Below are positions 1 to 41,153 of a stretch of DNA of 41,153 bases, one piece after another. Each line of letters begins with the position of its first letter. Position 1 is the stretch's first letter. The stretch comes from Bacteroidales bacterium (lineage in GTDB: Bacteria > Bacteroidota > Bacteroidia > Bacteroidales > JAADGE01), in assembly GCA_021648725.1 (NCBI GenBank), contig JAKISF010000003.1:129116-170268 (forward strand), written 5' to 3'. The translations under genes and the position numbers were made by a program. The notes beneath the pieces were generated by a model. That model was not told where the DNA came from. It did no database searches and saw nothing but the letters and a program-made list of their open reading frames with translations.

Positions 1-2363
1 TTAGAAATACCAAGTTTTTCATTATTATATACTTGTTGCATATATAAAGCCCATATAGGCAAAGCCATATTTGCTCCCTGCCCGTCTGCCGAACTCAAAA
101 ACCTGATACTTCTTTCTTCTCCTCCTACCCATACTCCGGTAACTAAATTCGGAACAATTCCGATAAACCAGCCGTCAGAATTATCATTTGTAGTCCCTGT
201 TTTTCCGGCAATCTCATTTGTAAAGCCGTATCGATATCTTAATCTTACACTTGTTCCTATATCAACAACTCCTCTCATTAAATCAATCATTCTGTATGCT
301 GTATTAGGGTTTAATGCTTCCCTGCTTTTTGCTTTAAACCTGGCAATTACATTTCCGTTTTTATCCTCAATACGCGTAACAAAAATAGGTTCAACATGAA
401 TTCCTCCATTTGGGTAAGTATCGTAAGCACCTACCATTTCAGCTAATCTTAAATCTGCAGAGCCGACACACAAAGACGGAACTTCCGGCAACCAAGACTT
501 TATACCTGTTTTATGTGCAATTTCCGAAATTCTTTTGGGTCCGTATTTTTTCATAACCCAAGCCGAAATTTGATTTAACGATAACGCTAATCCTGTTTTT
601 AATGAGATCATTTTTCCGTCTAACTTCTCATTTGAAGAGAATTTCGGAGTCCATGTAGGAGGGTCTTGTCCTTCCGGCAAATCTATTGTTATAGGAACAT
701 TCGGCACTAAATGACAAGGAGATAATTTATCTTCCATTGCAATAGAATAAACAAAAGGTTTAAACGTAGAACCTACCTGTCTTCGAGATAATGAAACATT
801 ATCAAACCTAAAATAATCATAATTAACATCTCCCACATAGGCTCTTACATAACCCGTTTGGGGTTCAAGAGACATTAGTCCTGCATGCAAAAAGAATTTA
901 TAGTATTTTATTGAATCCATAGGAGACATAATCGTATCAACTACTCCTTTCCAAGAAAATACTTTCATTTCAACAGGTATATTAAAAATAGAGTCTATTG
1001 TTGCAGAGTCTTTTTTTAAATCATATTTTAAATGTTTATACCTGTCTGTTCTTTTTTTAGAAATTTCATATATTTCTTTAATTTTTTTATCCGTTATTTT
1101 CCATGAAAAAGGTGCTTTTTTTCTCCCTTTATGCCTTTTATAAAATAAAGGTTGCAAATATCCCCCGATATGCTCTTTAACAGCTTCTTCCGCATATCTT
1201 TGCATATCATAATTAATTGTTGTATAAATCTTTAATCCGTCTTTATATATGTTGTAATTTTTTCCGTCAGGCTTTGTGTTTTTATTGCACCAACCGTATA
1301 ACTGATTGTCTGCCCATTCTGTCGAATCTTCAAGGTATTTGATATACCTTGGTTCATATACGAGCATATCCTTTTTATATTTTTTATATTCGGAATCATT
1401 CCATTTCATCTTTTTCGGTTTCTTAGGCTTTTCGGGAGCAACAGGTTCTTTCTTATACATCAGCATTCTTATATACTCTCTGAAATGCCTTGCAATTCCC
1501 TTTGTATGTGATTGAACACTATAGTCCAACTTTATAGGCAATGCTCGTAAAGAATCATAATATTCTTTTGATTTAGGAATATAACCGTGAAGATCTTTCA
1601 ACTTATCTTGATATTTTTCTATTTGAGCAAGAACAGTATTTCTTCTGCCTAATGACCGCTTCGGATTAATTCTGGGGCTGTATCTGGTCGGAGCCTTCAA
1701 AAGACCGATTAAAACTGCGGCTTCTTCAAGCTTTAATGAATCCGGTGTTGTATTAAAAAAAGTTCTTGCGGCAGATTTAATTCCGAATGCATTACTTCCG
1801 AAATCAACAGTGTTAAGATACATTACCATTATCTCTTGCTTTGTGTAATTACGTTCAAGTCTGACAGCTGTTACCCATTCTTTAAATTTTGTAACAACCT
1901 GGTCAGCCTTTCCGGGAAGACCTGTATTATATTCCGAAGAATCTCTTCGCATATTATATAAATTCTTTGCCAATTGTTGAGTTATGGTACTGCCTCCGCC
2001 TGCAAGATTTAAGGTCAACACACCTTTTAAAACACGCCCCAAAGCTCTTGCATCAACACCGGAATGACTGTAAAAACGCACATCTTCTGTTGCAATAAGT
2101 GCATTTAACACATTCGGGGAAACCTCTTTAAAATCAACAATAGTTCTGTTTTCTTTAAAGAACTTTCCTAATAACACTTGATCTGATGAATATATTTCAG
2201 TAGCCAAATTTGTTTTCGGATTTTCTAACTCTTCAAATCCGGGGAGTTTACCGAACACTTCCATATTTACTAAAACAAAAACAATAGTAATTAGTAAAAC
2301 CGGACTTATTATAAGAATCCAAAATATTCTTTTATATTTTTTATATTTGTTTATATTTTCCAT
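1..2363 (-). CDS. mrcA: Penicillin-binding protein 1A, bifunctional transglycosylase/transpeptidase (3' end outside window)
   Basis: The minus-strand reading frame opens at ATG 2363 (MENINKYKKYKRIFWILII) and runs off position 1 without a stop, so about 787 N-terminal residues are present. It makes and cross-links peptidoglycan at the inner membrane. A single transmembrane helix lies at about residues 12-33. The GT51 glycosyltransferase domain starts with EDVRFYSHSG (catalytic Glu93) and continues GGGSTITQQLAKN. The transpeptidase domain shows all three penicillin-binding motifs in order: STFK (nucleophile Ser532, codon 768-770), SLN (Ser595) and KTGT (Lys721). The gene is divergent from topA. 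The C-terminal tail cannot be judged. The family assignment is secure; the 1A label rather than another class A PBP is less so. Confidence 0.93.
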   Translation of the reverse strand, partial: MENINKYKKYKRIFWILIISPVLLITIVFVLVNMEVFGKLPGFEELENPKTNLATEIYSSDQVLLGKFFKENRTIVDFKEVSPNVLNALIATEDVRFYSHSGVDARALGRVLKGVLTLNLAGGGSTITQQLAKNLYNMRRDSSEYNTGLPGKADQVVTKFKEWVTAVRLERNYTKQEIMVMYLNTVDFGSNAFGIKSAARTFFNTTPDSLKLEEAAVLIGLLKAPTRYSPRINPKRSLGRRNTVLAQIEKYQDKLKDLHGYIPKSKEYYDSLRALPIKLDYSVQSHTKGIARHFREYIRMLMYKKEPVAPEKPKKPKKMKWNDSEYKKYKKDMLVYEPRYIKYLEDSTEWADNQLYGWCNKNTKPDGKNYNIYKDGLKIYTTINYDMQRYAEEAVKEHIGGYLQPLFYKRHKGRKKAPFSWKITDKKIKEIYEISKKRTDRYKHLKYDLKKDSATIDSIFNIPVEMKVFSWKGVVDTIMSPMDSIKYYKFFLHAGLMSLEPQTGYVRAYVGDVNYDYFRFDNVSLSRRQVGSTFKPFVYSIAMEDKLSPCHLVPNVPITIDLPEGQDPPTWTPKFSSNEKLDGKMISLKTGLALSLNQISAWVMKKYGPKRISEIAHKTGIKSWLPEVPSLCVGSADLRLAEMVGAYDTYPNGGIHVEPIFVTRIEDKNGNVIARFKAKSREALNPNTAYRMIDLMRGVVDIGTSVRLRYRYGFTNEIAGKTGTTNDNSDGWFIGIVPNLVTGVWVGGEERSIRFLSSADGQGANMALPIWALYMQQVYNNEKLGIS

Positions 2364-2374
2364 GTATTTTGCTT

Positions 2375-2407
2375 CAAAATAGATTAAGCAAAGGCTTAAC
2401 AGACAAA
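2375..2407 (-). promoter_or_regulatory. Possible promoter of the PBP gene
   Basis: On the minus strand TTTG (2404-2407) is followed after 22 bases by TATTTTG (2375-2381), 11 bases upstream of the ATG. This loosely fits the Bacteroidota TTTG/TAnnTTTG pattern. A 6-bp inverted repeat TTAAGC/GCTTAA (2384-2389 and 2394-2399) lies between the two elements and could be an operator. Confidence 0.3.
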
Positions 2408-2558
2408 AATTATTAAATCAGTTTTTTTATTTTAAATTGCAAAATTAATAAAAAAATATGAATTGAAATTTTAATCCGAATTATTTAAAGTAAACTCCGA
2501 CATTTCTCACATTTCACATATAACAAAAAAATTCAATTGTTTATTTTATCATAAAAAA

Positions 2559-2590
2559 TTTGACCGTCGTTTTTTATTTATATTAATTTG
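2559..2590 (+). promoter_or_regulatory. Promoter-like sequence of topA
   Basis: TTTG (2559-2562) and TAATTTG (2584-2590) are separated by 21 bases, close to the Bacteroidota housekeeping consensus TTTG-N19-TAnnTTTG. The topA ATG lies 44 bases downstream of the -7 element. The rest of the 271-base divergent region (2364-2634) is AT-rich and shows no other clear structure. Confidence 0.45.
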
Positions 2591-2634
2591 CAAATTCTAA
2601 ATTAAACTGAATTCACTTTTTGAAGAGTTAAGAT

Positions 2635-5175
2635 ATGAGCAAAAATCTAGTTATTGTTGAGTCACCTGCTAAGGCAAAAACCATTGAAAAATTTTTAGGG
2701 AAAGACTATATTGTAAAGTCCAGCTACGGGCATATCAGAGATTTAGTTAAGAAAAACTACGGAATTGATATTGAGAATAATTATAAGCCTGAATATGTCG
2801 TAATGCCTGACAAAAAGAAAGTTGTTGCGGAATTAAAAAAAGAAGTTAAAAAAGCAGAATTAGTTCTTTTGGCATCTGATGAAGATCGTGAGGGAGAAGC
2901 AATTGCGTGGCATTTATACGAAACCCTGAACCTTAAAAATAAAAATACAAAAAGAATTGTATTTAATGAAATTACCGATACTGCTATAAAAAATGCTGTT
3001 AAAAACCCCGGAGAAATTAACTATGATTTAGTTAATGCTCAACAAGCAAGAAGAATATTAGACAGACTTGTAGGTTTTGAATTATCATCTGTGCTTTGGA
3101 AAAAGGTACAATCAAAATTATCTGCAGGAAGGGTTCAATCTGTTGCTGTCAGGCTGCTTGTTGAAAGAGAAAGAGAAATTATCAATTTTAAACCTGAAAG
3201 CTTTTTTAAAGTTATTGCAGAATTTATTGTTACAGATGAAAATAACAATAAATCTAAAATGAAATCTGAACTTTCTGAAAAAATAAAAACAGAAAAAGAA
3301 GTTCTGGAATTCTTTGAAAATATTAAAAATTCAATATTCTTAATCAGCAAGATTGAAAAAAAACCCGGGAAGCGTTCTCCGTCCGCACCGTTTACAACAT
3401 CTTCACTTCAGCAAGAGGCAAGCAGAAAATTGGGTTTCCCTGTAGGAAAAACAATGAGGGTTGCTCAAAAATTATATGAAAACGGACACATTACATATAT
3501 GAGAACAGATTCTGTTAATCTTTCAAAATTAGCTTTGGATACCACAAAAAAAACAATTTTAAAAGATTTCGGAGAAAAATATTACAAAAGAAGAGCATTT
3601 AAAACAAAATCTAAAAATGCACAAGAAGCTCACGAAGCAATAAGACCTACTTATATTAATAATAAAACAATTAAGGGAGCTTTCGATGAAGTCAGACTCT
3701 ACGATTTAATAAGAAAAAGAACTCTTGCATCACAAATGAGTGATGCTGAGTTTGAAAAAACAAATATCGAAATCGACTTTAACCATAAAAAATATAAATT
3801 TCTAACTTTTGGAGAAATATTAATTTTTCCCGGGTTTATTAAAGTTTATACCGATGATTTAAATTCAGAAAAGAAATCGGAATTATTACCTCCTGTAAAA
3901 AAGGGACAAACTTTAAATGTTGAAAAAATAGATGCTCAGCAAAATTTCAGCAAATATCCTCCCAGGTATTCCGAAGCCGCACTTGTAAAACAACTTGAGG
4001 ACAAAGGAATAGGCAGGCCTTCTACATATGCTCCTACAATTTCCACTATACAAAACCGAGGTTATGTTATTAAAGAAAGCAGGTTAGGAACAGAAAAAGA
4101 ATTTACGCATATAAGATTAAAAGACAACATTTCAAAAAAAACAGAAACAAAACACTACGGTACAGAAAAAAATAAATTATTCCCGACTGATATCGCAATG
4201 GTTGTTACCGATTTCTTAAAAGATAATTTTGAAAATATAATTGATTTCAATTTTACCGCTAATGTTGAAAAAGAATTTGACGATATTGCAGACGGAGATA
4301 TTGTTTGGTATAAAATGATAGACAAATTCTACAAAGATTTTCACAAAAAAGTTGAAAAAACAATAAAAGAGGCTGACAGAAATACCGGAGAAAGAATCCT
4401 CGGAACTGACCCGAAAACCGGAAAACAAATTTCCGCAAGAATTGGTCGATACGGACCCGTTATCCAACTCGGAACGCAAGAAGGTGAGGAAAAACCTCGT
4501 TTTGCAAGTATGAGTAAAGAACAACATATTGAAACAATAAGTTTAGAAGAAGCCCTTGATTTACTTGAAAACTCAGGCAGCGGAAGATTATTAGGAGAAG
4601 ACCCTGCTACCGGCAAAAAAGTTTATGCAAGATACGCCCGTTACGGTGCTGTTGTTCAACTCGGAGAACCTTCCGAAAAAGATGACAAACCTCAATATGC
4701 CGGATTACTGAAAGGAATGAATTTGGATACGATAACACTTGAAGAAGCTCTTGAACTTTTCAAACTTCCGAGAGATGTAGGTGAATTTGAAGGCAAAAAA
4801 GTTGTTGCTGCAGTCGGAAGATTCGGACCCTATATAAGACATGATTCAAAATTTGTTTCTTTAAAAAAAACAGACAATCCTCTTACGGTTTCGCTTGAAA
4901 GAGCAATAGAATTAATTAATGAAAAAAGGGAAGCCGATAAAAAAAGATTAATAAAAGAATTTGAAGAAAATAAAGACATTAAAATCATTAAAGACAGATG
5001 GGGGAAACCTTGTATCTTTTACAAAAAGAAGTATATCCGATTATCCGCCAAAATAAATGCTGAAAAATTAAGCTTAGAAGATTGCTTAAAAATTATTGAA
5101 ACAGAAATGCCGGAAAAAAACACAACTAAAAAGAAAAAAACTACAGTAAAAAAGGCATCAACAAAGAAAAAGTAG
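2635..5175 (+). CDS. topA: DNA topoisomerase I (type IA)
   Basis: Type IA topoisomerase of 846 residues that relaxes negative supercoils by cutting one strand through a 5'-phosphotyrosine. The TOPRIM domain starts immediately (VIVESPAKAKTIEKFLG, Glu9) and carries the acidic DEDRE at 82-86. The active-site tyrosine is Tyr288 in the context ITYMRTDS. Instead of E. coli-type zinc ribbons, the C-terminal third has non-cysteine topoisomerase repeats with an RYGP or RFGP core, near residues 589-612, 653-680 and 723-735, plus a degenerate one near 786. A lysine-rich tail (about 829-846) follows. Length and architecture are usual for the Bacteroidota/Firmicutes branch. It is followed after 37 bases by an arginase-fold gene in the same direction, then by the T9SS cluster. 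Confidence 0.97.
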   Translation: MSKNLVIVESPAKAKTIEKFLGKDYIVKSSYGHIRDLVKKNYGIDIENNYKPEYVVMPDKKKVVAELKKEVKKAELVLLASDEDREGEAIAWHLYETLNLKNKNTKRIVFNEITDTAIKNAVKNPGEINYDLVNAQQARRILDRLVGFELSSVLWKKVQSKLSAGRVQSVAVRLLVEREREIINFKPESFFKVIAEFIVTDENNNKSKMKSELSEKIKTEKEVLEFFENIKNSIFLISKIEKKPGKRSPSAPFTTSSLQQEASRKLGFPVGKTMRVAQKLYENGHITYMRTDSVNLSKLALDTTKKTILKDFGEKYYKRRAFKTKSKNAQEAHEAIRPTYINNKTIKGAFDEVRLYDLIRKRTLASQMSDAEFEKTNIEIDFNHKKYKFLTFGEILIFPGFIKVYTDDLNSEKKSELLPPVKKGQTLNVEKIDAQQNFSKYPPRYSEAALVKQLEDKGIGRPSTYAPTISTIQNRGYVIKESRLGTEKEFTHIRLKDNISKKTETKHYGTEKNKLFPTDIAMVVTDFLKDNFENIIDFNFTANVEKEFDDIADGDIVWYKMIDKFYKDFHKKVEKTIKEADRNTGERILGTDPKTGKQISARIGRYGPVIQLGTQEGEEKPRFASMSKEQHIETISLEEALDLLENSGSGRLLGEDPATGKKVYARYARYGAVVQLGEPSEKDDKPQYAGLLKGMNLDTITLEEALELFKLPRDVGEFEGKKVVAAVGRFGPYIRHDSKFVSLKKTDNPLTVSLERAIELINEKREADKKRLIKEFEENKDIKIIKDRWGKPCIFYKKKYIRLSAKINAEKLSLEDCLKIIETEMPEKNTTKKKKTTVKKASTKKK

Positions 5176-5212
5176 AACTATTGTCTTTTGATGATAATAA
5201 AATTAAACTGTA

Positions 5213-6367
5213 ATGATAAATGACATCTTAGATTTCTTAGAGCCGGTCAACACTTCTGATTTTGATATGTCAGATATGAGCAACCAAAAAGACCTAATGT
5301 TTGCAAATACATTTTTCCAAAAAAAATCAGAGCCTTTTAATTCAGAAAAAACATTTGATATTGCCATAGTAGGTATTCCGGAAGAAAGAAATTCAAAAAA
5401 TAAAGGAACGGCAAAAGCCCCCGACAAAATAAGAAGTGAACTTTACCGTCTTTATTCTCCGACAAAAATTAAAATTGTAGATTTTGGCAATATAAAAAAA
5501 GGAAAAACAATTAAAGACACATATATTGCTCTTACAGAAATTGTGTATGAACTTCTTAAAAACGAACTCACGGTTATAACAATAGGCGGAAGTAAAGATT
5601 TAATTATCCCTGTTTGTAAATCTTATGAAAAAGGAAAAAAACAATTTAACTTATGTGTATGCGAGCCAAAATTTAATCTAAATGAAAACAAAGATATTTT
5701 TTCGGACGAAACTTACCTTTCTGAAATAATTAACAATAATAAGAAACTGTTTAATTATACTAACTTAGGATATCAAACTTACTACAACCCTGTTGAAAAC
5801 ATTAACTTCATACAACAAAGCTTTGAAGCCGTAAGGCTTGGCATTTCCCGTTCAAAATTATATCAAAATGAACCTTTTATAAGAGATGCCGACTTTTTTG
5901 CAATAGACATTAATTCTGTCAAAAAAACCGATGCCCCCGGAACAATAAAACCCTCAATACACGGATTTTACGGAGAAGAGGCTTGTCAGCTGGCAAAATA
6001 TGCCGGAATTAGTGACAAAATATCAACATTCGGCATTTTTAACGTCAACCCTAATTTAGACAATAACAATCAAACGTCTGAATTATCAGCACAAATAATT
6101 TGGCATTTTATCCAAGCTTTTTACAGCAGAAAAAATGAGTTCCCCGAATCAGTGATAAGAAAAATGAGAAAATATATCGTAAATGTTGACGGCATTGATG
6201 AGAAAATAATATTTTACAAAAGTTCAAAAACCGGAAGGTGGTGGATTGATGTTTCATATAAAAAGAAAAAGAAGAAACTTATTTCATGTACATTTGACGA
6301 TTATATTAAAGCCTCCGGAAATGAAATTCCGGAAAGATGGTGGTTTTTTTTTCAAAAATTAAATTAA
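5213..6367 (+). CDS. Arginase/formimidoylglutamase-family protein, metal ligands missing
   Basis: A 384-residue ureohydrolase-fold protein recognisable from order and spacing of motifs, but its metal-binding residues are altered. The usual GGxHx motif reads GGSKD (125-129), with Lys128 in place of the histidine. The usual SxDxDxxDPxxAPG motif reads AIDINSVKKTDAPG, keeping Asp232 but with Asn234 instead of the second aspartate. No DAHxD motif is seen in the region that reads VCEPKFNL. Manganese-dependent hydrolysis of arginine or formimidoylglutamate is therefore doubtful. The gene is 37 bases after topA and 144 bases before porP/sprF. Annotation pipelines usually call such proteins formimidoylglutamase. 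I infer a non-catalytic or changed function. Confidence 0.7.
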   Translation: MINDILDFLEPVNTSDFDMSDMSNQKDLMFANTFFQKKSEPFNSEKTFDIAIVGIPEERNSKNKGTAKAPDKIRSELYRLYSPTKIKIVDFGNIKKGKTIKDTYIALTEIVYELLKNELTVITIGGSKDLIIPVCKSYEKGKKQFNLCVCEPKFNLNENKDIFSDETYLSEIINNNKKLFNYTNLGYQTYYNPVENINFIQQSFEAVRLGISRSKLYQNEPFIRDADFFAIDINSVKKTDAPGTIKPSIHGFYGEEACQLAKYAGISDKISTFGIFNVNPNLDNNNQTSELSAQIIWHFIQAFYSRKNEFPESVIRKMRKYIVNVDGIDEKIIFYKSSKTGRWWIDVSYKKKKKKLISCTFDDYIKASGNEIPERWWFFFQKLN

Positions 6368-6398
6368 ATGGGTAACATTGTCGAACCTCGGATATTTC

Positions 6399-6418
6399 AA
6401 AGGATAGAACCTTTTTTG
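6399..6418 (+). terminator. Weak terminator-like hairpin after the arginase-fold gene
   Basis: A 5-bp stem AAAGG (6399-6403) / CCTTT (6410-6414) with a 6-base loop runs into a U-rich stretch. The stem is short, so this is weak evidence for an end of the topA transcript before the T9SS genes. Confidence 0.3.
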
Positions 6419-6511
6419 TTTTTCACTTTAAAGCTTTTTTATATACATCAAACATAATTTTAATTGAAAAAATGAGTTTATTTCAAAAATAATTGTTTAT
6501 TTTGTATTCAC

Positions 6512-7459
6512 ATGAAGAAAATATATCTATTAATATTATTGTCGATTTTATCGATAGAGATATTTTCGCAGCAGGATCCGCAATTTGCCCACAACATGGA
6601 CAATTTGTTATTTACCAACCCTGCGTATGCAGGAATGTCTGACGGAATTTGTGCCACAGCTATAAGCAGGCAACAATGGGTCGGATTTGAAGGAGCCCCG
6701 ACAACAACATTAGCGAGTATTCACTCAAAAATTAAGTTATTCGGCAAACCTTCGGGTATAGGATTATCAATTACTGATGATAGATTTGAGTTTGAAAAAA
6801 ACTTTCAGGCAAAGTTAGCATACTCATATCATAAGCGAGTAAGAGGCGGAGTTCTTGGAATTGGTGTTGAAACAGGTATAATCAATAAAGATTTGCAAGG
6901 AGAATGGAAATTCCCCGATCCCGACGGGCAAAATGACCCGTTTATATTCATTCAAGACGGGAAAACAAAAGCTGCTTTCTTATTTGATTTAGGAGTCGGG
7001 GCGTTTTATAAAGCAGGCAACAGGTTTTATGCAAGTATATCAATATCGCATTTACATAAACCTAAAGTTAAATATTATAATATAGTTGCGGCATCATTCT
7101 TGAGAAGACATTATTTTGCAACAGCAGGTTATAATTTCAGGCTTTTAAACAGCCCTGTTGAATTGCAACCGTCTGTTTTTGTAAAATTTGACGGAACAAA
7201 AATGCAATATAGCGGGAATATTTCCGCTTTATACAATAAAAAAATTCGCTTAGGCGTTTCATATAGAAATTTGGAATCAATTATTCCGATGCTGAGTTTC
7301 GAATTAATAAGCGGATTAAAAGTAGGGTATGCTTATGAATTATCTTTAACAAGAATGATAACCGTAAGCAAAGGTACGCATGAAATATTTGTCGGCTACT
7401 GTTTTGATTTTTGGAAAGGAGATAATAATTATAAATATAAAAGCATTCTTTATTTATAG
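6512..7459 (+). CDS. porP: T9SS outer-membrane protein, PorP/SprF family
   Basis: A 315-residue PorP/SprF-type outer-membrane beta-barrel. The signal peptide is about residues 1-19 (MKKIYLLILLSILSIEIFS) and is followed by the family-typical opening QQDPQFAHNMDNLLFTNPAY and AISRQQWVGFEGAP. The rest alternates aromatic and polar residues as in a barrel. It ends at 7459, 38 bases before gldK. In this family PorP-like proteins accompany the T9SS trans-envelope complex, or pair with large adhesins as SprF does with SprB. The position directly upstream of gldK favours the core-cluster PorP role. Which paralogue it is cannot be settled from one locus. Confidence 0.9.
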   Translation: MKKIYLLILLSILSIEIFSQQDPQFAHNMDNLLFTNPAYAGMSDGICATAISRQQWVGFEGAPTTTLASIHSKIKLFGKPSGIGLSITDDRFEFEKNFQAKLAYSYHKRVRGGVLGIGVETGIINKDLQGEWKFPDPDGQNDPFIFIQDGKTKAAFLFDLGVGAFYKAGNRFYASISISHLHKPKVKYYNIVAASFLRRHYFATAGYNFRLLNSPVELQPSVFVKFDGTKMQYSGNISALYNKKIRLGVSYRNLESIIPMLSFELISGLKVGYAYELSLTRMITVSKGTHEIFVGYCFDFWKGDNNYKYKSILYL

Positions 7460-7497
7460 TATAAAACAATATTTTAATTAAATAACACACAGGTATC

Positions 7498-8916
7498 ATG
7501 AAAAAGTTAATTATTTTATCTTTTGTTTTTGTTTCATTATTAATCGCAAGTTGCGGAGGAGGCGGAAGCCAAGGCGAACTTATAGGCGTAGGAGATGCAG
7601 GAGATTGGTTTGAACCGAACCCTTACGGTATGGTTTATATTCCGCAAGGAAGTTACAATATGGGGCTAAATGACCAAGACATTACTTATGCCCACACTTC
7701 ACAATCAAAAACTGTTTCAATTGATCCTTTTTGGATGGACGAAACTGAAATTACTAATAGTGAATACAAACAGTTTGTATATTGGGTAAGAGACTCTATT
7801 GCAAAAAGATTGTTAGTAGAAAATGATTTTGAAGAGTTCAAAAAAGAAATCGATCCGGATCAATTAACTATAATGGAAGCTGACGGTTATGATCACGATG
7901 ATGCAGAAAACTGCCTTCTTAACTGGGAAATAGAAGTTGACTATAACAGACCTGACGAAGATTTCCAAACTGCCTTAGCGGATATGTTCCTTCCTATACA
8001 TGAACGTTTCTACAAACAAAAAGAAATTGATACAAGAAAATTAATCTTTTCTTATGAGTGGGTAGATTTAAAACAAGCCGCAAAAAATAGCAACAGATAC
8101 TATTACGATCAAGATTTTACAGGGGGAGAATATAAAGGTACCGTTGTGAATGCAAAAGGTGAAACAGTTCCGACTAAAGACCGTTCGGCATTTATCATGA
8201 ACTCAAAAGTTGACGTATATCCTGATACCTTAGTGTGGATGAGAGATTATACTTATTCATATAATGAGCCTTTCGCCAGAAGATATTTTTGGCATAATGC
8301 ATACAACAGCTATCCCGTTGTCGGAGTTTCGTGGAAACAAGCTATTGCATTTACTGTTTGGAGAACAGATTTAATGAGAAATTATCAAAAATCACAAAGA
8401 GAACCGGTTTACCAAGATTACAGACTTCCTACAGAAGCTGAATGGGAATATGCTGCAAGAGGAGGACTGGACTTATCCATGTACCCTTGGGGAGGTATAT
8501 ACACACGTAATGTACACGGGTGTTTTATTGCAAACTTTAAGCCGTTAAGAGGCAGATACGGAGATGACGGGGCTAACAGAACTTTAGAAGTTAAAAAATT
8601 TGCACCGAACGAATATCACCTTTATGATATGGCTGGTAATGTTGCAGAATGGACAAGTAATGCATTTGATGAATCAGCATACAGCTATACACATGACTTA
8701 AACCCGGACTACCAATACAATGCAAAAGCAGAAGATCCTCCTGCATTAAAAAGAAAAGTAATAAGGGGGGGCTCGTGGAAAGATATTGCTTATTATATGC
8801 AAGTCGGTGCAAGATCTTTTGAATATCAAGACAGTGCAAAATCTTATGTCGGTTTCAGATGTGTTAGATCATATATGGGAAATGACGATTATGCATGGGA
8901 CGCAAATAACTTTTAA
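7498..8916 (+). CDS. gldK: T9SS ring lipoprotein GldK/PorK
   Basis: A 472-residue lipoprotein. The signal peptide ends in lipobox LIASC, so Cys19 would be lipidated. The mature part is a formylglycine-generating-enzyme/sulfatase-modifying-factor fold: it opens with GMVYIPQGSYNMG, contains WKQAIAFTVWR, PTEAEWEYAARGG and YDMAGNVAEWTSN, and closes with KVIRGGSWKD and VGFRCVRSYMG. In the family GldK/PorK forms a periplasmic ring with GldN/PorN beneath the outer membrane and is structural, not an enzyme. It follows porP by 38 bases. It is separated from gldL by 204 bases that contain a strong hairpin and a promoter-like sequence, so it may end a transcript of its own. Confidence 0.95.
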   Translation: MKKLIILSFVFVSLLIASCGGGGSQGELIGVGDAGDWFEPNPYGMVYIPQGSYNMGLNDQDITYAHTSQSKTVSIDPFWMDETEITNSEYKQFVYWVRDSIAKRLLVENDFEEFKKEIDPDQLTIMEADGYDHDDAENCLLNWEIEVDYNRPDEDFQTALADMFLPIHERFYKQKEIDTRKLIFSYEWVDLKQAAKNSNRYYYDQDFTGGEYKGTVVNAKGETVPTKDRSAFIMNSKVDVYPDTLVWMRDYTYSYNEPFARRYFWHNAYNSYPVVGVSWKQAIAFTVWRTDLMRNYQKSQREPVYQDYRLPTEAEWEYAARGGLDLSMYPWGGIYTRNVHGCFIANFKPLRGRYGDDGANRTLEVKKFAPNEYHLYDMAGNVAEWTSNAFDESAYSYTHDLNPDYQYNAKAEDPPALKRKVIRGGSWKDIAYYMQVGARSFEYQDSAKSYVGFRCVRSYMGNDDYAWDANNF

Positions 8917-8945
8917 CATTTAATTTTGCTGAGTAATTTAATAAT

Positions 8946-8985
8946 AACTAAGGTATTTTTAGAATTCTGAAAATACCTTAGTTTT
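8946..8985 (+). terminator. Strong hairpin terminator/attenuator between gldK and gldL
   Basis: A 14-bp perfect stem (8946-8959 with 8970-8983) extends inward by a U-G wobble and two more pairs to 17 bp, closed by the tetraloop AATT (8963-8966). It runs directly into TTTT (8982-8985). Form and location, 29 bases after the gldK stop, are those of an intrinsic terminator, inside what is normally treated as one T9SS operon. Confidence 0.75.
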
Positions 8986-9036
8986 ATACAAAGTATTCTT
9001 ATTTAATGTTTTTTTACATAAGCTTACATAATAAAT

Positions 9037-9067
9037 TTTGTTTTATATTTATTATTTTTTACCTTTA
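9037..9067 (+). promoter_or_regulatory. Promoter-like sequence of gldL
   Basis: TTTG (9037-9040) and TACCTTTA (9060-9067) are exactly 19 bases apart. This matches the Bacteroidota TTTG-N19-TAnnTTTG consensus except for the last base. Predicted start near 9074 gives a leader of about 45 bases before the gldL ATG at 9121. Confidence 0.5.
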
Positions 9068-9120
9068 ACAATTATTTAAAAAAATCAATAAATTTATTAT
9101 TAATTCTAAATATTTATATT

Positions 9121-10005
9121 ATGGCTAATTTCACGGAAAGTCACAGGTGGAAAGTTTTTATGAAGTACTTATACGGATGGGGTGCTTCTGTTGTTTTGGT
9201 TGGAGCGTTATTTAAGCTAACCCACTGGCCCGGAGCAAACTTAATGTTAACAATAGGACTTCTTGTTGAAGCAGGAATTTTCTTTTTCTCTGCATTTGAA
9301 CCTTTACACGAAGAGTTGGATTGGACATTAGTTTATCCGCAACTCGCAGGGCTAACTGATGCTATTGACATTCCTTCAGAAAAAGAAACAACATTACCTG
9401 CATCAACTGAAGCATTAGGAAGATTTAATGCAATGATTGAAAAAGCAGGAGACACAAATGTTTTTGAAAAATTCGGCGCAGGAATTGAGAACCTTAGTGA
9501 TAAAGTATCTCAAATGTCTGACATTTCCGATGCATCTCTTGCAACAAACGAATATACCGAAAACATGAAGGGGGCAGCAGGTGCTGTAGGAACTCTTATC
9601 GAATCTTACAATAAATCTGCCGAAGCAGTTTCTTACTCTGCCGACAGTTTATCAGATTCTTTTAACAGTGCTTCTGAAAAAGTATCTAACGGAGGAACTG
9701 AATTTGCCGAAGCTTACCAAAGACTTACAAATTCAATGGATTTAGACTTCTCTTCTCTTAAAGAAGGAAACTCTGAATACAATACACATATCAGCAGTTT
9801 AAATAAAAATCTTTCTGCATTAAATGCTATATTTGAGTTGCAATTGAACGAAACTGATCTTGACCAAATGATGGCTGATCTTCAAGGTTCTGTTGAACAC
9901 TCGAAAATATACAATACTGAAATTACAAAATTAGGACAAAAACTTGAAGCTCTTAATACTGTATACGGAAATATGCTAAGTGCAATGAATATTAATATGG
10001 ATTAA
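9121..10005 (+). CDS. gldL: T9SS motor protein GldL/PorL
   Basis: A 294-residue inner-membrane protein. Two transmembrane helices lie at about residues 17-35 and 39-58, joined by the conserved KLTHWPGAN. The second helix contains a glutamate (LVEAGIFFFSAFEP, Glu50) corresponding to the membrane glutamate known to be essential for GldL function. The remainder is a cytoplasmic domain rich in helix formers and Ser/Ala/Asn heptad-like stretches. In the family a GldL pentamer surrounds the transmembrane helices of a GldM dimer and forms the proton-driven motor of secretion and gliding. It lies 60 bases before gldM and is preceded by its own promoter-like sequence. Confidence 0.95.
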   Translation: MANFTESHRWKVFMKYLYGWGASVVLVGALFKLTHWPGANLMLTIGLLVEAGIFFFSAFEPLHEELDWTLVYPQLAGLTDAIDIPSEKETTLPASTEALGRFNAMIEKAGDTNVFEKFGAGIENLSDKVSQMSDISDASLATNEYTENMKGAAGAVGTLIESYNKSAEAVSYSADSLSDSFNSASEKVSNGGTEFAEAYQRLTNSMDLDFSSLKEGNSEYNTHISSLNKNLSALNAIFELQLNETDLDQMMADLQGSVEHSKIYNTEITKLGQKLEALNTVYGNMLSAMNINMD

Positions 10006-10065
10006 TTTTAATCCGTTTTATTTATTCTGAATTTAATTTATTTTATAATTTAAAAAATACAGATT

Positions 10066-11643
10066 ATGGGTCATGGTAATTTATCACCAAGGCAGAAGAT
10101 GATTAACATCATGTATCTTATCCTTACGGCTTTGCTTGCAATGAACGTATCGGCGGAGGTATTAAATGCATTTGTCTTGGTAAACGACAGTTTAGTTAAA
10201 ACTGAGGAGGGAATCAATAAGAAAAATTATGACGTTTACACTAAATTTAATAGTATGAACGCCGTTAATCCTACAAAAGTAGGTCCTTGGTTAAAAAAAG
10301 CAAGCGAAGTAGAATCTGAGTCCAAGGCACTCATTACATATATTGATACTTTAATAAGTAAGATTATTGTTAACGGAGGAGATGTTTATAGCGTATATAA
10401 AAGCGAAGGGACTAAATCAATTACGAAAAAAGATGATAAGGAAGGTCCTTTATATGTGATGTTGGAAGACAAATCACAAGGTAAAATAAGAGCGAATGAA
10501 CTTAAGGAAGAACTACAGAAATTTAGAGAAAAGGTTTCCCTGGTATTAAAAGGAGTTCCTAAATCTGAGACTATTCTTGAAAGTATGAACAAGAATTTAA
10601 ATACAGATGATATAATCGGACAAGAAGGGAAAGCTGTAAAATGGGAAAGGGCAAATTTTGACTTACCTATGGTTGCAGTTATAACAATGCTTACAAAGCT
10701 AAAAACTGATGTATTAAACACAGAGTCAGACGCAATTAACAGCTTGCTGGAAAGAGTAGATGCCGCAACATATAAGTTTACAGGTTTAAAAGCAATTGTA
10801 ACCTCAGAAAAAGGTTATGTGTTGAGCGGAGAGCCATATAATGCTAAGATTTTTGTAGCAGCATATGACACAACTATGGAACAGGTTATTCAATTAGATG
10901 ACGGTACAAAAATTACGGAATTTGATAAAGACGGAAAAGGAATCTTTTCTATAACAAAAGGTCCCGGTGTACATTCATTAAAAGGAACAATTACAATTCC
11001 GAAACCCGGTTCAGAAACAGAAGTAGATACTTTTAATTTTGAAAGCGAATACCAAGTTGCCGTACCGAGTGTTAGTGTATCGCCGACAAAAATGAATGTT
11101 TTTTACATAGGTGTAGATAATCCTGTTGAGATAACAGCTGCGGGAACTCCTGCAGATAAAATCTCTCCGTCATTAACAAGCGGTTCAATTCGAAGAAAAG
11201 GCGGTTCAGAATATATTGTTCGTGTTAAAAAACCCGGAAGAACAAAAGTTGTCGTAAGTGCAAACGGAAGAACATTGGGTTCTAAAGAGTTCAGAGTAAA
11301 ATCTTTACCAAATCCGGTTACAACAATAGGAGCACCTTCTGCTAGGTATTTTAAAGGAGGAAATATTCCGCAATCAACTTTACTGGCTTTAAGCGGAATA
11401 AATGCAACAATGGAGAATTTTGAATTTGATTTAAGGTTTAATATTACCGGGTTTGTTGTAACTTGTAATATCGGAGGTTTTGATGAAAGTGCTAAGGCAA
11501 ACGGTAGGAAATTTACTACTCAGCAAAAATCAATAATCAGAAAAGCACGAAAAAATTCTCGTGTAATTATTGAAGGTGTCAGAGCAAAAGGGCCTGACGG
11601 AAAAACACGGAAAATTAACGACTTAGTTTTTAAACTTAAGTAA
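10066..11643 (+). CDS. gldM: T9SS motor protein GldM/PorM
   Basis: A 525-residue protein with one N-terminal transmembrane helix (about 11-31) directly after the conserved GNLSPRQKMINIMYLILTAL. Arg9 matches a residue conserved in GldM. The long periplasmic part should contain four stacked domains (D1-D4). The opening helical domain is about 35-220, and the rest is beta-rich with Ig-like spacing (YQVAVPSVSVSPTKMNVFYI near 335). In the family the GldM dimer spans the periplasm and transmits GldL rotation to the GldK-GldN ring. The length is usual. It follows gldL by 60 bases and precedes gldN by 150 bases that hold a second strong hairpin. Confidence 0.95.
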   Translation: MGHGNLSPRQKMINIMYLILTALLAMNVSAEVLNAFVLVNDSLVKTEEGINKKNYDVYTKFNSMNAVNPTKVGPWLKKASEVESESKALITYIDTLISKIIVNGGDVYSVYKSEGTKSITKKDDKEGPLYVMLEDKSQGKIRANELKEELQKFREKVSLVLKGVPKSETILESMNKNLNTDDIIGQEGKAVKWERANFDLPMVAVITMLTKLKTDVLNTESDAINSLLERVDAATYKFTGLKAIVTSEKGYVLSGEPYNAKIFVAAYDTTMEQVIQLDDGTKITEFDKDGKGIFSITKGPGVHSLKGTITIPKPGSETEVDTFNFESEYQVAVPSVSVSPTKMNVFYIGVDNPVEITAAGTPADKISPSLTSGSIRRKGGSEYIVRVKKPGRTKVVVSANGRTLGSKEFRVKSLPNPVTTIGAPSARYFKGGNIPQSTLLALSGINATMENFEFDLRFNITGFVVTCNIGGFDESAKANGRKFTTQQKSIIRKARKNSRVIIEGVRAKGPDGKTRKINDLVFKLK

Positions 11644-11657
11644 GTTCTGTGTAAAGA

Positions 11658-11692
11658 TTTGTAAAAACAAAGAAATATTTTTATAATCTTTG
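11658..11692 (+). promoter_or_regulatory. Possible promoter of gldN
   Basis: TTTG (11658-11661) precedes AATCTTTG (11685-11692), which differs from TAnnTTTG in one base, with a spacer of 23. A start near 11700 would place the 11730-11765 hairpin inside the gldN leader. Confidence 0.3.
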
Positions 11693-11729
11693 CGTTAATA
11701 TACAAAGCATTAATAATTGCTTAATACAG

Positions 11730-11765
11730 GAACTAAACAGTTAAATAAATTTAGCTGTTTAGTTC
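11730..11765 (+). other. 16-bp hairpin in the gldN leader
   Basis: The 11-base arms GAACTAAACAG (11730-11740) and CTGTTTAGTTC (11755-11765) pair perfectly. Five further pairs, one a wobble, extend the stem to 16 bp with tetraloop TAAA (11746-11749). The hairpin ends 28 bases before the gldN ATG. The downstream sequence CAAATTTTG is a poor U-tract, so an mRNA-stability or translation-control element is as likely as a terminator. Confidence 0.6.
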
Positions 11766-11793
11766 AAATTTTGAAAAAATAAAATATAAACAG

Positions 11794-12636
11794 ATGAAAA
11801 AATTCTTGTATTCGCTTATCGGATTGTTTATTTTCTTAGCTTTTACAACAGATGTTCAAGCCCAAGGAGTAGACGGTGTTTACACTAAGCACATTTCACA
11901 AAAAAGAAAACCGCTTCCTTTCCAATTTATAAGAGAGGCTGACGTAATGTGGTCAAAAGTTATATGGAGAAGAGTTAACTTAACAGAAAAAAGAAACTTA
12001 TCTCTATATTATCCTACTTATGAAATGGAAGACAGAAAAAGTTTAATTCAATTAATGATGTGGGGTATTAAAAATAAAAGTTTAACACCTTTTGCTTCTG
12101 ATGAATTTACTACTCAATACACTTTAAACGAGATTGATGAAAGGTTCGGTGCAGGGATTGATACTACATACGACATTGATCCCGAAACAGGAGAAACTAT
12201 CCCGTTGATAACCAAAAAACCTGCTGACATCAGTGAAGTTAAGGAGTTATTAATTAAAGAACGTTGGATTTTTGATAAGCAAAGATCTGTAATGGAACCC
12301 AGAATTATCGGGTTATGCCCTATTCGTGTTTATTACAGAGATGATGATTTAGATCAGGAAGACACCAGATTCAGAAAGTTATTTTGGATATTCTTTCCTG
12401 AGGCTCGAAATATTTTTGCAAGTCAAGCAATTTATAATGACAATAATCAATCGCAAGAATTAACATTTGACGATTATTTTTTAAAACGAATGTTTGACGG
12501 TTACATCTTTCAAGAATCAAACGTACATAATAATCGACTGATTCAAGAATACACAACCGGTTTAGATGTTTTATTGGAATCTGAAAGAATAAAAGATCAA
12601 ATATTCAGTTTTGAACATGACCTATGGGAATTCTAA
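11794..12636 (+). CDS. gldN: T9SS ring protein GldN/PorN
   Basis: A 280-residue exported protein with a signal peptide of about 23 residues ending VQA. The mature part has the GldN/PorN pattern: IREADVMWSKVIWRRVNLTE early, KSLIQLMMWGIKN, KERWIFDKQRSVMEPRIIGL, and RKLFWIFFPEARNIFA followed by FDDYFLKRMFDGYI. In the family GldN associates with GldK in the periplasmic ring and is needed for secretion and gliding. It closes the cluster, with a clear terminator 24 bases after its stop. Its leader carries an unusual hairpin. Confidence 0.94.
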   Translation: MKKFLYSLIGLFIFLAFTTDVQAQGVDGVYTKHISQKRKPLPFQFIREADVMWSKVIWRRVNLTEKRNLSLYYPTYEMEDRKSLIQLMMWGIKNKSLTPFASDEFTTQYTLNEIDERFGAGIDTTYDIDPETGETIPLITKKPADISEVKELLIKERWIFDKQRSVMEPRIIGLCPIRVYYRDDDLDQEDTRFRKLFWIFFPEARNIFASQAIYNDNNQSQELTFDDYFLKRMFDGYIFQESNVHNNRLIQEYTTGLDVLLESERIKDQIFSFEHDLWEF

Positions 12637-12658
12637 AACAGAATTAATAATAAATTAT

Positions 12659-12686
12659 AAAGCCTCGAATTAGCGAGGCTTTTTTT
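12659..12686 (+). terminator. Terminator of the T9SS cluster
   Basis: Arms AGCCTCG (12661-12667) and CGAGGCT (12674-12680) form a perfect 7-bp GC-rich stem, extended by flanking A-T pairs, with a 6-base loop and six T directly after. It is a canonical intrinsic terminator following gldN. Confidence 0.85.
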
Positions 12687-12759
12687 ATTTTTGTATATTA
12701 TCTTTAAAAAACATAAACCTTGTTGATAAAAATCATAGGTTCTATTCACATAAAACAAG

Positions 12760-12767
12760 TACTTTTG
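12760..12767 (+). promoter_or_regulatory. -7 element of mutA
   Basis: TACTTTTG is a perfect TAnnTTTG match ending 14 bases before the mutA ATG at 12782, predicting a leader of only a few bases. No TTTG is found at the expected -33 distance. Confidence 0.35.
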
Positions 12768-12781
12768 CAAAAAAACAACCA

Positions 12782-14626
12782 ATGGCTTATAAAAAATTAT
12801 TTGACAAATTTAATTCAGCAACGACCAAAGAATGGGAAGAAAAAATAAACATTGATCTGAAAGGTGCCGATTATAAAAAAAAATTAATTGCAAAAACAAT
12901 AGAGGGAATTGACATTAAACCATACTACAGAACTGAAGATCTTTCAGATTTAGAATACCTAAGTTCGCTGCCGGGTAAATATCCGTATTCACGAGGGAAT
13001 AACACAGAAAACAGCAAACATAAAATTCGTCAAAACATTTTCATTGATAAGTATAAAAATGCAAATAAAAAAGCTGTTGAAATTGTCTCAAAAGGGGTAA
13101 CATCAGTCGGTTTTATCATAGACCACAAAGAAGACATTTCAAAAAAAGAACTTTCTGTTTTATTGAAAGATATTGATGTTTCAAATATTGAGATTAATTT
13201 CATTTCAGGAATACATTCTGAAAAAGTTTTTCAATTATTTAAAAACTACATTTTAAGTAACAATATAGATTCCGATACTATAACAGGATCTGTTGGTTTT
13301 GACCCGATAGGACATAAAACCGTTACAGGAAACTGTTATAATAAAAACAATTGTAATTTTTCCGACAAATTAAAATCCCTGATTAAAATCTCAGAGAATT
13401 ATCTTCCGAAATTTAAAATTATTAATATTAATGCACAACATTTCAGAAATGCAGGTTCAACTGCCGTTCAGGAATTAGCATTCGGGCTGGCAATAGGCAG
13501 TGAATATATGGCTAAAGCAAATGATGCAGGAATTAAGACAGATTTAATTGCATCGAAAATAATGTTTACATTCGGAATTGCATCAAACTATTTCATGGAA
13601 ATTGCCAAAATACGTGCCGCAAGAATTCTTTGGGCAAAAATAGTTGATGCTTTCAAAGTCAAAAACAAAGAAAATTGTAAAACATATATTCATTCTGTTA
13701 CTTGTAACTGGAATAAAACAGCTTATGCACCCTATGTCAATATGTTAAGAACAACAACAGAATCCATGTCAGCATTATTAGGCGGAACAGACTCATTATT
13801 AGTTTCCCCTTTTAATGCAACATTTGAAAAACCCGATGACTTCTCTGAAAGAATTGCAAGAAATACTCAAATTATCTTAAATGAAGAAGCATATTTTGAC
13901 AAACCGGTTGACCCTGCCGGCGGTTCATACTATATTGAAAACCTTACAAACTCAATAGCAGAATATGCATGGAAGTTATTCTTAGAAATTGAACAGGAAG
14001 GCGGCTACGAAAAAGCATTTAATAAAGGAATTATAAAAGAAAAAATAGAAAATACTGCTCGTCAAAGAGATATGAATATTGCTCAACGCAAAGAAATAAT
14101 TCTCGGCACAAATCAATACCCCGACAGAAATGAGAAAATTACTATTCCTAAAAAAGAAAAAAGAACTATTCCTGAAAACGCATTAAGACTATACAGAGCT
14201 GCCGAAGCATTTGAAAGTTTAAGGCAAAAAACCGAAAAGGCAAAAAAAACACCTAAAGTATTTATGCTTACAATCGGAAACTCTGTAATGAGAAAAGCTC
14301 GAGCAACATTTGCCGGAAACTTCTTTGCTTGTGCCGGATTTAAGATTATTGACAAGTCCGGTTTTAATACAATTGAAGATGCCGTTCAAGCAAGCATTAA
14401 AGCAAATGCCGACATAACAGTTATTTGCAGTTCTGATGATGAATACCCCGACATTGTCCCTGTAATATTTGAACGTTTAAAAAATAAATCAATTGTTGCC
14501 GTAGCCGGTTATCCTAAAAACAGTATTGATGCACTTTCCGCATTCGGAGTTAAACACTTTATACATCTAAAATCAAATATTTTGGAGACTTTGAAAGAAT
14601 TTCAGGAAGAACTCGGCATTAAATAA
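12782..14626 (+). CDS. mutA: Methylmalonyl-CoA mutase small subunit
   Basis: A 614-residue small subunit of the B12-dependent mutase interconverting methylmalonyl-CoA and succinyl-CoA. The TIM-barrel half carries family landmarks AQHFRNAGSTAVQELAFGLA, AKIRAARILWAKI, ARNTQIILNEEAYFDKPVDP and AGGSYYIENLT. The C-terminal Rossmann half (about 490-614) is present but has no DxHxxG cobalamin motif; the equivalent region reads TIGNSVMRKARATFAG. This is normal for the non-catalytic small subunit. It is 18 bases before mutB, so the two are co-transcribed. In Bacteroidota this pair usually serves the succinate-propionate route. No meaB or epimerase gene is adjacent here. Confidence 0.95.
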   Translation: MAYKKLFDKFNSATTKEWEEKINIDLKGADYKKKLIAKTIEGIDIKPYYRTEDLSDLEYLSSLPGKYPYSRGNNTENSKHKIRQNIFIDKYKNANKKAVEIVSKGVTSVGFIIDHKEDISKKELSVLLKDIDVSNIEINFISGIHSEKVFQLFKNYILSNNIDSDTITGSVGFDPIGHKTVTGNCYNKNNCNFSDKLKSLIKISENYLPKFKIININAQHFRNAGSTAVQELAFGLAIGSEYMAKANDAGIKTDLIASKIMFTFGIASNYFMEIAKIRAARILWAKIVDAFKVKNKENCKTYIHSVTCNWNKTAYAPYVNMLRTTTESMSALLGGTDSLLVSPFNATFEKPDDFSERIARNTQIILNEEAYFDKPVDPAGGSYYIENLTNSIAEYAWKLFLEIEQEGGYEKAFNKGIIKEKIENTARQRDMNIAQRKEIILGTNQYPDRNEKITIPKKEKRTIPENALRLYRAAEAFESLRQKTEKAKKTPKVFMLTIGNSVMRKARATFAGNFFACAGFKIIDKSGFNTIEDAVQASIKANADITVICSSDDEYPDIVPVIFERLKNKSIVAVAGYPKNSIDALSAFGVKHFIHLKSNILETLKEFQEELGIK

Positions 14627-14644
14627 ATTTATAAAAACACTATC

Positions 14645-16771
14645 ATGCGACCCGATTTTACAAAAATAAACTTTAAATCAACAACTACTTCAGAGGAAAA
14701 AACGAGGAATAAAGGAGAAAAATTCATAACTCCCGAACAAATCGAATTAGATGCTTTTTACACAAAAGAAGACATGAAAGATATGGAGCATCTTAATTTC
14801 GCAGCCGGAATTCCGCCTTATTTAAGAGGTCCTTACTCAACAATGTATGTCATGCGTCCGTGGACAATCAGACAATATGCAGGCTTTTCGACCGCAGAAG
14901 AATCAAATGCCTTTTACAAAAGAAATCTTGCTGCCGGACAAAAAGGTCTTTCAGTTGCCTTTGACCTTGCAACACACAGAGGCTATGACTCTGACCACGA
15001 AAGAGTTGTGGGAGATGTAGGAAAAGCCGGTGTTGCTATTGATTCTGTTCTTGATATGGAAATTCTGTTCAACCAAATTCCTTTAAATAAAATGTCTGTT
15101 TCCATGACAATGAACGGTGCCGTTTTGCCCATTTTGGCATTCTATATTGTTGCGGGATTGGAACAAGGAGCAAAATTGGAAGAGCTTACGGGAACCATAC
15201 AAAATGATATTCTGAAAGAATTTATGGTTAGGAACACATACATCTACCCTCCTCAACCATCAATGAGAATTATTGCCGACATTTTTGAATACACATCGCA
15301 GAAAATGCCGAAATTTAATTCAATCAGTATTTCAGGCTATCACATGCAAGAAGCAGGAGCAACAGCTGATATTGAATTAGCATATACACTTGCTGACGGT
15401 TTAGAATATTTAAGAACCGGAGTAAAGGCAGGAATGAATATTGACAGTTTTGCTCCGCGATTATCATTCTTTTGGGCAATAGGAATGAATCATTTTACCG
15501 AAATTGCAAAAATGCGTGCAGCTCGAATGCTTTGGGCAAAAATTGTAAAACAATTCAACCCGAAAAACCCAAAGTCAATGGCACTAAGAACACACAGCCA
15601 AACATCAGGCTGGAGTTTAACCGAACAAGACCCGTTTAACAATATTGCCAGAACATGTATAGAAGCAACTGCAGCAGTGCTCGGACACACTCAATCTTTA
15701 CATACAAACGCCCTTGACGAAGCCATTGCTTTACCTACCGATTTTTCGGCACGAATTGCCAGAAATACCCAAATATATCTGCAAGAAGAAACCGGCATAA
15801 CCAAAACCGTTGACCCTTGGGGAGGTTCTTATTATGTTGAAAAATTAACTCACGAAATTGCTCATAAAGCATGGAAACTTATTGAAGAGGTTGAAGAACT
15901 CGGAGGAATGTCAAAAGCGGTTGAAACCGGTATTCCAAAAATGCGAATTGAAGAAGCTGCTGCCAGAAAACAAGCCAGAATCGACAGCGGAAAAGATACA
16001 ATTGTTGGTGTAAATAAATACAAGCTTGAAAAAGAAGCTCCGCTTGACATTTTAGAAGTTGATAATACTGCTGTCAGAAAAACACAAATTGAACGCTTAA
16101 AAAAACTGAAAGCCGAAAGGAATAATAAAGAAGTTAAAGCGGCGTTAAATGCCATAACAAAATCAATGAAAACAGGCAAAGGCAATTTGCTGAAATTATC
16201 AATTGATGCTGCTAAAAAAAGAGCAAGTCTCGGTGAAATTTCAGATGCAATTGAGAAAGTTACCGGAAGGTATAAAGCCGTTATTCGCTCAATTTCAGGA
16301 ATTTACTCATCAGAATCTAAAAGTGACATGAATTTTGAAAAAGCAAAAGAATTAGCTGATAAGTTTGCCGAACAAGAGGGCAGACGACCAAGAATAATGA
16401 TTGCGAAAATGGGACAAGACGGACACGACCGAGGAGCAAAAGTTGTTGCAACAGGCTATGCCGACATAGGTTTTGACGTTGATATAGGACCTCTTTTTCA
16501 AACACCCGCAGAAGCAGCAAAACAAGCTGTTGAAAACGATGTTCATATTCTCGGAGTTTCAAGTTTGGCAGCCGGGCACAAAACTCTTGTTCCGCAGGTT
16601 ATTGATGAGCTTAAAAAACTGGGGAGAGATGATATAATGGTTATATGCGGAGGTGTAATTCCGCACCAAGATTATCAATTTTTGTATGATGCCGGTGTTG
16701 TCGGTATTTTCGGACCGGGTTCTTCTGTTTCGGAAGCTGCCGTTCAAATATTAGAAGTATTGTTAAATTAG
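14645..16771 (+). CDS. mutB: Methylmalonyl-CoA mutase large (catalytic) subunit
   Basis: A 708-residue catalytic subunit. The barrel domain has [55 protein letters not shown] and [20 protein letters not shown]. The C-terminal B12 domain has [20 protein letters not shown], with His594 of DGHDRG the expected lower axial cobalt ligand, and closes with [12 protein letters not shown] and [10 protein letters not shown]. All residues expected for activity that I can place are there. It forms the heterodimer with MutA. The gene ends 238 bases before panD in a region that contains a short palindrome and a promoter-like sequence. Confidence 0.97.
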
Positions 16772-16775
16772 TTTT

Positions 16776-16788
16776 TGACATAATGTCA
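16776..16788. repeat. 13-base palindrome after mutB
   Basis: TGACATAATGTCA is a perfect inverted repeat of 6 bases around one central base, 4 bases after the mutB stop. It is too short and lacks a U-run to be a terminator. It could be a protein-binding site or chance. Confidence 0.25.
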
Positions 16789-16921
16789 CAGATTCGTTTA
16801 ACATTCTTAATTATATTCACTAAGAATATTTCACTACATCATATTACCTTAAATACCTGCAACATTCTTTTATACAGATAAGTACAGGAATTCATCTTAA
16901 ATTATGTTTTTTTTGATAATA

Positions 16922-16952
16922 TTTGCCATATCTAAATTATTTATTTCCTTTG
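16922..16952 (+). promoter_or_regulatory. Promoter-like sequence of panD
   Basis: TTTG (16922-16925) and TTCCTTTG (16945-16952) are exactly 19 bases apart; the -7 element differs from TAnnTTTG in one base. It predicts a leader of about 50 bases before the panD ATG at 17010. Confidence 0.45.
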
Positions 16953-17009
16953 CAAAAAATATTTCCGGACTTTAATTTGCGGTATTAAGTCTGAAACAAT
17001 AATCTAAAA

Positions 17010-17363
17010 ATGAATATACAAGTCTTAAAATCTAAAATTCACAGAGTAACAGTTACGGGAGCAGACTTGAATTATGTAGGCAGCATTACCATAGATGAAG
17101 CATTAATGGAAGCCGCAAATATAATAGAAGGAGAAAAAGTTCAAATTGTAAATAATAATAACGGAGAACGTATTGAAACCTACGTTATTAAAGGAAAAAG
17201 AAACTCCGGAAAAATTGAACTTAACGGTGCAGCCGCAAGAAGGGTTCAACCGGGAGATATTATTATTATTTTTTCTTATGCAAGTATGGATTTTGAAGAA
17301 TCAAAAAAATTCAAGCCTTGGCTTGTGTTTCCCGATACAGATTCTAACAGAATAATTAAATAA
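17010..17363 (+). CDS. panD: Aspartate 1-decarboxylase proenzyme
   Basis: A 117-residue pyruvoyl enzyme that makes beta-alanine from aspartate for pantothenate and coenzyme A. The self-cleavage site Gly24-Ser25 is present in the context [19 protein letters not shown], and Lys9 and His11 ([14 protein letters not shown]) are in the usual places. The ending [17 protein letters not shown] is typical of the family. The gene stands between mutB and radA with its own promoter-like sequence and a terminator. No other pan gene is in the window. Confidence 0.96.
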
Positions 17364-17367
17364 TCAT

Positions 17368-17397
17368 AAAGCACTTTCAAAACGGAGGTGCTTTTTT
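17368..17397 (+). terminator. Terminator of panD
   Basis: Arms AAAGCACTTTC (17368-17378) and GGAGGTGCTTT (17384-17394) pair over 11 bp with two U-G wobbles, a 5-base loop and a T-run to 17397. The structure sits only 29 bases before the radA ATG and so also occupies radA's promoter region. Confidence 0.75.
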
Positions 17398-17409
17398 ATT
17401 TTGTTTTAT

Positions 17410-17417
17410 TACTTTTG
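17410..17417 (+). promoter_or_regulatory. -7 element of radA
   Basis: TACTTTTG perfectly matches TAnnTTTG and ends 8 bases before the radA ATG at 17426, predicting a leaderless or near-leaderless mRNA. The -33 position falls within the 3' arm of the panD terminator and has no TTTG. Confidence 0.35.
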
Positions 17418-17425
17418 CGAATACT

Positions 17426-18787
17426 ATGGCAAAAATCAAAACAGCATATGTTTGTCAGAACTGCGGAAACAGAGAGGCAAAATGGATAGGACAATGTTCT
17501 GCCTGTAATGAATGGAATACTTTCGAAGAAGAAGTTATTGAAAAAAGCAGCAGTATTGTTTCAAGTTCAAACAAAAAAGTTGCAGCAAAGCCTCAACGTA
17601 TAAAAGATATTACTTTTGAAAAAGAAATCCGAATTAACACTTTAAATGCAGAATTTAATCGTGTTCTCGGAGGCGGTCTTGTTCTCGGCTCAATTGTATT
17701 AATAGGCGGTGAACCCGGAATAGGGAAATCAACCTTGGCATTGCAAATTGCTGCTAACTTGGAACATTATAAAACCATGTATGTATCAGGCGAAGAAAGC
17801 CTGCAACAAATTAAACTCCGTGCAAAAAGAATTGCATCAGGCGAAAACAATTGCTACATTTTAAGTGAAACAAGATTGGAGGCAATTTTAAGAAATGCCG
17901 AAAACCTTAATCCGGATATTATTGTTATAGATTCTATTCAAACAATTTCAACCGAAAAAACAGATTCTTCACCCGGAAGTGTTACACAAATAAGAGAATG
18001 CACAACCGAAATCTTAAAATATGCCAAAGAAAACAACAAACCGGTTATTTTAATCGGTCATATTAATAAAGAGGGAAATCTTGCCGGACCGAAGGTTTTA
18101 GAACATATTGTTGATACAGTTCTTCAATTTGAAGGAGACAGAAATCATTTATACCGCATTATCAGAGCTACAAAAAACCGTTTCGGTTCAACTTCCGAAC
18201 TCGGTATTTTTGAAATGAGTAATAAAGGTTTACGTGAAGTTCCGAATCCGTCTGAAATGTTACTTTCACAAAACGCCGAGAACATGAGCGGTGTTGCAGT
18301 TTCGGCAACAATTGAAGGAATCCGACCGTTTTTAATTGAAGTTCAGGCATTGGTTAGTACAGCAGCATACGGCACCCCTCAAAGAAGCTCTACCGGCTTT
18401 AATTCCAGACGTTTAAATATGTTACTTGCCGTTCTGGAGAAAAGAGCAAGATTTAAACTTGCAACAAAAGATGTTTTTTTAAATATTGCCGGCGGATTAA
18501 AAGTCGATGACCCGGGAACAGACCTTTCTGTTGTCTGCTCCGTTTTATCTTCAGATATTGACATTGCTCTTCCAAAAGATGTTTGTTTTGCCGGAGAAAT
18601 CGGTTTGTCCGGAGAAATTCGTCCTGTTACGCGTGTTGAGCAAAGAATTGCAGAAGCAGCAAAACTCGGATTTAAAAAAATATACATTTCTAAATTCAAC
18701 AAAAAAGGAATAAACTTTTCAAAATTTGATATTGAAGTTTTCGGAGCATCAAAAGTTGAAGAAGTTTTCAGAGCGTTATTTAAATAA
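17426..18787 (+). CDS. radA: DNA repair protein RadA (Sms)
   Basis: A 453-residue branch-migration ATPase that helps RecA-mediated recombination. It has the N-terminal zinc finger with Cys10, Cys13, Cys24 and Cys27, then Walker A GGEPGIGKST (94-103). A Walker-B-like strand is DIIVIDSIQT, and the RadA-specific motif KNRFG is at 250-254. The C-terminal Lon-protease-like domain (about 300-453) contains AYGTPQRSSTGFNSRRLNML and ends RALFK. Everything expected of the family is present at normal length. It is read right after the panD terminator and seems to have its own promoter. Confidence 0.97.
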   Translation: MAKIKTAYVCQNCGNREAKWIGQCSACNEWNTFEEEVIEKSSSIVSSSNKKVAAKPQRIKDITFEKEIRINTLNAEFNRVLGGGLVLGSIVLIGGEPGIGKSTLALQIAANLEHYKTMYVSGEESLQQIKLRAKRIASGENNCYILSETRLEAILRNAENLNPDIIVIDSIQTISTEKTDSSPGSVTQIRECTTEILKYAKENNKPVILIGHINKEGNLAGPKVLEHIVDTVLQFEGDRNHLYRIIRATKNRFGSTSELGIFEMSNKGLREVPNPSEMLLSQNAENMSGVAVSATIEGIRPFLIEVQALVSTAAYGTPQRSSTGFNSRRLNMLLAVLEKRARFKLATKDVFLNIAGGLKVDDPGTDLSVVCSVLSSDIDIALPKDVCFAGEIGLSGEIRPVTRVEQRIAEAAKLGFKKIYISKFNKKGINFSKFDIEVFGASKVEEVFRALFK

Positions 18788-18820
18788 AAAAGCTTATGTT
18801 TTTGAGCACTAAGTATAAAA

Positions 18821-18846
18821 ACAAATTTATTTATTATTAAATTTGT
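18821..18846. promoter_or_regulatory. Inverted repeat overlapping a -7 element before the lipoprotein gene
   Basis: ACAAATTTA (18821-18829) and TAAATTTGT (18838-18846) are perfect 9-base inverted repeats with an 8-base spacer. The right arm contains TAAATTTG (18838-18845), a perfect TAnnTTTG match 37 bases before the ATG at 18883. This is the arrangement expected of an operator over a promoter, although an AT-rich radA terminator is possible. Confidence 0.35.
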
Positions 18847-18882
18847 AATAAATATATATACTAATCAACAAATTATAATGTT

Positions 18883-19776
18883 ATGAAACATTCAATGAAA
18901 ATTTTTGCAGCTCTGCTCTGCTTTGTTTTTGTTTTTTCATCATGTAATAAAGTAAAATTTGAAAGTATCAGCGATGTAAAGCTTCAAGTTACATTCGGCA
19001 ACACAAATGCAACTAAAGCAGATTATGAACTAACAAAACAAACCCCGTCCAATTATTTTGTTGCTCTTAAACGAGTTACGTTGTTGGGAGACGAAGGAAC
19101 AAACGATTTCGAGATTCTTAATGAAGATAACTTAAACTCTTCTCTTGTATTTGATTTTACCGATACAGAAACAACGCATTCCTTAATGCAAGGAACGACA
19201 GTTCCTGACGGGAATTATTCTTCCGTAGAAATTGAAATATATTATTTGCAAATGAAACTAAACATTGCAACAAGTGCCGCAACAGAAGAAAGAAACATAA
19301 GAATTTACTTGTCTGATGATGCTGAAACAGAAGGCGGCTTACATCAACCGGGAGATATGACACAAATTAATAATGCCGGAACAGAAGAAGGTTGGTTGCT
19401 TGGTAACGGACAAAGCCCTGATATGACACCAATGGCTCCTCGTACGGCAGCATATACAAATGATGAAGATGCTGACGGATTAGGAGACGGAAATATATGG
19501 TTTGATTTTGCCGGAAAACCGGGGAATAATTACGGACCTTTCGGAGATACTGATTTTATGAATAATGACCCTCATCCCATTTATTATACTACAATAAACT
19601 TTGAATTAATTGATAATAACGGAACAGAAATTATACTGGATTTTAATGTAAATGAATGTTGGCAATTTGAAGACAGAGATTTAAACGGTGCATTCGGAGC
19701 CGGAGATCTTTCCGATACTCCGTATCCAACAAAGTGGCACATGGCATTACCGGTAATGACTGTTACTTTACAATAA
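18883..19776 (+). CDS. Unknown lipoprotein, possibly DUF4382-like
   Basis: A 297-residue protein with a signal peptide ending in FSSC, so Cys20 is the likely lipidation site. The start could also be Met5 (MKIFAALLC). The mature part is rich in acidic residues, Asn and Gly, with NDEDADGLGDG and FEDRDLNGAFGAGDLSD reminiscent of calcium-binding loops. The order YFVALKRVTLLGDEG ... VPDGNYSSVEIEI recalls DUF4382 beta-sandwich lipoproteins, but I cannot confirm this. It stands alone: it follows radA by 95 bases and converges with the Omp28-like gene. A cell-envelope location is inferred; the function is unknown. Confidence 0.8.
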   Translation: MKHSMKIFAALLCFVFVFSSCNKVKFESISDVKLQVTFGNTNATKADYELTKQTPSNYFVALKRVTLLGDEGTNDFEILNEDNLNSSLVFDFTDTETTHSLMQGTTVPDGNYSSVEIEIYYLQMKLNIATSAATEERNIRIYLSDDAETEGGLHQPGDMTQINNAGTEEGWLLGNGQSPDMTPMAPRTAAYTNDEDADGLGDGNIWFDFAGKPGNNYGPFGDTDFMNNDPHPIYYTTINFELIDNNGTEIILDFNVNECWQFEDRDLNGAFGAGDLSDTPYPTKWHMALPVMTVTLQ

Positions 19777-19796
19777 TAGCTCAAAACGAAAAAAAA

Positions 19797-19817
19797 CTCA
19801 ATTTATGAGGCTTTTTT
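19797..19817 (+). terminator. Weak terminator-like hairpin between convergent genes
   Basis: CTCA (19797-19800) and TGAG (19806-19809) form a short stem followed by GC and a T-run. The stem is only 4 bp, so support is weak. It lies between the ends of the lipoprotein gene and the Omp28-like gene. Confidence 0.35.
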
Positions 19818-19830
19818 TATTTGTTCTATA

Positions 19831-21927
19831 TTACTGTATAACAACGAATTTTTTAATTGTTATTGAACCTCCATTCTTAATTTTCACAAAATAGACTCCT
19901 TTTGTAAAGTTAGAAACATTAACTTCAAACTTTTTACTTCCTTTTTCTGAATATAATAGTTTCCCCGATATATCAGAAATTAAAATATCAGATATATTGC
20001 TTGTTGTTATTGTTAACAAGTTGCTTGCCGGATTCGGATAAACATTAATGCCTGCCGTATTAATGATATTGCTTGTTGAAACAACACCGTTAAACCAATC
20101 TATACTTTTTTTAATTATCTCATTTCTTACGCTAACATCTGAAACCATCGGAATATCAAAGCCCAAATAAACAACTTTGTAGTTTCCGTTCGTTGATTTT
20201 ATTGCGGCACCTTTATTAGAATTATTTAAATAATATAAAAAGACATTTCCGTAACCTACGGCAGACATTTCGTCAGGAAACATATTAGTTCCTCCGTATA
20301 TGTTAACAAGAGAAGACGTGTTTAAATATCCGAATACATCATCATTCGGATTGGGCGAAATGCTGTTGTTAGAAGTTGAGCCGTCTGCATTAAAAGAAGC
20401 ATTTAAATAATTTGTATAAAAAGCTTGGGTAATCGTTGTTCCGGTATTTTCCCAGGTATCCCAGCCAAGATCTTGCCCGGCAATAAATAAGTTCCCTCCG
20501 TTATCAAGAAAACTTGTTAATTCTGCTGTTATTTCTTCGTTAATTCCCGGGAAAGTCCAAGCAACATTAAAAAATATTGTGTGAATATTATCTAACTTGT
20601 TGTTTGCTGCTGCAATCATAAACATATTATACTTACACGAGGTATAATCTTCAACTGAAGCATAATCAAACCCGGCAAAATATTCATCTTCAAAATCAAC
20701 GGGACTTCCCGTACTCCAAGAGCCCGAATTATGAATTAATAGTGTTCCCGTATTAGCAATGACATAAACTTCAATTTTCTTACTTTGAAGGTTGGGGTTG
20801 TTAACCGATACAGCTGTCAGTATATATTTAACAAAGCCTGCTGATGCTCCCGGAGTAATATCAATAGTCATCGCTTCTGTACTTGAACCGTTAATTGTTT
20901 CTGTGCCTGTACCGGTATATGTATTTCCGCTTACTGTAAAATTACTGCTCCAGTCAGCCGGTTCGTTTTCTTTTGTCAGAGTAAAAGTAAAATCTTCGTT
21001 TGTCAAAAAACCGTTAGTAAAATCAAAAGAAAAAGATGAATTATTCCCTGTTATTCCTTCTTGTATTATTTCAGAAAGATTAGTATATGATCCGATTACA
21101 TACGTTGTTCCGTTAATTGCCGGAATTTGTATTCCTGAGTAAATTTCTTGATGATCTTCTGTTACAAATACGGCAATATCACAATTGTCAACAATACAAG
21201 GAACACTTATAAAATCATTCGGAACGGTGTATGTATATGTTCTTTGTATAAATGTTCCCGAAGTTGTTGTCGTAATTTCTTCGCCCCATTGTCCGGTAAT
21301 TAAGTCACGCAACATATGGTTGTGAACATAATTGTCTCCTAATCCGCCACCTGTTTGCGGGCCCAAAATACCATTCTGAATTAATGCAATATTTAAAAAA
21401 TTGCTTGCAGCAGGAGCGTCCGAAGTATAATATAATTCAACATTAATCGTCAGCTCTCTTGTTGTTGTGTTATAGCTTGTTGATGCACCTACATTTACAG
21501 GAGAATCTTCTTTCAGCACTCTCCCCGCAGCAGTTTCCCATGCACTTCTGCCCATTGATGTCCCGCCGTTACCCGTTAAATCTGCAAAAAAGTGCCTGTT
21601 TACAGAACCGTTCGGATATCCTCCTATTTGAACTTCAGGATCGGCAGCAATAACATCTCCGTATGTTGTTCTGAAATCGGGTTCTCCGCTGTACGGAGCT
21701 GCATATCCGCCTGTATGAATATTTATTAAAACCACATCATAAGGATTTGCATCATACATTGCCTGTGCAATTGCATGACCTTCCGGGCAATATACACAAT
21801 GAATTCCGGTATATTCTTCTAATATAACATTTTTCTTCTCAATATTCGTTGAAACAAGGGTTTGTGCTTGAATAAAACTAAACCCCGCCGTTATAAAACT
21901 AATTAGCAATAAAGCTCTTTTTTTCAT
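19831..21927 (-). CDS. Omp28-like thioredoxin-fold protein with T9SS sorting domain
   Basis: A 698-residue exported protein. The signal peptide is about residues 1-22. The first domain is Omp28-related and thioredoxin-like: KNVILEEYTGIHCVYCPEGH places a CVYC redox pair at 44-47, followed by YPNGSVNRHFF. The middle (about 280-600) has beta-sandwich-like segments and a stretch with LFIAGQDLGWDTW. The C-terminal 70 residues are a type A T9SS sorting domain: INVYPNPASNLLTI, then GVYFVKIKNGG and ending TIKKFVVIQ. The protein should be exported by the T9SS and held at, or released from, the cell surface. Its ATG overlaps the folA stop (ATGA), so translation is probably coupled to folA. Confidence 0.9.
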   Translation of the reverse strand: MKKRALLLISFITAGFSFIQAQTLVSTNIEKKNVILEEYTGIHCVYCPEGHAIAQAMYDANPYDVVLINIHTGGYAAPYSGEPDFRTTYGDVIAADPEVQIGGYPNGSVNRHFFADLTGNGGTSMGRSAWETAAGRVLKEDSPVNVGASTSYNTTTRELTINVELYYTSDAPAASNFLNIALIQNGILGPQTGGGLGDNYVHNHMLRDLITGQWGEEITTTTSGTFIQRTYTYTVPNDFISVPCIVDNCDIAVFVTEDHQEIYSGIQIPAINGTTYVIGSYTNLSEIIQEGITGNNSSFSFDFTNGFLTNEDFTFTLTKENEPADWSSNFTVSGNTYTGTGTETINGSSTEAMTIDITPGASAGFVKYILTAVSVNNPNLQSKKIEVYVIANTGTLLIHNSGSWSTGSPVDFEDEYFAGFDYASVEDYTSCKYNMFMIAAANNKLDNIHTIFFNVAWTFPGINEEITAELTSFLDNGGNLFIAGQDLGWDTWENTGTTITQAFYTNYLNASFNADGSTSNNSISPNPNDDVFGYLNTSSLVNIYGGTNMFPDEMSAVGYGNVFLYYLNNSNKGAAIKSTNGNYKVVYLGFDIPMVSDVSVRNEIIKKSIDWFNGVVSTSNIINTAGINVYPNPASNLLTITTSNISDILISDISGKLLYSEKGSKKFEVNVSNFTKGVYFVKIKNGGSITIKKFVVIQ

Positions 21928-22424
21928 TGTTCTTGTTTTTGTTTAATATAATCAATAAAAGAAAAATATAAGTCGCTTTTTTTATCATATTTTTTTTTTG
22001 ATTGAGATTCAATTCTCCAATCATTTTCAGTATATTCCGGAAAAAAAGTGTCTCCGTCAAATTTATGATGAACTTTTGTTATATACATTTTATTTGCTAT
22101 ATTGATGAAGTGATTATAAATAGTTGCACCGCCGCATATAAAAACTTCTTTTTCTCCTTCACAAATCTTAACAGCTTCTTCGGGACTTTGGACAACAACA
22201 GCACCTTCAAGGATTAAATTTTTTTGTGAACTTATTACTATGTTTTTTCTGTTCGGGAGAGGTTTAAACGGTAAGGACTCATAGGTTTTTCTTCCCATGA
22301 TAATTGAATGCCCGGAAGTCAGCTTTTTAAACCTTTTTAAGTCTTCCGAAATATGCCAAATTAAATCGTTATCTTTTCCGATAACATTATTTTCTGCAAT
22401 TGCCGCTATTATTGATATTGTCAT
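21924..22424 (-). CDS. folA: Dihydrofolate reductase
   Basis: A 166-residue NADPH-dependent reductase that regenerates tetrahydrofolate. The family order is complete: SIIAAIAENNVIGKDNDLIWHI, then DLKRFKKLTSGHSIIMGRKTYES, NRKNIVIS, and EVFICGGATIYNHFI with the Gly-Gly nucleotide-binding loop. It follows thyA by 3 bases and shares an ATGA overlap with the downstream Omp28-like gene. ThyA consumes methylene-tetrahydrofolate and releases dihydrofolate that FolA recycles, so the pairing is functional. Confidence 0.96.
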   Translation of the reverse strand: MTISIIAAIAENNVIGKDNDLIWHISEDLKRFKKLTSGHSIIMGRKTYESLPFKPLPNRKNIVISSQKNLILEGAVVVQSPEEAVKICEGEKEVFICGGATIYNHFINIANKMYITKVHHKFDGDTFFPEYTENDWRIESQSKKKYDKKSDLYFSFIDYIKQKQEQ

Positions 22425-22427
22425 AAC

Positions 22428-23222
22428 TTATACTGATATTGCCCCTTTTATATGAGGATGTGAATTATAATTTTCAAGAGTAAAATCTTCATATTTAAAG
22501 TCAACAACCTTTTTAATGTCAGGATTGAGTTTCATTTTCGGAAGTTTCATAGGTTTTCTTGTAAGCTGTAATTTTACTTGCTCAATATGGTTTGTATAAA
22601 TATGAGCATCTCCCAAGGTATGCACAAAGTCTCCCGGTTCGTAACCGGTTTCTTGTGCAACCATCATAACAAGCAATGCATAAGAAGCAATATTAAAGGG
22701 TACGCCGAGAAATATATCTGCACTTCTTTGGTAAAGTTGACACGACAATTTGTTGTCGGCAATATAAAACTGAAACAGAATATGGCAAGGAGGTAAGTTC
22801 ATTTTGTCTAAATCGCCTACATTCCAGGCACTTACTATGTGTCTTCGGGAGTCGGGGTTTTCTTTAAGTTGTCTGATAACATTTAAAAGTTGATCAATGT
22901 GACCCCCGTTTTCGGTTGTCCAAGAACGCCATTGGTAACCGTATATTCTTCCGAGTTCTCCGTCAGGGTCTGCCCACTCATTCCAAATTCTCACACCGTT
23001 TTCCTGCAAATATTTTGTATTTGTTGAGCCTTTAATAAACCAAAGCAACTCATGAATAATTGATTTCAAATGAAGCTTTTTAGTTGTAACCGCAGGGAAA
23101 CCTTCTTGTAAGTTAAAACGCATTTGATGCCCGAAAACACTTATTGTTCCGGTTCCTGTTCGGTCTTCTTTTTTTATACCTTCTTTCAGAACTCTGTCTA
23201 ATAGGTTTAAATATTGTTGCAT
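22428..23222 (-). CDS. thyA: Thymidylate synthase
   Basis: A ThyA-type thymidylate synthase converting dUMP to dTMP with methylene-tetrahydrofolate. From ATG 23222 the protein is 264 residues, the same as E. coli ThyA, with the catalytic cysteine at Cys146 ([12 protein letters not shown]). DRTGTGT (20-26) is the phosphate-binding loop, and the ending [10 protein letters not shown] is typical. A longer frame from TTG 23231 adds three residues, but the ATG start restores the standard N terminus and numbering, so I prefer it. A -7-like element TATTTTTG lies 19 bases upstream at 23242-23249. It is first in a thyA-folA-Omp28-like unit. Confidence 0.96.
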
Positions 23223-23241
23223 ATATACCAATTTAAGTTTA

Positions 23242-23249
23242 CAAAAATA
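23242..23249 (-). promoter_or_regulatory. -7 element of thyA
   Basis: On the minus strand TATTTTTG is a perfect TAnnTTTG match, 19 bases before the preferred thyA ATG. It supports that start over the upstream TTG, which would have only 10 bases between it and this element. No -33 TTTG stands at the expected distance. Confidence 0.35.
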
Positions 23250-23331
23250 TCAAATTTATTACAGCTCTTCATTTTTTGAAACAGAATTTTATTAAATTTG
23301 TTATCCGGTAGTTTTGAAAGCTTTTGATAAT

Positions 23332-23361
23332 TTTGTGTCGGGTGGGGTTTGGTATAATTTG
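23332..23361 (+). promoter_or_regulatory. Promoter-like sequence of the VDYGE-repeat gene
   Basis: TTTG (23332-23335) and TAATTTG (23355-23361) are 19 bases apart, the same -7 variant as at topA. Predicted start is near 23368 and the leader about 53 bases. Confidence 0.45.
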
Positions 23362-23367
23362 TGAAGA

Positions 23368-23381
23368 GTATAAATTTATAC
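23368..23381. promoter_or_regulatory. 14-base perfect palindrome at the predicted transcription start
   Basis: GTATAAATTTATAC is a perfect palindrome 6 bases after the -7 element of the VDYGE-repeat gene. Its position is that of an operator, although in AT-rich DNA a chance palindrome is possible. Confidence 0.35.
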
Positions 23382-23420
23382 AATAATGTTATTTATTTAC
23401 TTCTATTAAAATAAAAAACT

Positions 23421-23756
23421 ATGAAAAATTTTAACCGATTGAAAAAACTATTAATTGCAAGCAGCACAGCATTAATTCTTGTTTTTGTGTTAATGGCATT
23501 TAGTTCTGTTGATAATAATTCCGAAGGAAAAGGATGCCATGTGTACGGAAAAATTAAATTTGTTGATTACGGAGAAGATTACAAAGTGAAATTTGTGGAC
23601 TATGGTGAAGATTTAAAAATTAAATATGTAGACTACGGTGAAGACAAAGAGGGGCGTTGGAAAACAGTTGACTACGGTGAGGACTATAAAATTAAAATTG
23701 TAGATTACGGCGAAGATATTAAAGTAAAAGAAGTTGATTACGGTGAAGGGTGCTAA
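23421..23756 (+). CDS. Exported small VDYGE-repeat protein, probable 7(1) septoil-knot family
   Basis: A 111-residue protein. An N-terminal hydrophobic segment (about 10-28) after several lysines acts as signal peptide or anchor. The rest is six copies of a unit with core VDYGE, starting at residues 48, 59, 70, 83, 94 and 105. The period is 11, 11, 13, 11, 11, so the copies fall into 3+3 around KEGRWKT. Between the cores come strands of alternating Lys and hydrophobic residues (KVKF, KIKY, KIKI, KVKE). The only two cysteines, Cys39 and Cys111, flank the repeats and could form a disulfide. The repeats use different synonymous codons, so they are old and kept by selection. This matches my recollection of small beta-proteins with a 7(1) knot. 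Function unknown; it stands alone, divergent from thyA. Confidence 0.8.
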   Translation: MKNFNRLKKLLIASSTALILVFVLMAFSSVDNNSEGKGCHVYGKIKFVDYGEDYKVKFVDYGEDLKIKYVDYGEDKEGRWKTVDYGEDYKIKIVDYGEDIKVKEVDYGEGC

Positions 23757-23800
23757 TCAATAAATTGTAAATTTGAAGAAGAAAGGGCATAGATTATTAA

Positions 23801-25300
23801 TTAATACTTTACTACCCGCAAAGTATCCAAATTAAGTCGAATTTTTAGCCACTCTTCCAATGTTTTAGTTTTATTACGAATATGGCTTTTGTAAGTTCCT
23901 TTTTTCCAGTTTACAAGTAATGTCGGAATAGTGTCGTATCTGTTCAAACTGTTCAATTCAATGGTTTTTGCAAATGCAAATTGTTCTATTTTGGGATATT
24001 GAACTGCCAGCTCTTTTTTAATGTTTTGTAATGGTAGTGTATCTTGTTTTATGTTAATAAGCCGGTTTTCTAAAAATTCAATTTGTGCATTTTTCCCTTG
24101 AATTATACCCTCTTGCTTCTTATAAATATCTTCAAGTATTCCTACTCTTAATTTATCTTGAATATCTCTACCGATATTATCAATTTTATTAACCAATGTA
24201 TCTATATTGTTTTTTTCTTGGTGAAAATTAAGATTCGTAGAATCTGTTACCGTTATTCCTGCCCCTTTGTTTGTTAAACCATAGACTGATAATTTATCTT
24301 TAAAATCCTGAATTTGAGCATCAGAAAAAATTAAATCGGTCAGGTATATATCAATGTTTGACAAAGTATCCGAATATACAATATCAGTATAAATTATATC
24401 AGATTTATAATTGTTAAAATTTTCTTCGATAAAGCTTTCTGCCCTGAAATTAAACCTGGACTCTTGAATAACATTCCAAAAAATGTTGGCACTCGGAATA
24501 ATAATAATTAATACAAAAACAATAATATACAGTCTGATTTTCTTTTCTTTTTTCGGACTTACATAGTTCATTAAAGGAAATCGCAAATATTTAACAACAA
24601 TAAAAGTTGAAATACTTATAAAAACAGAATTTATAAAAAATAAATAGAACGCACCCACAAAATATGACATTTGCCAGGTTGCTAATCCATATCCTGCAGT
24701 ACATAAAGGCGGCATAAGTGCTGTTGCAATTGCAACGCCGGGAATCACATTGGTTTTTTCTCTGCTCGAACCGGCAACAATTCCTGCCATACCGCCGAAG
24801 AAGCCTACAAAAACATCTAATAAAGTAGGCTGAGTTCTTGCAAACAGTTCTGAATTTACTTCTTTTAAAGGAGTTATTAAAAAGTAAACTGTTGATGTTA
24901 ATACACTTATAATAACGGCTATCAGGAAAAATTTGCCCGAACGTTTAAAGGTATTCCAATCGTTTGTTCCTACTGACAGTCCGATTCCGAGAATAGGTCC
25001 CATCAAAGGGGAAATAAGCATGGCTCCTACAACAACAGCTGTTGAGTTTTGATTCAGACCTATAGACGCGATAAAAATAGAAGCTATTAATATCCAAATA
25101 CTTCTTCCTTTAAAAACAATGTCTCGTTTAATTGTTTCTATTGTTCCGGCATAATCAGTACCTTCATTTATACTGAAAATATCATGAAAAAAATCTGAAA
25201 TCAAAGAAAAAAGGTTATTGGAACTTTTTGGTTTTTGATTCTTTTCTTCTTCTGAGATTACATTCTGGATTTTATGTGCTTCTCTGTCGTCTAACGGCAT
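23801..25300 (-). CDS. DUF389 family membrane protein
   Basis: A 499-residue protein of the DUF389 (TIGR00341-like) family. The membrane core occupies about residues 70-280, with the signature SIWILIASIFIASIGLNQNS, then VVVGAMLISPLMGPILGIGL, GFFGGMAGIVAGSSREK and IPGVAIATALMPPLCTAGYG. The C-terminal half (about 285-499) is a soluble, partly coiled-coil region with no recognised domain. The biochemical role of DUF389 is not known to me. It is the last gene of a minus-strand unit after malQ (12-base gap), and converges with the VDYGE-repeat gene. Confidence 0.9.
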   Translation of the reverse strand: MPLDDREAHKIQNVISEEEKNQKPKSSNNLFSLISDFFHDIFSINEGTDYAGTIETIKRDIVFKGRSIWILIASIFIASIGLNQNSTAVVVGAMLISPLMGPILGIGLSVGTNDWNTFKRSGKFFLIAVIISVLTSTVYFLITPLKEVNSELFARTQPTLLDVFVGFFGGMAGIVAGSSREKTNVIPGVAIATALMPPLCTAGYGLATWQMSYFVGAFYLFFINSVFISISTFIVVKYLRFPLMNYVSPKKEKKIRLYIIVFVLIIIIPSANIFWNVIQESRFNFRAESFIEENFNNYKSDIIYTDIVYSDTLSNIDIYLTDLIFSDAQIQDFKDKLSVYGLTNKGAGITVTDSTNLNFHQEKNNIDTLVNKIDNIGRDIQDKLRVGILEDIYKKQEGIIQGKNAQIEFLENRLINIKQDTLPLQNIKKELAVQYPKIEQFAFAKTIELNSLNRYDTIPTLLVNWKKGTYKSHIRNKTKTLEEWLKIRLNLDTLRVVKY

Positions 25301-25312
25301 GTCAAGGTAATA

Positions 25313-26770
25313 TTAATTGCTTCTTCCGTAAATTTCAGTTATTCTTCTTAAAAATTCCTTGTGTTCAGTCTTTATTTGTTCAAATTCAAAACGATACTCC
25401 CAGTTATTTCCTATCGTTCCGGGAATATTAATTCTGTGTTCTTTTCCTTGTTGTAACAAGTCTTGCAATGGTGCTATTGCAATTTTTGCAACCGATGCCC
25501 AAATTATTTTCATTAGCAAATGAGCAAAATTTTCATTTGTAAAATTACAATAATCTTTTAAAAAATCAACTTCGTATTCTTGATAATCTTCAAAAACACC
25601 TAAACTTGTGTCATTATCATGTGTTCCTGTATAAACTATGCAATTTTTGTCGTAGTTGTGCGGTAAAAACGGATTTGATGCTCCGGAGTTAAAAGCAAAC
25701 TGTAAAATTTTCATACCCGGAAGTTTGTATTGTTTCAACAGTTCTTTTGCTCCTTCCGATAAGTTTCCAAGGTCTTCCGCTATAATTCTTTCTTTTTCTT
25801 TAAGAATTTCGTCTAAAAATTTATTTTCGGGTCCCGGCAACCACTCACCGTTTTGTGCAGTATCATTACCGAAAGGAACGGCCCAAAATTCTGAAAATGC
25901 TCTAAAATGGTCAATGCGAACAACATCAAACATCTTCAAATTCATTTTCATACGTTCTTTCCACCATTTATAATTTGTTTTTTTTGAATTTTCCCAATCA
26001 TAAACAGGGTTTCCCCAAAGCTGCCCGGTTTCTGAAAAATAATCGGGTGGCACTCCTGCAACTTTAATCGGTGTTAAGTTATCATTTAGCATAAAAATCT
26101 CAGAATTTACCCACACATCCGCACTATCGCCTGCAACATAAAAAGGAATATCTCCGATAATTTTTATACCTTTTTCATTTGCATAGCTTTTCAATTTAAA
26201 CCATTGCCTAAAGAAAAAATATTGTATTACTTGGTTTTGTTCTATCCGACTCTTTAAATTACGTTGGTAGGTTTCCAATGTTGTTTTTCTTCTGAATTTG
26301 ATGTTTTCTTGAAATGTTGATAAAGGTTCTTCTCCGTGTAATTCTTTCAACGCAATAAAAAAAGCATAATCAAAAAGCCAAAAATTTTGTTCTTTCTTGA
26401 ATTTTTCAAAAGCAGTTTTATCTATATCAGACTTTAAAAATATATCTGCAATTTCATATAACAGCGGAAGTTTCTCTTTTTTAACTTTTTCAAAATCAAC
26501 CTTATTCGAACAAGCATATTGTAAGTTATTTTCATGAAAAGGTAAAGCCTCAACATCAATAAGCAAAGGGTTTCCGGCAAAAGCCGAATAAGAAGAGTAA
26601 GGAGAATTCCCGAAACCGGTATGCCCCAAAGGTAAAATTTGCCAATATGTTTGTTTGGTTTCCGAAAGAAAATCTACAAACCTGCATGCTTCTTCTCCGA
26701 AAGTTCCTATTCCGTATTTTCCCGGTAAAGAAGTAATATGCAGTAATATTCCGCTTTTTCTTTCTTCCAT
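25313..26770 (-). CDS. malQ: 4-alpha-glucanotransferase
   Basis: A 485-residue GH77 amylomaltase that transfers alpha-1,4-glucan segments. It opens with RKSGILLHITSLPGKYGIGTFG and contains QILPLGHTGFGNSPYSSYSA. The catalytic nucleophile Asp lies in FDVVRIDHFRAF, the acid/base Glu in IIAEDLGNL, and a third conserved region is IVYTGTHDNDT. Length is usual for the short bacterial form. It starts 2 bases after the HMG-CoA-lyase-like gene and ends 12 bases before the DUF389 gene, so the three are likely one transcript. No glycogen or maltose genes are nearby. Confidence 0.95.
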   Translation of the reverse strand: MEERKSGILLHITSLPGKYGIGTFGEEACRFVDFLSETKQTYWQILPLGHTGFGNSPYSSYSAFAGNPLLIDVEALPFHENNLQYACSNKVDFEKVKKEKLPLLYEIADIFLKSDIDKTAFEKFKKEQNFWLFDYAFFIALKELHGEEPLSTFQENIKFRRKTTLETYQRNLKSRIEQNQVIQYFFFRQWFKLKSYANEKGIKIIGDIPFYVAGDSADVWVNSEIFMLNDNLTPIKVAGVPPDYFSETGQLWGNPVYDWENSKKTNYKWWKERMKMNLKMFDVVRIDHFRAFSEFWAVPFGNDTAQNGEWLPGPENKFLDEILKEKERIIAEDLGNLSEGAKELLKQYKLPGMKILQFAFNSGASNPFLPHNYDKNCIVYTGTHDNDTSLGVFEDYQEYEVDFLKDYCNFTNENFAHLLMKIIWASVAKIAIAPLQDLLQQGKEHRINIPGTIGNNWEYRFEFEQIKTEHKEFLRRITEIYGRSN

Positions 26771-26772
26771 TA

Positions 26773-27783
26773 TTATTTCCTTCCCGACAAACTCTTCGGA
26801 ATTCTTCCCATCTTTATACTTTCCGAACGAAGTCGCCTTCCTACAATTTTTTCAACCGTATTGCCGATTTCTAAAATCTTATCAATATCTATTCCTGTTT
26901 CAATGCCCATTTCATCCATCATTACAAGCATATCTTCACCTGCAACCAACCCTACGGCATTTGGGTCTTTATAATAATACTTCCCGGTTCCCGAAACAGG
27001 AACACCGCTTACAAAGTTTGCCGGTTGCCCGCCGATGCCTCCCAGTGTTGATTCATATCTTGTAATTCCTGCTTGCAAAGCGACTAAAACATTAGCTAAG
27101 CCCCAACCTCTTGTTGTGTGAAAATGAGCAAGATGCAGAGATGTATCCGGCAAAGCGTCCAAAAGCATTGAGTAGTATTTGTAAACTCTGTCCGGAGATG
27201 CTGAGCCGTCATGATCGGCATGTTCTATATCATCGGCTCCTATATCTAACCACCTTTTTGTAAAATCAACTGCATCTTTCATTTTTGTAGGTCCTTCAAT
27301 GGGACATCCCCATATTGTGCTTACCGTTCCGTTAACTTTAATACCGGCATCGTGTGCTTTTTTGATATACTCTTCACTCATTTTCCAATAATCATCATGA
27401 GAAAGCCCGGAGTTTTTAAATTGATGCGATTCACTTGTTGAAACCATAAGTAGAATTCTGTCCGGTCCCCACCCTTCTTTTTTTGCTTGAATTGCTCGCT
27501 CAATTGCTCGCTCCCTGATAGTTACGACCGTTATTTCAACATCATCTAACTTATCCTTTAACTTTTTACTGTTCCTGATAGCTTTCATCAACTCATCTGC
27601 ATCTTTAAATTGGGGCATCCCCTTTGGGTTTCCGAAATTTGTAACTTCTATTTTTTTGTACCCGGCTAAAATCAATTGTTCTGAAAGCCAAAGCTTTGCT
27701 TCTGTCGGAATAAATTTCTCTTCGTGCTGAAAACCGTCTCTTACGGTAATATCGCCCAAATCTACTTTTTTAGGATATTGCAT
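26773..27783 (-). CDS. HMG-CoA lyase-like DRE-TIM metallolyase, active-site cysteine absent
   Basis: A 336-residue member of the HMG-CoA lyase/isopropylmalate synthase superfamily. The DRE-TIM start reads DITVRDGFQHEEKFIP, and the metal-binding HxH is in LHLAHFHTTRGWGLANVL. The loop that in HMG-CoA lyase reads GLGGCPYA is here ESTLGGIGGQPANF, with Gln where the catalytic cysteine would be. HMG-CoA cleavage is therefore uncertain, and another acyl-CoA or 2-oxo-acid aldol reaction is possible. Pipelines often call this group hydroxymethylglutaryl-CoA lyase or pyruvate carboxyltransferase. It is first in a unit with malQ and the DUF389 gene. A -7-like TATATTTG lies at 27828-27835 on the minus strand. 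Confidence 0.75.
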   Translation of the reverse strand: MQYPKKVDLGDITVRDGFQHEEKFIPTEAKLWLSEQLILAGYKKIEVTNFGNPKGMPQFKDADELMKAIRNSKKLKDKLDDVEITVVTIRERAIERAIQAKKEGWGPDRILLMVSTSESHQFKNSGLSHDDYWKMSEEYIKKAHDAGIKVNGTVSTIWGCPIEGPTKMKDAVDFTKRWLDIGADDIEHADHDGSASPDRVYKYYSMLLDALPDTSLHLAHFHTTRGWGLANVLVALQAGITRYESTLGGIGGQPANFVSGVPVSGTGKYYYKDPNAVGLVAGEDMLVMMDEMGIETGIDIDKILEIGNTVEKIVGRRLRSESIKMGRIPKSLSGRK

Positions 27784-27911
27784 ATTTTTGATATTTTTGT
27801 TTAAATTTACATTTTAAAATCGGCAAACAAATATAGTAAACTTTATACAAATAACTTTACCGAATATTTAATGCCGTAATAATCACGGACTTTAGTTAAT
27901 AACAAAATAAG

Positions 27912-28739
27912 ATGTTGTCGGATATTAATTTAAATAAAACAGAAATAAAGCACATTTTAAAAGAAGTTAAGTGTATTTCCGGTTTTGATTTTTCGGAATA
28001 TGCACATAGTTTTATTAAAAGGATAACTGAACAGTTTATGATTTCAAATAATATTTTTTCTGATGTTGACTTGATATATCGAATTAATAAATCTGAAGGT
28101 TTTGTCGGACAATTTCTTGAAGCGGTATTCGTTCCTCAAACAGAATTGTTCAGAGATGCCGAAATGTGGAATTTTCTTCAAGAAAAAATAATACCCAAAT
28201 TAGTTTCTAAAAAAGAGTTTAAAATTCATTTACCGTATTCCAAAGGTGGTGAGGAGTTATATTCTTTACTGTATATTCTTAATAAATTTGACTCTTCAAA
28301 TATAAAAATAAATGTAACTGCAGTTACTGATAAACACTTGAAAGTTATCAAAAAAGGGGAATTTAGTCCAAAACAAACCAAATCCTCAGTAAAAAACATT
28401 GAACTTCTTAAATCAGCAGTTGATTCTGACGAAATATTTACAGAAACAAATAATAAATTTAGTGTGAAGCATAATTTCATAGGCGAAATTACTTTTGAAA
28501 CTTGCGAGTTTTTTAAAGGTCGGTATATTTCAGAATTTGATTTAATATTATTCCGTAATTCAATGATATATTTTAATTCTGCATTAAAAGAAAAATCAAT
28601 AAAAACGATTATAAGAAGTTTGAAAAAAGGAGCATATCTGATAATAGGAGAAAAAGAAACAACAGGGGCAGAGTCAAGCAAAAAGCTAAAAAGAGTTGAT
28701 AAAAATGTAAGTATTTATAAAAAGAAATCTTTTGCATAG
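27912..28739 (+). CDS. cheR: CheR-type protein-glutamate methyltransferase
   Basis: A 275-residue CheR. The N-terminal helical part (1-70) is followed by the FxxxTxxFR block, here EAVFVPQTELFRDAEMW. The SAM-binding loop keeps GEELYSLLYIL although the usual preceding cysteine is missing (LPYSKGGEELYS). The third landmark is LILFRNSMIYFNS, matching RNxxIYF, followed by LKKGAYLIIGEKE. It should methylate glutamates on a receptor or signalling protein. It is the first of five closely spaced genes with cheB, a membrane GAF protein, nadC and lpdA. No chemoreceptor, cheA, cheW or cheY is in the window, so a chemotaxis role is unproven. Confidence 0.88.
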   Translation: MLSDINLNKTEIKHILKEVKCISGFDFSEYAHSFIKRITEQFMISNNIFSDVDLIYRINKSEGFVGQFLEAVFVPQTELFRDAEMWNFLQEKIIPKLVSKKEFKIHLPYSKGGEELYSLLYILNKFDSSNIKINVTAVTDKHLKVIKKGEFSPKQTKSSVKNIELLKSAVDSDEIFTETNNKFSVKHNFIGEITFETCEFFKGRYISEFDLILFRNSMIYFNSALKEKSIKTIIRSLKKGAYLIIGEKETTGAESSKKLKRVDKNVSIYKKKSFA

Positions 28740-28741
28740 CA

Positions 28742-29308
28742 ATGGCTAAAATCAAATACATAGTAATAGGCGGTTCTGCCGGAAGCTTTAAGGTTGTAAC
28801 GGAAATAATTGATGCAATACCAAAGAACTTTCCGTTTACTGTAATTTTAGCTCTACATAGATTAAAGCATATCAAAAACGGTTTTGTAGAGGCATTTGCT
28901 CCAAAATCAGAGCTGCCGGTTATTGAACCTAATGATAAAGACCCTATTTCAGAAAAGAAAATTTATATTGCCCCTGCAAATTATCATCTTTACATTGAAC
29001 CCGACAAAACATTTGCCCTTTCTGTTGAAGAATCTGTAAATCATTCTCGCCCCTCAATTGATTTAACCCTAAGTTCTGCAGGACATTCTTTAAAAGATAA
29101 AGTTATAGGAATTATGCTTTCGGGAGCAAATAAAGACGGAGCTGTCGGGCTCAAACACATTAAAGAAAACGGAGGAATAACAATTGTTCAATGCCCGGAA
29201 GATTCCATGGTAAGAACAATGCCTGACGCTGCAATAAAAGAAGCAAATCCTGAAAAAATATTAACTTCGCAGCAAATTATTGAATATATAGTAAACCTAA
29301 AAAAATAA
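28742..29308 (+). CDS. cheB: CheB-type methylesterase without receiver domain
   Basis: A 188-residue CheB methylesterase/glutamine deamidase domain. The catalytic serine is in IGGSAGSFKVV, the histidine in ILALHRLKH and the aspartate region in MLSGANKDGAVGLKHIKENGG. There is no N-terminal receiver domain, so activity is not controlled by direct phosphorylation as in E. coli CheB. It starts 2 bases after cheR and 5 bases before the GAF-protein gene. The pair could set the methylation state of an unlinked receptor or a hybrid kinase. Confidence 0.9.
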   Translation: MAKIKYIVIGGSAGSFKVVTEIIDAIPKNFPFTVILALHRLKHIKNGFVEAFAPKSELPVIEPNDKDPISEKKIYIAPANYHLYIEPDKTFALSVEESVNHSRPSIDLTLSSAGHSLKDKVIGIMLSGANKDGAVGLKHIKENGGITIVQCPEDSMVRTMPDAAIKEANPEKILTSQQIIEYIVNLKK

Positions 29309-29313
29309 TACTG

Positions 29314-30048
29314 ATGCAAAAATTTTCCGCAAGAAAAATATTATCAGCAATCCTGCTTATTCTAATTCTTGTTTTTGCTTATTTGCTCTTTAAAAAAATA
29401 AACCCGGAAGATTCAAACTTTCAAGATATCATATTTTTAGGGGGCATATTCTTTTCCGGCTTATTACTTTTTATGTTAGTTCTGACAAAAGCAACAAGGA
29501 TTAATAAAGGAATAAATGATAATTCCGAAAAAAAAGAAACAAATATTTCTAAAAATATTGAACAAAAAGAACAACTGCAGAGAGAGCAAATGGAAAACCA
29601 CACATTAGCAATTATTTCAGATATACAAAAACAAAATAACATTAATGAATTGGCAGAATCTCTTTTAATAAAATTTGCTAAGCAATTTTCTGTTGTACAA
29701 GGGGTTGTATATGTCAGACAAAAAGACGATAAAACATTTAAAACAGTTGCAACTTATGCACTTTACGGAGAAACAGATAATTTTGTTGAAGGAATTGGAA
29801 TAAACGGTCAGGTTGCAATAAATAAAAAACTAAAGCTGATTAAAGAAATCCCGGAAAATTATATTACTGTTATTTCCGGTCTCGGAAGCAGCTCACCAAG
29901 CAATTTATTAATACTCCCTTTTGTAAATAAGAACAAAACGGTTGCATTAATTGAACTTGCTGCATTCGATGAATTTCCGGAAATAATTAATGAAATTTAT
30001 AACGAAATAAATGATTCAATTGCAGAAAAATTTGATTCTCTAAATTAA
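29314..30048 (+). CDS. Membrane-anchored GAF-domain protein
   Basis: A 244-residue protein with two transmembrane helices (about 10-27 and 41-61), a charged linker likely to form a coiled coil (about 65-95, EQKEQLQREQMENHTLAII) and a C-terminal GAF-like domain (about 100-240) with VQGVVYVRQKDDKTFKTVATYA and NLLILPFVNKNKTVALIELA. No kinase, phosphatase, methyl-accepting or cyclase domain is attached. Its place directly after cheR-cheB (5-base gap) suggests a signal-sensing partner of that pair. It could instead be part of a larger unlinked two-component system. The GAF assignment is by pattern and ligand unknown. Confidence 0.75.
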   Translation: MQKFSARKILSAILLILILVFAYLLFKKINPEDSNFQDIIFLGGIFFSGLLLFMLVLTKATRINKGINDNSEKKETNISKNIEQKEQLQREQMENHTLAIISDIQKQNNINELAESLLIKFAKQFSVVQGVVYVRQKDDKTFKTVATYALYGETDNFVEGIGINGQVAINKKLKLIKEIPENYITVISGLGSSSPSNLLILPFVNKNKTVALIELAAFDEFPEIINEIYNEINDSIAEKFDSLN

Positions 30049-30053
30049 TTAAA

Positions 30054-30893
30054 ATGAACACGTTTATAAACCAATTGATAGATCTAGCAATTGCTGAAGA
30101 TATCGGCGACGGAGACCACACTTCTTTATCCTGTATTCCAAAAGATGCACAAGGACAGGTACAACTTCTCGTGAAGGAAGCAGGGATTTTAGCAGGTGTT
30201 GAGATTACAAAAAAAATAATTAAAAAAATTGACTCTGATCTTAAAATGGAAATCTTTCTAAAAGACGGAACAAAAATAAAACCCGGAGATATTGCATTTA
30301 AAATTTCCGGAAAAGTAATGTCTATACTTCAAGCAGAAAGACTGTTACTGAACTTTATGCAACGAATGAGCGGGATTGCAACGCAAACAGCAGTTTATGC
30401 AGATTTAATAAAAGATTTACCGACAAAAGTCTTGGATACAAGAAAAACGACCCCGGGACTTCGGCATATCGAAAAAATTGCCGTAGAAATCGGAGGAGGA
30501 ACAAATCACCGAATGGGACTTTATGATATGATAATGTTAAAAGACAACCATATTGACTTTGCAGGAGGAATAAAATCGGCAATTAATAAAGCAAATGAGT
30601 ATTTGAAAACAAAAAATAAAGATATAAAAATAGAAGTAGAAGTCAGAAATTTTAAAGAATTGCAACAAGTTCCGGACACAGGAAATGTACACAGAATAAT
30701 GCTGGATAATTTTACCGTTGAAGACACAAAAAAAGCGGTGAAAATGATTGGCGGAAAATACGAAACAGAATCCTCCGGAGGTATAACATTAAAAACACTG
30801 CGAGCTTATGCCGAATGCGGTGTTGACTTTATATCGGTCGGAGCATTAACACATCAAATAAAAAGTTTAGATTTAAGTTTAAAAGCAATTTAA
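30054..30893 (+). CDS. nadC: Nicotinate-nucleotide diphosphorylase (quinolinate phosphoribosyltransferase)
   Basis: A 279-residue NadC that makes nicotinate mononucleotide from quinolinate and PRPP in NAD synthesis. Landmarks are EDIGDGDHTSLS at the start, AERLLLNFMQRMSGIAT, VLDTRKTTPGLRHIEKIAVE, GGGTNHRMGLYDMIMLKDNH, IEVEVRNFKEL, and the closing ESSGGITLKTLRAYAECGVD. These include the Arg, Lys and His residues of the quinolinate pocket. It begins 5 bases after the GAF-protein stop and ends 7 bases before lpdA. nadA and nadB are not in the window. Confidence 0.96.
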   Translation: MNTFINQLIDLAIAEDIGDGDHTSLSCIPKDAQGQVQLLVKEAGILAGVEITKKIIKKIDSDLKMEIFLKDGTKIKPGDIAFKISGKVMSILQAERLLLNFMQRMSGIATQTAVYADLIKDLPTKVLDTRKTTPGLRHIEKIAVEIGGGTNHRMGLYDMIMLKDNHIDFAGGIKSAINKANEYLKTKNKDIKIEVEVRNFKELQQVPDTGNVHRIMLDNFTVEDTKKAVKMIGGKYETESSGGITLKTLRAYAECGVDFISVGALTHQIKSLDLSLKAI

Positions 30894-30900
30894 CTGAAAA

Positions 30901-32289
30901 ATGGATTACGACGTAATAATAATCGGCAGCGGTCCCGGCGGATATGTTGCTGCAATAAGAGCATCACAGCTCGGGTTTAAAACAGCAGTTGTCGAACGAA
31001 CTGAACTCGGAGGCATTTGTCTTAACTGGGGCTGTATTCCTACAAAATCACTTTTAAAAAGTGCACAAGTATATGAATATGCAAAACATGCTGAAAATTT
31101 CGGTATTGAAATTACGGATGTCAAACCGAACTTCAATAAAATAATTGAAAGAAGCAGAAAAGTTTCTGCACAAATGAATAAGGGCGTTGAGTATTTATTC
31201 AAAAAAAACAAGATTACTCTTATTCAGGGTTTCGGAAAACTTGCAGGAAATAAAACAATAGAAGTTACGAATAACAACGAAAAAACAGAAAATTATACGG
31301 CAACACACATTATTCTGGCAACCGGCTCGCGTTCTCGAGAACTTCCGAACTTAAAACAAGACGGAAAATATATAATCGGGTATCGAGAGGCTTTAACTTT
31401 AAACAAACAACCCGAAAGCATGATAGTTGTCGGCTCAGGAGCAATAGGAACAGAGCTTGCATATTTTTATAATGCAATAGGAACACAGGTTACATTAGTT
31501 GAATATATGCCTAATATTGTTCCTCTCGAAGACAAAGATGTATCGGCTCAATTAGGACGTTCTTTAAAGAAAGCAAAAATTAAAGTAATGGTTAAATCCT
31601 CTGTCGATAAAGTTGAAATAAAAAATGGCAAATGTGTTGCAACAATTAATTCCAAAGGAAAGGAAATACAACTTGAATCGGATATTGTACTTTCGGCTGT
31701 AGGCATTATTCCCAATATTGAAAATATAGGAATTGAGGAAACCGGCATTGAACTTGAAAACGGAAAAATAAAAGTTGATAATTTTTACAGAACAAACATT
31801 GACGGTATATATGCAATAGGCGACATAGTACACGGACCTGCACTTGCCCATGTTGCTTCTGCCGAAGGCATAACTTGTGTAGAAAGTATTGCCGGCAAAA
31901 ACTCGGAAGCTGTTGACTATGAAAACATTCCCGGAGCTGTTTACACAACACCCGAAGTTGCATCCGTGGGTTTAACCGAAGATGATGCTGCAAAAAAAGG
32001 TTATGAATTAAAAATTGGGAAGTTCCCTTTCAGAGCATCAGGCAAAGCTGCATCAGCAGGAAATCAAGACGGATTTATTAAGCTTATCTTTGATGCAAAA
32101 ACAGATTTGCTTCTCGGAGCTCATATGGTTGGGTTAAATGTTACCGAAATGATAGCTGAAATTGTTGTTGCAAAAAAGTTGGGAGTAAAAGCACATGATA
32201 TTATAAAATCAATTCATCCGCATCCCACAATGTCGGAGGCTATTATGGAGGCTGCTGCTGCTGCGTATGATGAAGCTATACACATATAA
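30901..32289 (+). CDS. lpdA: Dihydrolipoyl dehydrogenase
   Basis: A 462-residue FAD-dependent E3 that reoxidises dihydrolipoamide with NAD. The FAD site is IIIGSGPGGYVAAIRA (6-21), the redox disulfide is GGICLNWGCIPTKS with Cys40 and Cys45, the NAD site is MIVVGSGAIGTELAYFY, and the second FAD motif is IYAIGDIVHGPALAH. The His-Glu catalytic pair is in HPHPTMSEAIMEA near the C terminus. It ends the cheR-to-lpdA unit and converges with the PnuC gene. No E1 or E2 subunit gene is adjacent, so which 2-oxoacid complex or glycine-cleavage system it serves is open. Confidence 0.96.
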   Translation: MDYDVIIIGSGPGGYVAAIRASQLGFKTAVVERTELGGICLNWGCIPTKSLLKSAQVYEYAKHAENFGIEITDVKPNFNKIIERSRKVSAQMNKGVEYLFKKNKITLIQGFGKLAGNKTIEVTNNNEKTENYTATHIILATGSRSRELPNLKQDGKYIIGYREALTLNKQPESMIVVGSGAIGTELAYFYNAIGTQVTLVEYMPNIVPLEDKDVSAQLGRSLKKAKIKVMVKSSVDKVEIKNGKCVATINSKGKEIQLESDIVLSAVGIIPNIENIGIEETGIELENGKIKVDNFYRTNIDGIYAIGDIVHGPALAHVASAEGITCVESIAGKNSEAVDYENIPGAVYTTPEVASVGLTEDDAAKKGYELKIGKFPFRASGKAASAGNQDGFIKLIFDAKTDLLLGAHMVGLNVTEMIAEIVVAKKLGVKAHDIIKSIHPHPTMSEAIMEAAAAAYDEAIHI

Positions 32290-32329
32290 TCTTAATAATC
32301 GCTCATTTCATTTAAACTAAGCATTTACT

Positions 32330-33031
32330 TTAGGTTGCTGTCTTTTTATATTTTCCGGACCACTCTTTATAACCGTAAATTGCCAACACTAAAAATATTA
32401 CATATTGGATTCCTGTAAAGCCGTATCCTTTAACAAAATACAAGGGAATAGAAACTATATTTACTGCAATCCAAAATATCCAGTTTTCAAGTTTTTTGTT
32501 TGCCATTAGCCACATTGCAGCAAAAGCTGCTCCTGTCGTAAAAGTATCTAAAAAAGGTGTCGCTTTTCTGAATTCCGCTAAACTGCCGGATGTAATTTTT
32601 GAAAAAGCATAATTAATAGTTTCTCCAAAACTTAAATCATTAGGTATAACATTATAATATCTGTAAACTGCAATCACAAAAAAAGACGTAAACATAAAAA
32701 TACCGAATGCTTTAAGCTTATCTTTTTTATCAGATTTTGAAACGGATATATGATTATTTTTACCGTCAACTATTTTGCTCCACATATACCATCCGTAAAT
32801 GCTCATTAAGGTATAATAAATATTAATAATTAAATCACCGTACAGGCTCCATTGAAATAAAAGGAACACATATAAACCCGTGCTTATGATACCCGAAGGA
32901 AAAACGAGAATGTTTTCTTTTTTTGCAAAAAGCACACTTATTACTCCGAATAACGCAGCAATAAATTCTAATGAAATATTAAGTGTTGTCGAATTATTAT
33001 ACGGTTCGGTAAAAAAATCAATTAAGCTCAT
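32330..33031 (-). CDS. pnuC: PnuC-family vitamin transporter (nicotinamide riboside or thiamine)
   Basis: A 233-residue PnuC-type carrier with about seven hydrophobic segments, including FIAALFGVISVLFAKKENIL, SIYGWYMWSKIV (family WxxW-type motif) and a closing IQYVIFLVLAIYGYKEW. PnuC homologues move nicotinamide riboside; in Bacteroidota a related group (PnuT) moves thiamine. The neighbour 6 bases upstream is a YkoF-like thiamine/HMP-binding protein, which points to thiamine. The nearby nadC is in another transcript and says little. No TPP riboswitch is visible in the 74 bases before the pair. Confidence 0.85.
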   Translation of the reverse strand: MSLIDFFTEPYNNSTTLNISLEFIAALFGVISVLFAKKENILVFPSGIISTGLYVFLLFQWSLYGDLIINIYYTLMSIYGWYMWSKIVDGKNNHISVSKSDKKDKLKAFGIFMFTSFFVIAVYRYYNVIPNDLSFGETINYAFSKITSGSLAEFRKATPFLDTFTTGAAFAAMWLMANKKLENWIFWIAVNIVSIPLYFVKGYGFTGIQYVIFLVLAIYGYKEWSGKYKKTAT

Positions 33032-33037
33032 ATCTGC

Positions 33038-33280
33038 TTATTGTAAATCAGAGTTTACCATTTTCAGTATAAATACAGAAGACGGTATTTTAAAACTTTT
33101 TTTAATCTCCTTTGTTAAAATATTCATTACATCGTCATATTTACCAAAAACTTGCGTGCTCATTCCGTTTCGTGAAATTTCAAGCTCTTCGTAATTTTGT
33201 AACCGGTGTATAAAGTCTAAAATGGGTGCTTTAAATTCAACTTTTAAAGGATAATAACTTATATCAACTGAAATATTCAT
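33038..33280 (-). CDS. YkoF-like thiamine/hydroxymethylpyrimidine-binding protein
   Basis: An 80-residue single-domain protein resembling the YkoF/MTH1187 thiamine-binding fold: an initial strand MNISVDISYYPL, a helix EFKAPILDFIHRLQ, then the strand-turn NGMSTQVFGKYDDVMNILTK and a C-terminal strand SSVFILKMVNSDLQ. It has no signal peptide, so it is cytoplasmic. It is first in a two-gene minus-strand unit with the PnuC-family carrier. Its small size fits one half of B. subtilis YkoF. I recognise the family by pattern only; an alternative is a general DUF77-type protein. Confidence 0.65.
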   Translation of the reverse strand: MNISVDISYYPLKVEFKAPILDFIHRLQNYEELEISRNGMSTQVFGKYDDVMNILTKEIKKSFKIPSSVFILKMVNSDLQ

Positions 33281-33354
33281 AAAATTAAATTATAATTAAG
33301 TTTCAAAAGTAATAACAAAGTAATACTTTTATAATTCTAAAATAAAAACAAATT

Positions 33355-34725
33355 ATGACAGTTCAAAATATTATTGCCGCTCAAAAAGTTTTTTTCTTAT
33401 CAGGGCAAACAAAACCCGTAAAATTCAGAATAAAAAAATTAAAAAAATTAAAAACTGCTCTTCAGGAAAATGAAAAATATTTATATGAAGCAATTTATAA
33501 AGATTTCGGCAAATCTGAATTTGAAACTTATGCTACAGAACTTTCCTTAGTATATTCAGAAATTAATTTGTCAATAAAAAAAGTTTCTAAATGGGCAAAG
33601 CGGAAAAAACAAAAAACAAATTTGGCAAACTTGCCGGGTAAAAGTTATATTATTCCTGAGCCGCTCGGAACTTGCTTGGTTATAGGTGCTTGGAATTATC
33701 CTTATCAGCTTTCTTTAGTACCGCTCGTAGCAGCAATTGCGGCCGGAAATACCGTGATTCTGAAGCCAAGTGAGTTGTCGAAAAATTCTTCTTCAATTAT
33801 GGCAAAAATACTTAACCGAGTTTTTATTCCGGAAATTATATATGTTATTGAAGGCGGAGTTAAAGAAACAACAGAACTTTTGGAACTGAAATTTGATAAA
33901 ATATTTTTTACGGGAAGTGTTCCTGTCGGGGAAATAATATACCGGAAAGCAGCAAAAAAACTAATCCCGGTTACACTTGAACTCGGTGGTAAAAGTCCGA
34001 CATTTGTTTTAAACGATGCAAATATTAAAATGACGGCAAAGCGTATAATTTGGGGGAAATTTTTAAATGCCGGACAAACCTGTGTAGCAACAGATTATGT
34101 TTTGGTTGACAAAAAAGTTGAAGAAAATCTTTTGGAAGAATTAAAAAAGCAAATTAATATTCAATTTCCTTCTTTTGAAAAACTTCCTGAAAATTATGTT
34201 CAAATTATAAATGACAAAAATTTTGAACGCTTATTAAATTTAATTGATAAAAAGAAAGTTTTTATCGGCGGAACTTTTGATAGAGAAAAACGCATTATTC
34301 ATCCTACGGTTTTGCATAATATTACATTTGAAGATAATGTTATGAATGATGAAATATTCGGACCCGTATTGCCCGTTATTTCATTTGAAGATTTAGAAAA
34401 AACCATTCAAGAAGTTCAAAAAAGACCAAAACCTTTGGCATTATACATCTTCTCAAAAAACAAGAAGATTGTAAAAAACATTCAAGATGAAATTTCGTTC
34501 GGCGGCGGTGCCGTAAACGAAACAGTTATGCATCTTACAAACCACCGATTACCTTTCGGAGGAACAGGTTCAAGCGGTTTCGGAAATTATCACGGATATG
34601 CAGGATTTCAAACTTTTTCTCATTTTAAAAGTATTTTAAAAAAGCCGTTTTGGTTTGAACCTCCGATAAAATATGCTCCTTATACAAAAAAGAAATTAAA
34701 ATTGATGAAAAGACTAATGAAATAA
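33355..34725 (+). CDS. NAD(P)-dependent aldehyde dehydrogenase
   Basis: A 456-residue class-3-type aldehyde dehydrogenase. Landmarks are PLGTCLVIGAWNYPYQLSLV, ILKPSELSKNSSSIM for cofactor binding, VTLELGGKSPTFV with the general-base Glu, and NAGQTCVATDYVLV with the catalytic Cys243. EIFGPVLPVISFED and HLTNHRLPFGGTGSSGFGNY complete the pattern. It ends in a basic stretch (PYTKKKLKLMKRLMK) that could rest on the membrane, as in fatty-aldehyde members. It is followed after 45 bases by the acyltransferase gene in the same direction. Substrate is probably a medium or long-chain aldehyde, which is inference. Confidence 0.93.
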   Translation: MTVQNIIAAQKVFFLSGQTKPVKFRIKKLKKLKTALQENEKYLYEAIYKDFGKSEFETYATELSLVYSEINLSIKKVSKWAKRKKQKTNLANLPGKSYIIPEPLGTCLVIGAWNYPYQLSLVPLVAAIAAGNTVILKPSELSKNSSSIMAKILNRVFIPEIIYVIEGGVKETTELLELKFDKIFFTGSVPVGEIIYRKAAKKLIPVTLELGGKSPTFVLNDANIKMTAKRIIWGKFLNAGQTCVATDYVLVDKKVEENLLEELKKQINIQFPSFEKLPENYVQIINDKNFERLLNLIDKKKVFIGGTFDREKRIIHPTVLHNITFEDNVMNDEIFGPVLPVISFEDLEKTIQEVQKRPKPLALYIFSKNKKIVKNIQDEISFGGGAVNETVMHLTNHRLPFGGTGSSGFGNYHGYAGFQTFSHFKSILKKPFWFEPPIKYAPYTKKKLKLMKRLMK

Positions 34726-34734
34726 TATTGTTTA

Positions 34735-34742
34735 TATATTTG
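34735..34742 (+). promoter_or_regulatory. -7 element before the acyltransferase gene
   Basis: TATATTTG is a perfect TAnnTTTG match, 28 bases before the TTG start at 34771. No -33 TTTG lies at the expected distance. Confidence 0.3.
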
Positions 34743-34770
34743 CATCTTAATCAATAAATTAATTAAGATT

Positions 34771-35580
34771 TTGCGACTTTTTAAACGAAACATATACGGC
34801 CAAGTTTTATTCCTGAAAAAAGGATTAATCAAATTCTTAGGATATGTTTCTCACAGAAGATACAGCGGATTTAATCAGTTAGAAATTGAAGGTTCGGATA
34901 TAATAAGAAATTTACCCGAAAACGGGATTATGTTTGTTTCAAACCATCAAACATATTTTGCTGATGTTGCTGCTATGCTTCACGTTTTTAATGCCTCTTT
35001 ATTCGGAAACGAAAACAGCTTAAAAAGGCCTTTTCGTTATCTTAGAAAACCAAAATTGAACATTTATTTTGTTGCTGCAACCGAAACAATGAAAACCGGT
35101 TTGCTGCCGCGTTTGTTTGCGTTAGCGGGAGCAATTACAGTACAACGTACTTGGCGAGAAAAAGGAAAAGATATTGACAGACCTGTGAAACCCTCCGACA
35201 CAGACCATATAGGCATGGCAATAAAAGACGGCTGGGTAATTTCTTTTCCGCAGGGAACAACAAAGCCTTATAAACCTATTCGAAAAGGAACAGGGCATAT
35301 TATTAAGCAATTTAAACCGGTTGTAATCCCGATTGTAATAGACGGGTTCAGGCGTTCGTTCGATAAAAAAGGAATATTTATAAAGAAAAAAGGCATTTTA
35401 CAATCAATGGTAATTAAAAAGCCGTTAGATATAGATTATGAAAAAGAAACAGTTGAAGAAATTGTTGATAAGATTTCTTATGCAATTGAGCAACATCCTT
35501 CATTTTTAAGTTCATTCTCACAAGAAGCTTTGCTTGAAGCTGAGAAATTAAATAAAAAGCGTGATTTTTGGGAGTATTAA
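34771..35580 (+). CDS. PlsC-like acyltransferase with variant motifs, TTG start
   Basis: A 269-residue lysophospholipid-acyltransferase-type protein. The first motif reads VSNHQTYFADV: His59 and Asp65 are separated by five residues, where the usual motif is HX4D. The third motif reads FPQGTT (159-164) with Gln161 instead of the usual Glu in FPEGTR. The fourth region is VVIPIVIDGF. The variant motifs and the aligned length suggest a Bacteroidota-specific branch, and substrate is uncertain. The start is TTG: no ATG is available before residue 54, which already lies beside the active-site motif. It follows the aldehyde dehydrogenase by 45 bases and converges with the SH3b gene. Confidence 0.82.
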   Translation: MRLFKRNIYGQVLFLKKGLIKFLGYVSHRRYSGFNQLEIEGSDIIRNLPENGIMFVSNHQTYFADVAAMLHVFNASLFGNENSLKRPFRYLRKPKLNIYFVAATETMKTGLLPRLFALAGAITVQRTWREKGKDIDRPVKPSDTDHIGMAIKDGWVISFPQGTTKPYKPIRKGTGHIIKQFKPVVIPIVIDGFRRSFDKKGIFIKKKGILQSMVIKKPLDIDYEKETVEEIVDKISYAIEQHPSFLSSFSQEALLEAEKLNKKRDFWEY

Positions 35581-35613
35581 CACTAAAATGATATCCGCAT
35601 TTTTGAAAATAGT

Positions 35614-36528
35614 TTAATCATCTTCTTTTTCTTGCGGATAAAAGCTAAAGTTTTTTCCGTTATAGAGCATCAGTTTCGGAATATCGTTTAAACTTTTATC
35701 TCTGTTCGTGCCGATTAAAATTCCGTCAATCTCTATTCTTTGCAAACTGTCATTTACAATCATCTTTGTTTTCTTCGGAACATTTTTAATAAAAGAATAA
35801 TCATCACTAAAATCGTTAAAGGTTATTAATTCACCATATTTTTCTAAGATGTCCGTTTCAACATTAAGAACAATTAGCTTTCTGTTTCCGGTATTAATAT
35901 TGGTAATAATAAATGCTGCATCTTTTTTATTGTCGGCATTATAATCACCGTAGCAAAATGAATTATACATAGATTTACCCGGTTCGGCAAATATTTGCCA
36001 TACTTCTTTTTGGTCATCTTTACCGTATAATCTCGCCCTTTCATCTTTTGGTATTTTAGATGTAAATCCGTTCTTTTTTAAGTAACTTGAAATAGCTTTT
36101 CTGTATTTTGTTGAAGCAATTAATTTTTTTGCATTTTCATTTCCGAACATTCCCTCAATTGTATAGAATGTTTCGGGTAAAACCAAATATTCAAACGACA
36201 TGTAACCTTTTTTTTCTCCTACCGAAACTTCTGCCCAGTTATTATCAAGCACTTCATATACTTGAACTTCCGTTCCGAAAGGATAATGCCCTATAACGTA
36301 TGCATTTTTGTCCTTATCAGACCTTATGTTAAGTTCTTCGCTTATTACCATCATAGTTTTTGACGAAAAATCATCTTTTATTACTTTAATTACCGGACCT
36401 AATAACAAATAAACAATAAAAAAGAAAGGAATAATTCCGAACAAAACACCGCTTACAAAAACGGCTTTTGTTTTAAAGGTTTTTTTATCAAACTTTTTTT
36501 TTGATTTATTTTTTGAAAAAAGCATCAT
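35614..36528 (-). CDS. Membrane-anchored SH3b-domain protein
   Basis: A 304-residue protein with a basic cytoplasmic N terminus (MMLFSKNKSKKKFDKK), one transmembrane helix (about 24-48) and an SH3b-like domain (about 60-118) with ELNIRSDKDKNAYVIGHYPF and NNWAEVSVGEKKGYMSFEYL. The C-terminal part (about 120-304) has no recognised domain; it includes a FG-GAP-like stretch YGDYNADNKKDAAFIITN. SH3b domains in bacteria usually bind cell-wall material, so a periplasmic envelope-sensing or binding role is plausible. It is a single gene, divergent from the SpoIIE phosphatase gene. Confidence 0.8.
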   Translation of the reverse strand: MMLFSKNKSKKKFDKKTFKTKAVFVSGVLFGIIPFFFIVYLLLGPVIKVIKDDFSSKTMMVISEELNIRSDKDKNAYVIGHYPFGTEVQVYEVLDNNWAEVSVGEKKGYMSFEYLVLPETFYTIEGMFGNENAKKLIASTKYRKAISSYLKKNGFTSKIPKDERARLYGKDDQKEVWQIFAEPGKSMYNSFCYGDYNADNKKDAAFIITNINTGNRKLIVLNVETDILEKYGELITFNDFSDDYSFIKNVPKKTKMIVNDSLQRIEIDGILIGTNRDKSLNDIPKLMLYNGKNFSFYPQEKEDD

Positions 36529-36626
36529 ATCATTTAAATTTATGGTAAATTTGTTTTGTCCAAATTACGACATTAATCATTCAGAACAAAAATAATTTTA
36601 TTATTTAACCAAACAAAACTTTTACT

Positions 36627-37724
36627 ATGAGAATGAAAATATTAGGTTTCATTCCTATCACAAAAAATCAATTTATTATTTATGAGACAATTCTTTTCTC
36701 GTTCTTCTTTTTGCTTACGGTTTTCTTCTTTTCATATAATTTTCCGGAGTATATTGATGATCCTTTAATATTATTTCATGCAAAATATTTAAAGTATGTT
36801 ACTCTGATTCTAAGCTTTCTTGTTGTTGTCGAAGCACAATATTATCTTAATATTTTTATAGGAAAGCAATTAAAAATTATTGAGAAACAAAAGAAGAAAA
36901 TTGAATTTCAAAATGATGAAATTAAACAAAGTATTAGATATGCCGGACGAATACAAGAATCAATTTTGCCTCCGAAAGATAAACTGCCGAAAGATTTAAA
37001 TTATTTTATTCTTTATAAACCTAAGGATATTGTAAGCGGAGATTATTATTGGTTTGCGGAGAAATGCAACAAATTAATAATTGTTGCTGCAGACTGTACC
37101 GGGCACGGAGTTCCCGGAGCATTCATGAGTGTTCTCGGAATTTCATCTTTTAACGAAATAATAAACGAAACAGATGAGTGTTTAAATTCCGGCAAAATAT
37201 TAAATCGCTTAAGAGACCGCATTATTACATCGTTAAAACAAAAAGACGATGATTTAATTTCAGAAGCAGGAATGGACTTAGCCCTAATTATTTATGATAA
37301 AGAAAATCGAAAAGTTCAATTTTCCGGTGCAAAAAACCCTTTATTTATTATACGCAAACATACAACTGAAAAAGAAGGTGTTTCGAACAAAAAACAAAAA
37401 ACAATTTTAGGCTCTTATGAATTAAATCATATTCAGCCGGACAAAATGCCGATAAGTAAATATCCGATAATGGAACCTTTTTCTGTACAAGATATTAATT
37501 TACAAAAAAATGACACTTTATATATATTTTCTGACGGTTTTGCAGATCAATTAGGCGGAGAGAGAGGAAAAAAGTTATTAATGAAAAGGTTTAAAGCAAT
37601 TTTACTTAAAATTCAAGAAAAAAGTATGCCCGAGCAAGAAAAAATTTTAAATGACTTTTTAAACAAATGGAAAAACACGAATGAACAAACTGATGATATT
37701 ATTGTTTTTGGTATTAAAGTATAA
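36627..37724 (+). CDS. SpoIIE-type PP2C phosphatase with two transmembrane helices
   Basis: A 365-residue protein. Two transmembrane helices (about 15-37 and 50-70) are followed by a coiled-coil linker (about 75-105, KQLKIIEKQKKKIEFQNDE) and a SpoIIE/RsbU-like serine phosphatase domain (about 110-365). Metal-binding residues are present: Asp139 in VSGDYYWF, Asp156 in AADCTGHGVPGAFMSVLG, and Asp356-Asp357 in EQTDDIIVFGIKV; FSDGFADQLGG is also there. Such phosphatases act on anti-sigma-factor antagonists or other signalling phosphoproteins. No antagonist or anti-sigma gene is adjacent. It stands alone, with 211 bases before the next gene. Confidence 0.92.
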   Translation: MRMKILGFIPITKNQFIIYETILFSFFFLLTVFFFSYNFPEYIDDPLILFHAKYLKYVTLILSFLVVVEAQYYLNIFIGKQLKIIEKQKKKIEFQNDEIKQSIRYAGRIQESILPPKDKLPKDLNYFILYKPKDIVSGDYYWFAEKCNKLIIVAADCTGHGVPGAFMSVLGISSFNEIINETDECLNSGKILNRLRDRIITSLKQKDDDLISEAGMDLALIIYDKENRKVQFSGAKNPLFIIRKHTTEKEGVSNKKQKTILGSYELNHIQPDKMPISKYPIMEPFSVQDINLQKNDTLYIFSDGFADQLGGERGKKLLMKRFKAILLKIQEKSMPEQEKILNDFLNKWKNTNEQTDDIIVFGIKV

Positions 37725-37935
37725 ATAAACACAGATTGGACGAAATGACAGAAAAATTCTTTAAACAATATCGTTAAAACATAAATAATTATTCTTTTAT
37801 TGAAAAATAAATTCAGGGTAAAAATTAAAGTCAGTGTATTATTTGTATACTCAGCATGAAAATATGGGTTCTTATAAAAATTAACATTGATTAAATCATA
37901 TATTTCATATTTTTAACTTTCTAAATTTACTGAAA
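37725..37935. other. Intergenic region before the beta-roll surface protein
   Basis: These 211 bases are strongly AT-rich. I see no hairpin with a U-run and no clear TTTG-N19-TAnnTTTG pair. A weak ATTATTTG lies within it near 37840-37855. Confidence 0.4.
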
Positions 37936-39933
37936 ATGAAAACAAAACTAATTTTATTTACATTTATAGTTGCTTTTTTTTCTTTAGGTGTTTTTTCTCA
38001 GAATAACGTAACCGTAACAGATAATGCATCTCATACTGCTGATGCATCAGCAGTATTGGATATTTATTCAACGTCTAAAGGAATGCTTGTGCCGAGAATG
38101 ACAACAACTCAAATTTTATTAATCTCAAATCCGGCTACCGGCTTGCTGGTTTTTAATACAGATCTTAATTCATTTTATTTTCACAACGGTTCTGCTTGGC
38201 AAAACTTATCCGATCCGAGCGGAGGAATATGGGGGGTTAATACAACTACCGGAGATGTATATGTAAACGACTTACAAACTAACATAGGAATAGGAACAAG
38301 TCAACCTGTAAGCAAATTAGCCGTTCATGCAAACTCAGGAGCAAATCCTGACGATCCGCTTTTTGTTATTCAAGATGAGTTCGGAGAACCAATTTTTGCC
38401 GTTACATCCGAAGGTGTAAGAATTTTCGTTAAATCCGGGGCAAAAGCACTCTCCGGCGGCTTTGCTGTAGGAAAATACGGTGCTGCAAAAGCGGGAGAAG
38501 AGTATTTAAGAGTAACTCCCGACAGTACAAGAGTCTATACCCAATATTCTCCGAAAGCAGTCTCCGGCGGTTTTGCTGTAGGAAAATACGGTGCCGCAAA
38601 AGGTGTTGATAACTATTTAAAGCTAAATAATGAAAACTATTTAATGGGGCACAGAAGCGGAAGCAACATTACATCCGGTTTATACAATTTGTTTTTAGGA
38701 TATGAAACAGGACTTGCCGATACATCAGGAAGTAAGAATATATTAATCGGACATAATGCCGGTTTCAACAACTTATCCGGTAATGATAATATTTTTGTCG
38801 GACTTATATCCGGATACAACAACACCGTAGGCAGAAATAATATCTTTATGGGAAATGCTTCGGGCTTTGATAATACAACAGGAAGTTATAATGTTTATAT
38901 CGGTGATTCTGCCGGCTTCAGAAATCAAGACGGATGGTATAATGTTTCAGTAGGGTATTATGCCGGACATACAAGCACAAATATGAATAACAGTACATTT
39001 GTAGGTGCAGGTGCCGGAATGTTGGCGCAAGGAAGTGACAATACCTTTGTCGGAAACAGTGCCGGTTCATTTACAAGTGCCGGTGTCGGAAATACATGTT
39101 TAGGTTTAATGGCAGGCTTAAATATAAAAACAGGAAACAATAATGTATATATAGGAAGAAATGCGGGACATGACAATGAAGGAAGTCAAAACACATGTGT
39201 CGGAGAATCTGCCGGTTACTCCGGAGTAGGGAGTAATAATGTTTTTATCGGATATGGTGCAGGTGCTTTTGAAACAGATTCTAACAGACTATACATTGAT
39301 AACAACGCAAACAATGCAAACAATACATTAATATATGGCGAATTCGACAACAAAATATTAGCACTCAATGCAGATGTAGGAATAGGAAAAATAAATCCCG
39401 CAAATGCAGCTTTAGATATTATTTCAAATAAAATTGCCGGATGGGCTGCAAAATTTGATAATGACGGAAATGATATATCAAGGTATGGTATTCTGATACA
39501 AGCGGGCAACGATAATGCTGTGGGAACTAATTACTTTATTGATTTTAAAGACGGTGACGGAACATACACAGGCTACATACAAGCTGTTGACGGAGTATTA
39601 TCTTTATTTGATATAGTAAAAAGCAACAAAGAAAGCACAACAAATTCTAAGCTTAACGGTTTAGACATAACAAATAAACTAAATATTGTTGACTATAAAT
39701 ACAAAAACAATAAAATAACCGGTTTTGATGCCGTGCAAGCTAAAGAAATTTACCCTGCAATGATTTCAAAAGATATAAGAACCGGAAATTTAGCAATAGA
39801 CCAAACAAAACTTATTCCTGTATTAACAAAAGCAATACAAGAGCAAAACTCTGAAATTGAAAAATTAAAGACTGAAAATATAGAATTAAGACTTGAAATG
39901 GATGAACTAAGAAAAATAATAGAACAAAAATAA
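37936..39933 (+). CDS. Large beta-roll, tail-fibre-like surface protein
   Basis: A 665-residue exported protein. The signal peptide is about residues 1-21. Next come SKGMLVPRMTTTQ and NPATGLLVFNTDLNSFYFHN, typical of phage-tail-like Bacteroidota surface proteins. Two copies of GGFAVGKYGAAK follow, 37 residues apart near residue 175 and 212. About residues 251-450 hold twelve units of roughly 16-22 residues with core (N)xxxGxxxG, such as NILIGHNAGF, NVYIGDSAGF and NVFIGYGAGA, as in YadA-like head domains. The end has a S74-like region, KLNIVDYKYKNNKITGFDAV, and a C-terminal coiled coil of about 35 residues. There is no T9SS sorting domain. It is followed after 21 bases by a T9SS cargo gene. 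Confidence 0.85.
   Translation: MKTKLILFTFIVAFFSLGVFSQNNVTVTDNASHTADASAVLDIYSTSKGMLVPRMTTTQILLISNPATGLLVFNTDLNSFYFHNGSAWQNLSDPSGGIWGVNTTTGDVYVNDLQTNIGIGTSQPVSKLAVHANSGANPDDPLFVIQDEFGEPIFAVTSEGVRIFVKSGAKALSGGFAVGKYGAAKAGEEYLRVTPDSTRVYTQYSPKAVSGGFAVGKYGAAKGVDNYLKLNNENYLMGHRSGSNITSGLYNLFLGYETGLADTSGSKNILIGHNAGFNNLSGNDNIFVGLISGYNNTVGRNNIFMGNASGFDNTTGSYNVYIGDSAGFRNQDGWYNVSVGYYAGHTSTNMNNSTFVGAGAGMLAQGSDNTFVGNSAGSFTSAGVGNTCLGLMAGLNIKTGNNNVYIGRNAGHDNEGSQNTCVGESAGYSGVGSNNVFIGYGAGAFETDSNRLYIDNNANNANNTLIYGEFDNKILALNADVGIGKINPANAALDIISNKIAGWAAKFDNDGNDISRYGILIQAGNDNAVGTNYFIDFKDGDGTYTGYIQAVDGVLSLFDIVKSNKESTTNSKLNGLDITNKLNIVDYKYKNNKITGFDAVQAKEIYPAMISKDIRTGNLAIDQTKLIPVLTKAIQEQNSEIEKLKTENIELRLEMDELRKIIEQK
38451..38604 (+). 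repeat. 37-codon direct repeat in the beta-roll protein gene
   Basis: Two copies of a 42-base segment starting CTCCGGCGG occur at 38451 and 38562, 111 bases apart. The shared core encodes SGGFAVGKYGAAK, and only 2 of about 40 bases differ, so the copies are recent or kept alike by conversion. Confidence 0.6.
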
Positions 39934-39954
39934 AAAAACATAATATTCTATCAA

Positions 39955-41025
39955 ATGAAAAATTTACAAATATTATTCATTATGTTTCTTTCATTATGGG
40001 CAGAAGAAAGTATTGCACAAACGGGAATAATTATTAATTCAGGGGCAAAATTGGAAATTAATAATGCCTATTTAAAAATTAATGACGGAGATTTCATAAA
40101 CAATTCTTCAGAAAATACGTTTCTCGGAACAATTGTATTTAACGGCAGTTCTGGCCAAACAATCGGCGGAACAACAAACAGTAAATTTGATATGTTGATT
40201 ATAAATAACGGTAATACCGTAAATTTAGAAAATAATCTATATTTAATAGGCGGAGTAGTTTTTAACAACGGCATTTTAAATGTTAATAATTATGATTTAA
40301 CCTTAGCCCCCCCGGCTATATTAGACGGAACATTTTCTTCCGGCAGTATGATTAACCTTGACGGAGCAGGGAAAATTATTAAGGAAATTGAATCTAACGA
40401 TAATATATTGTTTCCTGTCGGAGATTTAACATCGGGAGCAGATTATTCGCCGGTTGAAATAACTTTCAATTCCGGAACATTCAACGCAAATGCTTTCTAT
40501 ACTATTGATTTAGCAAACAGCAAACATCCCGGAAACACAAGTAGTTCTGATTATTTGAACAGATATTGGACAATAACATCAAGCGGAATAACTAATTTTT
40601 CGTGTAATACAACTTTTAACTATACAAATAACGATATTGCAGGAACAGAATCAAATATATACGGAGGTATATGGAACGGAACAAACTGGGCATTATTAGG
40701 TCAGGCATCAGCTTTGCAGTTTTCAGGAACATTAAATGAATTCGGAGAAATAACAGGTGCCGAAGAAGCTATGCTTGGCGGAATAAATAACTTAACATCT
40801 GAAAACATACAAGTTTATTATGATAACGGTTTTATTAAAATTAATACTCCGAATAACATTAACCTATCACATGTCGAAATATATAATTCTGTCGGACAAT
40901 TAATTACAATTAAAGATTTATCAAAAACTCAACTGAATGAGTTTTCGTTCAACAATGCTAAAGGATATTATTTATTAAAACTTTTTACCGATAAAACATC
41001 AATTACAAAAAAAGTATTACTCTAA
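39955..41025 (+). CDS. Secreted beta-sandwich protein with T9SS type A sorting domain
   Basis: A 356-residue protein. Signal peptide about 1-21 (ending SIAQ) is followed by beta-rich sequence (IIINSGAKLEINNAYLKIND, YLIGGVVFNNGILNVNNYDLT), as in filamentous or beta-helical surface proteins. The region 160-270 has ADYSPVEITF and YWTITSSGITNF. The C-terminal 70 residues look like a type A sorting domain: IQVYYDNGFIKI, VEIYNSVGQLITI and GYYLLKLFTDKTSITKKVLL. It should be exported by the T9SS. It starts 21 bases after the beta-roll protein gene, so both are likely made together. The last 128 bases of the window (41026-41153) hold no feature I can recognise. Confidence 0.88.
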   Translation: MKNLQILFIMFLSLWAEESIAQTGIIINSGAKLEINNAYLKINDGDFINNSSENTFLGTIVFNGSSGQTIGGTTNSKFDMLIINNGNTVNLENNLYLIGGVVFNNGILNVNNYDLTLAPPAILDGTFSSGSMINLDGAGKIIKEIESNDNILFPVGDLTSGADYSPVEITFNSGTFNANAFYTIDLANSKHPGNTSSSDYLNRYWTITSSGITNFSCNTTFNYTNNDIAGTESNIYGGIWNGTNWALLGQASALQFSGTLNEFGEITGAEEAMLGGINNLTSENIQVYYDNGFIKINTPNNINLSHVEIYNSVGQLITIKDLSKTQLNEFSFNNAKGYYLLKLFTDKTSITKKVLL

Positions 41026-41153
41026 ATTAGGGCTTGCTGATTTTTAAATTAGATGAACATAATTATTTGAGGCACAGCAAAATAATAGCAAAAAACATGT
41101 TGAAATATTTGTATAAGTGCAATGCTTTTTATATATTTATAGCATAAAACCTT

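Follow-up and report, generated by a model that had tools for sequence, protein, structure and literature searches.

What does a short gene encode that is little more than a repeat of the motif VDYGE, and could its product adopt the most complex knot known from a protein? The gene lies in a 41,153-nucleotide stretch of a Bacteroidales bacterium genome (contig JAKISF010000003.1), hereafter the window. The published reference for such a fold is the Ureaplasma protein UU089.1 (Q9PR55), which was predicted as a 7_1 knot with a knotted core at residues 27-83 (PMC9278004), a knot confirmed by the X-ray structure PDB 8IWA (PMC13352647, PMC11223836). Among the PDB chains that we matched, the 7_1 knot is represented by one protein with five entries. 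As judged from sequence comparisons, the VDYGE repeat is real and well conserved, and the protein that carries it, P0001, is a member of a known, very rare fold family.

A leader and six repeat units

The features of the gene are listed below. Conservation is given for A2, an 18-row alignment and profile made of P0001 and 17 homologues of the VDYGED type, and for 20 VDYGED-type domains.

23421..23756, + strand: complete P0001 gene, ATG to TAA, 111 aa, by ORF reading
23421..23504, + strand: residues 1-28, basic start and hydrophobic leader, a probable Sec signal by its sequence
23535..23537, + strand: Cys39, conserved, preceding unit 1 (17 of 18 A2 rows; 18 of 20 VDYGED-type domains)
23550..23648, + strand: residues 44-76, three 11-residue units by the repeat frame (proposed lap one)
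23553..23717, + strand: residues 45-99, inferred match of the Q9PR55 knotted core 27-83, mapped by hand
23562..23576, + strand: VDYGE core 1, residue 48
23595..23609, + strand: VDYGE core 2, residue 59
23628..23642, + strand: VDYGE core 3, residue 70
23649..23654, + strand: residues 77-78, two-residue break; the loop Cys of the SF type aligns with residue 77
23655..23753, + strand: residues 79-111, three further 11-residue units by the repeat frame (proposed lap two), with Trp80
23667..23681, + strand: VDYGE core 4, residue 83
23700..23714, + strand: VDYGE core 5, residue 94
23733..23747, + strand: VDYGE core 6, residue 105, with no equivalent seen in Q9PR55
23751..23753, + strand: Cys111, final residue, conserved (17 of 18 A2 rows; 19 of 20 VDYGED-type domains)

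An earlier note on this DNA had described a 111-residue reading frame with six VDYGE cores at a period of 11, broken by one 13-residue step into a 3+3 grouping, and this is what the frame holds (spacings 11, 11, 13, 11 and 11). A count likewise bears out that Cys39 and Cys111 are the only cysteines, and that all six cores are spelled differently, with six distinct 15-base spellings that differ pairwise by 1 to 4 bases. Counted from Cys39, the chain runs through 5 residues, three units (33 residues), a break of 2 residues and three more units (33 residues), and ends on Cys111. Trp80 is matched by the same Trp in 17 of the 18 A2 rows. In view of the six different core spellings and a layout that is fixed across genomes, a recent expansion of the repeat in P0001 was rejected. 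Of 20 VDYGED-type sequences, 19 have a hydrophobic leader in a Kyte-Doolittle window test, and the remaining one is truncated by a contig end. From this leader, P0001 is probably exported, with a possible cleavage site, read by eye, near Ala-Phe-Ser.

Relationship to the UU089.1 family

By itself, P0001 gave only chance-level matches in Pfam and the PDB and none in NCBIfam. Searched directly against the PDB it did not match 8IWA, profile A2 reached 8IWA at E 0.34, which is not significant, and 15 of 2000 column-permuted controls scored as high as P0001 against the printed 8IWA stretch. Since the direct comparison is weak, the argument is carried by a family-level link. The genome that contains the window (3.24 Mb, 66 contigs) also carries a paralogue, P0002, which has VDSF units in the same 3+3 layout; a search of this genome with P0001 recovered it at 6.4e-12, and P0002 in turn matches 8IWA in the PDB at 3.6e-10. 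The score between P0001 and P0002 (138) was equalled by none of 2000 shuffles (highest 65) and by none of 2000 column-permuted repeats (highest 134). To avoid circularity, profile A6 was made from seven SF-type proteins from viral contigs and contains no VDYGED member. Against the PDB it returned 8IWA at 1.6e-15 as the sole match up to E 10, and over the whole genome it returned P0002 at 4.8e-32 and P0001 at 6.2e-22. The assignment of P0001 to the 7_1-knot family, made in the earlier note, is supported through this profile; the profile search against the knot domain that the note had proposed succeeds by way of A6 and fails when made directly with P0001 or A2. The note's name for the knot, septoil, was absent from the one paper that was searched for it.

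In the opposite direction, A2 found SF-type proteins in six other genomes among 395 (8.5e-21 to 4.3e-16). P0001 alone matched 10 of 395 genomes of the phylum at 1e-6, its own included, and the nine other matches, all of which were read, are members of the knot family and none is of the VDYGED type. FPD-type and GED-type units are mixed within single chains in L053, L057 and L117, and these mixed chains show the dialects to be interchangeable. P0001 has 11-residue units and a single break after unit 3; its units agree with those of the SF-type family in length, order and position of the break, with no internal gap in the core, and it has all residues equivalent to the Q9PR55 core, residues 27-83 corresponding to 45-99. 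Q9PR55 carries two extra residues near unit 3 relative to P0001. These comparisons support the view that P0001 is a dialect of the wider family that includes UU089.1/Q9PR55.

Could P0001 instead be a plain low-complexity Lys/Asp/Glu repeat with no fixed fold, similar to the family by composition only? The sequence is repetitive, and both AlphaFold2 models are without confidence, with pLDDT 34 from A2 (18 rows), 30 from A8 (34 rows) and no residue at or above 50 in either. However, the 18 rows of A2 align over all six units with zero internal gaps and conserve the Trp, the break and the cysteines, the score against P0002 exceeds all shuffled and permuted controls, and the other nine phylum matches at 1e-6 all belong to the knot family. 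We regard a low-complexity repeat with no fixed fold as very improbable.

Close relatives and distribution

Patterns derived from P0001 and P0003, run over genome_contigs (84,980 species), returned 103 stretches, 19 of which encode relatives of P0001; the titles of these 19 loci name groups that we take to belong to Bacteroidota. P0003, which comes from the same order as the window genome and was also read in L047, is the nearest protein among the relatives. The A2 alignment took 17 of the 19 loci, leaving out L045 (contig end) and L049 (shortened copy). Both cysteines are present in 16 of these 17 homologues; the remaining one, L048, resembles the SF type in carrying its second cysteine between units 3 and 4. 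The earlier note had staked its reading on the cysteines and the repeat count, and both are conserved across the A2 homologues.

L045 and L049 are two contigs of one genome bin that end in or near the repeat gene. L049 has the upstream genes of L033 and L045 has its downstream gene. The reading of L049 as a true short variant was set aside, since flanks split with L045 around the L033 pattern make an assembly collapse probable.

A search at 1e-4 gave matches in 13 of the 60 nearest genomes (own included). Reading all of these matches showed the VDYGED type only in the window's own genome and in G036; it was not found in any of the 13 other genomes of the window's genus. Profile A4 matches 35 of 295 genomes of the order at 1e-8, and the order loci that were read include a further VDYGED-type gene in G578 (L116). 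The distribution of the VDYGED-type gene is patchy, which may reflect gain as well as loss.

In each of three genomes, one ORF of about 200 aa carries two family domains in tandem (L123/L110 in G619, L124/L114 in G486 and L125 in G693). These ORFs are candidates for double (composite) knots with a high crossing number.

Cysteine pattern

Extraction from all loci gave 105 domain hits, 83 of them unique, and after 10 partial or odd ones were dropped 73 were left. In the SF type (n = 53), 42 domains have an N-terminal and a loop cysteine, 7 have neither, 3 have the N-terminal cysteine only and 1 (L056) has the loop cysteine only. The cysteine of the N-only trio lies before the start Met (L014) or at another place (L053, L072), so these domains are also without the usual pair. 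The two cysteines of the SF type tend to be kept or lost together, in counts that are uncorrected for relatedness. L103 is without both, and the similar L009 and L012 have both.

The VDYGED type (n = 20) has the N-terminal and the C-terminal cysteine in 15 domains, all three in 3, the C-terminal one only in 1 (L045, contig end), and the N-terminal and loop cysteines in 1 (L048), which gives 18 of 20 with the N- plus C-terminal pair. The loop and C-terminal cysteines occur together in 3 of the 73 domains; in these three VDYGED-type proteins the third cysteine is at column 41, not 39, and they were counted as adverse cases. Of 50 ungapped SF-type domains, 39 have the loop cysteine at column 39, and of 20 VDYGED-type domains, 19 have the C-terminal cysteine at column 73. 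The distance between these columns is 34, and that between the laps is 35, so that the C-terminal cysteine comes within one residue of the equivalent place. A C-terminal cysteine one lap beyond the place of the loop cysteine points to a chain of two three-unit laps closed by a disulfide. The start of lap one, the lap junction and the end of lap two would then be adjacent in space, as two laps on one ring require.

Their conservation and co-occurrence suggest that Cys39 and Cys111 form a disulfide that closes the whole knot. Leaderless SF-type proteins such as P0002, which are presumably cytoplasmic, keep their cysteine pair, so the pair may bind metal or serve otherwise.

Proposed fold and knot type

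The reading that we prefer, and consider quite probable, is that P0001 is a small exported torus-knot domain of the UU089.1/Q9PR55 type, with a two-lap fold closed by a disulfide. Once exported by Sec, the mature chain (about 80 residues) would wind two laps of three 11-residue strand-turn units each (residues 44-76 and 79-111), and the second lap would interlock with the first into a (2,n) torus knot. By comparison with Q9PR55 this would be a 7_1 knot over residues 45-99, which the sixth unit would either bury deeper or extend by a winding. A bond between Cys39, where lap one starts, and Cys111, where lap two stops, would then make the knotted chain a covalently closed ring. We infer the fold, the knot type, the two laps and the disulfide; the support for the knot and the disulfide is good but indirect. 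One result counts against two laps: units i and i+3 are not those that resemble each other most, with unit-profile similarities of 0.890 (1-4), 0.941 (2-5) and 0.813 (3-6) and the highest value, 0.969, between units 1 and 5.

The same two-lap fold could hold a knot above 7_1, for instance a 9_1 torus knot, if the sixth unit threads. PMC9278004 explains a 7_1 knot as a 5_1 knot with one more winding. By our own count, five units of Q9PR55 (the third degenerate) span the published 7_1 core, whereas P0001 and all 18 A2 rows have six, and 73 of the 83 extracted domains span almost the whole six-unit model. Given the extra unit in P0001, we take 7_1 as the default and allow for a higher torus knot. 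AlphaFold knots with nine crossings are mentioned in PMC11184937, where their family is not named. A lone short terminal unit may, however, lie outside the core, and a literature search for a 9_1 protein knot found no paper. A higher knot seems unlikely to us.

A simpler structure has also to be weighed, in which P0001 is homologous but unknotted, or forms only a 5_1 or shallow knot, its units making a beta ring or solenoid. For a relative of Q9PR55, P73136, a 5_1 knot was predicted (PMC9278004), which shows that knot type is not constant. AlphaFold2 gave no confident model of P0001 (pLDDT 34 and 30), and PMC10672856 warns that AlphaFold can misjudge topology, though it allows that 5_1 and 7_1 knots may be real. 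Against this, the units agree in length and order with those of the SF-type family, as does the break, over a gap-free core, and the cysteine swap fits two laps. We hold the simpler structure to be improbable and retain the closed two-lap knot as the working model.

A wider group that may include DUF6150

The profile of phrog_6462 matches P0001 at 2.4e-20 over residues 19-110 and P0002 at 4e-29; at E up to 1 it also matches in 4 of 14 control genomes. By these profile matches phrog_6462 is the same family as P0001. No published literature was found on phrog 6462, nor on the Pfam family DUF6150 (PF19647), of which the window's own genome encodes three proteins above the cut-off. This genome has five members of the wider group (P0001, P0002 and the three DUF6150 proteins; loci L017, L018 and L019).

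DUF6150 proteins have six units grouped 3+3 and a Trp in the break, and their units are of 13 residues; in A8 their rows show two extra residues per turn compared with the 11-residue family. A single hhalign comparison of A4 with A5 gave 79% probability (E 1.6e-5), and A2 with A5 gave only 5.7%. The dialects are bridged by an 89-aa protein (L122:102-368) that matches DUF6150 at 3.5e-9, above the cut-off, and A4 at 3.6e-10. L029 and L026 each have one SQAD-like 13-residue unit among 11-residue ones, and L029 has no match in Pfam. P0001 falls below the Pfam cut-off for DUF6150 and has units of 11 rather than 13 residues; the family is absent from its Pfam matches up to E 10 and from the 16 Pfam families matched by the 18 A2 rows up to E 1. 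The DUF6150 profile A7 did not find 8IWA in the PDB up to E 10, and profiles A4 and A6, run over the window's own genome, did not find its three DUF6150 proteins. With this reserve, DUF6150, which occurs in 82 of 295 genomes sampled from the order, is probably related to the P0001 family within one superfamily.

A bolder proposal would unite UU089.1, the VDYGED subfamily, phrog_6462 and DUF6150 in a single superfamily whose members are natural two-lap torus knots, widespread among Bacteroidota and also borne by phages. Within its VDYGED branch the cysteine partner would have moved from the lap junction to the matching place at the end of lap two, so that the disulfide closes a true 7- or 9-crossing knot. 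Taken jointly these claims are doubtful, and our estimate was lowered slightly because A7 misses 8IWA and A4 and A6 miss the DUF6150 proteins of the genome.

Genomic context and possible role

The neighbours of P0001 in the window look like housekeeping genes, and some genes of the window look like those of gliding and type IX secretion and point to Bacteroidota. A thymidylate synthase-like gene, read by eye, stands near a knot-family gene both in the window (22428-23231) and on a viral contig (L082:5835-6950), which is probably a coincidence. The survey of neighbours of homologues that the earlier note had called for yielded varied neighbours and none that is conserved: for ORFs of at least 80 aa in the 19 loci and the window, the largest clusters span three loci (L036, L037, L043) and seem to represent a single syntenic region. 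PADLOC returned nothing on six family members.

Viral-contig scans with P0001 or P0002 alone found no relative, and scans with alignments found 8, 10, 11 and 17 loci on partly overlapping contigs. A tblastn search of P0001, P0005 and P0006 against annotated phage records gave no match, and a plasmid search with P0005 gave three records. In three diverged loci, L056, L077 and L121, the knot-family gene and a baseplate hub gene (phrog_4930) are transcribed away from each other; L056 and L077 have another hub gene (phrog_5233) on the opposite side. The family gene adjoins a spanin gene and an endolysin gene in L054 and lies about 1.5 kb from a terminase gene in L051; in L055 two neighbours have no PHROG match. 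These contexts come from chosen loci (the neighbours of L050, L057, L069, L072 and L082 were left out) and do not give a rate, and some host DNA may be present in IMG/VR contigs. Phage tail genes are also found on a plasmid of Leptospira weilii, where a leader-bearing knot-family gene (L137:2435-2749) lies directly before a baseplate J gene and runs four bases into its annotated start.

The likeliest role of P0001 would be that of a long-lived, unfolding-resistant extracytoplasmic module. Where a single exported gene sits within phage modules, lysogenic conversion suggests itself. One candidate role is interference with phage infection, for instance by superinfection exclusion, a guess to which we give little credence. 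The phage relatives of P0001 offer a first way towards a role.

Comparison with known knotted proteins

The family offers dozens of short natural relatives of a 7_1 knot (83 unique domains), which vary in unit dialect and in the presence or absence of cysteines and include some tandem two-domain members. It would make testable how such knots are tied, how unit number relates to crossing number and what covalent closure does. Should DUF6150 have the same fold, there would be a structural hypothesis for a function-less Pfam entry that is found in 82 of 295 genomes of the order.

Like P0001, UU089.1/Q9PR55 (8IWA) is built of 11-residue strand-turn units ending in Asp, with a break after the third unit. 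Its cysteine lies within the break, as in the SF type, whereas the second cysteine of P0001 is at the C-terminus; and it has five recognisable units and no leader in the printed residues 7-86, in contrast to the six units, YGE dialect and leader of P0001. The phage cluster phrog_6462 is without a function, and P0001 is found instead among housekeeping-looking genes. DUF6150 shares the 3+3 units and the Trp in the break and differs in its 13-residue units. Further afield, the Knotted Solenoid (PMC13123833, likened here by its description only) is likewise a repetitive beta chain with a backbone knot, but a 3_1 knot in a homodimer, under a heading that names Brevundimonas. The trefoils described as deterministic in coagulogen 1AOC (PMC6323932) are natural knots in disulfide-closed loops of a disulfide-rich protein and differ from the closure of a whole-chain torus knot. 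Backbone-cyclised YibK (PMC8182377) is a closed, truly mathematical protein knot, as the P0001 ring would be, although it is an engineered trefoil closed by a peptide bond rather than by the disulfide proposed here. If closed, the VDYGED knot would be a natural counterpart of this engineered YibK knot.
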